From: Neiella marina
GTDB lineage: Bacteria; Pseudomonadota; Gammaproteobacteria; Enterobacterales; Neiellaceae
Reading direction: 5' to 3'
DNA: 64,000 nt
Assembly: GCF_002165625.1 (NCBI RefSeq)
Contig: NZ_NGNS01000003.1
Location: 62,001 to 126,000 of the forward strand
This document shows positions 1 to 64,000 of the stretch, one piece after another. Each line of letters begins with the position of its first letter. Within the stretch, counting starts at the first letter, position 1. A program made the position numbers and the translations under genes. The notes beneath the pieces are model-generated. The model was given only the letters and a program-made list of their open reading frames with translations. It made no database searches and had not been told where the DNA came from.

Positions 1-293
1 GCTGGCAGGGAGAAAGCGGCAACGGCGAACTACTGTTCACCCAGGTCAATGAGCAAACAGGGGTCAGCTACGACATTTGGTTTAACCAGAAAGCAGACAA
101 AGCTCAGGGAGCCATTCAATATGAGCCACTTGACGGCGGCCAAATTAAAGTAATTTGGACCATGCAAGGCGAAGTGAGCACGCCTATTTTTGGTCCTTAC
201 TTGGCACTCTTTATGGATGGGATGGTAGGACCATCATTTGATTTAGGCTTGTACAAGCTCAAATCACTGGTAGAAACCGGCACTATTCACTGA
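1..293 (+). CDS. SRPBCC family protein, C-terminal part
   Basis: The window opens inside this gene. The frame that starts at base 3 runs 96 codons to a TGA at 291-293. The visible tail ends in a pattern of Trp, Gly-Glu, a Met-Asp-Gly-Met segment and a Gly-Leu-x-x-Leu-Lys helix. I associate this with the end of the polyketide-cyclase-like SRPBCC (Bet v 1) fold, where the last helix closes over a hydrophobic ligand pocket. The substrate cannot be told from this fragment. It converges on uvrB, with a 12-bp hairpin between the two stops. The family call is from pattern memory, so it is moderate. Confidence 0.55.
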   Translation, partial: WQGESGNGELLFTQVNEQTGVSYDIWFNQKADKAQGAIQYEPLDGGQIKVIWTMQGEVSTPIFGPYLALFMDGMVGPSFDLGLYKLKSLVETGTIH

Positions 294-301
294 TGAAAGC
301 C

Positions 302-338
302 ACATGACTCTGCTGCAATGATTTCGGCAGAGTCATGT
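302..338. terminator. Hairpin between convergent genes
   Basis: A perfect 12-bp inverted repeat (302-313 with 327-338) surrounds a 13-nt loop between the stops of the SRPBCC gene and uvrB. There is no T-tract on either side, so it may act as a weak bidirectional terminator or as an mRNA 3'-end stabiliser. Confidence 0.5.
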
Positions 339-345
339 CAATAGG

Positions 346-2361
346 TTAAGAGCTCGCGATCATTTTTTGCTGCAGTTGTTGGATTTGGTCTCGGACCGCA
401 GCAGCCTTTTCAAACTCAAGCGCCTTGGCGTGCTCGAACATTTGTCCTTCGAGCTTAGTGATTTCCGCCATAATCGCCTCAGGGCTCATTAATGCCTTGT
501 AATCTGCCTCTGGCTCTGCTGCTCTCGCCAGCTTCTTACTCTTTGACTTCTGATATGGCTGACCGATATCCATAATATCTGTGACACTCTTGTTGAGTGC
601 CTGCGGGACGATACCGTTCGCTTCATTGTGAGCAATCTGCTTGGCCCGGCGGCGTTCAGTCTCATCAATCGCCTGTTTCATCGCTGCAGTTACTCTATCC
701 GCATATAGAATGGCCTTGCCGTTGAGGTTTCGAGCCGCCCGACCAATAGTCTGGATAAGCGAGCGAGTGGAGCGCAAAAAGCCCTCTTTGTCAGCATCGA
801 GTATCGCTACTAGCGATACTTCCGGCATATCCAGCCCTTCCCGCAACAGGTTGATGCCAACCAGTACATCAAACTCTCCCAAGCGCAGATCACGAATGAT
901 CTCCATGCGTTCAACGGCATCAATATCGGAATGCAAGTAGCGCACCCGGTAACCATGCTCGGTGAGGTATTCACTCAAGTCCTCTGCCATTCGCTTGGTG
1001 AGGGTGGTTACCAGCACCCGTTCCTGCTTATCGATTCGAAGCTGCACTTCAGACATTAAGTCGTCAACTTGAGTCGCGACCGGTCTGATTTCGATTTCTG
1101 GATCGACAAGCCCCGTCGGCCTAACAACCTGCTCAACCACCTCGCCCTCTGACTTATCCAGCTCATATTGACCCGGTGTAGCCGAGACATAAATGGTTTG
1201 CGGCGAAATGCTCTCAAACTCATCGAATTTCAGTGGTCGGTTGTCCAACGCCGATGGTAATCGGAAGCCGTAAGTCACGAGGTTTTCTTTGCGTGCCCGG
1301 TCGCCTTTGTACATGGCGCCGACCTGCGACACGGTGACATGGGATTCATCGATAATCAGCAAGGCGTTATCAGGCAAGTAATCCATTAAGGTCGGAGGCG
1401 GCTCGCCCGGTGCTCTGCCGGACAAATAGCGCGAGTAGTTTTCAATACCGGAGCAATAGCCCAACTCCTGCATCATTTCAATATCATACTGAGTGCGTTG
1501 ACTTAACCGTTGTTCCTCAACCAACTTGCTAGCGGAGAGAAGCTCTTCCTTTCGCGACTTCAGCTCAACCTTGATATCGTCAATGGCCTGCAGAATCCGT
1601 TCACGTGGGGTGACATAGTGGGTTTTGGGGTAGACGGTAAAGCGGGCCAAATCTCGTTCAACGGCCCCAGTCAATGGATCAAACTCACTCAGCCGTTCAA
1701 TTTCGTCGTCAAATAGTTCAACTCGAATGGCATAGGTGTCCGATTCTGCTGGAAAGATATCAATGACTTCACCGCGAACACGATAACAGCCGCGTTGAAA
1801 ATCGATGTCATTGCGAGTGTACTGCAACTCGGCAAGGCGGCGCAGAATCGCCCGCTGATCGATAATATCGCCGCGCCGTAGGTGCAACATCATTTTCAGG
1901 TAGGCATCAGGATCACCAAGGCCGTAAATTGCCGATACCGAAGCGACCAGAATCACGTCTGGGCGCTCGAGCAACGCTTTGGTAGCCGACAGACGCATTT
2001 GTTCAATGTGTTCGTTTATCGATGCATCTTTGTCAATAAAGGTATCAGTCGACGGCACATAAGCTTCGGGTTGATAGTAATCGTAATAAGAAACAAAGTA
2101 TTCAACAGCGTTGTTGGGAAAAAACTCTTTCATCTCACCATACAACTGCGCCGCCAAGGTCTTGTTGTGGGCCAGAATGATCGCTGGCCGATTGGTATTC
2201 GCGATGACGTTGGCCATTGTGAAAGTCTTACCTGAGCCGGTCACCCCAAGTAATGTTTGGCATGCTAAACCCGATTCCAAGCCATCAATTAACTCCGCAA
2301 TTGCTTGCGGCTGATCACCGGCTGGTTGGTATTTCGAAACTAGCTCAAACGCCTTAGTCAT
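346..2361 (-). CDS. uvrB: Excinuclease ABC subunit UvrB
   Basis: UvrB is the damage-verifying helicase-like subunit of nucleotide excision repair. It is loaded by UvrA and hands the lesion to UvrC. The 671-residue product has the usual family length. It shows Walker A (GVTGSGKT, residues 39-46), the tyrosine-rich beta-hairpin ([12 protein letters not shown], about 92-103) that clamps DNA, a DESH motif II near 336, helicase motifs V and VI, and a C-terminal UVR domain (about 632-665) that binds UvrC. Its ATG overlaps the TGA of the upstream MATE gene (ATGA), so translation is probably coupled. An E. coli-style LexA box was not seen directly upstream because the gene has no promoter region of its own. 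Confidence 0.98.
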
Positions 2362-3737
2362 AATTGTGGCTCACCCATTACGTTTGAATGTTGCTCAAAG
2401 CGACTAAATGTACCATTTATCCACCGCCACGCAATGAACGCCGTGACAATGTTGCCAATGACACTACCAATGAATAACCCATACACCCCCATTAGCATGC
2501 CACCGATGTAAGCGAGCGGAATGTAACAAACGAAGAAGCGAATGATGCTTAACAACAGCGCATTATTCGGTTTGTGCAATGCGTTAAAGGACGAGTTTGC
2601 CAAGATCACAATACCTTGCAGGCCATACCCTATTGGCATAATCACGACGTACCAGCGCAATACCTGCTGGACTTCCGGGTCAGACGAGAATACTTGTGCT
2701 AACCAATATGCAGTGATAGCAAGCGCGAGCGCCATGACAAGCTGCCAAACAATGACAAATTTTGCTGCAATTCGATATGCGTCATGGGCTCGTTGAATTT
2801 GTCGCGCCCCAAAATTTTGACTAATCACCGGCGGCAAAGTCATCGACAGCGCGAGTATGACGATACTTGCTATTGACTCTATTCTGCTCCCCACCCCCAG
2901 AGCCGCAACCACAGGCTCACCGTAACTGGCAGCAATAGCCGTCATCACAGCCATGGCCAGCGGAGTTAACATGTTAGCACCGGCAGCGGGAAGGCCTATG
3001 GCGAGGATTTGTCGACTGGCGGCAAGGGTTGCAATCAAATCACGAGGCCAAAAGTAAATTCTTTTTTGTCGCGCCCCTAAAACGTAGAAAATTAGCAAGC
3101 ATGCACAAGACCAGGAGATCACACTGGCCAGCGCTGCACCTTGAATCCCCAACGCCGGTATTGGGCCCAAACCAAAGATAAGAATCGGGTCTAAGATGGC
3201 GTTCAATAGGCCCGCGCCAGCCATACCATAACTGGGTAACTTGGTCTCACCGTTGGCACGAAAGATGGCGTTGCATATCATCGGTAATATCAGCAACACA
3301 CAGCCCCAGAGCCAAACCGTCATGTACTCCATCAATAAATCATAAGAGCTCTGCGTTGCTCCCATGGCAAAAAATACTTGCTTGCTAAAAGCGAAGAAAG
3401 CCAATGCAATACAAGCAACCAGTATGGCCGACAAATAGAGTGCTGCAGTGGCATACGTGCGCGCTTGTTGCTGATCGCCCTGGCCGATGATTTTGGCGAT
3501 CACTGCTGATGTGCCAATCGACAAACCAATCGACAAGCTGATCACTGCAAAAGTGACGGGAAAAGTGAAGCTCACCGCCGCCAGTGGTTGGGTACCCAAT
3601 AGACCAATAAAAAAGGTATCGACCAAGTTAAACGTCATCATGGTGATCATGCCAATGATAACCGGAGCAGTCATTTTTTTGAGGGTAATGGTCAAGTCAC
3701 CATTAAGCAGATCATTGGCAGATGAAGAGGTCGACAT
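2358..3737 (-). CDS. MATE family efflux transporter
   Basis: This 459-residue protein has about twelve hydrophobic segments and an N-terminal repeat typical of multidrug and toxin extrusion proteins. A Pro-Val-x-x-Gly stretch at the first membrane helix is followed by the conserved Thr-Phe-Phe-Ile-Gly-x-x-Gly region. These inner-membrane antiporters use Na+ or H+ gradients to expel cationic compounds; the substrate here is unknown. The gene overlaps uvrB by 4 bp, which places a DNA repair gene directly behind an exporter. The 477-bp stretch upstream holds its promoter; a TAGAAT hexamer on the minus strand about 30 bp before the ATG is a candidate -10 element. Confidence 0.9.
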
Positions 3738-4115
3738 TTTGTGAGCTAATCCAAGCTTTTTGGGGCTAGCATTCTATGAAAAACAGCCGCTACCACCAAA
3801 CAATAATCGTAATTAAATTTGTCTAACGCACTAAAGATAAGGGCTGCGTGGCGACAAAGTCGTATGAGGTCAAATCTAGTCAAGAAAGTACCCCATTTTC
3901 ATTCTGTTAGCGCATTCGCCCCAAAAGAATGCACAGGCTGGATTTGTCAAACCAATTGCTGTTCACTTTTTGTTCAATTTAAGTAATGTTAAATTACCAA
4001 CAAGGCTAAGATTATGTTTTTTATGAAATAAAAAAATTATTTCGAACTATTTCAAAAAACATATTGACACGATTCCATGCGGCATTGAGCTTAACTCTTC
4101 ATGACAATTCACATA

Positions 4116-4140
4116 GTTATCCACAAACTTGGTGGATAAC
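4116..4140. promoter_or_regulatory. Inverted pair of DnaA boxes
   Basis: 4117-4125 reads TTATCCACA, the classical DnaA box. 4131-4139 is its inverted counterpart TTATCCACC on the minus strand. The two share 9-bp perfect arms (GTTATCCAC with GTGGATAAC) and a 7-nt spacer, next to an AT-rich segment. The match to the consensus is seen directly; any role in DnaA titration or promoter control is inference. Confidence 0.5.
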
Positions 4141-4152
4141 TGAAATATCAAC

Positions 4153-4190
4153 GTCAAATAAGTAACTTAACGTTCTGATGCTTATTTGAC
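4153..4190 (-). terminator. Possible terminator of the thioredoxin-like gene
   Basis: Ten-base perfect arms (4153-4162 with 4181-4190) enclose an 18-nt loop, 25 bp past the stop of the minus-strand thioredoxin-like gene. Only a weak T-rich tail follows. Confidence 0.35.
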
Positions 4191-4214
4191 CAAGTTTTCC
4201 TAGTGCCGATCCAT

Positions 4215-4721
4215 TCACAACCCGAGCCGCAACGAAAGCCCTATTTTAGTGCTAAAACCAACACCTCGTTCAATCACCTCAAGTTGCTCAGACAAGACAT
4301 AAAAAGATGGGAAAACCGATATCTGAAATTGTGATTGCACCACTTCGTTACCCAGGTAAACCGGTAGAGAAAGTCCTAAATCGGCGACAAAATTTCTCAC
4401 TTCACTATCGTTTTGATAAGACAATGCGATAGCTACAATGTCAACATCGGGATGCTCTTGGGCCAAGGCATCAACCGCAGGCATTGATAGGCGGCATACA
4501 CCGCACCAAGGCGCAAAAAAATACAGTAGCTTTTTGTTCTGGTTTAGGGCCAATGGCGATTGCGCCAGTTGAGCACCTGTTGTAGTCAATATCGGCAGAG
4601 GTCCAGAAGGGGCTAATTGCTGGCCTTGCACCAGCATAGGTTGTTCTCGATACCATTGGATAGCGACGAACACCAACAAAACAACAGCCACGGATCCCAA
4701 TGTTTCTTTAATCTTTTTCAT
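4215..4721 (-). CDS. Membrane-anchored thioredoxin-fold protein (TlpA/ScsD-like)
   Basis: The 168-residue product starts with a short basic N-terminus and one hydrophobic segment (about residues 9-22). A periplasmic thioredoxin fold follows, with a Cys-Gly-Val-Cys active site (C73, C76) in an APWCGVCR context and a later Val-Phe-Pro that supplies the cis-proline. Proteins of this type exchange disulfides in the periplasm, for example in cytochrome maturation or protection of thiols; the partner is not evident here. I chose the ATG at 4721 because a GAGG sits just upstream; an upstream ATG would add ten residues and lacks this site. It is divergent from the DUF2989 lipoprotein gene. Confidence 0.8.
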   Translation of the reverse strand: MKKIKETLGSVAVVLLVFVAIQWYREQPMLVQGQQLAPSGPLPILTTTGAQLAQSPLALNQNKKLLYFFAPWCGVCRLSMPAVDALAQEHPDVDIVAIALSYQNDSEVRNFVADLGLSLPVYLGNEVVQSQFQISVFPSFYVLSEQLEVIERGVGFSTKIGLSLRLGL

Positions 4722-4780
4722 CTCGCCTCTTTGCAGTAAACAACAAAACAAATATCGTCACAAACAACAGACCGTAAAGC

Positions 4781-4811
4781 TTGACATTTTATTACCCAAA
4801 TCTGTCATACT
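4781..4811 (+). promoter_or_regulatory. Candidate promoter of the DUF2989 gene
   Basis: A perfect TTGACA (4781-4786) is followed after 18-19 bp by TCATACT as a weak -10. It lies 40-70 bp before the chosen start codon, which also argues against a start at 4781. Confidence 0.4.
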
Positions 4812-4852
4812 TCGGGCCTTTAGGAACATTTATCGAAGGATTTCGATCGCTT

Positions 4853-5680
4853 ATGATTCGCGGCAAGCAGAGCCTCTTTGTAGTTTCGATGCTGTTGGCA
4901 TTTCCACTGCTCATTGTCGGATGCGACACTCAACCCAGCATTAAGCGTATTTGTAAACGCAACCCAGATATTTGCCAAGGTTTAAACCGTGACGGCTGGT
5001 GTCAAGAACAACGCGATGTGGTTATTAAAGCCGACTATCAAGTAGAGAGCACCAATCGTTCTGAACCTGCGCTATACAACGCACTGATAGGTTGGGAAGA
5101 CTACCGAGCATGCATCGAGTTAGCTGCTCAGGTGGAAATGAAACGACTTAAAATCCGTCAGTCACAACGCGTTGAAGGTTACATCAAAGCCGAACAGATG
5201 CTGCTTGATTTGAACGAAGAAACCCGCAATGCCAAAATGCCAGAACTACTTTGGTATCACTGGACTCGAAACCAAGATAAAGAAGCTTATAAAACCTACA
5301 TTTCTTATCAAGATACCGATCTGCTCAACAAGCCAGAGTTGCAGTTAAATCTTGCTGCCCACTACGCGCAACGGGATCAAGAAAAAGCAATAGAGGTGCT
5401 GCTTAAGGCGTTATCGCTTTATCCCAATACGGATTCGATGGATCAGAGTATTTTTACTCAGCTGGCAACCCTCACCTATCAGCTGGAAGATTATCGACAT
5501 AGCTATATTTGGACTTTGGTGACACAGAAATTAGAAATTGCACCAGTAAACTTGCAGCAATTTGAAGAAGACAATGTGCTCACCATTCGCGACAAACAAA
5601 CAGCAGAGAAAATTGCCGAACAATTGGCCCAGGATTTAGCCGAAGGTAATTTTGTTGCTAAGCGCAGTTATACGTTTTAA
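4853..5680 (+). CDS. DUF2989 family lipoprotein
   Basis: The 275-residue product has a lipoprotein signal peptide ending in a LIVGC lipobox (Cys24 from the chosen start). A Cys-rich segment around CKRNPDICQ and CQEQRD follows, and then helical TPR-like repeats. I recognise the family as DUF2989, a group of unknown function found in Shewanella/Vibrio relatives. The protein is probably lipid-anchored in the periplasm. The ATG at 4853 is preferred because the signal peptide begins there and GAAGGA lies 12 bp upstream. The gene ends 7 bp before the convergent msrB stop, with no clear terminator between them. Confidence 0.75.
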   Translation: MIRGKQSLFVVSMLLAFPLLIVGCDTQPSIKRICKRNPDICQGLNRDGWCQEQRDVVIKADYQVESTNRSEPALYNALIGWEDYRACIELAAQVEMKRLKIRQSQRVEGYIKAEQMLLDLNEETRNAKMPELLWYHWTRNQDKEAYKTYISYQDTDLLNKPELQLNLAAHYAQRDQEKAIEVLLKALSLYPNTDSMDQSIFTQLATLTYQLEDYRHSYIWTLVTQKLEIAPVNLQQFEEDNVLTIRDKQTAEKIAEQLAQDLAEGNFVAKRSYTF

Positions 5681-5687
5681 GTGCTAG

Positions 5688-6062
5688 TTAACTGTTGTCG
5701 TCAAACTCCAACGACACTGAATTGATACAATAGCGATCACCAGTCGGAGCTGGGCCGTCCGGAAATACGTGGCCCAAATGACTATCACAATTAGCGCAAC
5801 GAACTTCGGTCCTACGCATACCATGACTATTATCTTCAAGGTATCGAATCGAGCCCTCGATCGATTGATAAAAGCTTGGCCAGCCACACCCTGAATCAAA
5901 CTTAGCATCGCTATCGAACAGCGGATTGCCGCAACACAAGCAGGTATATTGGCCTGCTTCATTATGGTGTAAAAAGGCACCGGTAAACGGCGCTTCTGTG
6001 CCACGTTGCCAACATACGCGATACTGCTCGTCAGTTAATTCGCTTTTGTCTTTGACAGCCAT
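5688..6062 (-). CDS. msrB: Peptide-methionine (R)-S-oxide reductase MsrB
   Basis: MsrB reduces the R epimer of methionine sulfoxide in proteins, using thioredoxin as electron donor. The 124-residue protein has the two zinc-binding CxxC pairs (C41/C44 and C89/C92). It also has the Ser-Gly-Cys-Gly-Trp-Pro-Ser-Phe core and the catalytic Cys112 in an RYCINS motif. The length fits a single-domain cytosolic enzyme. It lies 23 bp downstream of the pyrimidine-dimer-glycosylase-like gene on the same strand, so the two may share a transcript. A membrane thioredoxin gene is about 1 kb away, but nothing shows that it is the reductant. Confidence 0.97.
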
Positions 6063-6085
6063 CTGTCTACCAACCTCTATTGCAA

Positions 6086-6781
6086 TTATTCAACAATGTG
6101 ACAGCATGCCAAATCAGTCAATGCTGTGGTCTGCCAAAGTTCTGGCCACTTGTATTTGCTGGCTAGAAATTGAATTGCCTTCATTTTTCTTCGCGGTTCT
6201 CGTCTGTTACTAGAAAAGGTAAATGCCTCTGGCGCTTGCTCACAATAACGCCACATAGTGGCAACGACGCGTTCTAAGTATTCGACTTGTACCGGCCTTC
6301 TGATCACTTCTGTGACTTCTCGTTGCACTTCAATCAATTTCAAACGGCCACTTTGATTTTCCCGCTGTAGATACTTATACAACGAAGGCTCCCTGGCCAT
6401 AATCGACAGCGCATTTTGTTGCAACAACTCATCTGGCTTTGTCGGGCTCTTGAGCCGCGCATCTTCGCTGGTGGCAGCAAGTTGCTCAAACTGAATGCCA
6501 ACGCCAATATCACTGCTCATCGCAGGCCATTGAATAGCTGAGCCATTAGTTGTCACAGGGCTTTTATGCTCAATATCCAGTAAACGCATTTCTTCGACTA
6601 ATTGTTCATGCCGAGCAGCAATTGCGTGAGGATGTTCTAGCCAACTGGCGATGTATGGATCAGCGGATTGATTGACCGTTTGGCCACGCTCAACAATCTG
6701 TAATAAGCCGTGAAGTTCACGATGCTCAGCAACCAGCATCGACTGGCAAAGGTATGCAGGATAACAATCCCAAATTTTCAT
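6086..6781 (-). CDS. Pyrimidine dimer DNA glycosylase-like protein (Pyr_excise family)
   Basis: The first ~75 residues match the bacterial relatives of T4 endonuclease V. An MKIWD start is followed by a Tyr-Leu-Cys stretch and the [10 protein letters not shown] helix, then a [16 protein letters not shown] segment and a His-Lys-Ser-Pro turn. In T4 DenV the equivalent N-terminal region carries the catalytic amine and Glu that cleave the glycosylic bond of a cyclobutane dimer. The remaining ~150 residues are charged and helical, and I do not recognise them. At 231 residues the protein is longer than DenV (138), so it may have a second domain. It sits between the gnd terminator and msrB. The function is inferred from the N-terminus only. 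Confidence 0.65.
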
Positions 6782-6833
6782 CGGTGGATCGCGTTGTTAA
6801 CGGGAATGATTAAAATATTACGCAACAAAACAA

Positions 6834-6856
6834 GGCCATGCCACCACGGCATGGCC
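6834..6856 (-). terminator. Intrinsic terminator of gnd
   Basis: Nine-base perfect arms (6834-6842 with 6848-6856) have a 5-nt loop and are followed on the minus strand by TTGTTTTGTT. Confidence 0.75.
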
Positions 6857-6866
6857 AATTGGCGAG

Positions 6867-8387
6867 TTACTTCACGCGAACTTGTTGGCGCTCGGGCTGG
6901 CTCCATTCAATGTGATAAAACTCTCCGGCCGGTTGATCGACTCGCTCAAAGGTGTGAGCACCGAAAAAGTCTCGCTGCGCCTGTAATAAATTGGCAGGTA
7001 CCACAGCATTTCGGTAGGTATCGTAATAAGCCAAAGATGCGCTAAACACTGGCGTTGGAATACCATTGATAATGGCGTTAGCAATTGATTTACGCCAGTT
7101 CGTTTGACGCTCTTCAATCTGCTCAACGAAAAATGGATCAACCAACAAGTTGGCCAACTCACCGTTGCGCTCAAAAGCTTCGGTGATTGATTGCAAGAAG
7201 ATAGCCCGGATGATACAGCCAGCACGGAAGATTTTAGCAATTGAGGCAAAATCGAGATCCCAACCTTGTTGTTCACCAGCAAGCTTCATTAAGTGGAAGC
7301 CTTGGGCGTAAACACACAACTTGGAACAATAAAGGGCGTCGTGCAATTGCGCAATCAACTGCGCTTTTTGTTCCTCGTTTAGCGCTTCAGGTTGTGGCCC
7401 TTTGAGCACCTTACTGGCCGCAACGCGCTCTTGTTTCATTGAGCTAAGGGCTCGAGCGAACACAGACTGGGCAATCGATGGATTGGGAGAACCAACTTCC
7501 AATGAGCTGATCGCAGTCCACAAACCAGTGCCCTTCTGACCAGCTGTATCTTGAATCACATCAACCACAGGTTTACCGGTAGCCGGATCTTTTTGCTTTA
7601 GGATATCGGCGCTAATTTCAATCAGGTAGCTATTGAGCGGTCCTTGATTCCACTCGGCGAACACATCACCAATCTCATCACAGCTCATACCTGCAACATC
7701 GCGCATGACTTGGTATGCTTCGCAGATTTGCTGCATATCAGCATACTCAATACCGTTGTGAACCATTTTGACGTAGTGACCGGCACCGGCAGGGCCTATG
7801 TAGGCAGCACATGGCTCACCTTCGGTGACAGGCTGGCCAGGAACAAATGATTCCAGTGGCTTGCCGGTTTTAGCATCAACTTTTGCAGCAATCGCTTCCC
7901 AAACCGGAGCGAGGCGTTGCCACTGCTCCGCATCGCCACTAGGCATTAGCGCTGGACCAAAACGAGCGCCGACCTCACCACCGGATACGGCTGTTGAGAA
8001 TAAGGTAAACTGGCCTTCATATTTTGCCGTACGTTCGACTGTATCGGTCCACAAGGTGTTGCCGGTATCAACCACTACAGCGTCAGTTTTCAACCCAGCC
8101 TTCATCAAATTTTCACAAACGATATCAACTGGTTTGCCAGCTGGAACCGACAAGATGATTAAATGGGGTTGAGCAGAGTGAGCCAGCAACTCTTCCAACG
8201 TATGACAACCAACAATTCGCGGCGCCTTGTCGCCACGCTCTAATTCATCTTGTTTTAACACACCTTCAATTTTGTCTTGGTCAAGATCGAAAGCAGCAAT
8301 GGTGTAACCGTGGTCTGCCAAGTTCATTACCAGGTTTTTACCCATTACACCGAGGCCAATAAAGCCAATGTCACATTGTTGAGTCAT
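6867..8387 (-). CDS. gnd: 6-phosphogluconate dehydrogenase, decarboxylating
   Basis: This cytosolic enzyme oxidises 6-phosphogluconate to ribulose 5-phosphate and CO2 with NADP+, the last oxidative step of the pentose phosphate pathway. The 506-residue protein begins with the dinucleotide fold GFIGLGVMGKNL. It contains the substrate/catalytic segment VKMVHNGIEYADMQ and the C-terminal helical domain with the IFRAGCIIRA region. It is about 40 residues longer than the E. coli enzyme. Its partner zwf lies 10 kb away in the same orientation; no 6-phosphogluconolactonase gene is in the window. Hairpins on both sides suggest a monocistronic unit. Confidence 0.97.
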   Translation of the reverse strand: MTQQCDIGFIGLGVMGKNLVMNLADHGYTIAAFDLDQDKIEGVLKQDELERGDKAPRIVGCHTLEELLAHSAQPHLIILSVPAGKPVDIVCENLMKAGLKTDAVVVDTGNTLWTDTVERTAKYEGQFTLFSTAVSGGEVGARFGPALMPSGDAEQWQRLAPVWEAIAAKVDAKTGKPLESFVPGQPVTEGEPCAAYIGPAGAGHYVKMVHNGIEYADMQQICEAYQVMRDVAGMSCDEIGDVFAEWNQGPLNSYLIEISADILKQKDPATGKPVVDVIQDTAGQKGTGLWTAISSLEVGSPNPSIAQSVFARALSSMKQERVAASKVLKGPQPEALNEEQKAQLIAQLHDALYCSKLCVYAQGFHLMKLAGEQQGWDLDFASIAKIFRAGCIIRAIFLQSITEAFERNGELANLLVDPFFVEQIEERQTNWRKSIANAIINGIPTPVFSASLAYYDTYRNAVVPANLLQAQRDFFGAHTFERVDQPAGEFYHIEWSQPERQQVRVK

Positions 8388-8414
8388 AGCGTTTTTGTTC
8401 CAGCAATAATAATG

Positions 8415-8436
8415 CGCCGAATAGCAGTATTCGGCG
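8415..8436 (-). terminator. Intrinsic terminator of glgX
   Basis: Nine-base arms (CGCCGAATA with TATTCGGCG) have a 4-nt loop and are followed on the minus strand by CATTATTATT. It lies 27 bp past the glgX stop. Confidence 0.65.
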
Positions 8437-8462
8437 AAGTGTTGGTAGGCACTCTGCGTTGC

Positions 8463-10541
8463 CTAACTAATTGGCCGACCGCCAAGCACTACCGTTGAGC
8501 GCGCTTTGGCTAGGTAGCGATTGGAGCGGATTCGACCATTTTTAATTCCATCTTCAGCATCAGTATCGATCAATACTTTCCAGCGACAACTTGCAGGCAA
8601 AGTAAATTCCTGGGTTGACTGACTGGCGTTGAAAATCAGTAGCAGGTGTTGTTCTTCTGCGTCAGCTTGGTCGGGCTTAAGCCAAGTTGCAACTGCTTGT
8701 GTTGCCGGGTCATGCCATTCGGCATGGGTCATCGCCCGTCCGGTAGCTGCCAACCAGTCGACGTTGACTCGGTTGTTGCCTTGATAGAATGGATCATCCT
8801 GCACACAATGACGATTGAGGATGGCGTGGGATTTTCTCAGATTTATAAGCTGTTTGACAAATTTAAGTTGGTCTAACTGCTCATTGCTCAATTGCCAATC
8901 GATCCAGCTAATATCTGAGTCTTGGCAATAGGCATTGTTGTTACCCTTCTGGGTACGAGAAATTTCGTCCCCGGCGAGTAAGTGCGGGACGCCGCGAGAC
9001 AACATCATTGAAGCAATAAAATTACGTTGTTGCCGACGCCTGATCTTATTGATCGCGCGGTCAGGAGTCTCACCCTCGACGCCATAATTAGCGGAAATGT
9101 TGTGACCATGACCATCTCGCGAATTTTCTTGGTTGGCTTCATTATGGCGTTGCTCATAAGTCACCAAGTCATGCAGCGTAAAACCGTCATGGTAAGTAAT
9201 AAAGTTGACGCTGGCATGAGGATGCCGACGATGACCATGGAAAATATCGCGAGAGCCCATTAAACGAGTGGCAAAGTCTGCCAAATAGCCAGCATCACCG
9301 CGCCAGAACGAGCGCATCGAATCGCGATAACGATCGTTGCACTCAAGCCAGTTGTTGGGGAATTGACCGAGTTGATAGCCGCCAAGTCCAACATCCCAAG
9401 GCTCGGCAATGAACTTGCAATGTCTCAGAACCGGATCTTGGTAAACAGCTTTCAAAAATGCACCGTTGGACTTGAATCCATCTGGTTCTCTGCCCAAAGT
9501 AACGGCCAAGTCAAAACGAAAGCCATCGACTTGCATCTCTACTGCCCAATGACGCAATGCATCTAGAACTAACGCAAGGGTGTCTGGGTTATCGAGGTTC
9601 ACTGCATTACCACAGCCACTATGGTTCAGGTAGTGGTTGTAATCAGCCTTGTGTTCGTGCTGTGCAAACCAATACGATGATCGATTATCCAATCCTCGAA
9701 AACTCAATATTGGTCCATCGCCACCAGATTCTGCAGTGTGGTTGAACACGACATCAAGGATCACTTCGATGCCTGCTTTATGCAGCTCACGGACCATGAC
9801 TTTGAATTCGTCGTAGGCATTTTCCACCGCGTAACGGGGATCTGGGGCGAAAAAGTTGATGGGGTTGTAGCCCCAAAAATTACTTAGTTTTCGGTCGACT
9901 AACCAAGCCTCTGACATAAAGGTGCTAACCGGCAACAGCTGAACACTGGTGACACCGAGTTCCTTGAGGTAATTCACTGCACCAGGATGCGCCAAGCCCA
10001 AGTAGGTACCGCGAATGTCTTGTGGCATCTCATCCAGTAGGTAGGTCATGCCTTTGACATGAGCTTCGTAAAGAATCATGTCGGCATCTGGGATATTCGG
10101 TTTTTCGGCACCTTGCCAGTCAAAAGCATCCGGATGCACCGGGATAGCTTTAGGAATCATGGTCTGGCTATCGCCTTCATATTGACGATTCGACCAATTG
10201 AGTGCACGGTTCAGCGATTTTGCATAGGGATCAATCAGCAGTTTGTTGGCATCGAAATACAAGCCTTCTTCCGGCTTATATTCACCTTTGGTGCGAATAC
10301 CGTACATCATTCCAGCTTTGAAGCCATCGATATGACCGTGCCAAACGTCACCACTGCGATGCTCCAACGGCACACAGCAAATTTCTTGCTCGTTTTGGTC
10401 GTAAAGACAAATCGCCAATTGCGCCGCATCGGGCGCTCGTACAGCAAAGTTACAGCCAGTTTCAGTTAATGTAGCGCCAAGCGGGAAGACATTGCCCTTG
10501 CCAACACTAAAACTAGCCTTAAGAGAGTTAGCCTTTTTCAC
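8463..10541 (-). CDS. glgX: Glycogen debranching enzyme GlgX
   Basis: GlgX hydrolyses alpha-1,6 branches of phosphorylase-limit glycogen and releases short maltodextrins for MalQ and phosphorylase. The 692-residue protein has an N-terminal CBM48 domain and a GH13 barrel. The barrel shows a DVVFNHTAE region, the nucleophile in GFRFDLAV (about D342), the acid/base Glu in IAEPWDVG (about E380), and the transition-state Asp in TYHDGFTLHD (about D451). The start is GTG, with no strong ribosome site within 15 bases. A hairpin separates it from glgB upstream, so it probably has its own promoter in the 85-bp gap or depends on read-through. No glgC, glgA or glgP is nearby. Confidence 0.95.
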   Translation of the reverse strand: MKKANSLKASFSVGKGNVFPLGATLTETGCNFAVRAPDAAQLAICLYDQNEQEICCVPLEHRSGDVWHGHIDGFKAGMMYGIRTKGEYKPEEGLYFDANKLLIDPYAKSLNRALNWSNRQYEGDSQTMIPKAIPVHPDAFDWQGAEKPNIPDADMILYEAHVKGMTYLLDEMPQDIRGTYLGLAHPGAVNYLKELGVTSVQLLPVSTFMSEAWLVDRKLSNFWGYNPINFFAPDPRYAVENAYDEFKVMVRELHKAGIEVILDVVFNHTAESGGDGPILSFRGLDNRSSYWFAQHEHKADYNHYLNHSGCGNAVNLDNPDTLALVLDALRHWAVEMQVDGFRFDLAVTLGREPDGFKSNGAFLKAVYQDPVLRHCKFIAEPWDVGLGGYQLGQFPNNWLECNDRYRDSMRSFWRGDAGYLADFATRLMGSRDIFHGHRRHPHASVNFITYHDGFTLHDLVTYEQRHNEANQENSRDGHGHNISANYGVEGETPDRAINKIRRRQQRNFIASMMLSRGVPHLLAGDEISRTQKGNNNAYCQDSDISWIDWQLSNEQLDQLKFVKQLINLRKSHAILNRHCVQDDPFYQGNNRVNVDWLAATGRAMTHAEWHDPATQAVATWLKPDQADAEEQHLLLIFNASQSTQEFTLPASCRWKVLIDTDAEDGIKNGRIRSNRYLAKARSTVVLGGRPIS

Positions 10542-10563
10542 AGATTAAGGTACCTGTAAGACA

Positions 10564-10590
10564 AAGAATGCCGCATATAGCGGCATTCTT
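10564..10590 (-). terminator. Terminator between glgB and glgX
   Basis: Eleven-base perfect arms (AAGAATGCCGC with GCGGCATTCTT) have a 5-nt loop and are followed on the minus strand by TTGTCTT. Confidence 0.7.
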
Positions 10591-10626
10591 ATTGTGTTAT
10601 TTGCTTTTAAACGGAGGTTAATACGA

Positions 10627-12816
10627 TCAACCTACCCGCTTCAAGAAAATTGTTGCAAGTGGCGGTAAATTAATCGCAATTGACTGCTCTCGACCATGCC
10701 ATTCTTGCGGCTCAGCCTCGATCCGTTGTGCAACGTCATAGCCAGAGCCCCAAAATTCTTCTTGGTCAGTGTTGAGAACCACTTCATAAACACCCGGTTC
10801 ATTAACACCTAAGCGATAGTTATCGCGTGGTACCGGCGTAAAGTTGGACACGACAACAACTTGGTCTTGGGTGCTTTTTGCTTTGCGGACGAAGGCCATG
10901 GTGCTGTATTCAGCGTCTTCGTGCGATATCCATTCAAAGCCCTCACCTGAGACGTCAAGCTCAAACAGCGCGTTCTCCGCTTGGTAAAGCTTGTTCAGTG
11001 CCCGAGTGAGATTTTGTTGACCTTGATGGCGCGGGAAATCAAGCAAGTGCCAAGACAAGGATGCAGAATGATTCCACTCAGCGCCTTGGGCAATTTCGTT
11101 GCCCATAAAGTTTAGCTTTTTGCCCGGATGGCCCCACATAAACGCGGTGTAACAGCGTAAGTTTGCCGCTTGTTGCCATTCATCGCCCGGCATTTTATAG
11201 AGCAACGAGTTCTTACCATGGACCACTTCGTCATGGGACAACGGCAAGATGAAGTTTTCATCATAGGCGTAAATCATTGAGAAGGTCATTTCACCATGAT
11301 GATACTTGCGGTAAGCCGGATCCTTTTCCATGTATGACAACGAATCATGCATCCAACCCATGTTCCACTTGAAACCAAAGCCCAAGCCACCACTAAATGT
11401 TGGTCGACTGACGCCTGGGAATGCAGTTGATTCTTCGGCAATGGTCATCGCATGAGGGAATCGCTTGTAGACTTCTTCGTTGCACCAACGAAGTAAGCTA
11501 ATGGCTTCATAGTTTTGATTGCCACCATCGACGTTAGGTATCCACTCGCCATCCTTACGAGAGTAATCCAGATACAGCATTGATGCCACGGCATCAACGC
11601 GCAAGCCATCAACGTGGAAGTGATCGAGCCAGAATAAAGCGTTAGCTACCAGAAACTGGCGGACATGGTCTCGACCGAAGTCGTAAATGCAGCTGTTCCA
11701 ATCAGGGTGCCAGCCTTTACGAGGGTCAGAGTATTCGTACAGATGGGTACCATCAAAACGAGCGAGGCCATGGCTATCGTCAGGGAAGTGAGCCGGTACC
11801 CAATCAATAATGACACCGATACCGTTTTGGTGGCACTGGTCAACGAAATACTTGAAATCATCTGGTGTACCGAAGCGGCTCGTCGGTGCAAACATGCCAA
11901 CAGGCTGATAACCCCAAGAGCCATCAAATGGATGTTCAGAAACCGGCATCAATTCGATGTGGGTGTATGCCAAGTCTTTAACGTAAGGAATCAACTCATC
12001 AACTAGTTCACGATAAGTCAGCGGCCGCTCGGTACCATCTTCTTCAATGACCCGGCGCCATGAACCTAAGTGCACTTCATAAATCGACATTGCGCGGAAA
12101 CGTTTATCGTCGAGGTTATTGCGCTGCCAATCGCTATCATTCCACTGATAGTTTGAGTGATCATATAGGATAGAGGCATGAGATGGATACTGATCAGCAT
12201 GGTAACCGTATGGGTCGGCCTTATGCGGTAATCGATTGCCGAGCGGATCTTTCATTTCGTACTTGTATTTTTCACCAGCTTGCAATCCTGGGATAAACAA
12301 GCCCCAACAGCCGTTATCCAGTTTTTGCATCGGATGGAAACGGCCATCCCAGCCATTAAAGTCGCCAACAATGCTTATCGATTGGGCATTGGGTGCATAA
12401 ACAGCAAACCGCACACCTTCGATACTAACGCCATCAACCTCAGCGGTTTGGAACTGCGCTCCCATGTGATCATAAGCATCTGCGACATCTTGATACATGT
12501 GATGAACGTGATACATGGCTTGGTGATGAATTTGGTATGGGTCGACAATTTCATACTCGTGTTCCCCAGCTTCAACCACCAACTTGTATGCAAAAGGCTT
12601 GGTCAGTTTTGGCAACTCTGCCTCAAACAAACCATCTTCATCGACACATTCCAGTTCAACAGGCGCCCTTTTGCCCTTGAGAGCCACTGCTGTGACCTTG
12701 GTTGCGCGTGGTTGCCATACCCTAAGGACATAGCCAGGACCTTCTTCCACAGGAAGAAGCCCCAACTGACCGAATGGATTGGCACACTGTGCCTGTTGTA
12801 GCTGGTTTAATAGCAT
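10627..12816 (-). CDS. glgB: 1,4-alpha-glucan branching enzyme GlgB
   Basis: GlgB cuts alpha-1,4 chains and rejoins them through alpha-1,6 bonds, building glycogen branches. The 729-residue length matches E. coli GlgB (728). Two N-terminal CBM48-type beta-sandwich modules precede the GH13 barrel. The barrel has the nucleophile in GLRVDAVASM (about D405), the proton donor in IAEESTAFPGV (about E459) and the third acid in LSHDEVVHGK (about D527). An AGGTGA ribosome site lies 5 bp before the ATG. Hairpins before and after suggest a single-gene transcript. The 150-bp upstream gap contains a 15-bp palindrome (12929-12943) of unknown meaning. Confidence 0.97.
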   Translation of the reverse strand: MLLNQLQQAQCANPFGQLGLLPVEEGPGYVLRVWQPRATKVTAVALKGKRAPVELECVDEDGLFEAELPKLTKPFAYKLVVEAGEHEYEIVDPYQIHHQAMYHVHHMYQDVADAYDHMGAQFQTAEVDGVSIEGVRFAVYAPNAQSISIVGDFNGWDGRFHPMQKLDNGCWGLFIPGLQAGEKYKYEMKDPLGNRLPHKADPYGYHADQYPSHASILYDHSNYQWNDSDWQRNNLDDKRFRAMSIYEVHLGSWRRVIEEDGTERPLTYRELVDELIPYVKDLAYTHIELMPVSEHPFDGSWGYQPVGMFAPTSRFGTPDDFKYFVDQCHQNGIGVIIDWVPAHFPDDSHGLARFDGTHLYEYSDPRKGWHPDWNSCIYDFGRDHVRQFLVANALFWLDHFHVDGLRVDAVASMLYLDYSRKDGEWIPNVDGGNQNYEAISLLRWCNEEVYKRFPHAMTIAEESTAFPGVSRPTFSGGLGFGFKWNMGWMHDSLSYMEKDPAYRKYHHGEMTFSMIYAYDENFILPLSHDEVVHGKNSLLYKMPGDEWQQAANLRCYTAFMWGHPGKKLNFMGNEIAQGAEWNHSASLSWHLLDFPRHQGQQNLTRALNKLYQAENALFELDVSGEGFEWISHEDAEYSTMAFVRKAKSTQDQVVVVSNFTPVPRDNYRLGVNEPGVYEVVLNTDQEEFWGSGYDVAQRIEAEPQEWHGREQSIAINLPPLATIFLKRVG

Positions 12817-12928
12817 CTAAATCACCTGATATCCGTGTTCGTGACAACTACCGAACAGACTCCCTGCCCGGCTATTGCCACTAATATTAGCGTGTTGACG
12901 GAGAAAAGCCCGTACTTTATTGATAACT

Positions 12929-12943
12929 ATGGTAATTAACCAT
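12929..12943. promoter_or_regulatory. 15-bp palindrome upstream of glgB
   Basis: ATGGT-AATTA-ACCAT is a 5-bp-arm palindrome about 115 bp upstream of the glgB start. It is a possible operator; I do not recognise the regulator. Confidence 0.25.
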
Positions 12944-12959
12944 TGATATCACAAAATCA

Positions 12960-12979
12960 TAGGGCTCACTTGAGCCCTA
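12960..12979 (-). terminator. Hairpin over the malQ stop codon
   Basis: Nine-base perfect arms (12960-12968 with 12971-12979) have a 2-nt gap and straddle the malQ stop codon (12966-12968). A T-rich tail (ATGATTTTGTG) follows on the minus strand, so it is a plausible intrinsic terminator. Confidence 0.5.
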
Positions 12980-15182
12980 CACCATTCGCGCTCTCGCGCG
13001 TTGTTGTTAGTTCTGCGAGTAAACTTTCGATATCGGTATCGGCGAAAATCTCTTCGAGGTTACGAGACAATTTGCGACGCCAATTTGGATACTCACTGCT
13101 GGTGCCTGGCACGTTGACGGGTTTATCCATCTCAATCCAGTCTTCAAGTTGCAACGCCAACAATGCGCTACTACCCGCCGCTAAATGCAGTTGCATGCCG
13201 TAGTTCAACTCTTTTGTCATCGCGACCCAGTTGACATCGGTAGAGACACTCTGAGGAATCGTTCCCATGCCATGCAGACTATCGAGAATACGCTGCTTGG
13301 ACTCGTGGCGGTCAGCATACAAACTACGCAATACTTCTTCATCGCGATAGAGTCCCAGCTCTTTACCGAGCAACAAGTCATCGCATTGCCAGAAACCTTT
13401 GAGCGTTGGCATATCGTGAGTGGTTAACGTCGCCATAGCCTGCACGGGATAATGTTGCGGTGAATAGAAACCACCGTCCTCTTTCGAGCGCTCAAAGAAG
13501 AACACGCGATACGAGTAAACACCATTTTCTTGCAATGTTTCGAAAATACCATCAGGCACTGTTCCGAGATCTTCACCAATGATCAAGCATTCGTTGCGGA
13601 CACTTTCCAGCGCCAGAATGGCCAACAAGTCATCGATTGGGTAGTAAACATAAGCTCCCTTATCGGCGGTTTCGCCTGCTGGAATCCACCACAAGCGTAG
13701 CAATGCCATCACGTGGTCAATGCGAAGCGCACCACAGTGACGCATGTTGGAGCGGAATAGATCGATAAACGGCTGATAAGCTTGCTGACGAGCTGTTTCT
13801 GGTTCAATGGGTGGTAATCCCCAATTTTGTCCAAGTGGCCCCAAAATATCTGGTGGCGCGCCCACAGAGGCACCCTGTAGATAGAGTGATTTATTGGCCC
13901 AAAGTTCCGTGCTGCCTTCACTGACACCGACCGCTAGATCTCGGTAAATACCTAACTTCATGCCTGCATCAACTGCGACTTTATTTGCCGCTTGCAACTG
14001 CTCATCGGCAACAAATTGCAAGTAGGCAAAATAATCTACTTTGCTCTTCTCTTTTTTGATGAATTTGGCGACCGCTTCATTACTGAAATCTTGGTACTCT
14101 TCTGGCCACGCAGGCCAGCCCCAAGCATTCATACCTTGGCTGATAAATTGACGTTGTAAGGCGTCAAAACTAGCTTGCTCTAACAAGCTCTCTCCGCCAG
14201 CTTTAACAAACTCACGGAACGCCCGAGCGCGCTTCGTGTTACGGCGCAACTCTTGCTCTTTGAAGGTCTCGAACACCAAATCAAGCGCTTCGAGTTTAGC
14301 TTCCATGACGCCTGTATAGTCAACCCATTGGGCTTCGCGAAGTAATTCAAGGCGATGTTTAAACGCATCGCTATCGACCAATTGTTTGGCGGCATCGCAG
14401 GCCGTGTATTCTGGAATTGCAGTCACATCGATGTAGACAATGTTTAACCAGCGGCGGCTCGAAGGTGAATATGGACTAGCGCTCTCAGGGTTCGATGGGT
14501 AAAGCGCATGAATTGGGTTCAAACCAACAAAATCACCGCCTTTGTCACCAATTTGTTGGATTAGAAACTCCAAATCAGTGAAATCACCAACACCCCAGTT
14601 ACGAGTTGAACGCAAGCAATACAACTGTACGCTTGGCCCCCAGAGCTTAGCCCCTTGTTTCACTGTATCTGGTGTAAAACAAGCCCGTGGCGCGACGATC
14701 ACAGATGTTTCTGCTATCACCTCGTCAATGGCATTGCTCAACGTTAGCGTGTGGTAGCCCAGTGGCAATTGCTGGTGAATAGAAACGCCGTAACGCTGAT
14801 ACAGGACGCCATCGACTTCCGACTCAGCGACTTTTTCACCTTCAATCGGCGTCAGCGTGCCTTGATGAGTGGCACCATCTTCTTGCGTAATAGTCCATTT
14901 GAGGAGAGCAGAAACTTGTTGTTGAGCAACGCTCACTTCAAAATGGAGTTGATGCAAGTCGCGACTGACAATAACCGGAGCCAACGGGTCCTGCCACTTA
15001 CGAATTTGCATTTGATGAATTTGTTCTCCGAGTGCTTCGGCGTCATCAACAGCGTAGCCCATCGCAGCTAATAGTTTCTCCTTGCTCTCTGGAACAACAG
15101 TAGCGGGATTTCCCCACGCATCGACATAATTTGATTCTATACCGTGCTCTTCACACAGCAATTGTATTTGCTTATCGACCAT
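12966..15182 (-). CDS. malQ: 4-alpha-glucanotransferase (amylomaltase) MalQ
   Basis: MalQ disproportionates maltodextrins, releasing glucose and longer chains. The 738-residue protein is a GH77 enzyme with an N-terminal extension like that of E. coli MalQ (694). Visible landmarks are the SPYSPSSRRWLN loop, the LRIDHVM segment with the nucleophile Asp, IIGEDLGTVPDG with the catalytic Glu, and TTHDMPTLKGFW with the third Asp. It sits among glgB, glgX and glk, which fits conversion of glycogen fragments to glucose and then to glucose 6-phosphate. Two CAGGTTAAAA direct repeats lie 65 and 110 bp upstream. The malP phosphorylase gene is not in the window. Confidence 0.96.
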   Translation of the reverse strand: MVDKQIQLLCEEHGIESNYVDAWGNPATVVPESKEKLLAAMGYAVDDAEALGEQIHQMQIRKWQDPLAPVIVSRDLHQLHFEVSVAQQQVSALLKWTITQEDGATHQGTLTPIEGEKVAESEVDGVLYQRYGVSIHQQLPLGYHTLTLSNAIDEVIAETSVIVAPRACFTPDTVKQGAKLWGPSVQLYCLRSTRNWGVGDFTDLEFLIQQIGDKGGDFVGLNPIHALYPSNPESASPYSPSSRRWLNIVYIDVTAIPEYTACDAAKQLVDSDAFKHRLELLREAQWVDYTGVMEAKLEALDLVFETFKEQELRRNTKRARAFREFVKAGGESLLEQASFDALQRQFISQGMNAWGWPAWPEEYQDFSNEAVAKFIKKEKSKVDYFAYLQFVADEQLQAANKVAVDAGMKLGIYRDLAVGVSEGSTELWANKSLYLQGASVGAPPDILGPLGQNWGLPPIEPETARQQAYQPFIDLFRSNMRHCGALRIDHVMALLRLWWIPAGETADKGAYVYYPIDDLLAILALESVRNECLIIGEDLGTVPDGIFETLQENGVYSYRVFFFERSKEDGGFYSPQHYPVQAMATLTTHDMPTLKGFWQCDDLLLGKELGLYRDEEVLRSLYADRHESKQRILDSLHGMGTIPQSVSTDVNWVAMTKELNYGMQLHLAAGSSALLALQLEDWIEMDKPVNVPGTSSEYPNWRRKLSRNLEEIFADTDIESLLAELTTTRESANGVGLK

Positions 15183-15246
15183 GACATTACCTAACCTATA
15201 AATCTTTATTTTTATTCGAACAATGCAATTTTAAGAATGCCTTTAA

Positions 15247-15301
15247 CAGGTTAAAAGGTAGCACTAAAAAAGAAACCGGTACCTTTTTTACCAGGTTAAA
15301 A
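15247..15301. repeat. Direct repeats upstream of malQ
   Basis: The decamer CAGGTTAAAA occurs at 15247-15256 and 15292-15301, 45 bp apart, between malQ and the gapA terminator. This spacing places the copies on about the same DNA face, so they could be operator half-sites. No regulator is identified. Confidence 0.35.
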
Positions 15302-15368
15302 ATATGCAGATTGAGTCACACTTTACTTGAGTCAATAAAGCATAGTTTTGTATACAAAACAGGCATAA

Positions 15369-15396
15369 AAAAAGTCCGCATGAAAGCGGACTTTTT
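15369..15396 (-). terminator. Intrinsic terminator of gapA
   Basis: Eleven-base arms (AAAAAGTCCGC with GCGGACTTTTT) have a 6-nt loop and are followed by a T-tract on the minus strand, 19 bp past the gapA stop. It is a textbook Rho-independent terminator. Confidence 0.9.
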
Positions 15397-15414
15397 GAAA
15401 CAAAATTGATCGAC

Positions 15415-16416
<1,002 letters not shown>

Positions 16417-16451
16417 TTAAGTTGGATTAATTCATCATCTTACGGGGGTGC

Positions 16452-16457
16452 ATTATA
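16452..16457 (-). promoter_or_regulatory. gapA promoter, -10 element
   Basis: The minus strand reads TATAAT here. The expected start site is about 16445, which would give a 38-nt leader. No good -35 hexamer is present at the right distance; the FNR-type box takes its place. Confidence 0.65.
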
Positions 16458-16478
16458 ATAGCACCGAATGAAATAATG

Positions 16479-16492
16479 TTGATATTAATCAA
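16479..16492. promoter_or_regulatory. FNR/CRP-family box at the gapA promoter
   Basis: TTGAT-ATTA-ATCAA is an exact match to the FNR consensus TTGAT-N4-ATCAA. Its centre is about 40.5 bp upstream of the predicted gapA start site, the position used by class II activators of the FNR/CRP family. The site is seen in the sequence; the regulator is inferred. Confidence 0.65.
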
Positions 16493-16547
16493 TCAAAAAA
16501 ACCCTTCAGAAAAAGGGTTGCTGGCATGACCAGCTTCACATTTACAT

Positions 16548-16581
16548 GCTCAAATGTTCGTAATAGTACGAACATTTGAGC
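16548..16581. repeat. Perfect 15-bp inverted repeat between glk and gapA
   Basis: Fifteen-base perfect arms (16548-16562 with 16567-16581) have a 4-nt loop. No T-tract lies on either side, so this is probably not a simple terminator. It stands about 105 bp upstream of the predicted gapA start site. Confidence 0.6.
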
Positions 16582-16651
16582 GAATTCGTTAATTTTAGCC
16601 TGAAAGACTTACAGTTTTGTAGTCAGCTAAATTGCTGAACAACTATAGTCC

Positions 16652-16701
16652 AAAAAAGGGAAAGGAAAAGTAACATAGCGTTACATCCAATCTCTCCCTT
16701 T
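16652..16701 (-). terminator. Probable terminator of glk
   Basis: Outer arms (16655-16661 with 16695-16701) and an inner GTAAC/GTTAC stem lie just past the glk stop. On the minus strand they end in TCCCTTTTTT. The long loop lowers confidence. Confidence 0.5.
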
Positions 16702-16709
16702 GCTGGTCA

Positions 16710-17672
16710 TTAGTTGAAGCCTTCTTGCATTAAATAAGCGGCAGCACCAAGCAAACCTGGTTGCTCTTCGGTAATCAAGAACGTTGGTACTCGGCGGACG
16801 TAATCAGTAAAGCGCCCTTTCGCTTCAAAGCGGGCACGGAATTCACTCCGCTCAACAAAATCAGTGAAACGCGGAACGATACCGCCAGCGACATAGACAC
16901 CACCAAAGGCGCCTAGGTTCATTGCCAGGTTACCGGCATGGCTGCCCAACACTTTACAGAATTGCTCAACTGCAGCTTGGCAAAGCTCGCACTCGCCGGC
17001 CACGCCCAACGTGGTGATATCTGCCGGAGTGCGCTCAATGACAGTGACGCCACGCATTTCGCATAGTGCCTCATAGATCTGAATCAAGCCTAAACCGGAT
17101 AGTAGTTGCTCATAAGAGACGTGCGGGTAACGTTTGTTGAGATACTTCCAGATGTAGTTGTCAACGTCATCGATAGGGGCAAAATCAACATGGCCGCCCT
17201 CTCCCGGCAAGCTATGCCAATGACCTTCAACACTGACCAAGTGAGCAACGCCCAACCCAGTACCCGGACCAAGTACAGCTTTCGGCGCTGCGGGCTCGAT
17301 CATCCCCGGCCCGACTTGCACCATCTGATCGTCTTTGAGGAAAGGTAATGACATAGAGATGGCGGTGTAATCATTGATGATGTAGAGCGCGTCCAAGCCT
17401 AGCTCTTCTTGCACCTCGCGACGAGAGAATGCCCAACTATTGTTAGTCATATCAATCCAGTCACTATTGGTTGGACAAGCAATGGCAATACAGGCGTGGC
17501 GTACGGAAGCATTTACCTCTTCAAGATAATGCCGAATGACATCAGTAATAGTTGGATACTGAGCGCAAAGGTATTTGCGCAATTCGGTATACTCAACGCC
17601 TTGTTCGTCAACAAGTGCAAGGCGAATATTGGTGCCGCCTACGTCGGCAATTAGGCCAAGTTGCTGAGTCAT
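16710..17672 (-). CDS. glk: Glucokinase
   Basis: Glk phosphorylates free cytosolic glucose with ATP to glucose 6-phosphate, feeding zwf next door. The 320-residue protein matches the length of the E. coli enzyme. It carries the phosphate loop near the N-terminus (ADVGGTNIRLAL), the catalytic Asp101 in IINDYTAIS, the GPGTGLGVA nucleotide loop and the GEGGHVDFAP segment that positions glucose. With MalQ and GlgX nearby, glucose released from dextrins is a likely substrate. Terminators lie on both sides, so it is probably transcribed alone from the roughly 150-bp gap below zwf. Confidence 0.96.
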   Translation of the reverse strand: MTQQLGLIADVGGTNIRLALVDEQGVEYTELRKYLCAQYPTITDVIRHYLEEVNASVRHACIAIACPTNSDWIDMTNNSWAFSRREVQEELGLDALYIINDYTAISMSLPFLKDDQMVQVGPGMIEPAAPKAVLGPGTGLGVAHLVSVEGHWHSLPGEGGHVDFAPIDDVDNYIWKYLNKRYPHVSYEQLLSGLGLIQIYEALCEMRGVTVIERTPADITTLGVAGECELCQAAVEQFCKVLGSHAGNLAMNLGAFGGVYVAGGIVPRFTDFVERSEFRARFEAKGRFTDYVRRVPTFLITEEQPGLLGAAAYLMQEGFN

Positions 17673-17820
17673 GAAATTACTCCGCTAAAAATTGTTGTGT
17701 GGTTTGTTTGTTATATAGTCGCGCGACATTACAACATTTTTTTGAGTCAAAAAAAATAAGCTATGCACGCTGCTCAGTCATATTTTTTTGAAACCGCGAT
17801 AATTATTGACCAAACACAAA

Positions 17821-17851
17821 AAAAGGCACGAAGTTTTTCCTCGCGCCTTTC
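17821..17851 (-). terminator. Intrinsic terminator of zwf
   Basis: Imperfect arms (GAAAGGCGCGAG with CTTCGTGCCTTTT on the minus strand) are followed by a long T-tract, about 25 bp past the zwf stop. Confidence 0.7.
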
Positions 17852-17874
17852 AAGAGCCGGTTTATCCGTTGGCA

Positions 17875-19344
17875 TCACTCGTGCCAGCTGCGATCATCTT
17901 TGGCTAATAGAGCAACGGACGACACAGGTCCCCAAGTGCCAGCTTGGTAAGGTTTAGCTCTCACGCCACAATGCTGCCAAGCTTCAATAATTGAATCGGC
18001 CCAAGTCCATGCTTGCTCCACTTCTGGGCGGCTGACAAACAGAGTTTGATTACCGACCATGGCCTCGTACAACAAACGCTCATAGGCATCTGCAATTCGT
18101 TCGTTAGCAAAGGTTTCAGAAAAACTCAGATCCAATTTAGCCTGTTGCAACTTCATTGGCTCATCAAGACCCGGTACCTTATTAAGGAACTGGAACTCAA
18201 CACCTTCGTTGGGTTGCAAGCGGATAGTTAACTTGTTTGGCGGTAGGTTACGGTAAGCATGAGCAAAAATATTATGGGGCTGCTGCTTAAAGTAAACGAC
18301 AATTTCACTCAACTTGCTTGGCAGTCGTTTGCCGGTGCGCAGATAGAAAGGAACGCCAGCCCAACGCCAGTTGTCAATATCAACGCGAATGGAGACAAAC
18401 GTTTCCGTTTCGCTACGCTGATTTGCACCCTCTTCTTCCAGATAGCCAGGTACTGCATGACCTTTCAAAAATCCGGAGGAGTACTGACCACGAACCGTTT
18501 TAGCATCGATATTGGTATGAGTAATAGGTCGCAAGGCCTTGAGTACTTTAAGCTTCTCATTGCGGACACTGTCAGCATCTAAATCAACCGGCGGCTCCAT
18601 GGCAATAATGGTCAACAACTGCAGCAAATGGTTTTGTACCATATCGCGCATCTGTCCAGCCTTGTCGAAGTAACCCCAACGACCTTCAATACCCACTTCT
18701 TCGGCGACTGTTATCTGCACATGATCAATGTTGTTGTGATCCCAGTTATTGGTAAACAACGCATTGGCAAACCGTAAGGCAAACAAGTTGAGAACCGTAT
18801 CCTTACCTAAGTAGTGATCGATTCGATAGATTTGGCCTTCGTCAAAAAACTCTGCGACTTGGTCATTAATCACCTTGGATGATTCAAGGTCTTTGCCGAT
18901 TGGCTTTTCCAACACCACTCGGCACTGGTCATTCACTAGCCCAGCTTGGTTCAGACCTTTACAAATGGTGCCATAGGTTGCAGGTGGCATGGCAAAGTAA
19001 TAGACGCTTGGCAACTGAGAATCACCAACAAACGCTTTAACGGCGTCGTAGGTCGCCTGATCATCAACATCAAGACGGAAAAAGAACAGACGCTGGACAA
19101 ATCGCTGCCAGGTTTCTTCACAAATTTCATCTGACATAAAAGATGTAGTGTTTTCTAACACAACATCACGATACTGCTCGTGATCATAATCGCGACGAGC
19201 AGCACCAATAATACGTGTATCTGGGTGCAACAACCCTGCTTTATCGAGTTGATATAAAGAAGGCAATAATTTACGACGGGCTAGATCGCCCTGCGCACCA
19301 ATTAAAACAAAATCGCACTGCGCGGTATATTCACCCTGCGACAT
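17875..19344 (-). CDS. zwf: Glucose-6-phosphate 1-dehydrogenase
   Basis: Zwf oxidises glucose 6-phosphate to 6-phosphogluconolactone, usually with NADP+. The 489-residue protein has an N-terminal nucleotide fold (GAQGDLARRKLLPSL), the substrate motif RIDHYLGKD with the catalytic His, and the EKPIGKDLES segment. TTGGAG lies about 6 bp before the ATG. It is divergent from hexR, as in many gammaproteobacteria. However, the usual pgl-edd-eda genes do not follow it; glk and gapA do. The shared zwf/hexR region holds AT-rich palindromes that could bind HexR (inference). Confidence 0.97.
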   Translation of the reverse strand: MSQGEYTAQCDFVLIGAQGDLARRKLLPSLYQLDKAGLLHPDTRIIGAARRDYDHEQYRDVVLENTTSFMSDEICEETWQRFVQRLFFFRLDVDDQATYDAVKAFVGDSQLPSVYYFAMPPATYGTICKGLNQAGLVNDQCRVVLEKPIGKDLESSKVINDQVAEFFDEGQIYRIDHYLGKDTVLNLFALRFANALFTNNWDHNNIDHVQITVAEEVGIEGRWGYFDKAGQMRDMVQNHLLQLLTIIAMEPPVDLDADSVRNEKLKVLKALRPITHTNIDAKTVRGQYSSGFLKGHAVPGYLEEEGANQRSETETFVSIRVDIDNWRWAGVPFYLRTGKRLPSKLSEIVVYFKQQPHNIFAHAYRNLPPNKLTIRLQPNEGVEFQFLNKVPGLDEPMKLQQAKLDLSFSETFANERIADAYERLLYEAMVGNQTLFVSRPEVEQAWTWADSIIEAWQHCGVRAKPYQAGTWGPVSSVALLAKDDRSWHE

Positions 19345-19635
19345 AGCTTCTCCAAACCTATTTAAGAATGTGGTCGCTGCGGTTAGTGACCTTAGTGAGC
19401 TTAGCTATAGTTGTTATCTAGATCTCACTGAACCACAAAAATTCCAGAAAATTACAATTAATTGATCAAGATTGTGTATTTACTACAAAAACCTGCCCTA
19501 GAATCTCGTAAATTCATGACTTCACGCTTACTTTTACGTAAATTTTTTACAAAACGTGAGCCAGATCTGAATAGTTACTACTAATCAGTGTCAGTATTGA
19601 ACGTTTATTACGGAGTCATTTTACAAGGAACCCAT
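19345..19635. promoter_or_regulatory. Divergent zwf/hexR control region
   Basis: Two TGTA/TACA-type imperfect palindromes are visible: 19472-19488 (TTGT...ACAA around GTATTTACT) and 19537-19551 (GTAAA-TTT-TTTAC core). Both resemble the AT-rich palindromes reported for HexR, but the exact consensus differs between genera. No strong -35/-10 pair was found. Confidence 0.4.
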
Positions 19636-19680
19636 ATGAGCTTCATTGCATCATGTTGGGGTCGGACAGGCCAGGCATAA
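19636..19680 (+). CDS. 14-residue leader peptide ahead of hexR
   Basis: A short frame encodes MSFIASCWGRTGQA and ends in TAA. It has the best ribosome site in the region, AAGGAA 5 bp before its ATG. Its stop codon shares one base with the hexR start (TAATG at 19678-19682). The hexR ATG itself has no good Shine-Dalgarno sequence, so HexR translation is probably coupled to reading this peptide. The frame and overlap are seen; the coupling is inference. The peptide has no run of one amino acid that would suggest classical attenuation. Confidence 0.55.
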   Translation: MSFIASCWGRTGQA

Positions 19681-20543
19681 TGAATACCCTTGATAAAATA
19701 TCAAAACACTTAAACAGTTTCAGCAAATCTGAGCGAAAAGTTGCGGAAGTTATTCTTGCCGCGCCACAGACTGCCATTCATTCGAGCATCGCAACGTTGG
19801 CAAAAATGGCAGACGTCAGTGAACCAACTGTTAATAGATTCTGCCGTCGACTCGACACCAAAGGTTTTCCGGACTTCAAGTTGCACTTAGCGCAAAGCCT
19901 CGCCAATGGCACGCCTTATGTGAACCGTCATGTCGAAGAACAAGACGGTCCAGACGCTTACACATCAAAGATTTTTGAATCGACAATGGCCTGCTTAGAT
20001 ACAGCCAGACAATCTGTCGATACGGCACTGATCAATCGAGCCGTTGATATCCTTACCCAAGCCAATCAAATCTCATTTTTTGGCCTTGGCGCCAGTTCTG
20101 CGGTCGCTCACGACGCGCAAAACAAATTCTTCCGCTTCAACGTGCCAGTAATTTGTTTTGACGACGTGGTCATGATGCGGATGAGCGCAATAAATTCAAC
20201 TGACGGTAATGTTGTTGTTTTATTCTCTCACACTGGCCGCACCAAGCACTTAGTAGACATCGCCCGATTAGCACGTGAGAACGATGCAACCGTGATTGGC
20301 ATTACAGCAGCCGATTCACCATTAGCAAAAGAATGTCATTTGGTGTTATCCATGGATGTACCAGAAGATACCGATATTTATATGCCGATGGCTTCTCGCA
20401 TCGCTCAGTTGGTGCTTGTTGATGTGCTTTCTACTGGTTTTACCTTGCGCCGAGGGAATAAATTCAGAGAGAACCTAAAACGCGTTAAAGATAGCCTCAA
20501 GGACTCTCGGCTAAATAAGGATGGCTTTAAAGCTGTCTTGTAA
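19680..20543 (+). CDS. hexR: HexR, RpiR-family regulator of central carbon metabolism
   Basis: HexR binds AT-rich palindromes near glycolytic and Entner-Doudoroff genes and releases DNA on binding 2-keto-3-deoxy-6-phosphogluconate (known for the family). The 287-residue protein begins MNTLDKI, with an N-terminal helix-turn-helix (SEPTVNRFCRRL) and a C-terminal SIS domain (GLGASSAVAHDAQNKFF, SHTGRT). An upstream in-frame ATG at 19653 would add nine residues, but family members begin at MNxLxKI. Likely targets in this window are zwf, pykA and perhaps hexR itself. A clear terminator follows. Confidence 0.93.
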   Translation: MNTLDKISKHLNSFSKSERKVAEVILAAPQTAIHSSIATLAKMADVSEPTVNRFCRRLDTKGFPDFKLHLAQSLANGTPYVNRHVEEQDGPDAYTSKIFESTMACLDTARQSVDTALINRAVDILTQANQISFFGLGASSAVAHDAQNKFFRFNVPVICFDDVVMMRMSAINSTDGNVVVLFSHTGRTKHLVDIARLARENDATVIGITAADSPLAKECHLVLSMDVPEDTDIYMPMASRIAQLVLVDVLSTGFTLRRGNKFRENLKRVKDSLKDSRLNKDGFKAVL

Positions 20544-20553
20544 TTTACGTATC

Positions 20554-20578
20554 GCCCGGTCTTTGCACCGGGCTTTTT
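20554..20578 (+). terminator. Intrinsic terminator of hexR
   Basis: GCCCGGT and ACCGGGC arms have a 6-nt loop and are followed by five T, 10 bp past the hexR stop. Confidence 0.85.
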
Positions 20579-20670
20579 CCAGATCATGTTTTTTTTCTGG
20601 AACCGACTACAATACAAATCACTTTTTGACCGATGCTGCAATATTTGAAAACTTATTTCAGCTATCGTGA

Positions 20671-20738
20671 ATTGATTGCCAGAAATCAATGTTTTGGTTG
20701 TTTTTTTACAAAAATGTCAACAAAAGCTGTGGTAATAT
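20671..20738 (+). promoter_or_regulatory. pykA promoter with candidate operators
   Basis: TGG-TAATAT (20730-20738) looks like an extended -10. TTGT-N6-ACAA (20698-20711), centred near -40, resembles a HexR half-site pair. Further upstream is a 7-bp-arm inverted repeat (20671-20677 with 20684-20690). Assignment to HexR is inference. Confidence 0.4.
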
Positions 20739-20781
20739 TTCGCCCGCTTCATAATCACACACCTAAATCTCGGAGCTAGCA

Positions 20782-22218
20782 ATGCTTAGAAGAACCAAGA
20801 TCGTTACGACGCTGGGACCAGCGACAGACCGTGATGGTAATCTTGAAAAAATCATTCGTGCCGGTGCTAACGTTGTTCGCATGAACTTCTCTCACGGCTC
20901 CCCAGAAGACCACAAAAAACGCGCACAGGATGTCCGTGAAATAGCTGAACGCTTGGGCGTTCACGTCGCTATTCTGGGTGATTTGCAGGGCCCGAAAATC
21001 CGCGTTTCAACTTTTAAAGATGGCAAAGTTCAACTGAAAGTTGGCGATAAATTCTGTTTAGACGCGTCAATGGAAAAAGGCGAAGGTCACCAAGATGCAG
21101 TTGGCCTCGACTACAAAGAGCTACCAAACGATGTTCATCACGGCGATATTCTGTTGTTGGATGATGGTCGCGTACAACTGAAAGTTTTAGACACTCAGGG
21201 AACAAAAGTTTTCACTGAAGTTACAGTTGGCGGTCCACTATCAAACAATAAAGGGATCAACAAACAAGGTGGTGGTCTTTCTGCCGCGGCGTTGACCGAA
21301 AAAGACAAAGCGGACATTAAAACAGCTGCTGATATTGGCGTTGATTACCTGGCAGTGTCTTTCCCTCGTAGTGGTGAAGATTTGCAGTATGCCCGTCAAC
21401 TGGCCAAAGAAGCAGGCTTTGAGCCGCAAATTTGTGCCAAGGTGGAGCGTGCAGAAACCGTTAATACTGAAGCCGCCCTTGATGACATTATCTTGAACTC
21501 AGATATCGTCATGGTTGCGCGTGGTGACTTGGGTGTTGAAATCGGTGATCCAGAACTAGTTGGTGTGCAGAAGAAAATCATTTCTCGCTCACGTGCGTTG
21601 AACCGCGTTGTGATCACCGCGACTCAAATGATGGAGTCGATGATCACCGCGCCAATGCCAACTCGTGCCGAAGTAATGGACGTTGCGAACGCCGTTCTAG
21701 ACGGCACTGATGCTGTGATGCTCTCTGCTGAGACAGCCGCTGGTGACTACCCAGAAGAAACCGTGCAAGCTATGGCTAAGGTAGCTGTAGGTGCAGAAAA
21801 ACATCCTCGCGTGAACATCTCACGCCACCGTATGAACCAAACCTTCACCACTATTGAAGAAGCAATTGCGATGTCTGCTATGTACGCAGCAAACCACCTT
21901 GAAGGTGTCAAAGCAATCGTTTGTTTGACTGAATCTGGCCGCACTGCATTGATGACTTCGCGCATCACTTCTGGCCTGCCAATCATCGGTCTAAGCCGTC
22001 ATCAAGCGACGCTGAACAAGTTAGCCTTGTATCGCGGTGTTGAGCCTATCTTCTTCGATAGCCGCCAAGAAACACCAGAAAGTGTTGCTCACGCCATCTT
22101 CAACATGCTGAAAGGCCGTGATTTGCTAGAAGCTGGTGACTTAGTGATCCTCACTAAAGGTGACATCATGGGTCAAGCTGGCAGCACCAACAACTGTAAA
22201 GTTATTCGCGTTAACTAA
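20782..22218 (+). CDS. pykA: Pyruvate kinase II
   Basis: PykA converts phosphoenolpyruvate and ADP to pyruvate and ATP. The 478-residue length fits E. coli PykA (480) rather than PykF. Landmarks are [13 protein letters not shown] at the N-terminus, RMNFSHG, the catalytic ICAKVERAE Lys/Glu region, [12 protein letters not shown] for Mg2+ binding, and the C-terminal allosteric domain with [13 protein letters not shown] lies 6 bp before the ATG. It follows hexR on the same strand but is separated by the hexR terminator and has its own promoter region. Confidence 0.97.
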
Positions 22219-22239
22219 GTTAACCGTGCAACAACTGAT

Positions 22240-22266
22240 AAAGGCGCCTTTTTGGCGCCTTTATTG
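22240..22266 (+). terminator. Intrinsic terminator of pykA
   Basis: AAAGGCGCC and GGCGCCTTT arms flank a T5 loop and are followed by TTATTG. Confidence 0.85.
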
Positions 22267-22359
22267 TTTGTATGCCAAGCAGTTAGCGATGCGTCGCTTT
22301 TCAATCTACGGCGCCTGTGTAACTATGGTGACCTGTGTAGTTAAACCTAACGCTTTATC

Positions 22360-23580
22360 ATGTTGCAGTTGTACCCATTTCTTTGGCCCCTGATCGTTGT
22401 AATTAGCCTGATTTGGGCCAGTCAGTTGCCAAGTCTATGGTCGAGCGAGTATCTCTCCGTTTATCAAGCAGTGCCCTACGGGCTCGGCGCTCTATTGGTT
22501 GCACTGTCGATTCCCTTTCGTCAAGGTCGAGTTGCGATCCTAGCCGTCATGTACATGGCTATTTTTGCCATCATCCAGATTTGGCTGCAACAACCGATGG
22601 AGATTGCATTTAGCCAGAAAGTATTCGTCATCATCGCCGTTGCTGTGCCTCTAAACTTAGCAGTGATGAGCTTCTGCTCCGAGCAGCCTCTGCTCTCTCC
22701 GCTCGGCATGATGTCTTTAGCCGTAGCACTGTCGCAGTTCCTAATCGCCTATTTGTTAGTCCAACATGAGGCTAGTTTCGACAGCTGGCTAGAATCTTGG
22801 TTGGCCGTACGACCTGTTAGTTGGTTGTGGCAGCCCATTAGTTGTTTGCTGATGGCCCTCGCCTGCCTGATGACTCTGGCTTGGCGCTACTACAAGTATC
22901 GACAAACGTTCGATTTAGATTTGGCGGTCACCATTGTCATTGCCACCTGGATGCTGGCTATGTTCGAACAAGCATATGTTTCAGCAACAGGTGTCATCGC
23001 CATGCAGCTTATTCTGTGTCGATCGTTCTTGAGTAGTAGTTATCGCATGGCGTTCTACGACGAACTGACGCAGTTGCCAGGCCGTCGCGCACTAGTCTCT
23101 GATCTGAAACATGCTAGTCGTAGCTATTGCATGGCTATGACGGACGTCGACCACTTCAAAAAGTTTAATGATACCTATGGTCACGATACGGGCGATGACG
23201 TACTCAAGTTGGTCGCCGCCAAGTTGGCCAACGTAACTGGCGGCGGCCGCGCATATCGGTTTGGTGGTGAAGAATTTGCGGTGGTATTTCGTAATGCCGA
23301 GCCCGCTGCTTGTGTGCCGCATTTAGAGGCATTGCGAGAGGCCATCGGTTGTTATGACTTAATCGTGCGTGATGCGTCTGCTCGCCCTGACAGCAACAAA
23401 TTGGGCCGCCAGCAGCGTGGACAGAAACCGAAAAAGTTGAAAACCACCCACGTCACCATCAGCCTCGGCCTGGCTCAACGGCAAACGGGCGAAGACTACG
23501 AAGCGGTGATGAAACGAGCAGACCAAGCGCTTTATAAGGCAAAGGAGAATGGTCGCAACCGGCTCGAGTTAGCTGACTAA
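22360..23580 (+). CDS. Membrane-bound diguanylate cyclase (GGDEF)
   Basis: The 406-residue protein has seven or so hydrophobic segments in its first ~215 residues and a cytosolic GGDEF domain after them. The active site is GGEEF (about residues 303-307), preceded by the DVDHFKKFNDTYGHDTGD metal/nucleotide loop, so it should make cyclic-di-GMP from two GTP. The RxxD inhibitory site normally found five residues before GGEEF is missing. A basic, Lys/Arg-rich insert precedes the THVTISLG strand. The membrane part is probably a sensor of unknown signal. No clear ribosome site precedes the ATG. Its stop overlaps the stop of the convergent EamA gene. Confidence 0.9.
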   Translation: MLQLYPFLWPLIVVISLIWASQLPSLWSSEYLSVYQAVPYGLGALLVALSIPFRQGRVAILAVMYMAIFAIIQIWLQQPMEIAFSQKVFVIIAVAVPLNLAVMSFCSEQPLLSPLGMMSLAVALSQFLIAYLLVQHEASFDSWLESWLAVRPVSWLWQPISCLLMALACLMTLAWRYYKYRQTFDLDLAVTIVIATWMLAMFEQAYVSATGVIAMQLILCRSFLSSSYRMAFYDELTQLPGRRALVSDLKHASRSYCMAMTDVDHFKKFNDTYGHDTGDDVLKLVAAKLANVTGGGRAYRFGGEEFAVVFRNAEPAACVPHLEALREAIGCYDLIVRDASARPDSNKLGRQQRGQKPKKLKTTHVTISLGLAQRQTGEDYEAVMKRADQALYKAKENGRNRLELAD

Positions 23581-24494
23581 GTACGTTTGCCTAACGCCGC
23601 AACAATAGAACCAACAATCACCATAGCGGCACCGAACATAGCCAACATATTGAGTTGTTCGGCTTGATAATACTGTGGCAGCCACCAAGCTAAGATATCA
23701 ATAACAACAATCGTAATGAGCGGCGTTATTGCCAGCACCGCACTCACCTTCGACGCCTGCCAGTGGTTCATTGCTTCAGCAAATGCGCCGTACGCAATGA
23801 CCGTGTTCAAGCAGCAGAATATCAGCATTGCCCATTGCCAAGCATTCAATGCCAACACTTGCGAAGGTGTTGCCAAAAACAAGAAAGCAATACCGCCGAA
23901 TAGATTAAACACCATCAACAACTGCACCGACGTAAAGTGGCGCAATAGGCCTTTTTGAATCAAGGCATACACCGCCCACGTAAAAGCGGCAAATACAATC
24001 CACAGCACACCCAAGGTATAACTGCCTAAGCCGGCAATTAGTTCAGCGGCGCGTTGGTTAAAAAACAGCATCAGGCCAACGAGCAAAGTAATGGCACCGA
24101 GCGATTGCCACATTGAAAACTGCTCTTTAAACCAAATAACACTGCCAATTAATAATAAAAATGGCGCTAACTGAATAATGACCTGGGCAGCTTTGGGTTC
24201 AAGGTAATCAAGCCCAATCAAATAGCCACCATAATTCAACGACAAACTCAGTGCTGCAACGAACACCCCAATGGCTATCGGACGATTGAACTGTCGGGCT
24301 GTTGGCAAGCCTCCTCGAAAAGACAACCAGCACGCTAAAATAAGACCCGAAGACATGAAGCGAAAAAAGGTAATGGTGTAAGGGTCGACGTCGGTCAAGA
24401 CATCTTTCAGTGCAATGGGCAGCACTCCCCACATGATGCTAGTCAACATCGCTAACGAAAAGCCAAACACTGAACGGCCCGAAACTGTGTGCAT
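23577..24494 (-). CDS. EamA/DMT-family transporter
   Basis: The 305-residue protein has ten hydrophobic segments arranged as two EamA repeats, typical of drug/metabolite exporters such as RhaT/YdcZ relatives. The second repeat starts near residue 150 (LGVLWIVFAAFTWAVYALIQ). The substrate is unknown. I chose the ATG at 24494 because AAAGGAG lies 5 bp before it; a GTG six bases upstream overlaps that site. The stop overlaps the diguanylate cyclase stop by 4 bp, tail to tail. Confidence 0.85.
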   Translation of the reverse strand: MHTVSGRSVFGFSLAMLTSIMWGVLPIALKDVLTDVDPYTITFFRFMSSGLILACWLSFRGGLPTARQFNRPIAIGVFVAALSLSLNYGGYLIGLDYLEPKAAQVIIQLAPFLLLIGSVIWFKEQFSMWQSLGAITLLVGLMLFFNQRAAELIAGLGSYTLGVLWIVFAAFTWAVYALIQKGLLRHFTSVQLLMVFNLFGGIAFLFLATPSQVLALNAWQWAMLIFCCLNTVIAYGAFAEAMNHWQASKVSAVLAITPLITIVVIDILAWWLPQYYQAEQLNMLAMFGAAMVIVGSIVAALGKRT

Positions 24495-24602
24495 GATCAC
24501 TCCTTTGTGGAGGCGTTAGTCTACTCCGATCATGGCAATATCCAAGCAAAAAGCAGTGTTGCAAGCTTCACCTGGCCGTCAACTAGCAGTAACAGAATAA
24601 AA

Positions 24603-24627
24603 AAGCCGGTCTTACCAAGACCGGCTT
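24603..24627 (-). terminator. Intrinsic terminator of fadE
   Basis: Eleven-base arms (AAGCCGGTCTT with AAGACCGGCTT) have a 3-nt loop and are followed by a T-tract on the minus strand, 33 bp past the fadE stop. Confidence 0.9.
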
Positions 24628-24660
24628 ATGGCATCAATGGTAACAGCAAAAAAGTCTCAG

Positions 24661-26979
24661 CTACGCGGCATCGTGAGTGTGCTGTTGTTGACCTGCCAAA
24701 CTGCGCTCAGTATCAAACTCATCGACACCGATCGCATCAGCGGCCAAAGCGTATGCCTGGCTTAGCTGTTCAGCCTCTACTGCTGATATAACATTGTTTT
24801 CTAAAGCCAACCGCATTAACTCATCAGTAGCAAGTTTGACTGGCAACACGCCGCTGCGCTGCGCACCTTTGAGCTTTCTCTCAATATCCTTAATGTTGTA
24901 CATGGCAATAAAGGCTTGTTCCATTAAACCGGTCGGATCGTCTTGGTTGTCACCAACAAAGCATAGATGAGTTAATCGCTCTCTCACCACACTCGGGGTC
25001 ATGAGCATATCGGCAACTTGATTGATAATGGTGTCTGATGCAGGTGCAAAATGGTTACCGAGTGGAAACACACAAAGCTTCATAATTCGGCCAACAAAAC
25101 GATTCGGGAAATTATTGAACAAGCCAGCAAACGCTTTACCAATCTCGTTTAGGTGCCGTTGCATCGCATAATGAACAAGGGGTAAGTCACCTTGTTGACG
25201 TCCATCATCCTCGTAATGTTTGAGCACCGCTGAGGCCATATACAAATGACTTAACACGTCACCGAGGCGTGCCGAAATCATTTCTTTACGCTTCAAATCT
25301 CCGCCCAACACCAGCATCGAAAAGTCAGCACACATGGCTAAACCGCGACTAAATCGGCTCAAGTGTTGATAATAGCGTTTAGTCTCGCCACTCACTGGCG
25401 CAGAGGCAAAACGTGAGCCGGTTAAGCCCATAAACAACGAACTTGCGACGTTGCCGGTAGCAAACAGAACATGTTGCGACAGCAGTTGATCAAACTGACG
25501 GAGTCCTTCATCAGGGTTTGGATTCGCCGCGGCTTCCATTTCTTTCAGAACATAGGGGTGGCAGCGCGTTGCGCCTTGGCCAAATATCATTAAGTTGCGA
25601 GTGAGAATATTAGCGCCCTCGACCGTGATCGAGATAGGGATCCCCATGTAGTGGTGACCTAGGTAGTTTTTAGGGCCAAGCTGAATGCCTCTGCCAGCGT
25701 GGATGTCCATCGCATCATTGATCACTTGACGGCCCATTTCAGTCATATGGTACTTGGCAATGGCAGTAACAACAGACGGACTAGTGCCTAAATCGAGCGC
25801 TCCAGCAGTCATCTTCCGCACCGCCTCGAGGCTATAGGTGAGACCACCGATTCGAGCCATGGCTTCCTGTACCCCTTCGAATTGACCGATAGGCAGTCCG
25901 AACTGGCGACGAACATAGCTATAAGCACCAGTCATTCTTGCTGATAGGTGCCCTGTGGCAGAGGCCAATGCTGGTAACGAGATACCGCGCCCGGCTGATA
26001 AGCACTCCACCAACATCCGCCAACCGCGACCAGCGTAGTCGGGTCCGCCAATGATCCAGTCAATAGGAATAAAGACGTCATTGCCGTAAACGGTGCCGTT
26101 CATAAATGCCAAGCTCAACGGGTTGTGTCGCTTTCCGATTTCAATCCCTGGATGTTCAGCTGGGATCAGAGCACAGGTGATACCGGGGTTGGTGTCACTG
26201 CCAATCAAGCCATCTGGATCGGATAGCTTAAACGCCAAACCTACGACTGTTGCTACTGGTGCCAATGTGATGTAACGCTTGGCAAAGTTAAGCCTGACGC
26301 CGAGCACCTCTTCGCCGTTGTGAATACCTTTACACACCACACCTGTGTCTGGAATTGCTCCGGCGTCAGAGCCTGCCTGTGGGCCGGTCAAGGCGAAGCA
26401 AGGTACTTCTGTACCGTTAGCTAAACCCGGTAGCCAGCGCTGCTTTTGCTCTTCGGTACCATAATGCATCAGCAATTCGCCTGGCCCAAGCGAGTTTGGC
26501 ACCATCACAGTTACCGCCGCACTTAAGCTTCTACTCGCGATAGCGCTGACGATGGCACTGTTGGCGATTGCCGAAAATTCCAAGCCGCCATACTGCTTGG
26601 GAATGATCAGAGAGAAAAAGCCTTGTTGGCCCAAGTACTCCCAAACGGGCTTGGGTAAGTCATTTTGCTGTTGGACAATTTCGTAGTCATCCAACATGGC
26701 CAACAAAGTCTTCACTTGATTGTCCATAAAGGCTTGTTCTTCAGCGCTCAACTCTGGCTTCGAAATGCTAAGCAATTTTTGCCAATCAGGCTTGCCACTG
26801 AATAGATCGCCGTCCCACCAAGTATCACCGGCTTCCATTGCCTCTCGTTCAGTTTTAGATAACGGTGGCAACACTTTCTTAAACACACTGAATATCGGTT
26901 TGATGATTAGCGTACGACGAATATCGCCGACCAACAGTACGACCGCCAACAGAACCAGCAACATCATTATAATTGTCAT
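24661..26979 (-). CDS. fadE: Acyl-CoA dehydrogenase FadE
   Basis: FadE carries out the first, FAD-dependent oxidation in fatty acid beta-oxidation, turning acyl-CoA into trans-2-enoyl-CoA. The 772-residue protein has the long FadE architecture. One or two N-terminal membrane helices (residues 2-20) come first, followed by the acyl-CoA dehydrogenase core with CFALTGPQAGSDAG and the ITVEGANILTRNLMIFGQGA region. A C-terminal extension is unique to this group (E. coli 814 residues). Its ATG overlaps the TGA of the psrA-like gene (ATGA), so the two are co-transcribed and probably coupled. FadD, which activates the substrate, is encoded at 61104-62774. Confidence 0.96.
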   Translation of the reverse strand: MTIIMMLLVLLAVVLLVGDIRRTLIIKPIFSVFKKVLPPLSKTEREAMEAGDTWWDGDLFSGKPDWQKLLSISKPELSAEEQAFMDNQVKTLLAMLDDYEIVQQQNDLPKPVWEYLGQQGFFSLIIPKQYGGLEFSAIANSAIVSAIASRSLSAAVTVMVPNSLGPGELLMHYGTEEQKQRWLPGLANGTEVPCFALTGPQAGSDAGAIPDTGVVCKGIHNGEEVLGVRLNFAKRYITLAPVATVVGLAFKLSDPDGLIGSDTNPGITCALIPAEHPGIEIGKRHNPLSLAFMNGTVYGNDVFIPIDWIIGGPDYAGRGWRMLVECLSAGRGISLPALASATGHLSARMTGAYSYVRRQFGLPIGQFEGVQEAMARIGGLTYSLEAVRKMTAGALDLGTSPSVVTAIAKYHMTEMGRQVINDAMDIHAGRGIQLGPKNYLGHHYMGIPISITVEGANILTRNLMIFGQGATRCHPYVLKEMEAAANPNPDEGLRQFDQLLSQHVLFATGNVASSLFMGLTGSRFASAPVSGETKRYYQHLSRFSRGLAMCADFSMLVLGGDLKRKEMISARLGDVLSHLYMASAVLKHYEDDGRQQGDLPLVHYAMQRHLNEIGKAFAGLFNNFPNRFVGRIMKLCVFPLGNHFAPASDTIINQVADMLMTPSVVRERLTHLCFVGDNQDDPTGLMEQAFIAMYNIKDIERKLKGAQRSGVLPVKLATDELMRLALENNVISAVEAEQLSQAYALAADAIGVDEFDTERSLAGQQQHTHDAA

Positions 26980-27638
26980 TTTTTCACCCCATTATTCAGG
27001 CTGATGGTGCTCACTGGCGCTCCTACGCCAGCAGCTAGGAAAGGAACCAATCGACGAACCAATCCTTCGACGTCTAAGTTTTCATTAAATTCGCTACGCG
27101 CAATGTCTCGTAACGCTTCATTGGACGCCAAGGTGAAGACCACTGTGCCCAGGGTAAAGTGCATGCGCCAAAAGAACTCACTCGGCGATAACTCAGGGTT
27201 TGCTCGTTTTACCGCAGCCGTAATCTTGGTTAACACATCACCGTACTGGGTGGTCAGAAACCAGCGCAAGTGCCCCTGGCTATCGCTATAACCCCGCCCC
27301 AATAGCTGCATAAAAATATTGGTGCCACTGGCCCGGAAATTGTTCAGTGCCAGCATTGGTTCAACAAAACTATCGAACACTTGATGCAATGTCGGTTGTT
27401 GTTGCGATTGTAAGAGCTCATCCAAGGCGTCACTTAACCGCGGCATAAATTGTTCGAGGTAGCGGGCCAAAACAGCCTTAATCAGCGCTTTCTTGGAACC
27501 AAAGTGATAGTTAACCGAAGCCAAATTAACGTCAGCCTCACTAGTAATTAAACGTAGCGACGTATCAGCAAATCCTCGTTCGGCAAACAAGCGCTCTGCA
27601 GCATCGAGAATTTTGTTTTGGGTAGTTTGTCGACTCAT
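26976..27638 (-). CDS. psrA: PsrA-like TetR-family regulator of fatty acid degradation
   Basis: The 220-residue protein has an N-terminal TetR helix-turn-helix (ILDAAERLFAERGFADTSLRLIT, then VNYHFGSKKALI). The C-terminal part ends with a PFLAAG segment resembling PsrA of Pseudomonas and Shewanella. PsrA represses beta-oxidation genes and is released by long-chain fatty acids (known). The first gene of a two-gene unit with fadE, it is preceded by a promoter and a PsrA-type operator, which suggests autoregulation of both genes. I chose ATG at 27638; a TTG six bases upstream is also open, and neither has a strong ribosome site. Confidence 0.85.
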   Translation of the reverse strand: MSRQTTQNKILDAAERLFAERGFADTSLRLITSEADVNLASVNYHFGSKKALIKAVLARYLEQFMPRLSDALDELLQSQQQPTLHQVFDSFVEPMLALNNFRASGTNIFMQLLGRGYSDSQGHLRWFLTTQYGDVLTKITAAVKRANPELSPSEFFWRMHFTLGTVVFTLASNEALRDIARSEFNENLDVEGLVRRLVPFLAAGVGAPVSTISLNNGVKK

Positions 27639-27653
27639 AACCAAGTTCTAATT

Positions 27654-27667
27654 CAAACAGGTGTTTC
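27654..27667. promoter_or_regulatory. PsrA-type operator
   Basis: CAAAC-AGGT-GTTTC fits the published PsrA consensus (G/C)AAAC-N2-4-GTTT(G/C). It overlaps the predicted transcription start (about 27662) and lies 16 bp upstream of the regulator's ATG. Confidence 0.7.
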
Positions 27668-27668
27668 A

Positions 27669-27697
27669 AATCTATGTTTGTTTTTTTAACCTGTCAA
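27669..27697 (-). promoter_or_regulatory. psrA-fadE promoter
   Basis: On the minus strand TTGACA (27692-27697), a 17-bp spacer and TAGATT (27669-27674) form a near-consensus sigma-70 promoter. The predicted start is about 27662. Confidence 0.75.
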
Positions 27698-27889
27698 GCC
27701 TTGTTATGTACTGTAAATTAACCATACGGCGCATTACTTTTCATAATAAATACAGTAACTAAAAAGTTTTTTACCAATGATTTTCTGGTCTCACAAAGGA
27801 CCTAAAAATGACGTGAATGTGACGAAATTTTCGTATATGTGTGATTGATCTCTAATCACATTACCACAAGCGAATAAATGCAAAACAAA

Positions 27890-27958
27890 ATGAACTTTCG
27901 TGAACAATTCGAGTCATACACGTTAGCAAGAGGTAAACACCTTTTCCTACTTCCCTGA
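27890..27958 (+). CDS. Possible 22-residue peptide
   Basis: The frame starts at ATG 27890 (or in-frame ATG 27878 for 26 residues) and stops with the TGA at 27956-27958, the first base pair of the terminator stem. It encodes MNFREQFESYTLARGKHLFL plus two more residues. No Shine-Dalgarno sequence is visible, so it may not be translated. Confidence 0.25.
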   Translation: MNFREQFESYTLARGKHLFLLP

Positions 27959-27999
27959 CCCAGCGACCTGATCTGTCACCTTAGCGCTGGGTTTTTTTT
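27958..27999 (+). terminator. Orphan intrinsic terminator
   Basis: ACCCAGCG (27958-27965) pairs with CGCTGGGT (27985-27992) and is followed by eight T. The upstream plus-strand gene is unknown. Confidence 0.75.
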
Positions 28000-28110
28000 A
28001 TCTTTTTTGTACAACTATTGTTCGCCGATCTATTTGGCCTCTTTCAATTACCAAATTCATTCATTAGCATTTCAGCGCGACTACCGATGATAAAAAATAT
28101 AGGGATAATC

Positions 28111-29928
28111 ATGAAACTATTCACCACTGCCAAGCCGATAGCGCTAGCAGTTACAGTGTCACTAATGGCTCTAGGCTGCAGTGAACAGCCAACCAAGCCA
28201 ACTGCTACCAAACAAGACGCAATTGATTTCGTTGCCGAAGCAGAAGCAACTCTCGCTGACTTGAGCGTTGAAGTAAGTCGTGCAGAATGGATCTATCAAA
28301 CGTACATCACTGAAGACACCGCGTCTCTGGCTGCGGACGCCGGCGAGAGTTTTACCGCAACAACGGTGGCGCTAGCGCACAAAGCGGCAAAGTTTGATGA
28401 CTTAGAGCTTCCAGATGAAGTTCGCCGTAAACTCGACAAACTGAAGCTTGCCCTAGTGTTGCCGTCTCCGTTGGACAAGGAAAAAAATGCCGAACTAGCG
28501 AAGATTGCTGCTGACCTTGGCGGTATGTATGGCAAAGGCAAATACATTACCAATGATGGCCAAGTATTGTCGCTGCCGGAGATGGGCCAAATCATGGCAA
28601 ATTCCCGCGACGCTGATGAACTGCTCGAACTGTGGCAAGGCTGGCGTCAAGTATCGCCACCGATGCGGCCGCTTTATCAACGTCAAGTTGAGCTGGCGAA
28701 CCAAGGAGCCCAAGGCCTAGGATTTGCCGATTTGGGTCAAATGTGGCGTTCAAATTACGATATGCCAGCGGATGATTTTTCCACTGAACTCGATCGCCTG
28801 TGGGGCCAGGTTAAGCCGCTCTATGATGCCCTACACTGCCATGTCCGAGCTGAACTCGGTGAGCACTATGGCACCGATCTTGTGCCGCAAGATCAGCCAA
28901 TCCCAGCTCATTTACTGGGTAACATGTGGGCCCAAAGCTGGGGGAATATCTATGATTTAGTCGGTCCAGAAAATGCCGATCCTGGATTCGATCTAACCAA
29001 ACAATTGGCCCATCATCAATACGATGAGCGCGATATGGTCAAAGCTGCCGAGGGCTTTTTCACCTCATTGGGCTTTGATCCGCTGCCAGAAACCTTTTGG
29101 CATCGCAGTCAGTTCATCCAGCCTCGCGATCGCGATGTCGTGTGTCATGCATCGGCCTGGGACTTGGACAACAAAGACGACATTCGGATTAAGATGTGTA
29201 TTCAGCGCACTGGCGAGGAATTCGCAGTGATCCACCATGAATTGGGCCATAACATCTATCAACGCGCCTACAAAGAGCAACCTTACTTGTTCCAAGGCAG
29301 CGCCAATGATGGATTTCACGAAGCCTTAGGCGACACTGTTGCACTTTCGGTGACTCCGAAATATTTAAAACAGATGGGCTTAATCGAACAAGTGCCAGAT
29401 GAATCGGCTGATTTAGGCCTGTTAATGAAAATGGCCCTGGATAAAGTCGCATTTATTCCTTTTGGCTTACTCGTCGATCAGTGGCGTTGGCAGGTGTTCT
29501 CTGGCCAAATAACGCCAGAACAATACAACCAAGCTTGGTGGCAACTTCGCGAGAAATACCAAGGCGTCAAAGCTCCTATTGCGCGCTCAGAAGCTGACTT
29601 CGATCCAGGTGCTAAATACCATGTTCCAGGCAACACGCCATACACCCGCTACTTCCTTGCCCATATCCTGCAATTCCAATTGCATCGCTCTTTGTGCCAG
29701 ACGGCAGGTGATTCCGGCAGCATTCACCGCTGTTCGATCTTTGGCAGCGATGATGCGGGCAAGGTACTGGCGCAGGGCTTAGAACTTGGCGCCAGCCAAC
29801 CATGGCAACAAACCCTTGAGGTGATGACCGGCTCCAAGGATATGGATGCAACCGCGATTTTGGATTACTTCGCACCGCTTAAAGTATGGCTTGACGAACA
29901 AAATCAAGGCCGTCAATGCGGGTGGTAA
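28111..29928 (+). CDS. M2 family (ACE-like) zinc metallopeptidase, lipoprotein
   Basis: The 605-residue product has a lipoprotein signal peptide with an LMALGC lipobox. A mature region related to angiotensin-converting enzyme follows: a dipeptidyl carboxypeptidase fold with the HHELGH zinc motif (HEXXH), a downstream Glu ligand in GFHEALGD and the C-terminal helical bundle. It probably cuts dipeptides from peptide C-termini on the periplasmic face of a membrane. The ATG at 28111 is preferred because AGGGA lies 5 bp upstream and the signal peptide starts there. A 14-bp hairpin follows the gene. Confidence 0.9.
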   Translation: MKLFTTAKPIALAVTVSLMALGCSEQPTKPTATKQDAIDFVAEAEATLADLSVEVSRAEWIYQTYITEDTASLAADAGESFTATTVALAHKAAKFDDLELPDEVRRKLDKLKLALVLPSPLDKEKNAELAKIAADLGGMYGKGKYITNDGQVLSLPEMGQIMANSRDADELLELWQGWRQVSPPMRPLYQRQVELANQGAQGLGFADLGQMWRSNYDMPADDFSTELDRLWGQVKPLYDALHCHVRAELGEHYGTDLVPQDQPIPAHLLGNMWAQSWGNIYDLVGPENADPGFDLTKQLAHHQYDERDMVKAAEGFFTSLGFDPLPETFWHRSQFIQPRDRDVVCHASAWDLDNKDDIRIKMCIQRTGEEFAVIHHELGHNIYQRAYKEQPYLFQGSANDGFHEALGDTVALSVTPKYLKQMGLIEQVPDESADLGLLMKMALDKVAFIPFGLLVDQWRWQVFSGQITPEQYNQAWWQLREKYQGVKAPIARSEADFDPGAKYHVPGNTPYTRYFLAHILQFQLHRSLCQTAGDSGSIHRCSIFGSDDAGKVLAQGLELGASQPWQQTLEVMTGSKDMDATAILDYFAPLKVWLDEQNQGRQCGW

Positions 29929-29947
29929 GCCCTTATCAATAAAGGCA

Positions 29948-29979
29948 AATCCAAGCTCGGCAAATGCCGAGCTTGGATT
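29948..29979 (+). terminator. Hairpin after the M2 peptidase gene
   Basis: Fourteen-base perfect arms (29948-29961 with 29966-29979) have a 4-nt loop. The tail ATTTGAATC is only weakly T-rich. Confidence 0.65.
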
Positions 29980-30071
29980 ATTTGAATCGCCAAAATCAAG
30001 TTCAGCAACCGTTCAGTTTCGCCATCTAAAGTAGCCGCAAATCTTCTTTCGAACTTTGCGGATACAACGAC

Positions 30072-31226
30072 ATGAACGACTCACAAGCGCTACAACAACC
30101 ACCGAATCAACCACCTCGCCAATGGCGTCAATGGCTAGGCATAGCGCTAGCCGTATATATAGTTCTACTGGCGGTTAATTCAATTGGCGATGGTTTCAAA
30201 TTCCTCTCTGGCGGCTCCCAAGGTGCCGAACAGATCTTCGCTTTTGCTACCCATCCAATCGCCGCTTTGTTACTTGGTGTGGTCGCCACATCGCTGGTGC
30301 AATCATCAAGTACAGTGACCTCGGTAATCGTCGGTTTAGTTGCAGGTGGCTTACCTATTTCAATGGCGATTCCGATGATCATGGGGGCAAATATTGGCAC
30401 CACCATCACCAATACCATGGTCAGCCTCGGTCATCTTCGCCGCGGGCAGGAATTTCGGCGCGCGTTTGCTGCTTCAACCATTCATGACTTTTTCAATTGG
30501 TTGGCGGTGATCATTCTACTGCCGTTAGAACTGATGACTGGGTTTCTGGAAAAAACCTCCACGGCACTGGTCAGCGCATTTATGGGATCGGACAATCTGT
30601 CGATGAGTGGCCTTAACTTCATGAAACCCTTATTAGCACCGGGCGAGTCCGTTATTTCTTTCGTGTTGTCATGGTTACCTGAAAATGGTCAAGCAATGGC
30701 TCAAATCATCTGTGGTATCGGCCTGATTCTGCTGGCGGTAACTGGACTCTCAAAACTGCTACGCTCGGTGATGGTTGGCAAAGCCAAGGACATTCTGAAG
30801 CGGGCTCTGGGGCGGGGTCCATTGTCTGGAATTGCATCAGGCGCCGCGGTCACCGTGTTAGTCCAATCATCGTCAACGACTACTAGCTTGATCGTACCGC
30901 TTGTCGGCTCTGGCACCCTCAAGTTACGAGAAATCTACCCCTTTACCCTTGGTGCCAATATTGGCACGACAATCACAGCCATATTAGCGGCCACGGCAAT
31001 CACCGGAGCCACAGCTCAAGCAGCGATGACAATTGCAATACTGCATCTACTATTCAACTTGCTCTCTACTGTGGTTATTTACGGCATCCCAGTGCTTCGC
31101 AACATTCCGCTGCGGTGTTCAGAAAAGCTAGCCCAAGCCGCCGCCAGTCCAAGACAGTGGGTCGCCGCAGGTTATCTAGGAACAGCGTTTTTTGCCCTAC
31201 CGGCAGGTATTCTTAGTATTACTTAA
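30072..31226 (+). CDS. Na+/phosphate cotransporter family protein
   Basis: The 384-residue inner-membrane protein carries the two inverted Na/Pi-cotransporter repeats. Each has a QSSST motif (VQSSSTVTSVIVG near residue 78, VQSSSTTTSLIVP near 262) and a GANIGTT motif. These residues bind sodium and phosphate in the SLC34 family. It lacks the C-terminal PhoU domain of longer bacterial homologues, so it resembles NptA-type importers. It is probably a single-gene unit, bounded by hairpins on both sides. Whether it imports or exports phosphate cannot be told here. Confidence 0.9.
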   Translation: MNDSQALQQPPNQPPRQWRQWLGIALAVYIVLLAVNSIGDGFKFLSGGSQGAEQIFAFATHPIAALLLGVVATSLVQSSSTVTSVIVGLVAGGLPISMAIPMIMGANIGTTITNTMVSLGHLRRGQEFRRAFAASTIHDFFNWLAVIILLPLELMTGFLEKTSTALVSAFMGSDNLSMSGLNFMKPLLAPGESVISFVLSWLPENGQAMAQIICGIGLILLAVTGLSKLLRSVMVGKAKDILKRALGRGPLSGIASGAAVTVLVQSSSTTTSLIVPLVGSGTLKLREIYPFTLGANIGTTITAILAATAITGATAQAAMTIAILHLLFNLLSTVVIYGIPVLRNIPLRCSEKLAQAAASPRQWVAAGYLGTAFFALPAGILSIT

Positions 31227-31237
31227 TACGAGATAGA

Positions 31238-31264
31238 CAAAAGCCCGGCATCACCGGGCTTTTG
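31238..31264. terminator. Bidirectional terminator
   Basis: CAAAAGCCCGG and CCGGGCTTTTG arms have a 5-nt loop between convergent nptA-like and argA genes. A/T flanks of the stem supply U-runs in both directions. Confidence 0.8.
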
Positions 31265-32587
31265 CTAGTGCAGATCCATCAATAACACTTTTGACTTGCG
31301 CTGCAAGTTGTACAGCTGCTGTTTACTCGGCGGCAAATCGCTGACATCAGCCATCACAAAACCATGTTCTAAGAACCAGTGAATACTGGTGGTGGTCAAC
31401 GCAAAGATCTGCTCGCAGCCCATGTGTTTAGCTCGTTGTACTGCAGCTTTAAGTAGCACCTCTCCGCGTTGTGCGGCTCGATAGGTAGGGTGAATAGCTA
31501 GGCAGGCAAATTCGGCACACTTGTGCTCAAGAAACGGATACAGTGCAACGCAACCGATGACCAAACCATCGCGTTCGACAACATTGAAATGTTCAATTTC
31601 GGTTTCCAACTGCTCCCGCGAACGGCGCACCAGTATGCCCTGTTGTTCCAGTGGCCGAATCAAGTCCAAAATACCGCCAATGTGCGAAATGTCGGCTGAA
31701 ATCATTCGCTCGGCGCTTTCGATCACCAGCTGAGTACCAATACCATCGCGAGAAAAGAGTTCCTGCAACAGCGCGCCATCGTCTTTATAACTCACCAAGT
31801 GGCAACGATTGACGCCACTGCGACAAGCGCGAATTGCGGCGTTAAGAAAGTTATGTGCCGCTGGGCATGCATAAACTTGATGTTCTGGTTGGCGCAAGAC
31901 ATTTTCTGCTTGGCGCGGCAGCAACTCCGCAATGACTTGCTGTTGCTCGTCTAAGATTCCCGGCAACTCAGAAAAGCCGATCATTTTTTCCGCTTTCAGG
32001 CGAATGGCAATTTGAGTGGCGATTTCTTCTGCCGTCAAGTTAAAGCTTTCGCCAGTAACTGATGCCGCAATTGGGCCGTGAAGGACGATATTGTTGCTTT
32101 GCAGTAGTTGCTCGATACATTCAACATCAATGCGACGAACTCGGCCGCTGTGACAGTGATCGATGCCATCAATCACGCCAATGGGCTGGGCGATAACGAA
32201 ATTGCCCGTAATAACATTGATATCTGAGCCCTGCATCGGCGTGTTGCTCAAACTCATCGACAATCGCGCCATAATATCGAGCTGCATGCTGCCGGTGATC
32301 TGCTTGACCTGCTCCAATACGTCGCTGTCGGTAATTCGAACCTCGTTGTGATACTGCGCATCAATGCCCTGTTTTGCCATTGCACGGTTAATCTGCGGTC
32401 TGGCACCGAACACCAATACCAATTTAATGCCCAAGGTATTTAACAACGCGATGTCGTTAAGAATATTTCGAAAATTGGGATGGTCGACAGCTTCACCACC
32501 GAGCATCACAACAAAAGTTTTACCGCGGTGGGCATTAACGTAGGGTGCAGAGTGACGGACTCCGCCGACGAGATCTGTGGTGCGCAC
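31265..32587 (-). CDS. argA: N-acetylglutamate synthase ArgA
   Basis: ArgA acetylates glutamate with acetyl-CoA, the first step of arginine synthesis. It has an N-terminal amino-acid-kinase-like domain (KTFVVMLGGEAVDH, GARPQI, VTGESFNLTAEEIA) that binds arginine for feedback. The C-terminal GNAT domain (LAIHPTYRAAQRGEVLL) does the chemistry. I chose the GTG at 32587, which gives 440 residues close to E. coli (443) and has AGGA 7 bp upstream. The frame stays open to an upstream start at 32662. No convincing ARG box was found upstream. Confidence 0.93.
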   Translation of the reverse strand: MRTTDLVGGVRHSAPYVNAHRGKTFVVMLGGEAVDHPNFRNILNDIALLNTLGIKLVLVFGARPQINRAMAKQGIDAQYHNEVRITDSDVLEQVKQITGSMQLDIMARLSMSLSNTPMQGSDINVITGNFVIAQPIGVIDGIDHCHSGRVRRIDVECIEQLLQSNNIVLHGPIAASVTGESFNLTAEEIATQIAIRLKAEKMIGFSELPGILDEQQQVIAELLPRQAENVLRQPEHQVYACPAAHNFLNAAIRACRSGVNRCHLVSYKDDGALLQELFSRDGIGTQLVIESAERMISADISHIGGILDLIRPLEQQGILVRRSREQLETEIEHFNVVERDGLVIGCVALYPFLEHKCAEFACLAIHPTYRAAQRGEVLLKAAVQRAKHMGCEQIFALTTTSIHWFLEHGFVMADVSDLPPSKQQLYNLQRKSKVLLMDLH

Positions 32588-32778
32588 TAGCCTTTCCTGT
32601 ATCGTGCTATAAAGATAGGGGCTTAGTATGCCTGTCAGCCTCGATAAAGCAATCGATGACAAACGTTATCTCGGTAGCAAGTTATTGATCCATGCGATGA
32701 ATATCGACGTTATTCGAAATACAATAGCTTGAACACAGCGCCACGACCAAACTATTAATGCCCTGATGGTTAACAAAA

Positions 32779-33324
32779 ATGATTGAATCAATACGACAGG
32801 AAGTCGAGCAATGGCTTAAGGATGTTGTGATTGGCCTCAACCTGTGCCCATTTGCTGCCCGCCCTCACCGTTTAAACCTAATCGATATCATTGTTTCGAC
32901 GGCGACCGATGAACAACAACTGCTACTGCAACTTGATGATGAAATGCGCCGGCTATTGGCTGCTCCAGTCGATGAATTGGAAACCACCATCATCGCCGTA
33001 CCTAACATGTTGCAACAGTTTGACCGCTACAATGATTTTTTGGACTTAGCAGACGCACTGCTGGAACAACAAGGATTTGCTGGCCAATTACAAATTGCCA
33101 GCTTCCACCCCCAATATCAGTTTGTTGATACTGAGCCTGACGACACTAGTAACTTAACCAATTGCTCTCCCTACCCATTACTGCATTTAATTCGCGAGCA
33201 GAGCCTAACTGACGCGCTGATGAACTACGCCGACCCCGACAAGATCCCAGAGCGAAACATTGCCAAGTTAGAACGATTGAGTTGGGAGCAGTTACGTCAT
33301 TACTTTCCATACATATTTAAATGA
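32779..33324 (+). CDS. DUF1415 family protein
   Basis: The 181-residue protein opens with VEQWLKDVVIGLNLCPFA, the signature of DUF1415, a conserved cytosolic family of unknown function. A Cys in LNLCPF and the SFHPQYQF and SPYPLLHLIREQS motifs are the most conserved parts by my recollection. The 190-bp upstream gap separates it from divergent argA. No partner can be inferred from its position ahead of metC. Confidence 0.8.
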   Translation: MIESIRQEVEQWLKDVVIGLNLCPFAARPHRLNLIDIIVSTATDEQQLLLQLDDEMRRLLAAPVDELETTIIAVPNMLQQFDRYNDFLDLADALLEQQGFAGQLQIASFHPQYQFVDTEPDDTSNLTNCSPYPLLHLIREQSLTDALMNYADPDKIPERNIAKLERLSWEQLRHYFPYIFK

Positions 33325-33411
33325 CAGCAGGCTAATCATTGCAAACGGCTTGAATACTGCAATCAATGTGTTACAACCCTAATCACTTTTCCCCGTCACA
33401 AGTGAACAGGA

Positions 33412-34593
33412 ATGACTAGCAAGCACAAAGCGACAACTGTGGTATCGGCCGGCCGCGATCCGAAATGGACCAAAGGGGTGGTCAATCCGCCAGTTATGCG
33501 CGGTTCAACGGTCGTATTCGAGTCAGTCGCACAAATGAAACAAGCGACCGGTAATCGCGCTAATCAAACGTTGTTTTATGGCCGTCGCGGCACTGAAACT
33601 ACCTTTGCTTTTGCTGATGCCATGACGCAACTGGAAGGCGGTGCGGGTTGCGCTGTTTACCCTTGCGGTACCGCTGCCATATCTGGCGCCTTGCTATCGT
33701 TCTTAAAGGCTGGCGACCATCTGTTAATGGTCGACACTGTCTATGAACCGACTCGCGACTTTTGCGACAAGATGTTAGCCAATCTCGGTATTGAGACCAC
33801 CTACTATGACCCGATGATCGGTGACAACATTGAATCTTTGCTCCAAGCCAATACCAAAGTGGTGTTTACCGAATCGCCCGGCTCAATCACCATGGAAGTA
33901 CAAGATGTACCTGCAATTGCTGAGGTCGCTCATCGCCATGGCGCCATTGTGATGCTCGATAACACATGGGGAGCTGGGGTCCTGCTCGATGCGTTCTCGT
34001 TAGGTGTTGATATCAGTATCCAGGCAGCCACTAAATACATCGTTGGGCACTCCGATGTCATGCTCGGTACGGCGGTGGCGACAAAAGAATTTTGGCCACA
34101 ACTGCGCGAAAACAGCTACCTACTTGGCCAATGTACGTCACCCGATGATTTATATTTGGCTTTGCGTGGACTTCGGACTCTCAATGTTCGGATGCAGCAG
34201 CACCAAGAAAATGCCTTGAAACTGGCCAATTGGTTAGCTGAGCGACCTGAAGTCGACCACGTCCGCCACCCAGCCTTTGCAAGCTGTCCGGGTCACCAAG
34301 TCTGGCAACGAGACTTCAGTGGCTCAAACGGTCTATTTTCGTTCGTGCTCAAACAAGGCCATCAACAAGCAACGACGGCAATGCTTGATGGCATGCAGCA
34401 TTTCAAAATGGGCTATTCATGGGGCGGCTATGAGTCACTGATCCTTGCCGTTTACGGTATTGAACGTTTGCGCACCGCCACTCAATGGCAAACAAACGGG
34501 CCACTCATTCGACTCCATGTTGGCCTCGAGCATGTTGATGATCTAATTGCTGATTTGGAAGCAGGCTTCGAGCGTTTTAACGCCACGCTATAA
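33412..34593 (+). CDS. metC: Cystathionine beta-lyase MetC
   Basis: MetC cleaves cystathionine to homocysteine, pyruvate and ammonia in methionine synthesis, using pyridoxal phosphate. The 393-residue protein shows the PLP-binding Lys in IQAATKYIVGHSD (about 207), the YPCGTAAIS phosphate loop, and FYGRRGTPTTF-like substrate residues (FYGRRGTETTF here). Its closest similarity is to proteobacterial MetC rather than MetB. AGGA lies directly before the ATG, closer than usual. No MetJ-type AGACGTCT box was noticed upstream. A hairpin separates it from the convergent cinA gene. Confidence 0.92.
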   Translation: MTSKHKATTVVSAGRDPKWTKGVVNPPVMRGSTVVFESVAQMKQATGNRANQTLFYGRRGTETTFAFADAMTQLEGGAGCAVYPCGTAAISGALLSFLKAGDHLLMVDTVYEPTRDFCDKMLANLGIETTYYDPMIGDNIESLLQANTKVVFTESPGSITMEVQDVPAIAEVAHRHGAIVMLDNTWGAGVLLDAFSLGVDISIQAATKYIVGHSDVMLGTAVATKEFWPQLRENSYLLGQCTSPDDLYLALRGLRTLNVRMQQHQENALKLANWLAERPEVDHVRHPAFASCPGHQVWQRDFSGSNGLFSFVLKQGHQQATTAMLDGMQHFKMGYSWGGYESLILAVYGIERLRTATQWQTNGPLIRLHVGLEHVDDLIADLEAGFERFNATL

Positions 34594-34603
34594 ACAAACC
34601 AGC

Positions 34604-34633
34604 GACAACGGCCCATCTTCGTGGGCCGTTGTC
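34604..34633. terminator. Hairpin between metC and cinA stops
   Basis: Twelve-base arms (34604-34615 with 34622-34633) have a 6-nt loop. T-tracts are poor on both strands, so it may be a shared 3' hairpin. Confidence 0.55.
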
Positions 34634-34634
34634 A

Positions 34635-35915
34635 TTAAACCATGTCACTCTCCACTCGCTGAATGCCAGAGTAATTGGCAAACACCTCTATTCCGGTCAA
34701 GTGACGGCGCAGCATATCCAACGCAATCGCAGCACTTTGTTTTCGAATCATCGAACGCCCACGATTTTGCAGTATCAATAATTGCCGGTACGTGTTTGTA
34801 GGCGTTTTTAATGCAAAGGCGACAGTCCCCACGGGTTTATCGGCAGTAGCGCCCGTTGGCCCGGCAATACCACTGGTTGATACCGCATAATCAGCTTCGC
34901 TGGCAGCCGCTGCGCCAATAGCCATGGCCCCCGCAACTTCCTTGGACACCGCGCCGAATTGCTCCAACAGATCCTCGGCAACGGCTAAGTCGGCCATTTT
35001 TGCAGCGTTACTGTAAGTGACATAGCCACGGTCGAAATAGCCAGAAGAGCCTGCTTCGGCCACCAACCAGTCGGCAATCATGCCACCCGTACAGGACTCT
35101 GCGGCGGCCAAACGGAGCTGCTTTGCTAACATCAAATCCTGAATACGCTGCGCCAAACTGCTTTTACCAGCAACAAAGACGTAATCACCGAGTTTGTCGC
35201 TAATGGTCTTTAGTACCTGCTCTAACACATCGTTTTCAGTGTTTGCTGGCACACTCAATTTGATTTCAATCGTTGGCATCGACGAGCGGTAACCAAGCGT
35301 TGCCCCGCCCGGCAACGTCACATCATCCAATAAATCGGCGAGTAGCGATTCACTCAACCCGACGGTCAACCAACGATGCAGTTGGGGTGTTATTTGCTGC
35401 GCTTGAGCCAATAGCGATGGGATGACTTGTTCATCAATCATGCGCTTAAATTCATGAGGTACGCCTGGCGTGAACATTAGCCGACATTGATTATGGCGAA
35501 TAGCAAACCCACATGCAGTGCCAACAGGGTTATCGATCATCTGCCCAGAGGCTGGAATCATCGCTTGCTTCAAATTCGACACCGGCATCGAACGATTCAG
35601 TTGCGCATAATATTGTTCAAGCTTTTCGCGCCACTCAGGTAGTTCACGCAAGCCTTCGTCATTGAGTTTAGCGGCAGCTTCGGCGCTCAAGTCATCACTG
35701 GTTGGCCCCAAGCCACCATTGACAATACAGGCATCGCTGCGCTCGGAGGCTAACCGAAAGGCATCAAGCAGTGATGACATATCGTCACCAACCGTAATAT
35801 GCCAGCTAAGTTTCAAGCCTGCTTCGGACAGCCGTTGCGCTAACCACGCTGAATTGGTGTCAACGATATCGCCATTTAATATTTCTTCCCCGGTGCTGAT
35901 CAGGGCAATTCTCAT
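34635..35915 (-). CDS. cinA: CinA family protein (nicotinamide-nucleotide amidase type)
   Basis: The 426-residue protein has an N-terminal MoaB/MogA-like domain (ALISTGEEILNGDIVDTNS, GGLGPTSDD) and a C-terminal PncC amidase domain (AAAESCTGGMIADWL, STSGIAGPTGATADKPVGTV). PncC deamidates nicotinamide mononucleotide to nicotinic acid mononucleotide in NAD recycling. The N-terminal domain can have ADP-ribose pyrophosphatase activity in some homologues. GGAG lies 6 bp before the ATG. It follows rlmA and sixA with short gaps (9 and 25 bp), so the three likely form an operon. Confidence 0.9.
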   Translation of the reverse strand: MRIALISTGEEILNGDIVDTNSAWLAQRLSEAGLKLSWHITVGDDMSSLLDAFRLASERSDACIVNGGLGPTSDDLSAEAAAKLNDEGLRELPEWREKLEQYYAQLNRSMPVSNLKQAMIPASGQMIDNPVGTACGFAIRHNQCRLMFTPGVPHEFKRMIDEQVIPSLLAQAQQITPQLHRWLTVGLSESLLADLLDDVTLPGGATLGYRSSMPTIEIKLSVPANTENDVLEQVLKTISDKLGDYVFVAGKSSLAQRIQDLMLAKQLRLAAAESCTGGMIADWLVAEAGSSGYFDRGYVTYSNAAKMADLAVAEDLLEQFGAVSKEVAGAMAIGAAAASEADYAVSTSGIAGPTGATADKPVGTVAFALKTPTNTYRQLLILQNRGRSMIRKQSAAIALDMLRRHLTGIEVFANYSGIQRVESDMV

Positions 35916-35940
35916 TGTGTTACTCCATTAAAATGAGCAA

Positions 35941-36405
35941 TTAAGTATTCTTTGGATAATCAAATTCGAACAATTCACTGGCATCTTTAGTGATGCCAAA
36001 CTTTGCCACTGCCAGCGTTGGGAAGGCCTCAATCTCGTGCCCAGCTAAGGTTTCACTGAGCTCATGAATGCTAGGGTTGTGGCCGACAAGCCAGATCACC
36101 GATTCGTCGCGTTGTTTTAGCAATGCCAACATATCTTGGGCATCGCCGGGATAAAGCCTAGGTTCAACCAACAAGATTCGCGGCTCAAGTTGCATTGAAG
36201 CAATCAAACTGCCGGCCGTGGTGTAGGCTCTAACAGCTGGCGAGCACAAAATAATGTCTGGCTTGCTGGACAACAAAATATCACGCTGGGCCATGGTTTC
36301 AGAGGCCTGATAGCCTCTGACATTGAGTGGCCGTAAATGATCAGCAACATCGTGTCGCCAACTTGATTTGGCATGGCGAATTAACAAGATTTGTTGGTTC
36401 ATCAT
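35941..36405 (-). CDS. sixA: Phosphohistidine phosphatase SixA
   Basis: SixA is a small histidine-phosphatase-superfamily enzyme that removes phosphate from histidine on phosphotransfer domains such as ArcB HPt or PtsO. The 154-residue protein has the RHG-like motif RHAKSSW (R10, H11), which forms the phosphohistidine intermediate, and a second His in VGHNPSIHEL. It lies 9 bp after rlmA and 25 bp before cinA on the same strand. Confidence 0.9.
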   Translation of the reverse strand: MMNQQILLIRHAKSSWRHDVADHLRPLNVRGYQASETMAQRDILLSSKPDIILCSPAVRAYTTAGSLIASMQLEPRILLVEPRLYPGDAQDMLALLKQRDESVIWLVGHNPSIHELSETLAGHEIEAFPTLAVAKFGITKDASELFEFDYPKNT

Positions 36406-36414
36406 TGGTAGCTC

Positions 36415-37266
36415 TTATTGCTTGTCGAGCAAGGTTAACAGTCGAAATTGCACATCCAACGTTACTTCCAACTGTTGCAAGGACGCCAGTTTCGATCTGT
36501 TTGCTGCAGGCGCACGAAAGAAGTGCGGCGTCATCAACGCCAGAGTTTGAATTTGCTGTTGCGTTAACCTTGCCTTAAATGGTGCCAGCGGCTTGTGCTC
36601 AGACAGCTCGAAACCAGCATCTAGCGCAGGTTCAGCGCACCAGTCTTTGTATGGCTTTAAATCGTCATAGAGAATCGAACGAAGCTCAACTAAATGTTGT
36701 GGTCCGGCATCAACCAATAGCAACTTGCCACCAACTGACAGGGTCCGAGCAAATTCGGAAAACACCGGAAAGCCAAACATACACAGCATGACATCGAGGT
36801 AGTTGCTTTCAATGGGTATGTTTTTGCTACTTGCAACCAGCCAGCGGATCGCTTTACTGCGCTTGGTTGCTGCTTGAACCGCCCACTTGGAAATATCAAA
36901 CCCGATGAAATCAAGATCCACTTCATCGCTTAGTTGCGAGGCAACTTGGCTAAGATAATAGCCTTCGCCGCAACCGGCATCAGCGACCCGCAGAGGTCGC
37001 TGAGTGATACTCGGTAATGCCGCCAAATACTGTTGTAGTTGCTGGGCGACAGGTTGATATGCACCACTGTCTAGCAACTCTCGCCGAGCCTTGACCATTT
37101 CTTTACTATCACCGGGGTCAATCGAGCGTTTTTGTTGAACTGGCAGTAAGTGGCAATAGCCCTGCTTGGCAAGATCGAAACTATGCCCGTTGGAGCAACA
37201 AAGTCGACCTTGTTGTGAGGACAACCTGGCGCCATCCAAAGGGCAAACTAAACCGTCTGATTTCAC
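36415..37266 (-). CDS. rlmA: 23S rRNA (guanine745-N1)-methyltransferase RlmA
   Basis: RlmA methylates N1 of G745 in helix 35 of 23S rRNA using S-adenosylmethionine. The 283-residue protein begins with a zinc knuckle (Cys in LVCPLDG, then LCCSNGHSFD). The DPGDSKEMVKARRELLDSGAY segment and the SAM-binding fold (VADAGCGEGYYLS) follow. The start is GTG. It heads the probable rlmA-sixA-cinA operon and is divergent from yciA. Confidence 0.9.
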   Translation of the reverse strand: MKSDGLVCPLDGARLSSQQGRLCCSNGHSFDLAKQGYCHLLPVQQKRSIDPGDSKEMVKARRELLDSGAYQPVAQQLQQYLAALPSITQRPLRVADAGCGEGYYLSQVASQLSDEVDLDFIGFDISKWAVQAATKRSKAIRWLVASSKNIPIESNYLDVMLCMFGFPVFSEFARTLSVGGKLLLVDAGPQHLVELRSILYDDLKPYKDWCAEPALDAGFELSEHKPLAPFKARLTQQQIQTLALMTPHFFRAPAANRSKLASLQQLEVTLDVQFRLLTLLDKQ

Positions 37267-37389
37267 GTGTTTTAAATCCCAAAATGTTTCGCCCGTAGTT
37301 TAGCCGCAGCAGCCGATGCAAAGCAAAACAATGACTTCATGATGAAAAGTGATATATTTCACAGTAATTTTGATGGAGTAGGAAAAATC

Positions 37390-37794
37390 ATGGACAACAA
37401 CAATCCGCAAGGCGAGCTACTATTGCGTACCTTGGCAATGCCAGCTGACACCAATGCTAATGGTGATATTTTTGGCGGTTGGATCATGTCGCAAATGGAT
37501 ATTGCCGGTGGCATCATGGCAAAAGAGGTGGCAAAAGGCCGAACCGCGACCATCGCCGTCAACAGTATGAAGTTCATCCAACCGGTAAAAGTTGGTGATG
37601 TTGTGTGCTGTTACGGTCAGATTGAAAAAGTAGGCAACACCTCAATGACACTGGCGTTAGAAGTTTGGGTGAAGCCGGTACTGCGAGAGCATGGTGTTGA
37701 CGAGCACTTCTTGGTAACAGAAGCTTGTTTTACCTACGTTGCCATCGACTCGAGCGGTAATAAACGAGAAATCCCCAAGGATTATTCCATCTGA
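37390..37794 (+). CDS. yciA: Acyl-CoA thioesterase YciA
   Basis: YciA is a hotdog-fold thioesterase that hydrolyses a broad range of acyl-CoA esters in the cytosol. The 134-residue protein has the family core LRTLAMPADTNANGDIFGGW with the catalytic Asp, followed by MSQMDIAGG and a DVVCCYGQIEKVG segment. The ATG at 37390 is chosen because GGAGTAGGA lies 5-10 bp upstream and the length fits E. coli YciA (132). An ATG 51 bp upstream is open but lacks a ribosome site. Confidence 0.93.
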   Translation: MDNNNPQGELLLRTLAMPADTNANGDIFGGWIMSQMDIAGGIMAKEVAKGRTATIAVNSMKFIQPVKVGDVVCCYGQIEKVGNTSMTLALEVWVKPVLREHGVDEHFLVTEACFTYVAIDSSGNKREIPKDYSI

Positions 37795-37932
37795 TTGATG
37801 TTTTTTAACCACATCCTTATGCGTAAACAAAAAACTCTCGGTTAGATCGCAATAATAAGCTTGTACCAAACTTAAAACTCATTAACCTATGGGCCGATTG
37901 TTTTCGCAACTTGTAAATGGACTTGACCACTC

Positions 37933-38391
37933 ATGTCTGAGCTTCGCTTTGAAGTATCCGATCCCTCATCGAAGTTAGCAACGGAGCTGCTACGTCAATT
38001 CAAGAATGAGGTGAATAATCGTTACCCTGACGAGTTAGTCCGCGATATTGATATCGACGACTTTATTACCCGTGGTGGCGTATTTCTTATTATTTACAAC
38101 GGCCAAGAAGTCGCTGCTTGTGGCGCGTTTTATCCCCTAAGCAAAACTGATATTGAGCTGAAGCGCATGTACGTGCTGCCTGATTACCGGGGCAAAGGTT
38201 TGGCTCGTCGACTTATTGCACACTTAGAAGACATCGGCCGTACCCAGGGTTACAGCAAAATGTTGCTTGAGACCGGACGCCGTCAACCTGAAGCCATTGG
38301 CTTATACTTGAGTGAGGCCTACCATGAGGTCGACCCATTCGGTCAATATGTTAACGATCCAAACAGCATTTGTTTTGAGAAGCCACTGTAA
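37933..38391 (+). CDS. GNAT family N-acetyltransferase
   Basis: The 152-residue protein is a single GNAT domain. It has the acetyl-CoA pyrophosphate loop in MYVLPDYRGKGLARRLIAHLE (R/Q-x-x-G-x-G/A pattern) and a following LLETGRRQPEAIGLY strand. The substrate is unknown; the MxLETGxxQPEAI region is typical of small-molecule or antibiotic-type acetyltransferases. It is followed 15 bp later by a small membrane protein gene, so the two may be co-transcribed. Confidence 0.85.
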   Translation: MSELRFEVSDPSSKLATELLRQFKNEVNNRYPDELVRDIDIDDFITRGGVFLIIYNGQEVAACGAFYPLSKTDIELKRMYVLPDYRGKGLARRLIAHLEDIGRTQGYSKMLLETGRRQPEAIGLYLSEAYHEVDPFGQYVNDPNSICFEKPL

Positions 38392-38406
38392 CTCCCACTC
38401 CTGCAT

Positions 38407-38808
38407 ATGACTCACATCGCCAACCTGCTATTGGTTTTGATTACCGCAGCTGCGCTACAAACGTTGGCAATGCTGCTAACCAATCACACTGTTGATGTGG
38501 CGTTACCAGCTTGGTTGTTTGATCAATTTGGATTCGACTTTGGCAATTTTATTGCTGAGTTGGCAACCTACCTGCTGCCTTGGCTGATCCTTTCCGCCGT
38601 TGTCACTATTCCGCTTGTAACGTTCACCAAGGCATTCGCAACGACCGCCGGTATGCTGGTGTTTATTTGTCTAATTGGCCTTGACTACGTCGGCCCTCAG
38701 CAGCTTGATATTGTCTCCGATAGCATCTGGCACAGTATCCCAACCCTATTGGCATGGGCCTGCCCTATTATCACCTGCTGGCTTCACCGCTTGTGGCTAA
38801 AAAGTTGA
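38407..38808 (+). CDS. Hypothetical membrane protein
   Basis: I do not recognise this 133-residue protein. It has about four hydrophobic segments (residues 4-22, 53-72, 74-95 and 110-125) and ends with a basic tail, so it is probably in the inner membrane. It starts 15 bp after the acetyltransferase stop and ends before a convergent small acetyltransferase gene. Confidence 0.6.
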   Translation: MTHIANLLLVLITAAALQTLAMLLTNHTVDVALPAWLFDQFGFDFGNFIAELATYLLPWLILSAVVTIPLVTFTKAFATTAGMLVFICLIGLDYVGPQQLDIVSDSIWHSIPTLLAWACPIITCWLHRLWLKS

Positions 38809-38847
38809 AACAGCCACTGACAAAAGTTGCCGTGGGCTTGGTTTGAA

Positions 38848-39156
38848 TTAGTTGTGCTTGGCGATTAAATGTTGAAGCTGGTCGCTCCGTTCTAGTTTTT
38901 TGGCAATGTAACTGCAACTTGGAATAATCTGCCATTGTTGCTGTTCAGCTAAACTAATCAGCGCATTGAACAGTAGGCCGGCAATCCCCTGTCCCTGATG
39001 ATTGGGCGATACCACGGTGTGATTCGCATCGATTACACCATTATTGGGGCCAATAAACGTTAGTTCGCCAACACCTTCTATCACCAAACGGCCGTGCGTT
39101 TCTGCCAACTCCGTTGTGACGTCTGACACCGAGAATAGTTTTTGTTGGTCGCTCAT
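38848..39156 (-). CDS. Small GNAT-type acetyltransferase (YidJ/NATD1-like)
   Basis: The 102-residue protein has the compact fold of the Acetyltransf_CG family. A VVSPNHQGQGIAGLLFNALI acetyl-CoA loop is followed by the SCSYIAKKL motif, in which a Cys lies close to the thioester in homologues. The biological substrate of this family is unknown. It is downstream of the divergent or independent fusA2 transcript, with the fusA2 terminator between them. Confidence 0.85.
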   Translation of the reverse strand: MSDQQKLFSVSDVTTELAETHGRLVIEGVGELTFIGPNNGVIDANHTVVSPNHQGQGIAGLLFNALISLAEQQQWQIIPSCSYIAKKLERSDQLQHLIAKHN

Positions 39157-39193
39157 AACAACCTCCTATCGCTGAGCTTATACCCAAAAAAAG

Positions 39194-39226
39194 AAAAAGC
39201 CCCGAAGGAAACCTTCAGGGCTTTTT
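39194..39226 (-). terminator. Intrinsic terminator of fusA2
   Basis: A long stem (AAAAAGCCC, one mismatch, GAAGG / CCTTC, GGGCTTTTT) has a 3-nt loop. On the minus strand it is followed by a T-rich tract, 21 bp past the fusA2 stop. Confidence 0.9.
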
Positions 39227-39247
39227 AGAATAGATGAAGAAGTCAGA

Positions 39248-41335
39248 TTACTTCTTGTCTTTCTTCTCTTTCTCAGCAGCAATTACAGCTTCAGCTACGT
39301 TCGCAGGACATGCGGCGTAGTGGCTGAATTCCATTGAGAACTGACCACGGCCAGAAGTCATGGTACGCAGGTGGCCGATGTAACCGAACATTTCAGACAG
39401 CGGTACGTCACCTTTAATGCGAACGCCGGTAGCGCCAGCTTCTTGGTCTTTAATCATGCCGCGACGACGGTTCAAGTCACCGATTACGTCACCAACGTGG
39501 TCTTCTGGAGTGAACACGTCAACTTTCATGATTGGCTCAAGAAGTTGTGGGCCAGCTTTTGGCATTGACTGACGGTATGCACCTTTTGCTGCAATTTCAA
39601 ACGCTACAGCAGAGGAGTCAACGGCGTGGAAGCCACCATCAAACAGTTCGATCTCAACGTCCAACAATGGGAAACCAGCCAGCGGGCCTTCTTCCATCAT
39701 GACCTTGAAGCCTTTCTCAATTGCTGGGAAGAATTCCTTAGGAACGTTACCACCAACAACAGTAGACTCGAACTTGAAGCCAGAGTTTTGCTCACCTGGC
39801 TTGATACGGTAATCAATCTTACCGAACTGACCAGAACCACCAGACTGCTTCTTATGGGTGTAGCTGTCTTCGACTGCTTGAGTGATGGTTTCGCGGTAAG
39901 CAACCTGAGGCTGACCAACAACCAACTCAACACCGTAAGTACGCTTCAAGATGTCGACTTTAATGTCTAAGTGAAGTTCACCCATGCCTTTAAGGATGGT
40001 TTCACCAGAATCTTCGTCAGTTTCAACTTGGAACGATGGATCTTCTGCAACCATTTTACCGATAGCAATACCCATCTTCTCAACAGAGCCTTTGTCCTTC
40101 GGCGCAACAGCAATCGAGATTACTGGCTCTGGGAAGATCATTGGCTCTAGGGTACAAGGGTTCTTCGGATCACACAGCGTGTGACCAGTTTGAACATTCT
40201 TCATACCAACGATGGCGATAATGTCACCAGCTTGAGCAGTAGTCAGTTCTGTACGGTCATCAGCGTGCATCTCCACCATACGGCCAACACGCTCAGTTTT
40301 ACCCGTTGCAGAGTTAAGGATGGTGTCACCCTTGTTCAATACACCTGAGTAAATACGGATAAAGGTCAATGCACCGAAGCGGTCGTCCATAATTTTGAAC
40401 GCCAACGCACGTAGCGGCTCATCAGCAGATACGATGGCTTTTTCGCCAGTCGGCTCACCAGTTTCTTCGTCAGTCAAATCTTGTGGATCAACTTCAGTTG
40501 GGCTTGGCAAGTAGTCAACAACTGCATCCAGAACCAACTGAATACCTTTGTTCTTAAACGCAGAACCACAGTAAGTTGGGAAGAACGCCATGGTACGAGT
40601 ACCTTCACGGATACAACGCTTGATGTCTTCCAAAGAAGGCTCTTCACCTTCCATGTACGCCATCATCAACTCGTCGTCCATTTCTACCGCAGTTTCGATT
40701 AGCTCTTCGCGGTAAGCGGCAGCATCGTCAACCAAGTCAGCTGGGATATCAGTGATTTCATAGTTTTCTGGCTGGCCAGAATCATCCCATACGTAAGCTT
40801 TTTGGCTTAGTACATCAACAACACCAACGAAATCGTCTTCTTCACCGATTGGCAAGGTCATTACCAGTGGGTTGGCACCCAAAACGTTTTTGACCTGGTC
40901 AACAACGCGGTAGAAGTTTGCACCCAAGCGGTCCAACTTGTTTACGAAGATCAAACGAGATACTTCAGATTCGTTCGCGTAACGCCAGTTGGTTTCTGAC
41001 TGAGGCTCAACACCACCAGAACCACAGAATACACCAACACCACCGTCAAGAACTTTCAGAGAACGATAAACTTCAACAGTGAAGTCAACGTGACCTGGGG
41101 TATCGATGATGTTTAAACGGTGGTCTTTCCAGAAACAGGTAGTCGCAGCTGACTGAATGGTAATACCACGCTCAGCTTCCTGTTCCATGAAGTCAGTAGT
41201 TGCTGCACCATCGTGCACTTCACCGGTTTTGTGGATCTTACCGGTCAGTTTCAAAATACGTTCTGTAGAAGTAGTTTTACCCGCATCTACGTGGGCAAAA
41301 ATACCGATGTTTCTGTACTTTTCTAAATCAGCCAT
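39248..41335 (-). CDS. fusA2: Elongation factor G, second paralogue type
   Basis: EF-G is the GTPase that moves tRNA-mRNA through the ribosome. The 695-residue protein has all five domains, with G1 [10 protein letters not shown]3 DTPGHVDF, G4 NKLDR, and domain [13 protein letters not shown]. The N-terminus ([19 protein letters not shown]) and the lone position, away from rpsL, rpsG and tuf, match the stand-alone FusA2 proteins of Vibrio, Shewanella and Pseudomonas. Those serve in addition to the str-operon copy. Codon use looks highly biased, as for an abundant protein. It is monocistronic with a strong terminator. Confidence 0.93.
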
Positions 41336-41604
41336 TGTCTTACTCAGTTGGTCATGAGCCTAAATTTGCGCGCAAGTATACAGGAATTCAGGCAAAGAAT
41401 GCCAAGCTTGTTTTGCTAAACAACGACATTCCTTTATTCGCGCGGGTTGTAAGGGATTAGTTACAGTTTTTCTGTACTGTTCCAGCGGTGTCTATACCGT
41501 TATCGCCATGCAATATGTAGCCATAACAAGCAATATTCAAGTGTATAGACTAGCTGGGATGCAAATATTCGCGTTGAAATAATGATTTTGAGTGTTTAGT
41601 CGAT

Positions 41605-42087
41605 TTACCAGGGATTGAAAGGCTTGTCTTGGTCGGCTTCAAAATTCGCCGCCATTTGCTCAATGACGTCCAGCGTAACTTGATGCCGATTGGCTCTAGC
41701 ACATTGCTGTTGTTGGCCAATATTGCGCGGGTCACCGACCAGTATTCGTTTAACTTGATAGCCTAAGGCTTGCGCTGCCCGTTGATATGGCAGGTATTCC
41801 CACGCCGCCATGTTGGTATTGTCGCAAATGACCAACGGATAGCCGGCTTGTAAGCCATCAATAAACTTGACCAAATTCAGGGCGTGATATTTCGGCAGCA
41901 ACTCAGGCTGAAATACATACTTGGTGCCCTGTTGAAAATAATCATCGGTACTGCAAATGATCTGTTCGCTGCGATATTGCGCGGCGTGCTGCTGCCACCA
42001 CTGACGAGCTAAACGCGATTTCCCAGAGCCGGGTAAGCCGCGCATGATGATGGCAAGTCGATGCGCTGGATTAGCGTTTTCCATCTT
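41605..42087 (-). CDS. P-loop kinase-like ATPase (AAA_33)
   Basis: The 160-residue protein has Walker [10 protein letters not shown] near the N-terminus and a Walker-B-like VICDNTNM. It also has an STDDYF segment and a C-terminal Arg-containing lid. This layout matches the AAA_33 group that includes the kinase half of polynucleotide kinases and NEDD4-binding protein 2. The substrate is unknown. I chose the ATG at 42087, which overlaps the end of dcd by 17 bp; an upstream start would lie deep inside dcd. Confidence 0.75.
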
Positions 42088-42661
42088 CGCTGATGCGACT
42101 GGCAACGGCGGATTGCTGATCGCGATATTTAGCATCAGCGCGTTTGTTGTAAGGACGCTCAGCAGCAAACTCTAATTGTTCGAAGTTAAGCGCGCCGATT
42201 TTCATTTTCGGTCGCAGCGCCAACGGTAACTTACCGCTGTTCATAAACTCCAACACGATGCGGCCAGACCAACCTGGGTCAATTCGATGCGCCGTAACAT
42301 GAACCATAAGCCCTAAGCGAGCCAACGAAGAACGGCCATCAAGCCAACCAACAATATCTGCTGGTAATGTCACCGACTCATGGGTCACTGCCAATGCCAG
42401 CTCACCGGGATGAAGAAAGAATGCATCACCATCCTCAATGTAAATCTCATCGCTCATGACCGCATTGAGTGCCGCTTCCACTTCCTCACGTTGACCGCTG
42501 AGATCAATGTACGGCGCGGTGTGGTCTTGAAACACCCGAAAGGTATTACCGAGCCGAACATCGAGACTGACGCCACTAATCATTTCGCGCGCCGGTCGTG
42601 GCTCAATGGAAATTCTACCGCTTTCCAAGGCTTGTTCGATTTGGACGTCATTCAGTCTCAT
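42071..42661 (-). CDS. dcd: dCTP deaminase
   Basis: Dcd deaminates dCTP to dUTP, the main route to thymidylate precursors in enterobacteria-like organisms. The 196-residue protein begins [12 protein letters not shown] and has the [14 protein letters not shown] and [14 protein letters not shown] motifs with the catalytic Glu. The C-terminal segment ends in QQSAVASRI. The ATG at 42661 fits the E. coli protein (193); a start five codons upstream is also open. It overlaps the downstream P-loop gene by 17 bp and follows apbC by about 100 bp on the same strand. Confidence 0.96.
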
Positions 42662-42759
42662 GGGGCTCTCAATCAATTATTACAGCTGTCAATTTTGCGC
42701 GTAGTGTATGCGCATGTCGCGCCAAGATCATCTACCGGCAGCAAAATTACTAATTTGGA

Positions 42760-43836
42760 TCAATCATCGGAGATATCAATCGCCACCGGCTCTGGCTGTT
42801 CACTATTGCCAAGCCACAGCTGAAATGCCGTTGCAACGGCTGCGTGGCGGTAGCTTTGAGCCAGCAATGAATCTGGCTGGGCAACGACTGTTGGTGTACC
42901 TGCATCGACATCATCACCGATTTGCCGATCAAGAGGTAGCGCTCCGAGCAGCGGTACATCGTATAAGTCAGCGATCCGCTTGCCACCATCTTTACCAAAC
43001 AAGTAATCATGATGACCACAGTTGGTACAGGCGTGAAAACTCATGTTTTCAATGACTCCGGCAACCGGCACATCAACTTTTTGATACATCGCTATGCCTT
43101 TGACCGCGTCGGCTAAAGCGATGGTTTGCGGTGTGGTAACAATCACCGCCGCAGATACTGGCACCACTTGCGCCAGTGTTAATTGAATATCACCAGTACC
43201 GGGCGGCATGTCGACCACCAGATAGTCGACTTCCCCCCAGATGGTATCGCGGAGTAATTGTTGTAACACGCCTGCAGCCATTGGCCCACGCCACACCGTG
43301 GCGGTGTCCGCCGCCACCAAAAAACCAACGGAATTGACCACCAATCCATGAGCACTGATCGGGATCATCATTTTCTGGCCATCAGGCAATCCCGGCGTTT
43401 GCCCCTCGCAGCCAAGCATCAATGGTAATGAGGGGCCATAAATGTCGGCATCCAACAGTGCCACCTTGGCACCCTCTTGTTGCAGCGCCAAAGCCAAGTT
43501 AACCGCTGTGGTTGACTTACCCACCCCACCTTTACCGCTGGACACGGCAATAATGTGTTTAACCTTTTGCAGGCTTGGCAATCGCTCTCCAACCTTGGCA
43601 TCAATATCATGGCTAATATCGAAATGAATGGTTTTTCCTGCTGCAAGGTGTTCGAGAGTTTGCTGGTCTTGGGCTGACAATCGCTGCCAAAGCCCTTGAT
43701 TGGGGAACGGCATGACTAATTGCACGTCAATTGACGTTGACGTTTCGACGACCTCGATGGCCAAACAGAGTTCGGCCAGAGGCAGGCCCGACACAGGCTC
43801 CACAATTTGGATTAAAGCATTTTGAAAATCAGACAT
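42760..43836 (-). CDS. apbC: Iron-sulfur cluster carrier ApbC (Mrp)
   Basis: ApbC/Mrp is a Fe-S cluster scaffold/carrier ATPase. The 358-residue protein has an N-terminal MIP18-like domain (about residues 1-90), then the deviant Walker A SSGKGGVGKST, Walker B in DMPPGTGD, and the CxxC of HACTNCGHHD that binds the bridging cluster. It is divergent from metG, as in E. coli. Its 250-bp shared upstream region contains a 12-bp inverted repeat. Confidence 0.95.
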   Translation of the reverse strand: MSDFQNALIQIVEPVSGLPLAELCLAIEVVETSTSIDVQLVMPFPNQGLWQRLSAQDQQTLEHLAAGKTIHFDISHDIDAKVGERLPSLQKVKHIIAVSSGKGGVGKSTTAVNLALALQQEGAKVALLDADIYGPSLPLMLGCEGQTPGLPDGQKMMIPISAHGLVVNSVGFLVAADTATVWRGPMAAGVLQQLLRDTIWGEVDYLVVDMPPGTGDIQLTLAQVVPVSAAVIVTTPQTIALADAVKGIAMYQKVDVPVAGVIENMSFHACTNCGHHDYLFGKDGGKRIADLYDVPLLGALPLDRQIGDDVDAGTPTVVAQPDSLLAQSYRHAAVATAFQLWLGNSEQPEPVAIDISDD

Positions 43837-43844
43837 TTAATAGA

Positions 43845-43973
43845 CCGTTTTGGCATCACAGGCGTGCTTGTGACAAATAACTGTGGCAAATAGTGGCACA
43901 CTCGCTGTTGTTACGCCAAGCACAGCTGATGAGTTCAACACTGCGGCTCGGCGCCATCAATATGCCAAAACGG
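43845..43973. repeat. 12-bp inverted repeat in the apbC-metG gap
   Basis: CCGTTTTGGCAT (43845-43856) and ATGCCAAAACGG (43962-43973) form exact inverted copies 105 bp apart in the region that holds both divergent promoters. Confidence 0.5.
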
Positions 43974-44086
43974 CGCAATTTCGCGGCAAATCAAATTTCA
44001 ATTGCCCTGTTTCGGTGGAGTTACTAGCCTAACCTGAGTTACCATTCGCGTTCTTTCGTTAAACTCAAAATTAAGTCCCAATTCAG

Positions 44087-46129
44087 ATGACAAACACCGT
44101 TCGCGACATTTTGGTCACTTCCGCGCTGCCGTATGCTAATGGCCCCATTCACTTAGGTCACATGTTGGAGTATATCCAGACTGATATCTGGGTTCGTTTC
44201 CAAAACCTCCGTGGTCACAATTGTACGTATGTTTGTGCCGACGACGCCCACGGCACACCGATTATGCTCAAAGCCCAGCAAATGGGTATCAGCCCAGAGC
44301 AGTTAATCGCTGAAACAGCCAAAGAGCATCAACAAGACTTCGCGGACTTTATGGTGGACTTTCACCATTACCACAGCACTCATAGTGACGAGAACCGCGA
44401 ACTGGCTCAGGGAATCTATATTGCGCTGCGCGATGCCGGTCATATTAAGACCAAGACCATTAGTCAGCTGTTCGATCCCGAGAAACAAATGTTCCTCCCG
44501 GACCGCTTTGTTAAAGGCGAGTGTCCAAAGTGTGGTGCCGAAGACCAAAACGGCGATAACTGTGATAACTGTGGCGCAACCTATAGCCCAACTGATCTGA
44601 AAAATCCTGTGTCAGCGGTATCGGGTGCAACGCCAGAGCTACGTGACTCAGAGCACTACTTCTTTGACTTGCCAGCATTCGCTGACATGTTGCAGCAATG
44701 GACTCAATCGGGCCATTTGCAAAGCGAAATGTCCAACAAGCTTGCCGAGTGGTTTGAACAAGGCTTACAGCAATGGGATATCAGCCGCGATGCGCCCTAC
44801 TTTGGTTTTGAGATCCCTGATGCGCCGGGCAAATACTTTTACGTTTGGCTTGATGCACCCATTGGTTATCTAGCCAGCTTTAAAGCCCTTTGTGATAAAA
44901 CCGACGGTCTAAATTTTGATGACTATTGGGCGCCAAGCTCTAATGCTGAGGTGTACCACTTTATTGGCAAGGACATCATCTATTTCCATAGTTTGTTCTG
45001 GCCTGCGATGCTCGAAGGTGCTGGCTATCGCAAACCTAATGCGGTCTACGCCCATGGTTATGTCACCGTGAATGGCGCCAAGATGTCAAAATCACGGGGC
45101 ACCTTTATTAAAGCCCGGACTTACCTTGACCACCTCAACCCTGAGTATCTGCGTTATTACTACGCCGCTAAGCTATCTAGTCGCATTGATGACTTGGATT
45201 TGAACTTAGAGGACTTTGCTCAGCGAGTGAACTCTGATTTAGTGGGTAAGGTAATTAATATTGCATCCCGATGTGCTGGTTTTATCACCAAGCGATTTGA
45301 AGGCAAGTTAAGTGACACCATTTTAGATACTGATTTAGCAGCAGAATTTACATCGGCAGGCGACAGCATTGCGAACTTGTATGAACAACGTGAGTTCGGT
45401 AAAGCGATTCGCGAAATCATGGCCTTGGCCGATAAAGCTAATGGCTATATTGCCGACATGGCGCCTTGGCAGTTGATCAAGGAAGAAGGTAAGCAAGAGT
45501 TGGCCCACCAAGTTTGCTCCATGGGTATCAACTTGTTCCGCATTTTGATGGTGTACTTGAAACCTGTATTGCCAGCAACAGCAGTTAACTCTGAAGCCTT
45601 CCTAAACGACACGTTGACATGGGACAGTCACAAGTCGTTATTAACTGGTCATGACATCAGCAAATTCAAAGCGCTGATGCAACGTGTTGAAATGGACAAA
45701 ATCAATGCCATGGTCGAAGCATCAAAAGATAACTTGGTAGCGGCTGAACCCGCCAAGCAAGAACCAGTTGTGGAAGCAGCAACTGACTTTGATCCAATTG
45801 CTGATGAAATTCAGTTTGATGATTTCGCTAAGGTCGATTTGCGCGTTGCCAAAATTGTCAAAGCCGAACACGTCGAAGGTGCCAAGAAGCTTCTTAAACT
45901 GACCCTCGATATCGGCATTGAAAACCGTCAGGTTTTTGCCGGCATTAAATCAGCCTATGCCCCTGAAGAATTAGAAGGCCGCCTCACGGTGATGGTTGCT
46001 AACCTAGCGCCACGCAAGATGAAGTTTGGTATGTCTGAAGGTATGGTTTGCGCAGCAGGCCCTGGTGGCAAAGACATTTGGATTTTGAGTCCTGATAGTG
46101 GTGCTACCCCAGGCATGCGCATTTTCTAA
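44087..46129 (+). CDS. metG: Methionyl-tRNA synthetase
   Basis: MetG charges tRNA-Met and initiator tRNA. The 680-residue protein has the HIGH-type motif HLGHMLEY near residue 22 and a zinc-binding insert with CPKC...CDNCG (four Cys between about residues 146 and 162). The KMSKS motif lies near residue 336. A C-terminal EMAP/tRNA-binding domain (about 575-680, [12 protein letters not shown]) makes it the dimeric E. coli type. MenA follows 16 bp later on the same strand and may be co-transcribed. Confidence 0.98.
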
Positions 46130-46145
46130 TTAGTCTTCTTAGTTT

Positions 46146-47048
46146 ATGTCCAACAAATCAACGCCTGGTCAATTCAACGCATGGTTGCTCGCCATGCGAC
46201 CCAAAACGCTACCGGCGGCAATCGCGCCTATTGCGGTTGCTGCGGCTATAGCTGTTAGCCATAGCGCGACACCAGATTACGACCTGATTGCTCTGGCCTT
46301 TGTTTGTGCGTTGGCGTTACAGGTGTTGGTGAACTTTGCCAACGATTACTTTGATGCCAAGTCTGGCGTTGATACCGCCGAACGCAAGGGCCCTATCCGT
46401 GCAACTCAATCTGGCTTGATCAGCGAGCGCGGTATGGTTATTGGCATCTGCTTGGCGACTCTGGTGAGTATCATTGCCGGTATACCGCTGATTGTCGCTG
46501 GCGGCCTGCCATTCGTATCTTTGGGAATACTTTGCATCCTCGCCGCTCTGGCCTATAGTGGCGGGCCATTGCCGCTCGCCAGTCATGGTCTTGGCGAAGT
46601 CACAGTATTTGTATTCTTTGGCTTAGTCGCAGTCGTTGGTGGTAGCTATTTGTTTACTGGTGAGTTACTTGACGTCGCCTGGTGGCAAGCATGTATCGTC
46701 GGGGCGCCCATTAGCGCAATTATGCTGGTGAACAACACTCGCGACATTGATACCGACCAACAAGCTAACAAGTTAACGTTGGCCGTTCGCTTAGGCCGCC
46801 GGCACAGTGAGCAATTGTTTAGCCTGTTGGTGATGACGCCAGCTATCGTTAGTTGCATCGCATGGGGTTTAGGTTTGGCGCCCTGGCACTGGCTAACAGC
46901 TGGCGCAGTGACTATGCCGTTGGCAATGCGACTAACTCGCTTGTTACACCAAAGTGACGCTGGTGAGTTAAATATTGTACTAGCCAAAACCGCACAATAC
47001 TCGCTGATCACAGCGTTAGCATTCGCTGCTGCTATACTGATGGCCTGA
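46146..47048 (+). CDS. menA: 1,4-dihydroxy-2-naphthoate polyprenyltransferase MenA
   Basis: MenA joins the polyprenyl chain to 1,4-dihydroxy-2-naphthoate in menaquinone synthesis, in the inner membrane. The 300-residue protein has about eight or nine hydrophobic segments. Two Asp-rich prenyl-diphosphate motifs are visible: NDYFDAKSGVD (about residue 61) and NNTRDIDTD (about 196). The RATQSGLIS loop is also typical. Presence of MenA implies menaquinone, which suits respiration at low oxygen and fits with the FNR box at gapA. A small TGATCAA/TTGATCA hairpin overlaps its stop codon. Confidence 0.95.
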   Translation: MSNKSTPGQFNAWLLAMRPKTLPAAIAPIAVAAAIAVSHSATPDYDLIALAFVCALALQVLVNFANDYFDAKSGVDTAERKGPIRATQSGLISERGMVIGICLATLVSIIAGIPLIVAGGLPFVSLGILCILAALAYSGGPLPLASHGLGEVTVFVFFGLVAVVGGSYLFTGELLDVAWWQACIVGAPISAIMLVNNTRDIDTDQQANKLTLAVRLGRRHSEQLFSLLVMTPAIVSCIAWGLGLAPWHWLTAGAVTMPLAMRLTRLLHQSDAGELNIVLAKTAQYSLITALAFAAAILMA

Positions 47049-47121
47049 TCAATTTTTCCAATCTTGATCACAATCTGCTAGCATACGCGCCAAAATGTGA
47101 CCCCCATCAATATTCGAAGCC

Positions 47122-48693
47122 ATGTTATTTCAACTTGTTTTAAGGCATCAGGCGAACGCTAAATCGGACATTCTATCCGGCTTAACCGTCGCACTGGCGC
47201 TCGTTCCGGAAGCTGTTGCTTTCGCCTTTATCGCTGGCGTTCACCCGCTAGTGGGTTTGTATGCTGCCTTTATGGTCGGCTTGGTCACTGCAGTCTTCGG
47301 TGGCCGCCCAGGGATGATTTCTGGTGCAACTGGTGCCCTTGCAGTCGTTATGGTTGCGCTTGTTGCCCAGGCTGAACGTCAGTTTGGCGATGGTGCGGGT
47401 GTTCAGTACTTGTTCGCAGCGGTCATTCTCATGGGGTTCATTCAGTTTGCCGCTGGCGCATTGAAGCTGGGTAAGTTCATTCGTATTGTGCCACACCCAG
47501 TGATGCTAGGTTTCGTCAATGGACTCGCCATCGTAATTTTCCTCGCCCAATTACCTCAGCTGCAAAGCTTGACGCCAGAAGGCAAGTGGGGTTGGGTATC
47601 AGGTGATTGGCTGAGTGGCATGGCGATGTTCTGGATGGCCGGATTAATTGGCTTAACCATGTTGATTACTTGGGGCCTTCCAAAGCTCACCAAAGCCATT
47701 CCCTCTGCACTGGCCGCAATTGTCGTTTGTAGTTTGTTGGTAATCGGTCTTGATATTGATACCAAGCGCGTTGGTGACTTGGCATCGATTGCTGGTGGCT
47801 TGCCTGATTTCTCTGTACCGCTAGTTGCTTTCAACCTCGAAACCCTATTGTTCATCGCACCCTATTCAATCATTTTTGCCGCCATTGGATTGATTGAATC
47901 GCTGCTAACCCTCACCGTGATCGATGAAATGACCGAAACTCGTGGGCGCGGCAACAAAGAATGTATGGCTCAAGGCGCGGCGAACATCGTCACCGGTTTC
48001 TTTGGTGGCATGGGTGGCTGTGCCATGATTGGCCAGTCGATGATTAACGTCAATGCCGGTGGCCGAGGTCGGCTGTCTGGTATCGCCGCCGCCCTATTCC
48101 TGCTGTCGTTTATTCTGTTTGCCTCACCATTGATTGAACAAATTCCAATTGCCGCACTCACTGGTGTCATGTTCATGGTCGTTATTGGCACCTTCGAATG
48201 GTCAAGTTTCCGTATTATGCGCCGTATTCCTCGCCATGATGCGTTTGTACTGGTATTGGTGTCGGGTGTTACCGTAGTGACAGATTTGGCCGTCGCTGTT
48301 GTGGTTGGTGTTATCGTCTCAGCGCTGGTATTTGCTTGGGAGCATGCTAAGCATATTCGTGCTAGTACCTACACTGATAAACAGGGCTGGAAGGTCTACG
48401 AGTTGAGTGGTCCACTGTTCTTTAGCTCGGTGTCAGACTTTAAAGACTTGTTTGATCCAAAATCAGACCCTAGTGACGTCGTTATTGAGTTTAAGCATTC
48501 ACGCGTTTGTGACCATTCCGCCATTGAAGCAATTGATACCGTGGCTGAACGCTACTCAGCTGCGGGCAAGACCTTGCATTTGCGCCACGTATCACCAGAG
48601 TGTCGGAAGTTACTTAAGCGCGCTGGTACCCTAGTAGAAGTTAACCTTCTCGAAGATCCCAACTACAAAGTTGCGGTGGACGAACTGGCATAA
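47122..48693 (+). CDS. SulP family anion transporter with STAS domain
   Basis: The 523-residue protein has an SLC26/SulP membrane domain of about twelve segments. It includes [26 protein letters not shown] at the N-terminus and [14 protein letters not shown], where the anion site lies. A C-terminal cytosolic STAS domain runs from about residue 410 to 520. Substrates in this family include sulfate, bicarbonate and dicarboxylates; which one applies here is unknown. A terminator follows. Confidence 0.9.
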
Positions 48694-48717
48694 TCGGCAA
48701 CGGCCGATAACTTGAAG

Positions 48718-48741
48718 AAGCTCCCACAAGGGAGCTTTTTT
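48718..48741 (+). terminator. Intrinsic terminator of the SulP gene
   Basis: AAGCTCCC and GGGAGCTT arms have a 4-nt loop and are followed by a T6 tract. Confidence 0.85.
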
Positions 48742-48833
48742 GTTTAAGTCACTTGGCTCATTAGACCAGTATGTCGGCAAGCTTCCATACAATCTAACGA
48801 CACCAAGATTGCAACAACCGACGGCGGAAGTTG

Positions 48834-49232
48834 ATGAAGTTTGAAGCACACGGCCATTATAAAATTCATGTTGAATCGAATGTGCTCCATATCGACGGCA
48901 AAGGCCCTTTTAATAAAGAGTTGGTAACCGAATATACAGAGGCATTGGAAACTTGTGTCGCCGAGCTCGAAAGTCAAGGCGCTTGGTATCAACTTGTCGT
49001 TTTATACCAGCTATGCTTGATGACACCGGATTCCGAGAGCGTCTTTGTCAAATCACTCAAGGAGCGCAAATCAAGAGGTTTGATGGCATGTGCAGTGGTG
49101 CTTTCCAACCCACAAGGACAATCACTTATCACCGAACAGTTTGGTAAAGCTTACCTTGCCTCCGGCGTTGAGCATCAATTCTTCAATGATGTCGAGCAAG
49201 CAATGGCTTGGCTTAACGCTATTCGCCAATAG
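48834..49232 (+). CDS. Hypothetical protein, possibly STAS-like
   Basis: I do not firmly recognise this 132-residue cytosolic protein. It alternates short strands and helices (HIDGKGPFNKELVTEYTEALE, then a C-terminal VEHQFFNDVEQAMAWLNAIRQ helix), a layout that resembles SpoIIAA/STAS-like domains. The ATG at 48834 has GGCGGAAG just upstream; a TTG three bases earlier is also in frame. It stands alone between the SulP terminator and convergent cobO. Confidence 0.55.
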   Translation: MKFEAHGHYKIHVESNVLHIDGKGPFNKELVTEYTEALETCVAELESQGAWYQLVVLYQLCLMTPDSESVFVKSLKERKSRGLMACAVVLSNPQGQSLITEQFGKAYLASGVEHQFFNDVEQAMAWLNAIRQ

Positions 49233-49259
49233 TGGCGCCGCTAATTGGCGCCATAGCCC

Positions 49260-49859
49260 CTACCAGTCAATTCCTTTTTGCACTTTAATACCCGAATCAA
49301 AGGCATGTTTGACCGATTGAACTTCACTGACGGTATCAGCCATTTCAATAATCCGACGATGGCAAGCCCGGCCTGTGATCACTACATGTTGATGTGCTGG
49401 TCGACTCTCAAGCGCGGCGATTACTTGTTCTAAATCGAGATACTTGTAGCTCAGCATGTAGGTCAACTCATCAAGCAGTACCACATCAATCGATGGATCG
49501 GACAGCCACTGCTGCGCTGCTTGCCAGGCAATCTCGGCATGTTTGATATCTTCTTCTCGGTTTTGAGTTTCCCAAGTAAAGCCAGATGCCATGACGTGAA
49601 AATCAACGCCGTGTTGCTGCAGCAAGTTACGTTCGCCACACTCCCATTGGCCCTTGATAAATTGCACCACTGCCGCGCTCATACCATGACCAACGGCGCG
49701 AGTAACCACGCCAAATCCAGCAGTCGACTTGCCTTTACCATTGCCGGTTATGACAAGCAACAACCCTTTGTCTTCCGTTGCAGCGGCAATCCGTGAATCG
49801 ACCGTCTGTTTCAGCTTTTGCTGGCGTTTTTGATGGTTATCATTGCTATCTGTCGTCAT
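49260..49859 (-). CDS. cobO: Cob(I)yrinic acid a,c-diamide adenosyltransferase (BtuR/CobO)
   Basis: This enzyme transfers adenosyl from ATP to cob(I)alamin or its precursors to make coenzyme B12. The protein has the P-loop GNGKGKSTAGFG, the VVQFIKGQWECGERNLL segment, DVVLLDELTYML and the C-terminal KHAFDSGIKVQKGIDW. I chose the ATG at 49859, which gives 199 residues like E. coli BtuR (196); an ATG at 49898 is also possible. It is the last gene of the riboswitch-led btuD-btuC-cobO unit, so imported corrinoids are probably adenosylated directly. Confidence 0.93.
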   Translation of the reverse strand: MTTDSNDNHQKRQQKLKQTVDSRIAAATEDKGLLLVITGNGKGKSTAGFGVVTRAVGHGMSAAVVQFIKGQWECGERNLLQQHGVDFHVMASGFTWETQNREEDIKHAEIAWQAAQQWLSDPSIDVVLLDELTYMLSYKYLDLEQVIAALESRPAHQHVVITGRACHRRIIEMADTVSEVQSVKHAFDSGIKVQKGIDW

Positions 49860-49908
49860 TGCTATCCCGTGATTAAAACTAAGAAATTGTTTACTCATCG
49901 TGCAGAGC

Positions 49909-50901
49909 CTAGGCACGTTTCGCCCGACCCATCATGGCGAGAAAGAACACGCTACCAATGGCTGCAGTCACGACACCGATCGGTACTTCTTGATACGGCA
50001 ACGTCGTTCTGGCGATAGCATCGACCAGCACTAGATAGCTGCCACCAATCAAAACGCACCCTAGAATTTGCAAGGTCGTGTTACTACCCAAGATGACGCG
50101 CACTAGATGGGGGATCATCAAACCGACAAAACCAATACCGCCACAAAAAGCCACGATAATTGCGGTCACCAAAGCGACCAGCGCCATCAGTATCAATCGC
50201 AACCTTACTAATCGAATCCCCAAGGCATGGATAGCATCATCGTTCAATTGCACCGCATCGAGCAATCGCGCAGCAGCAAAACAAACAATAGTTGCCACCA
50301 CTACCAACGGCGCGATCATCGCAACGGCGCGCCAATCGGCCGTAGCCAGTGAGCCCATAAGCCAAAACAACACCCGGTTGGCAGCATGTGGACTTTGCAA
50401 ATAAAGCAGAAAGCTAGTGATTGCAGTGCACAAAAACGACATCGCAACCCCTGCCAACAGCATCCGCTCGATATATTGCCACCCTTGCCAATGCATCAGG
50501 GCGAAGACACTCAGAGCGACAGCCATTGCACCGGCGAAGGCGAGTACCTGAATGGCAATTTCTAGCCCAAGCCAGCTAGCGACGATGTGCCCTACCACCG
50601 CCCCCAAACCTGCTCCGGCAACGATCCCAAACAAATATGGATCGGCCAGTGGATTGCGGCTGATCCGCTGTAACACACTGCCACTGAGGGCTAAACCAGC
50701 ACCGACAAAGAACGCCAACAGTACGCGAGGTAACCTAACCTCGGTCAAGATTAACCAGGACGTCGCGCCCATGGCGCTTTGGCCATTGGCTTGCAAAGAC
50801 GCTATAACCTCTCTGAGATCCATGGTGCTGGCGCCAAACAAACTGGCACCAACTAGTATGATTAAGCTCACAGATACGAGCGCGACAACTTTATTGATCA
50901 C
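49909..50901 (-). CDS. btuC: Cobalamin ABC transporter permease BtuC
   Basis: The protein is a FecCD-family permease with about ten membrane segments. The LTEVRLPRVLLAFFVGAGLALSG motif, a PLADPYLFGIVAGAG loop and the GFVGLMIPHLVR coupling helix are present. The FecCD family also carries siderophores; the B12 assignment rests on the cobalamin riboswitch upstream and cobO downstream. The likely start is GTG at 50901 with AGGAG 7 bp upstream; a TTG at 50919 is also open. It overlaps btuD by about 11 bp, which suggests coupled translation. No btuF gene is in the window. Confidence 0.88.
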   Translation of the reverse strand: MINKVVALVSVSLIILVGASLFGASTMDLREVIASLQANGQSAMGATSWLILTEVRLPRVLLAFFVGAGLALSGSVLQRISRNPLADPYLFGIVAGAGLGAVVGHIVASWLGLEIAIQVLAFAGAMAVALSVFALMHWQGWQYIERMLLAGVAMSFLCTAITSFLLYLQSPHAANRVLFWLMGSLATADWRAVAMIAPLVVVATIVCFAAARLLDAVQLNDDAIHALGIRLVRLRLILMALVALVTAIIVAFCGGIGFVGLMIPHLVRVILGSNTTLQILGCVLIGGSYLVLVDAIARTTLPYQEVPIGVVTAAIGSVFFLAMMGRAKRA

Positions 50902-51694
50902 ATCCACGCTCCTGCTCAACGAAATTCATCCACAAAGCATCTGTAAATGGGTGCCGATCGACACGCACGGGGTGGTCAAACAAAGCCGTTAAATTAGTGC
51001 AGGTAAACACTTCTTCGACCGCACCAAAAGCCAATAAGCAGCCATGTTTGAGCATTAACAAATCATCGCAGAAGCGCGCCGCCATGTTGATGTCATGAAC
51101 ACTTGCGATCACTGAAATGTCCAGCTGTTTAATCCACTTCATCAAGGTCAGTTGATATTGCGAGTCAAGGTGGTTGGTTGGCTCATCGAGCAATAAGCAT
51201 TGCGGTTTTTGCACCAAGGCTTTGGCAATAAGTGCTCGTTGCAACTCGCCGCCACTCAGCGTCGACAAGGGACGTTGTCGTTTGTCGGCGAGACCAACCT
51301 GATTAAGAATCGAGCTCATCAGATCATGATCTGCAGCGTTGTTGGCTTGAAACCAGCGCTTGTAAGGAATCAAGCCTGTGGCGATCAACTGTTCGACCGT
51401 CCAGCTTGGATCAACATCAGCTTGTTGCGTCACCACCGCCAATTTTCGGGCTCGCTCGCTGCTCGACCAACTCGCGATGTCTTTTCCCAGTAAAGACACC
51501 GAGCCGATTTCTGGAGTATAAAAACCGCTGAGACAACGAAGCAATGATGTTTTGCCTGCGCCATTAGGGCCAATAATGCCGGTAAATCGATGACTGGCAA
51601 TTTTCGCGTTGATGTTTTTCAGAATCAGATTTTGGTCCTGACCCCAACTTACATTTTCAACGTCGAATGCATAATTTGCAGCGTGTCGTGACAT
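50891..51694 (-). CDS. btuD: Cobalamin ABC transporter ATPase BtuD
   Basis: The 267-residue protein is an ABC ATPase with Walker A GPNGAGKTS, a Q-loop in VVTQQADVDPSW, signature LSGGELQRAL and Walker B CLLLDEPTNHLD. It should power vitamin B12 import together with BtuC. I chose the ATG at 51694 (MSRHAANYAF). The frame is open a further 195 bp upstream, but that stretch runs through the riboswitch and has no coding character. It is the first gene of the operon. Confidence 0.88.
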   Translation of the reverse strand: MSRHAANYAFDVENVSWGQDQNLILKNINAKIASHRFTGIIGPNGAGKTSLLRCLSGFYTPEIGSVSLLGKDIASWSSSERARKLAVVTQQADVDPSWTVEQLIATGLIPYKRWFQANNAADHDLMSSILNQVGLADKRQRPLSTLSGGELQRALIAKALVQKPQCLLLDEPTNHLDSQYQLTLMKWIKQLDISVIASVHDINMAARFCDDLLMLKHGCLLAFGAVEEVFTCTNLTALFDHPVRVDRHPFTDALWMNFVEQERGCDQ

Positions 51695-51797
51695 AACTAC
51701 TCTCGTGTCGCTGCAGGTTGAAAAGATGCCCCAAAAGCACCAAAAGCTCATCGTTGATGAACCAAGTGTTCCCGCTTGGACAATGAATACGGAGGAT

Positions 51798-51897
51798 TTA
51801 CCGAAGGCGATCTGACTGATTATCGCTGCCACATGGCTGGCCGATAAAACACAGTTGCGGGTACAGTTGTGGGTTTTCACCACATTCATTCTTCAGC
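51798..51897 (-). promoter_or_regulatory. Cobalamin riboswitch
   Basis: Read on the minus strand, 51872-51881 gives GGTGAAAACC and 51850-51861 gives CCCGCAACTGTG. A small GCCA/TGGC hairpin follows, and then AGTCAGATCGCC (51806-51817). These are the conserved core elements of the AdoCbl riboswitch in the expected order. It lies about 100 nt before btuD. I saw no strong terminator in the space between, so control of translation is more likely than attenuation (inference). Confidence 0.85.
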
Positions 51898-51935
51898 GCT
51901 GAAATTTATACACTAGGGTCATGGCTACTAGCAAT

Positions 51936-51962
51936 AAAAAAGGCCGCGAAGCGACCTTTTTT
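51936..51962 (-). terminator. Intrinsic terminator of ybaB
   Basis: On the minus strand GGTCGC-TTC-GCGGCC with A/U extensions forms a stem (one G-U pair) followed by a T6 run, 20 bp past the ybaB stop. Confidence 0.8.
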
Positions 51963-51981
51963 ATTGAATGATGTGAACATC

Positions 51982-52308
51982 TTAGAATGGCATTTTCATA
52001 CCTGGAGGCAATTGCATGCCGCCGGTGACATCAGCCATACGCTTCTTCGATTCATCTTCGACACGACGCGCAGCATCATTACAAGCGGCGGCTATCAAGT
52101 CTTCGAGCATATCTTTGTCATCTTCCATCAGGCTATCATCGATCTCAACACGGCGAACACCGTGGCTGCCGGTCATAGTAACCTTAACTAAGCCCGCACC
52201 AGCTTCGCCAGTGACTTCCAATTGAGCTATTTCTTCCTGGGCTTTTTGCATGCGCTCTTGCATCTGCTGCGCTTGCTTCATCATATTGCCCATTCCACCT
52301 TTAAACAT
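51982..52308 (-). CDS. ybaB: YbaB/EbfC family nucleoid-associated protein
   Basis: YbaB/EbfC is a small dimeric DNA-binding protein that coats the nucleoid. The 108-residue protein has the usual length, starts [21 protein letters not shown] with a coiled helix, and ends [12 protein letters not shown]. It sits 54 bp downstream of dnaX, as in most gammaproteobacteria. However, a terminator follows, and recR, the usual third gene, is absent. Confidence 0.95.
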
Positions 52309-52362
52309 ATCAACTCTCGCTATTTGAAAACTTTACTATTGAAGACGCCAGTTAATGGCCTT

Positions 52363-54945
52363 TCAAATTGGCCTAATTGTATCTTGGTCAACGATGGCGT
52401 CAAAGGTATCTTGCAATTGTCTAACAATTGGATCGTTGGCAATCGTCTGCTCAGCTTCCATTTGTCGCTCCTCGGCCCTGCGGCCTTGCGCTTGCCGAGG
52501 TGTTTCCGCTTCAATACTTGCCTCGTGGACCACATCAATCACGGTACTAAGACCCACATAACTGTGGATCCGTTCAAGCAAAATATTGATATTGGCATCG
52601 CTGGCTAAGTGTTTCGCTTTAGTCGGAACGCGCAAGCAATAACCATCTGCAACTGGCTCTAACACACAATCCAAAGCCAATTGACGTTTCAAGGCATCAA
52701 ACCCCAAAGTATCAATTAACTGTTCCCACCAACTTTTGACTTGTCCTTTGCCTGCTTCACCGGGTGCAGCAGTGACTTGAGGGCTATCTGGCTCAACCGC
52801 TTGTTGTGCTGATGCCGCGGCCGCTAAGGGCGCGTCACTGTCATATTGCTCATTAGACGGCTCAACCTGAGTGGCTTCTGGTTCAATCGGAGAATCGAAT
52901 TCGCTAGCCGTATTGGCAGCGTCATCACTGACCTTGGCGGCTGGCTCGCCAGCCTCACTGATCTTGGCAGCGGCCTCATGGTTTGTTTCAGCGAGCGGCT
53001 GCGGCGATGTATCCTCATCCGCCGATAATTCAGCGGCTTCAGGCTTTTTTGCCGGGGTTGCCCCCCCAGTAGAACGGTCCGATTCGAGCTTTTTAATTTG
53101 ACTGCGCAGTTGATTGCGGGCCGACAACATGGCACTGATGCCAGAAGGCGGCGCTTGCAAGTCATTGCCTGAATCCGTTGCACTCGAGGCTTCGGCGACA
53201 GTTTCAGGTTCTGGCTGCCGCGACACTGGAACTGAGCGTTGTGGTTGCTCAACCTCAGTTTGCTGCTCGTAACTTGGCGCCTCTGTTGGCGGATTAAACC
53301 CTTGGTCTTCAGCCATTTCCATGACATACGCCTGTTGAGCTTCCAGGTTGGCCAGATCGACCAACTCAGAACCAAACATATCGTCCGGCTGCGCTGAGTC
53401 GAGCGGCGCAGGATGCATAGGCCGTTGCTGGTCATCAACCGCAATATCTGAGTCAGAGGAAACCTCTGGTTCTATTTGGTTTTGTTGCTTAACAACATCA
53501 TTTTCTAATGCCGGCGCGTGCAATGACTGTTCGTTCAAATCAGCCTGGCTGTCCGCCTCACCCTCTTCCAGAGTCGCCGTTTCATTGGCCACATGTGGCG
53601 GGACTTGTTCTTCAGCACTTTGCGATTCGGTTTTTGAAACTGGCATTGTTGCGGCGGATTCGCTGCTTTGATCGTCTTCGACTATATCCAATGCCGCAGG
53701 CACTGTCGCTGGCGCAGCAGATGGAGATGGTGCAACAGATTGCTCAGCAGCCACCGTATCGTTCGCTTCTTTTGGTCGCGCCTCCGAAGCCGAATTCGGC
53801 TCTGCGATCGGCTCGACCGTCGGCGCCACCACGACCTGATGTTTGGGCAAATCAATTTGCTGCATCGGTCGGAACATTAGAATTCTAAGCAAAACCATTT
53901 CCAGACCACTGCGTCCATCAGGAGCAAACGGTAAATCTCGACGGCCTTGCAACAATATCTGATACGCCAGCTGTAATTGCTCAGGCGCCCAATGGTTTAC
54001 TAAATCCTGCAGTAACTCGCGCTCCGGTTCATGATCAGCTATCGCTGAAGGCGCCAGCGCCGCCAGCGACGCTCGATGAACCAAACTTTGCAGCGAACTG
54101 AGTAGCTTGTCGTAATCTGGGGCAAAGCCTGCGACTACAGCGACCTGCTCCATTAGGGTCTCTGCGCTGCCAGCCATCAAACCATTGACTAGGGCTCGGA
54201 CATAATCGCGGTCAATTAGGCCTAGCATTGCCGTCACTTGCGCATCTGACAGCTGTCCCTGACCATGAGCGATCGCTTGATCGGTGAGACTCAGCGCGTC
54301 ACGCATACTACCTTGGGCAGCCCGTGCAATTTGTTCCACCGCCAGCATCTCGTATTCGATGTGTTCTTGGCCCAAAACGAATTGCAGCTGGCCGATAATT
54401 TGCTCGACCGTCATGGCCTTCAAGTTGAACTGCAAGCAACGCGACAATATCGTCACTGGCAGTTTTTGCGGATCGGTCGTTGCGAGCAGAAACTTAACGT
54501 GTGGAGGTGGTTCTTCAAGGGTTTTCAACAAGGCATTGAATGAGTGGCGAGATAACATGTGCACCTCGTCAATCAAATAAACCTTGTACTTACCTCGTGT
54601 TGGCCGGTATTGAACGTTATCAAGAATTTCGCGAGTGTCTTCAACCTTGGTACGAGATGCTGCATCGATTTCAATCAAATCGACGAAGCGACCTTGATCA
54701 ATCTCTTGGCAAACACTGCAGACACCGCAAGGTTCAGCCGATTGGCCTTCCTCACAGTTTAAGCTCTTAGCTAAGATCCGCCCCAAAGTGGTTTTGCCGA
54801 CACCGCGCGTGCCAGTCAAAAGGTATGCATGGTGCAACCGGCCGGATTCCATGGCATTAGTCAATGCCTGAACCACGTGCTGCTGCCCTACTACCTCAGA
54901 AAACTTAGCCGGCCGCCATTTACGGGCCAACACCTGATAACTCAT
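52363..54945 (-). CDS. dnaX: DNA polymerase III subunits tau and gamma
   Basis: DnaX is the clamp-loader motor and holds the replisome together. The 860-residue tau has Walker A GTRGVGKTT (about residues 45-53), a zinc motif with four Cys (about 64-79) and the DEVHML and SRCLQF motifs. An unusually long, acidic, low-complexity linker follows (about 370-740), then the polymerase-binding domain V (WWEQLIDTLGFDAL on). E. coli tau is 643 residues; the extra length is in the linker. An E. coli-like slippery heptamer at 53044-53050 should produce a 635-residue gamma. It is in line with apt upstream and ybaB downstream. Confidence 0.96.
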   Translation of the reverse strand: MSYQVLARKWRPAKFSEVVGQQHVVQALTNAMESGRLHHAYLLTGTRGVGKTTLGRILAKSLNCEEGQSAEPCGVCSVCQEIDQGRFVDLIEIDAASRTKVEDTREILDNVQYRPTRGKYKVYLIDEVHMLSRHSFNALLKTLEEPPPHVKFLLATTDPQKLPVTILSRCLQFNLKAMTVEQIIGQLQFVLGQEHIEYEMLAVEQIARAAQGSMRDALSLTDQAIAHGQGQLSDAQVTAMLGLIDRDYVRALVNGLMAGSAETLMEQVAVVAGFAPDYDKLLSSLQSLVHRASLAALAPSAIADHEPERELLQDLVNHWAPEQLQLAYQILLQGRRDLPFAPDGRSGLEMVLLRILMFRPMQQIDLPKHQVVVAPTVEPIAEPNSASEARPKEANDTVAAEQSVAPSPSAAPATVPAALDIVEDDQSSESAATMPVSKTESQSAEEQVPPHVANETATLEEGEADSQADLNEQSLHAPALENDVVKQQNQIEPEVSSDSDIAVDDQQRPMHPAPLDSAQPDDMFGSELVDLANLEAQQAYVMEMAEDQGFNPPTEAPSYEQQTEVEQPQRSVPVSRQPEPETVAEASSATDSGNDLQAPPSGISAMLSARNQLRSQIKKLESDRSTGGATPAKKPEAAELSADEDTSPQPLAETNHEAAAKISEAGEPAAKVSDDAANTASEFDSPIEPEATQVEPSNEQYDSDAPLAAAASAQQAVEPDSPQVTAAPGEAGKGQVKSWWEQLIDTLGFDALKRQLALDCVLEPVADGYCLRVPTKAKHLASDANINILLERIHSYVGLSTVIDVVHEASIEAETPRQAQGRRAEERQMEAEQTIANDPIVRQLQDTFDAIVDQDTIRPI
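53039..53067 (-). other. dnaX programmed -1 frameshift site
   Basis: On the minus strand A-AAA-AAG (53044-53050) lies in the correct phase (GCA AAA AAG). After a -1 slip the ribosome reads GCC and then TGA (53039-53041), ending gamma one codon later. A G7 run (53061-53067) stands exactly 10 nt upstream and could act as the Shine-Dalgarno-like stimulator. This parallels the E. coli site. Confidence 0.75.
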
Positions 54946-54962
54946 GACTTATCCTTTAGTCG

Positions 54963-55505
54963 TTAATCGCCGTCAAATGCACACAAGTAATGGGACTTAA
55001 CGCCAATTTTTGCCAATCGTTCGATACCACCCAAATCAGGTAGTGCGATAACAAATGCCGCTTCTGCTACCTCAGCACCGAGCTCTCGGGCCAAATGAGT
55101 GGTCGCTTCAATGGTGCCGCCAGTGGCCAACAAGTCATCGACCAGCAATACCTTATCGCCCGGCCCAACGGCACCTCGATGAATTTCTAAGGTGTCTTCA
55201 CCATATTCAAGTTGATAGCTTTGACTAATGGTTTCACAAGGCAATTTACCTGGCTTGCGAACCGGAACAAAGCCCAATCCCAAGGCTAGAGCAACCGGCG
55301 CACCAAACAAAAAGCCCCGAGCTTCGGTACCAATGACTTTGGTGTAACCTTTATCTCGAAAAGGCTGGGCCAATAACTCAACGGATTGATGAAAGGCCGT
55401 TGGGTTTTCTAATAATGAGGTGACATCGCGAAAAAGAATGCCAGGTTTTGGATAATCGGGAATTGCGCGGATCGTCGCTTTGATAAAAGAATATTGTTCG
55501 CTCAT
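54963..55505 (-). CDS. apt: Adenine phosphoribosyltransferase
   Basis: Apt salvages adenine to AMP with phosphoribosyl pyrophosphate. The 180-residue protein has the PRPP-binding motif [13 protein letters not shown], the [11 protein letters not shown] segment and a RKPGKLP flexible loop, close to E. coli Apt (183). The ATG at 55505 (MSEQYSF) matches the family start; a TTG seven codons upstream is open. It lies 17 bp upstream of dnaX on the same strand, as in many gammaproteobacteria, and is likely co-transcribed with it. Confidence 0.95.
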
Positions 55506-55611
55506 CGCGTTACTGAACTTGCTCAAGCAGGAAAAAAATCAGTCGCCAATGGTGTCACAGATTGCCCCCATCGCCAAGCGACGCAATCCTAATTTGAGCG
55601 ATGACCGATGT

Positions 55612-55638
55612 AAAAAAGGCGCTCCAATGAGCGCCCTT
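55612..55638 (-). terminator. Intrinsic terminator after the 44-residue protein gene
   Basis: GGCGCTC and GAGCGCC arms have a 4-nt loop and are followed by T6 on the minus strand, 25 bp past the small gene's stop. Confidence 0.8.
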
Positions 55639-55662
55639 TCTGTGTGCTGTTCCGGCGAAAGA

Positions 55663-55797
55663 TTAGCTCTGCCAGTCCCAGCCACCAATCACGCGAACCC
55701 AAGTAAGGGTTGCAACTAGCGTCGGCATTGCCAGTACAGCAACGAACGCCAAGAAGTATTTGAGGTTGTATGGATCTTTGTAGTTTTCGTCAGACAT
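55663..55797 (-). CDS. 44-residue single-pass membrane protein, unknown
   Basis: The frame runs ATG to TAA over 45 codons. A polar N-terminus (MSDENYKDPYNLKYF) precedes one hydrophobic helix (about residues 15-33), followed by a short Trp-rich tail (VRVIGGWDWQS). GGAA lies 8 bp before the ATG. A strong terminator follows at once, and hvfC ends 95 bp upstream, so it could be the last gene of the hvf operon or an independent small gene. I do not recognise the family. The composition is protein-like and the terminator supports a real gene. Confidence 0.65.
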   Translation of the reverse strand: MSDENYKDPYNLKYFLAFVAVLAMPTLVATLTWVRVIGGWDWQS

Positions 55798-55892
55798 ACC
55801 GAATTTCCAGCTAGTAAATAAGAATGCTTATAATTTTGAATGCGCATCCTACCTGAAGACCAACTGTTTGACTAGGGTATTACCACGATGAA

Positions 55893-56660
55893 TTAAGGTT
55901 GCACGCGTTGTTTGACAATACCCCGCTGTCCCAACTCAACCAATATGTCGTTCAAGCCCGACTGCACTTGTTGTCTCGGGACTTGCGGCATCAGAGCCGT
56001 AAGCTGATCGCCCAACTCAGTTACCGAAATACCCGGTCCTTCACTGACAAACTGCAACAAACGAGCCGTTACTGCGTTGATTTCCAAAAACTTTACATCA
56101 TCATCCATATTACGATAGACGACTAAAAAAACGCCTTGTTCAGTGGCTTGCTGTGGTTGAAAATCGGGTCTTATCTGGTGCACAGGGAATTGATATTGCA
56201 ATACCCGCGCAGTGTCTGCGACTGCCAATGGCGTGTCAGCTGAGGGGACGCCTTCGGCAAGCGTTTTATGGAGCTGCGATGGACTACAAAATGCCACCTC
56301 AAACTCAATCCATTCGTAGTGGGCCAGTTCCACCAGAAATGCCGGATCATCGGCTTGTGGTTGTCGCTGTTGGATCAAGTAGTCTAAAAACTCTTCAGCA
56401 ATATCAATAAAATATGGTGACTCTGATCGATGCTGGACCATAAAGTTACTGACTTCACGTTCTAGTTTGTCGTCGCCCCATAGTTTCCAAAGCACCGGAA
56501 ACGCCTCTTCGACAAAGCCTTTAATATTGTTAAACACCAAGCGCCGATAAACTGCTAGGCGCCTGCTCTCAATCCCCTCCGGAGCAGGTTGGCCATCCGG
56601 ATCTCGAATATGAGCGGCAAAGGCCCGTTGCTGTTGCTGATAGTCACCAGAATCAATCAT
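55893..56660 (-). CDS. hvfC: HvfC family RiPP maturation protein (DUF2063)
   Basis: The 255-residue protein belongs to the DUF2063/HvfC group that partners DUF692 enzymes. In MbnBC and related systems the equivalent protein presents the precursor peptide to the MNIO enzyme (known). The N-terminal helical region (QQRAFAAHIRDPDG, RRLAVYRRLVFNNI, FPVLWKLWG) is the recognition-like domain; the C-terminal third contains a winged-helix-like segment. The ATG at 56660 overlaps the hvfB TGA (ATGA), so equal, coupled synthesis is expected. The frame is open further upstream, inside hvfB, which I rejected. Confidence 0.9.
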   Translation of the reverse strand: MIDSGDYQQQQRAFAAHIRDPDGQPAPEGIESRRLAVYRRLVFNNIKGFVEEAFPVLWKLWGDDKLEREVSNFMVQHRSESPYFIDIAEEFLDYLIQQRQPQADDPAFLVELAHYEWIEFEVAFCSPSQLHKTLAEGVPSADTPLAVADTARVLQYQFPVHQIRPDFQPQQATEQGVFLVVYRNMDDDVKFLEINAVTARLLQFVSEGPGISVTELGDQLTALMPQVPRQQVQSGLNDILVELGQRGIVKQRVQP

Positions 56661-57526
56661 GCTGGTTGTTTCCCATATGTCCCTTGCAATGATGGCATCT
56701 CCGACAATGCTTGCTGTTGATACTGTTTGATTTGACTGACTTCGGTGCACAGCTCCGGCAAAGGCGGAATATTGAAATCGCGTTCCAACAGCGTAGGAAA
56801 GACGCCGTGATGAGCATAAGCTTGTTGTAACAATTGCCACACGGGATCAATAACATCTGCGCCGTGGGTATCGACAATAAGATCGACATCCTCATTGTAA
56901 TGGCCGGCTATATGGCCATACACAATGCGCTCTGAAGGAAGGCCTTTCAGATAACTCAAGGCATCGTAGCCATGGTTGATCGAATTGACGTAAATATTGT
57001 TTACATCAAGCAACAGACCGCAATCTGCTTGTTCTAGCACTGCATTGATAAAGGTCAGCTCGTCCAATTGCTGGCCGGGAGCAGCATAATAAGAGACGTT
57101 TTCCAGCACAAACCGACGTTCGGTAATATCCTGAACTTGCTTAATTCTGCTCACCACATGGTTAACCGCTTCTTCGGTAAAAGGAATCGGCATCAAATCG
57201 TACAAGTGACCATCAGCACTACAATAACTCAAATGTTCAGAATATATCTCGATATTGTGTTCATCGAGGAACCACTTGACCTGCTTAACAAAATCAACGT
57301 CTAACGGATCGAGACTGCCAATCGACAACGACAATCCATGGCATATGAAAGGGTATCGCTCGGTCAACGATTTAAATTTTTTGTTGAGCTTGCTACCAAA
57401 TGGAATCCAGTTTTCTGGTGCAACTTCAAAGAAGTCAATGGCCGCAGGCTTGTCTGCAATCACCTCATCAAGCATGCGCCGCTTGAATCCCAAACCAGCT
57501 CCAGTTGGCATATTGAATTTAACCAC
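56657..57526 (-). CDS. hvfB: HvfB family MNIO-type RiPP maturase (DUF692)
   Basis: The 289-residue protein is a DUF692 TIM-barrel of the multinuclear non-heme iron oxidative (MNIO) enzymes. These oxidise Cys of precursor peptides to oxazolone/thioamide or thiooxazole groups. Candidate metal ligands are visible in order: His63, Glu97/His98, Glu142, Asp174 with Asn177, His205 and His209, Asp219 with His221, and Glu248. The start is GTG with AGAGGG 4 bp upstream. It follows hvfA after a hairpin and overlaps hvfC. The product is cytosolic and would act before export of the precursor. Confidence 0.93.
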   Translation of the reverse strand: MVKFNMPTGAGLGFKRRMLDEVIADKPAAIDFFEVAPENWIPFGSKLNKKFKSLTERYPFICHGLSLSIGSLDPLDVDFVKQVKWFLDEHNIEIYSEHLSYCSADGHLYDLMPIPFTEEAVNHVVSRIKQVQDITERRFVLENVSYYAAPGQQLDELTFINAVLEQADCGLLLDVNNIYVNSINHGYDALSYLKGLPSERIVYGHIAGHYNEDVDLIVDTHGADVIDPVWQLLQQAYAHHGVFPTLLERDFNIPPLPELCTEVSQIKQYQQQALSEMPSLQGTYGKQPA

Positions 57527-57558
57527 CGCACCCTCTCTTTTTTTCTGCTGCTTGTAAT

Positions 57559-57587
57559 AATATAGCCAGCATTTCGCTGGCTATATT
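57559..57587 (-). terminator. Hairpin between hvfA and hvfB
   Basis: Twelve-base perfect arms (57559-57570 with 57576-57587) have a 5-nt loop. Only ATTACAAG follows on the minus strand, so it would be a leaky terminator or a 3' stabiliser that favours hvfA mRNA over the maturase genes (inference). Confidence 0.6.
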
Positions 57588-57644
57588 TTATATGCTCCTA
57601 CCCGACACTGAAGAGCTTACATCTGCCAAAGCACTGTTGGCGAT

Positions 57645-58037
57645 TTACTTGCCGCCGCAAGCGCCTTCACCACAGCTGGCTTCTTTTTTGTCTTTGCCGC
57701 CACAAGAACCTTCACCACAGCTGGCTTCTTTCTTGTCTTTACCACCACAAGAACCTTCGCCACAGCTACCTTCTTTCTTGTCTTTACCGCCACAAGAGCC
57801 TTCACCACAGCTGGCTTCTTTCTTGTCTTTACCACCACAAGAACCTTCGCCACAGCTACCTTCTTTCTTGTCCTTACCACCACAAGAACCTTCCGGCGCC
57901 GCCACTTGATAGCCAGCAACCAGATCAGTCAGACCAAATGGTGAAGTTTCAGCCTGTGCTGGCATCATCATGACAGAACCGACAGCAACAGCACCTACGG
58001 CAGCAGCAACAGAAGTTTTGTTTAATTGTTTCATAAC
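57645..58037 (-). CDS. hvfA: HvfA-like RiPP precursor with EGSCG repeats
   Basis: The 130-residue precursor has a signal peptide (residues 1-28, ending AQA), a short spacer (29-47) and a repetitive core (48-130). The core has eleven Cys. Eight are in EGSCG/EGACG motifs and three in EASCG, spaced alternately by GKDKKE or by nothing, in a 15-residue unit. HvfA-type precursors are modified by HvfB/HvfC into copper-binding oxazolone/thioamide peptides that protect the envelope (known for related systems). The ATG at 58037 is chosen for the signal peptide; an upstream ATG at 58082 would destroy it. The reverse strand shows an apparent proline-rich frame that is only an artefact of the repeats. Confidence 0.9.
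   Translation of the reverse strand, partial: VMKQLNKTSVAAAVGAVAVGSVMMMPAQAETSPFGLTDLVAGYQVAAPEGSCGGKDKKEGSCGEGSCGGKDKKEASCGEGSCGGKDKKEGSCGEGSCGGKDKKEASCGEGSCGGKDKKEASCGEGACGGK
57649..57893. repeat. 45-bp tandem repeat within hvfA
   Basis: About five tandem units of 45 bp encode the 15-residue EGSCGGKDKKE(G/A)SCG block. Units differ mainly at third positions and at the Gly/Ala codon, so the repeat is under selection at protein level but could also expand or contract by recombination. Confidence 0.85.
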
Positions 58038-58285
58038 AGTACCTACGTTTATCTTTATGTTTAATATTGGCGCCAGCTGCATGTGCCGTTGCCTCTCCAG
58101 TTATCAAAGAAGACCCTAGCCACTAGAAAGAAATTTCACCAGCAACTAAAAAACTTCAAAATAATCTTAATCCGGGACAACAAAAGTTCAATTTCAACTG
58201 ACTAGTTGGCGAGCAATTGATATGCGTCATAAGTCTAAAGATCACGTCTTTCTATACTCGGCGCGATTGGCTAAGGCGGGTAACA

Positions 58286-58684
58286 ATGGTGACAAAACAA
58301 CATTCAGCGCAACTTGAGCGCTTTAAAAAGACTCTAGAGAGCGAGCATCAACTGCTGATCGCTGACTTAGCGATGGCGTTGACTAGTATCGAAACAGAAA
58401 CGAGCCGTAACGTGCTGGCAAACTTGAAGGCACTATCCTGCGACGAGCTTGTGGAATTGCTGGCCGATGAAGAATGCCCGGAGATTAATCGTACTCTAAA
58501 GCGCCTGCGGGCAGTCGACGCATCCCTGTGTCAAACCGAACTTGGCCTCTATGGATTTTGTGCAGATTGCGAGAAAGCAATCGAGTTAGATATGTTACAA
58601 CGCGACGCGACACAGCAGCGATGCTATGCCTGCGATCAAATCCATCGCCACGTAAAAAAGAACAACAAGCGGATCTTACTCTGA
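58286..58684 (+). CDS. DksA/TraR-type zinc finger protein
   Basis: The 132-residue protein has a helical N-terminal part and a C-terminal four-Cys zinc finger (GFCADCEKAIELDML, then QRCYACDQIH), like DksA-family transcription factors that enter the RNA polymerase secondary channel. The coiled-coil tip DxxDA of DksA is not obvious, so its effect on transcription is uncertain. The ATG at 58286 has GGCGGG nearby; a start at 58217 is open but has no ribosome site. It is divergent from hvfA, so the 248-bp gap holds both promoters. Its stop overlaps the convergent DUF885 stop by 9 bp. Confidence 0.8.
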   Translation: MVTKQHSAQLERFKKTLESEHQLLIADLAMALTSIETETSRNVLANLKALSCDELVELLADEECPEINRTLKRLRAVDASLCQTELGLYGFCADCEKAIELDMLQRDATQQRCYACDQIHRHVKKNNKRILL

Positions 58685-60514
58685 TCCGCCACTTTTCTGT
58701 GCCAGCCACAACTCAACCTGGTTACGCAACGTCGGCAAACTGACCGAGCCGTTGCGTAGCAAAACATCATGAAATTCACGAATATCAAACTGCGCTCCCA
58801 ACTGTTGTTCGGCATCGCGTCTTAGCTGCAAGATGGTCTGCTCACCAAGCTTGTAGCTCACGGCCTGACCAGGCCAAGCCATATAACGTTCTACTTCAGC
58901 GACAATATCTGATTTTGCCAACGGCGAGCTATTGACCATGTATTGGATTGCCTGTTCGCGACTCCAGCCTTTATCGTGCAGGCCGGTATCGACGACTAAT
59001 CGCATCGCCCGCAACAGCTCATCACTGAGTTTGCCGAAATAATCGTACGGATCATCAAACAACCCCATCTCAATGCCCAAGTATTCAGCATAAAGCGCCC
59101 ACCCTTCTTCGAAGGCACCATTGCTTTGATAGTTTTGATAATCTGACAACACAGGTAGCGTCAACTTAGTGGCAATTTGGAAGTGGTGGCCCGGTGACGC
59201 TTCATGGAGTGACAAGGTCATCATGCCCCATTTCGGTTGTGCTCTTAAGTTATGAGTATTGATGTAAAAAATACCTGGTCGACTGCCATCACGGCTGCCC
59301 ATCAAATAGCTGGCCCCGGCTTCATTCGCTGCTCGGTAAGCTGGTACTTGATGAATCTGGTAATCTTGCGCCGGCTGCGTAGCAAAGTAGTCATCCAAAA
59401 GAGGATTGATTCGTTGCTTAATTTGTTGGTAAGCCAAGACCAAATCGTTGCCATTGCTAAAGTACTGAGCATCATCGCTAGTCATCGCGGAAAATATTTC
59501 GGTTAAATCGCTACCTAGCCCTAGTCGTTCGCCAACCTGTCGCATCTCGCGATGAATGCGAGCGACTTCTGATAACCCCAACTGGTGGATTTGCTCGACA
59601 GAACGGCTGTCATCGGCAAATTCATTGACATATTGCTTGTACCACAAGCGGCCATTCGGCAGCCCCCAATAACCATCTGACGCTCGAGTGTGTGGCAGGT
59701 ATTGTTGTTCTAAGTAATCCGCCAACAACTCAAGACCCGGGACAATATTGTCATCTATCGCTTGACTAAAACTCGCTTTGATTTGCTGGCGCTCGCTGGC
59801 ATCCCATACTTCAGTGGTCAAAGCTAACGGCAAAGCGCCCCATAACGGGCTTTCTGACTTCGGCATCGCCAAAGTTCGGCGGATTTGTTCGATGGCGCGC
59901 AGCGCTAATACTTGCGGCAGTGTGACGTCACTGTCGATGCCTTCGTTCATGCGATCGATCGCTAAATCAACCCAGACTCTAAACGATTGGGCTCGAGCGA
60001 GGAAATCGTCGAAATCAGCAACCGTGTTAAACGGCTGTGCGGCTTTTCCCGAGGCGTACTGAATCAGTCCTGAATAGGGATTATTGAATTGATCAAGCGG
60101 CAAAAATCGCTCAGGGAAGGTTTCTGCCACCAAGTTGATTTGACGCTGACGGATAAATTCAGCCAATACCAACTGCTGCGATTGTGGCCAACAACTCGTG
60201 TTCATTTTCTGCGCCCGCTTCAATGATGACTCATTGAGTTGATGACGCTGCTCGAGCCAGCTATCGGATAAACCATCAGCGAAACGATCATTAAATCGAT
60301 GATCGCCAATAGCGGTGGCCCACATCGGATAGAGAGCCTTGGTGCCTTCAAAGTAATCATCTAGCAACGGCTTAAGCACTTCGGGATCGCAAGTCCGACT
60401 GACATCAGTTGATGTGAAGGGTTGTTTAGCGCCTGTTGTTCCGGGCTTACCACAACCAACTAAAGACACTACGACTAACGCCAAACAACTCACCCGAGCA
60501 ACAACGAACCCCAT
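58676..60514 (-). CDS. DUF885 family lipoprotein
   Basis: The 612-residue protein has a lipoprotein signal peptide (lipobox LVGC) and the DUF885 fold. The zinc-peptidase-like HEASPGHHFQIA motif (about residue 435) and a later Glu in GWALYAEYLGIE fit a gluzincin-type metallopeptidase, although no member I know has a firm substrate. The ATG at 60514 gives the signal peptide; an upstream start is open. With the M2 peptidase at 28111, the window encodes two lipoprotein metallopeptidases of helical type. Confidence 0.85.
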   Translation of the reverse strand: MGFVVARVSCLALVVVSLVGCGKPGTTGAKQPFTSTDVSRTCDPEVLKPLLDDYFEGTKALYPMWATAIGDHRFNDRFADGLSDSWLEQRHQLNESSLKRAQKMNTSCWPQSQQLVLAEFIRQRQINLVAETFPERFLPLDQFNNPYSGLIQYASGKAAQPFNTVADFDDFLARAQSFRVWVDLAIDRMNEGIDSDVTLPQVLALRAIEQIRRTLAMPKSESPLWGALPLALTTEVWDASERQQIKASFSQAIDDNIVPGLELLADYLEQQYLPHTRASDGYWGLPNGRLWYKQYVNEFADDSRSVEQIHQLGLSEVARIHREMRQVGERLGLGSDLTEIFSAMTSDDAQYFSNGNDLVLAYQQIKQRINPLLDDYFATQPAQDYQIHQVPAYRAANEAGASYLMGSRDGSRPGIFYINTHNLRAQPKWGMMTLSLHEASPGHHFQIATKLTLPVLSDYQNYQSNGAFEEGWALYAEYLGIEMGLFDDPYDYFGKLSDELLRAMRLVVDTGLHDKGWSREQAIQYMVNSSPLAKSDIVAEVERYMAWPGQAVSYKLGEQTILQLRRDAEQQLGAQFDIREFHDVLLRNGSVSLPTLRNQVELWLAQKSGGSE

Positions 60515-60655
60515 TCTACTATCCCATCTTGTGACCACTATTTAACGCGGCAATTGTACGCGGACACGTGACCGATAGCGACTATTGATAGTGCAATTGA
60601 CATCCTGTTCAAGACTCTTATGCTGGGCTCAGATATCGTCCAACGAAGGATACGC

Positions 60656-61039
60656 GTGAAAATCAATCTGTGCCCTTGCGGCAGTAACCTCAAAACCAAG
60701 GATTGCTGTGCCGCTATTCATCTTTCAGCAAAGTTAGCCCGCCACCCTGAACAACTAATGCGCGCGCGTTACACCGCTCACGCCACCAAAAATGTGGCTT
60801 TCATCTTAGCTAGCTGGCACCCATCAACCCGTCCTGAAGATAGCGCCGCCATCCAACAATGGAATGATGAGTGTACATGGTTAGCACTGAACGTCGCGCA
60901 ATCACGCAAACTAGGTAGTAAAGGCTTGGTTGAATTTGTCGCGCTCTATCGCCAAGGGGGCCAGCTAAAACAGCATCATGAAGTGGCGAACTTCAAGTTT
61001 GAAAAAGGTCAATGGTGGTATGTTGATCGGACCGACTAA
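60656..61039 (+). CDS. YchJ/SEC-C motif protein
   Basis: The 127-residue protein begins with a CPCGSNLKTKDCC zinc motif (SEC-C type). A YchJ-like domain follows (LMRARYTAHATKN, FVALYRQGGQLKQHHEVANF, WWYVD). The function is unknown; YchJ relatives are conserved cytosolic proteins. The start is GTG at 60656 with a perfect GAAGGA 5 bp upstream; an ATG 36 bp earlier lacks a site. It is divergent from the DUF885 gene and convergent with fadD. Confidence 0.88.
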   Translation: MKINLCPCGSNLKTKDCCAAIHLSAKLARHPEQLMRARYTAHATKNVAFILASWHPSTRPEDSAAIQQWNDECTWLALNVAQSRKLGSKGLVEFVALYRQGGQLKQHHEVANFKFEKGQWWYVDRTD

Positions 61040-61054
61040 CTAAGCGGGGGAAAT

Positions 61055-61086
61055 TGGCGCAGCCATCGCCTACTGCAGCTGCGCCA
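61055..61086. terminator. Hairpin between YchJ-like gene and fadD
   Basis: TGGCGCAGC and GCTGCGCCA arms have a 14-nt loop between convergent stops. There is no T-tract, so it is weak. Confidence 0.4.
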
Positions 61087-61103
61087 GAATGAAGCAATTA
61101 CAG

Positions 61104-62774
61104 TTAATGCTCCTCGTGTTTGCGCAATTCCCGGCGGAGAATCTTGCCAACGTTTGATTTTGGCAACTCATCACGAAATTCCACTAACTTCGGTACTTTA
61201 TAAGCCGTCAGATGTTTGCGGCAATGTTGAATTAATGCCGAATCAGTGAGTTTCGGATCTTTACGCACCACAAAGATTTTGACCGATTCGCCCGTCACTT
61301 CATTAGGGACACCGATCGCAGCACTTTCCACTACGCCCGGATGCATCGCAACGACATCTTCAATTTCATTTGGGAATACGTTGAAACCACTCACTAGAAT
61401 CATGTCTTTTTTACGATCGACAATGAAGAAATAGCCCTGCTCATCGACCTTGGCAACATCACCGGTGCGAAGCCAACCGTCTTCGACAATGACTTCCGCT
61501 GTGGCGTCGTCCCTGCCCCAATAGCCTTGCATCACCTGTGGCCCTTTTACCCACAACTCTCCTGCTTCACCGGGACCGACATCGACGCCATCATCATTGA
61601 CCAGTCTCATGTCGGTTGATGGCGCGGGTAAGCCGATACTGCCGTTGTAAGCGGTTTGGTTCATCGGTGACACCGTCACCAGTGGACAACACTCAGTTAA
61701 GCCATAGCCCTCGAGTAACACGGTACCCGTCACCTCATGCCACTTTTCTGCTACCGCTCGCTGCACCGCCGCACCACCACCAAGTGCTAATTTGTAATTA
61801 CTGAAATCAAGGGCACGGAAATCTTCGTTGTTCAGTAACGCGTTAAATAAGGTGTTCACCCCTGTCATAATGGTAAACGGGTAGCGACTGAGCTCTTTGA
61901 CAAACCCGGGAATATCGCGTGGATTGGTGATCAGCAGATTGGCGCAACCATATTTCATGAAGGTCAGACAATTCGCGGTCAGCGCAAAGATGTGATAGAG
62001 CGGCAACGCGGTCACCACAAATTCCTTGCCAGGATTAATCACTGGGCCAACGATAGCTGCCACTTGCTCGAGGTTGCCGACCATATTGCTATGACTCAAC
62101 ATAGCGCCTTTAGCAACACCGGTTGTACCGCCAGTGTATTGTAAAAATGCCAAATCATCAGGCGACATGTGAGGCTTCACGTAAGTTAAATGACGACCTT
62201 TGGCCAGCGCTTTGCGCATCGAGATAGCATCTGGCAAATCATATTTCGGCACCATCTTTTTGACGTACTGCACGACAAAATTAACCAAAGTCCTTTTCGC
62301 CGTTGCCAGCTGATCACCCAGCTTGGTCAGGATAACGTGTTTAACTGGCGTTTCTCGAACCACTTTTTCAAGGGTATGAGCAAAGTTAGAGACGATAACA
62401 ATAGCTTTTGCCCCGGAGTCATTAAGCTGGTGTTTTAGTTCTCTAGGGGTGTACAGCGGGTTAACGTTGACAACTACTAGCCCTGCGCGCAAGACACCAA
62501 ACAAGGCGATCGGATACTGCAACAAGTTGGGCATCATAATGGCGACACGGTCGCCTTTTTGTAGCTTCAACTCTTGTTGCAAGTAAGCAGCAAAAATTCG
62601 GCTCTGTTCTTCTAAACTGCGAAATGTCAGAGTCGCACCCATGTTGATGAATGCTGGCTGATCGGGGTATTTATGGACCGACTCCTCAAATATGTCGATC
62701 AACGAGGTGTAGTGTTCAGGGTCGATGAATTCGGGCACCCCTTCTGGATATTGCTCCAGCCAGGTCTTCTCCAC
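61104..62774 (-). CDS. fadD: Long-chain fatty acid-CoA ligase FadD
   Basis: FadD activates free fatty acids to acyl-CoA with ATP, delivering substrate to FadE. The 556-residue protein matches E. coli FadD (561). It carries the AMP-binding motif [16 protein letters not shown], the [11 protein letters not shown] motif, the hinge GWLRTGDVA and the FadD signature [20 protein letters not shown]. The C-terminal Lys in [10 protein letters not shown] is also present. The start is GTG with AGGAG 6 bp upstream. No PsrA-type operator was seen in the 178 bp upstream. Confidence 0.96.
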
Positions 62775-62952
62775 GGCGCTCTCCTGCTTGTATAGTTTGT
62801 TATGTTTTTTATTGAGTGTAACTGCAAAGTCACTTGTTATATTGAACTTTGATGCATTTAGACTAGAGCTAACACTCTAACCATCAAATCGTGACACAAA
62901 ATTCATAAATCACCTCAATTCACTTGTTCATCATGAGAGCTAGCGCATATTT

Positions 62953-63825
62953 TCAATCACTTGTTTGAATTGTGCCGGCGACAAATTGCTCAATTAATGA
63001 AGCGACATTTTTCGGTTGTGTCATATGGACATGATGACCGCCGGGAAGTTCCTCAACAGACAACCGCTGAAAGAAATCTCGACGCGACGCCAGCATTGAT
63101 TTCACTTCTGGATAACCATCGGTTGCGACAATAATTTGCACTGGGCATGCGATCGCTTGCAACATTTCTTGGACCTGAGATTCCACCAGACGGGTAGCAG
63201 ACAGCGCTTTAATCCGTCGATCATATGCCCATTGCACCCCCGAATCTGAAGTCCTTACGTTACGTTTGATGAGTAGCTCTACGAGCGTTGGATTGAGGTC
63301 ATCTGACACCGCTAGCCTAGCAGCAACGGCTTGATGAATATCGTCATAATATTTAGCCGTTTGCTGCCGATTGCGCTTGCGGCTGAGTAATCCTTTACGA
63401 AGCATGGCGACCGCTTGCTCTGGTGCTGCAGACAGCGGCCCTGCGCCCTCAATCATCACCAAGTGGGACACTTTCTCGGGAAATGCTGCAGCAACCATGC
63501 TGTTGACCAAAGCCCCCATTGAATGGCCAACCAAAATCACTGGCTGATCAATTTGCACCAACACCTGATACAGCACATCAGCCCAATCAACAAAATGATA
63601 GTTTGCCGCGGATGGCAAGTGTTGCGACAAGCCGTGGCCGGGCCAGTCAAATGCCAGTACCGGATGATTCTGAATTCTTTTTGCCAATGGCAGTAATGAG
63701 TTGGCGTTATCGAGCCAGCCATGGGTGGCAACGATTAAAGGCCTTTGCGGCTCTTGGGATGGGGGGTTAATTTGCCAACCAGCCAGCTTAATACCAGCTA
63801 GTTGGCAATACCAATCTTGATACAT
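62953..63825 (-). CDS. Alpha/beta hydrolase
   Basis: The 290-residue protein has the alpha/beta hydrolase fold with the oxyanion HGWLDNANS, the nucleophile elbow GHSMGALV, an acid in the IIVATDGYP region and the His in ELPGGHHVHM. It resembles the MhpC/serine hydrolase-like group that often sits beside fadD in gammaproteobacteria, which supports a role with lipids or esters, although the substrate is unknown. It is upstream of fadD on the same strand, but 178 bp separate them. Confidence 0.85.
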   Translation of the reverse strand: MYQDWYCQLAGIKLAGWQINPPSQEPQRPLIVATHGWLDNANSLLPLAKRIQNHPVLAFDWPGHGLSQHLPSAANYHFVDWADVLYQVLVQIDQPVILVGHSMGALVNSMVAAAFPEKVSHLVMIEGAGPLSAAPEQAVAMLRKGLLSRKRNRQQTAKYYDDIHQAVAARLAVSDDLNPTLVELLIKRNVRTSDSGVQWAYDRRIKALSATRLVESQVQEMLQAIACPVQIIVATDGYPEVKSMLASRRDFFQRLSVEELPGGHHVHMTQPKNVASLIEQFVAGTIQTSD

Positions 63826-63850
63826 AGTTGATCAAGCCAAACGAAATGAG

Positions 63851-64000
63851 TTAATTCGCTGGTTTGATGAACTTCAAGGTCATGCGATCACTCTCACCAA
63901 TAGCAAGGTACTTGTCTTTGTCCTGATCTTTCAGGCGCAGTACCGGCGGTAATGTCCACACTCCTTTAGGATGGTCTTTGGTGTCTTTTGCATTGGCGTT
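63851..64000 (-). CDS. Methyltransferase-like protein, C-terminal fragment
   Basis: The last 49 codons and stop of a minus-strand gene run off the window. The tail contains HPKGVWTLPPVLRLKD and GESDRMTLKFIKP. I associate this with the end of a periplasmic class I SAM-dependent methyltransferase-like family (COG4798). The assignment is from memory of that C-terminal pattern and needs the missing N-terminal part. Confidence 0.5.
   Translation of the reverse strand, partial: NANAKDTKDHPKGVWTLPPVLRLKDQDKDKYLAIGESDRMTLKFIKPAN

Follow-up and report, generated by a model that had tools for sequence, protein, structure and literature searches.

Does an HvfABC-type peptide remain what it is if the lysine of its cysteine motifs has gone? 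This question is raised by a short operon of Neiella marina, which lies in a window of 64,000 nucleotides, the whole stretch of DNA that was analysed. The first-pass annotation had asked another one: whether the Gly that precedes Ser-Cys in most motifs of the precursor is required for modification, or whether those sites that have Ala instead stay as free thiols. What distinguishes the precursor from its relatives is, however, the residue directly before the cysteine, which the annotation did not mention. At this position (-1), Ser or Ala replaces Lys.

The three genes of the operon are encoded on the minus strand. The hvfA-like precursor gene (57645..58034) specifies 129 amino acids. After a gap of 118 bp it is followed by hvfB (56657..57526), the gene of an MNIO peptide maturase of 289 residues if read from a GTG start; an alternative ATG is found at 57511, five codons inside. 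The stop codon of hvfB overlaps the start codon of hvfC in the sequence ATGA, and hvfC (55893..56660) encodes a DUF2063/RRE partner protein of 255 residues. Gene calls and family profiles thus bear out the order that had been proposed initially, a secreted-type precursor, then an MNIO (DUF692) enzyme, then its DUF2063 partner. The HvfABC-type assignment is upheld as well, since all three products pass NCBIfam cut-offs. HvfB scores 443.6 bits with NF003818 (cut-off 360) and 354.5 with Pfam PF05114 (cut-off 25). HvfC reaches 284.7 bits with NF050145 (cut-off 142) and exceeds the cut-offs of PF09836 and PF22106; NGO1945_C is among the Pfam matches of the operon. Solved relatives are PDB 3bww for HvfB (4.5e-73) and PDB 3dee for HvfC (2e-11). 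The precursor, in which no Pfam family is detected, matches the HvfA repeat domain model NF050137 in five stretches with 35.6 bits (cut-off 19.5). With the narrow HvfA equivalog NF050188 it attains 17.1 bits against a cut-off of 95 and, in this narrow sense, is not an "HvfA". The BufB equivalog NF050167 yields 268.7 bits against 310, and no DUF2282 precursor is seen at the locus; the MbnB equivalog TIGR04159 of methanobactin biosynthesis (MbnABC) yields 35.4 bits against 325. The locus is an ordinary three-gene HvfABC-type operon and represents a genuine, minority, Lys-free form of a known family.

A promoter scan at the operon gave no signal above shuffles. The cluster is devoid of a DoxX-like gene, which is common but not obligatory in clusters of the HvfABC type; of the two DoxX genes in the genome, one is located on contig C34 and the other on C23, at a distance of about 22 kb. 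Nor does the genome reveal a second hvfA by DNA pattern or HvfA domain model. Divergent from hvfA, at 58289-58684 of the plus strand, a DksA/TraR-like zinc-finger protein is encoded, its zinc finger scoring slightly under the Pfam cut-off. A gene of this kind adjoins hvfA in other members of the family, too.

At its downstream end, the span first assigned to the operon began at 55663 and took in an ORF of 44 amino acids (55663-55797, minus strand) behind hvfC. This ORF encodes a single-TM protein with the motif F/Y-K-D/E-P-F/Y-N and matches no Pfam or NCBIfam family. Its profile has matches in 55 sampled loci, typically directly after hvfC. As a fourth member of the operon it is nevertheless ruled out: in about 120 of the 346 sampled genomes of the order, from 33 genera, it stands upstream of (ybaN-)apt, and it does so also in genomes of another family that have no HvfC above cut-off. 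Because it persists beside ybaN-apt even where a true HvfC is lacking, it is to be counted among the neighbours of apt. It is not an hvf gene but travels with apt in genomes without hvf.

By eye, the N-terminus of the precursor resembles a putative Sec signal: a Lys-rich start and a hydrophobic stretch lead to an AQA-E site (MKQLNK...MMMPAQA). Then follow a short leader, ETSPFGLTDLVAGYQVAAP, and the core with eleven E[GA][SA]CG sites; the translation agrees with the eleven cysteines counted before. The 15-residue repeat is real. Its unit reads EGSCGGKDKKE[GA]SCG, and residue identity at offset 15 amounts to 0.93 within the core, whereas none of 2000 shuffles exceeds 0.34. At the DNA level, TRF finds a 45-bp tandem repeat (57664..57893, minus strand) of 5.1 copies with 90% match and no indels. 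AlphaFold2, with which the reported beta-helix was sought, yielded no usable model of the precursor (mean pLDDT 38.6). The sites succeed one another as EGSCG, EGSCG, EGSCG, EASCG, EGSCG, EGSCG, EGSCG, EASCG, EGSCG, EASCG and EGACG, i.e., seven EGSCG, three EASCG and one EGACG in the last place. The first-pass annotation was right about three EASCG among eleven sites, but position 2, which runs G G G A G G G A G A G, does not simply alternate, and with its EGACG the eleventh site varies at -1, too. Lys is found at -1 in none of the eleven sites, and the literal motif EGKCG does not occur.

The fate of such cysteines has been worked out in relatives. The products of HvfA, FonA and NgoA are now assigned as 5-thiooxazoles (PMC13419390; PMC13097082). 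In the case of oxazolin, both the authors of an earlier oxazolone/thioamide assignment and others have since revised it (PMC13419390). Among the copper ligands initially quoted for systems of this kind, the thiooxazole remains and the oxazolone/thioamide is superseded (PMC13419390; PMC13097082). In the report on fontiphorin (PMC13097082), the chemistry was elucidated with SGEAKCGEGKCGEK. Position 2 of this peptide is naturally Ala, and both of its cysteines were found to be 4 Da lighter and alkylated. At positions 1 and 2, FonBC accepted every non-Pro variant tested apart from Arg at position 1. At position 3, Ala, Arg and Thr were tolerated; Ser is absent from the position-3 variants described in the available text. 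The need for a Gly before Ser-Cys, formerly treated as an open question, is thus largely answered in a close relative. Since FonBC modifies a natural Ala-2 site, free thiols at the EASCG sites of our precursor would be unlikely. Of course, the Ala residues do have a fixed place in the repeat, always the leading motif of two adjacent ones, and this might suggest a mixed product, in which EGSCG sites become thiooxazoles and EASCG sites remain free thiols, with two kinds of copper ligands as the outcome. Apart from the modified Ala-2 sites of fontiphorin, it is the lack of conservation of the pattern that makes such a product highly improbable: in the nearest congener (G002), Gly stands at two of the three sites that have Ala here. 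Moreover, among 167 precursors Ala-2 is as frequent in first as in second motifs (19 vs 19).

Our preferred reading, which we hold with good confidence, is a standard copper-sequestering RiPP of the HvfABC type (a "captophorin") with all eleven cysteines modified. As to chemistry, export and copper sequestration, it draws on the characterised relatives. The HvfA precursor would be made with a Sec signal. HvfC would bind the leader and deliver the precursor to HvfB, presumably an iron enzyme, which would oxidise each cysteine with loss of four hydrogens to a copper-binding 5-thiooxazole, no matter whether the site reads EGSCG, EASCG or EGACG. The peptide probably binds copper and, once exported, would sequester an excess of it in the envelope. 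HvfB keeps the catalytic Asp and the Phe next to it (D250 and F251, corresponding to Asp249-Phe250 of FonB), and RDFN is present in 121 of the 121 HvfB sequences that cover the region. Points that count against this reading are the missing DoxX gene, the deviating residue 15 of HvfB (see below) and the absence of Ser from the position-3 variants described for FonBC.

How unusual is a precursor without Lys? The sample comprised 80 named contigs plus whole-genome samples and yielded 167 distinct precursors that have three or more sites; its extraction demanded xxxCG sites and low-Arg composition, and precursors without Cys-Gly are therefore uncounted. Over 172 precursors, i.e., before the three-site filter, Lys occupies -1 in 1250 of 1407 sites, with Ser next (66). 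Lys is wholly absent in 6 of the 167 precursors, and L193, L195 and L214 are Lys-free examples unrelated to ours. The Lys-free motif is a recurrent minor variant and as such mildly unusual. Ala at -2 is found in at least one site of 30 of the 167 precursors. Adjacent to another HvfB (L221), a precursor with AKCGNICGG-type motifs and no EGKCG was seen, possibly a different precursor type.

The two other genomes of the genus (G001 and G002) also lack Lys at -1. Four further genomes of the family encode EGKCG precursors, and in the three whose flanks were compared (G003-G005), hvf occupies the corresponding position upstream of apt. Because EGKCG precursors occupy the same locus with the same neighbours elsewhere in the family, the precursor of N. 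marina is an orthologue with altered motif residues. As the other family members are of the EGKCG type and none in the genus has Lys, the loss would most simply be placed on the stem of the genus. The G002 precursor is built like ours, with 11 Cys; its motifs comprise EGSCG/EGACG pairs plus one EASCG. Its core differs from ours by 24 synonymous and 6 amino-acid-changing codons. All six changes affect position 2 (A/G) or position 3 (S/A); Cys, Glu, Gly-5 and the spacers are untouched. To judge from these codons, positions 2 and 3 are variable within the range of small residues, and the rest of the core is under constraint. The G001 precursor contains seven sites of the form E-x-x-C-G, in which -1 is G, D, N or S, and one Cys is lost; at this locus (L118) the Cys-less motif reads KEEGNGGG. 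The lost Cys and the Asp and Asn at -1 could reflect relaxed selection in G001, a point against the standard reading. Together with the disappearance of Lys from every site, they might even indicate a decaying system, in which motif selection is relaxed throughout the genus and the peptide partly modified or disused. Such a decay is quite unlikely in view of HvfB and HvfC, which are intact in all three species, and of the core, where most changes between the two nearest species are synonymous and none of the 11 Cys has been lost.

The maturase, too, deviates in a residue. Throughout the genus, HvfB has Lys where FonB has Arg15, and the tolerance of FonBC may therefore be transferred to our enzyme only inexactly. 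The match to FonB relies on residue numbering and motif; in N. marina, Lys15 is followed by R16 and R17. Arg15 is near-universal in the sampled HvfB (164 of 171). An HvfB with Lys at this position could prefer small residues at -1. In this case, enzyme and precursor of the genus would have been co-adapted to use Ser/Ala/Gly-Cys instead of Lys-Cys sites, and in the resulting thiooxazole chain, each copper ligand would have a hydroxyl or small side chain next to it, with altered copper affinity or aggregation as a consequence. Lys15 is indeed found in 5 of 22 HvfB with Lys-poor precursors, as opposed to 2 of 149 in the Lys-rich group; if the genus is entered a single time, the figures are 3 of 20 and 2 of 149 (p = 0.012), an association that is post hoc and uncorrected for kinship and, thus, a lead, not a result. 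The Lys-free lineages L193 and L195, however, keep Arg15, and the FonB model places Arg15 near Glu1, not near the -1 residue. Phylum-wide sampling for the association added few HvfB, all of the same class. A co-adapted pair with a novel product is, in our opinion, quite unlikely. The best explanation for Lys-to-Ser/Ala at -1 is a lineage-specific substitution that is tolerated and entails no new chemistry.

The three congeners nevertheless form a natural test set at one orthologous locus: -1 can be Ser, Ala, Gly, Asp or Asn, and -2 Gly, Ala or Ser, while every other member of the family has EGKCG. In a young class of RiPPs, such a set could bear on the role of the conserved Lys, be it enzyme recognition, copper binding or solubility.

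Fontiphorin (FonABC of Fontimonas thermophila; PMC13097082) shares with our locus the order precursor-MNIO-DUF2063, the lack of DoxX, the paired 5-mer motifs and a natural Ala-2 (in EAKCGEGKCG); it differs by Lys at -1, seven sites and Arg15 in FonB, where we find Ser/Ala, eleven sites and Lys15. Oxazolin (HvfABC of Haemophilus influenzae; PMC13419390) has the HvfA, HvfB and HvfC families and the paired motifs in common with it, and its secretion signal would have a counterpart in the putative one of our precursor. It is built, however, from three AEGKCGEGKCG units with six Cys, and its operon contains the DoxX-like HvfX, whereas the operon of N. marina provides eleven Cys and no DoxX. Bufferin 1 (DUF2282, BufABC) likewise depends on an MNIO enzyme with a DUF2063 partner, and 5-thiooxazole chemistry and a link to copper stress are probably common to both; its precursor family has no sequence relation to the precursor discussed here. 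The genome has its own Buf1-type cluster, the only MNIO cluster besides hvf. It is located on another contig (L002; C7:56269-60042) and consists of a DUF2282 (Buf1) precursor, an MNIO enzyme and a DUF2063 partner.
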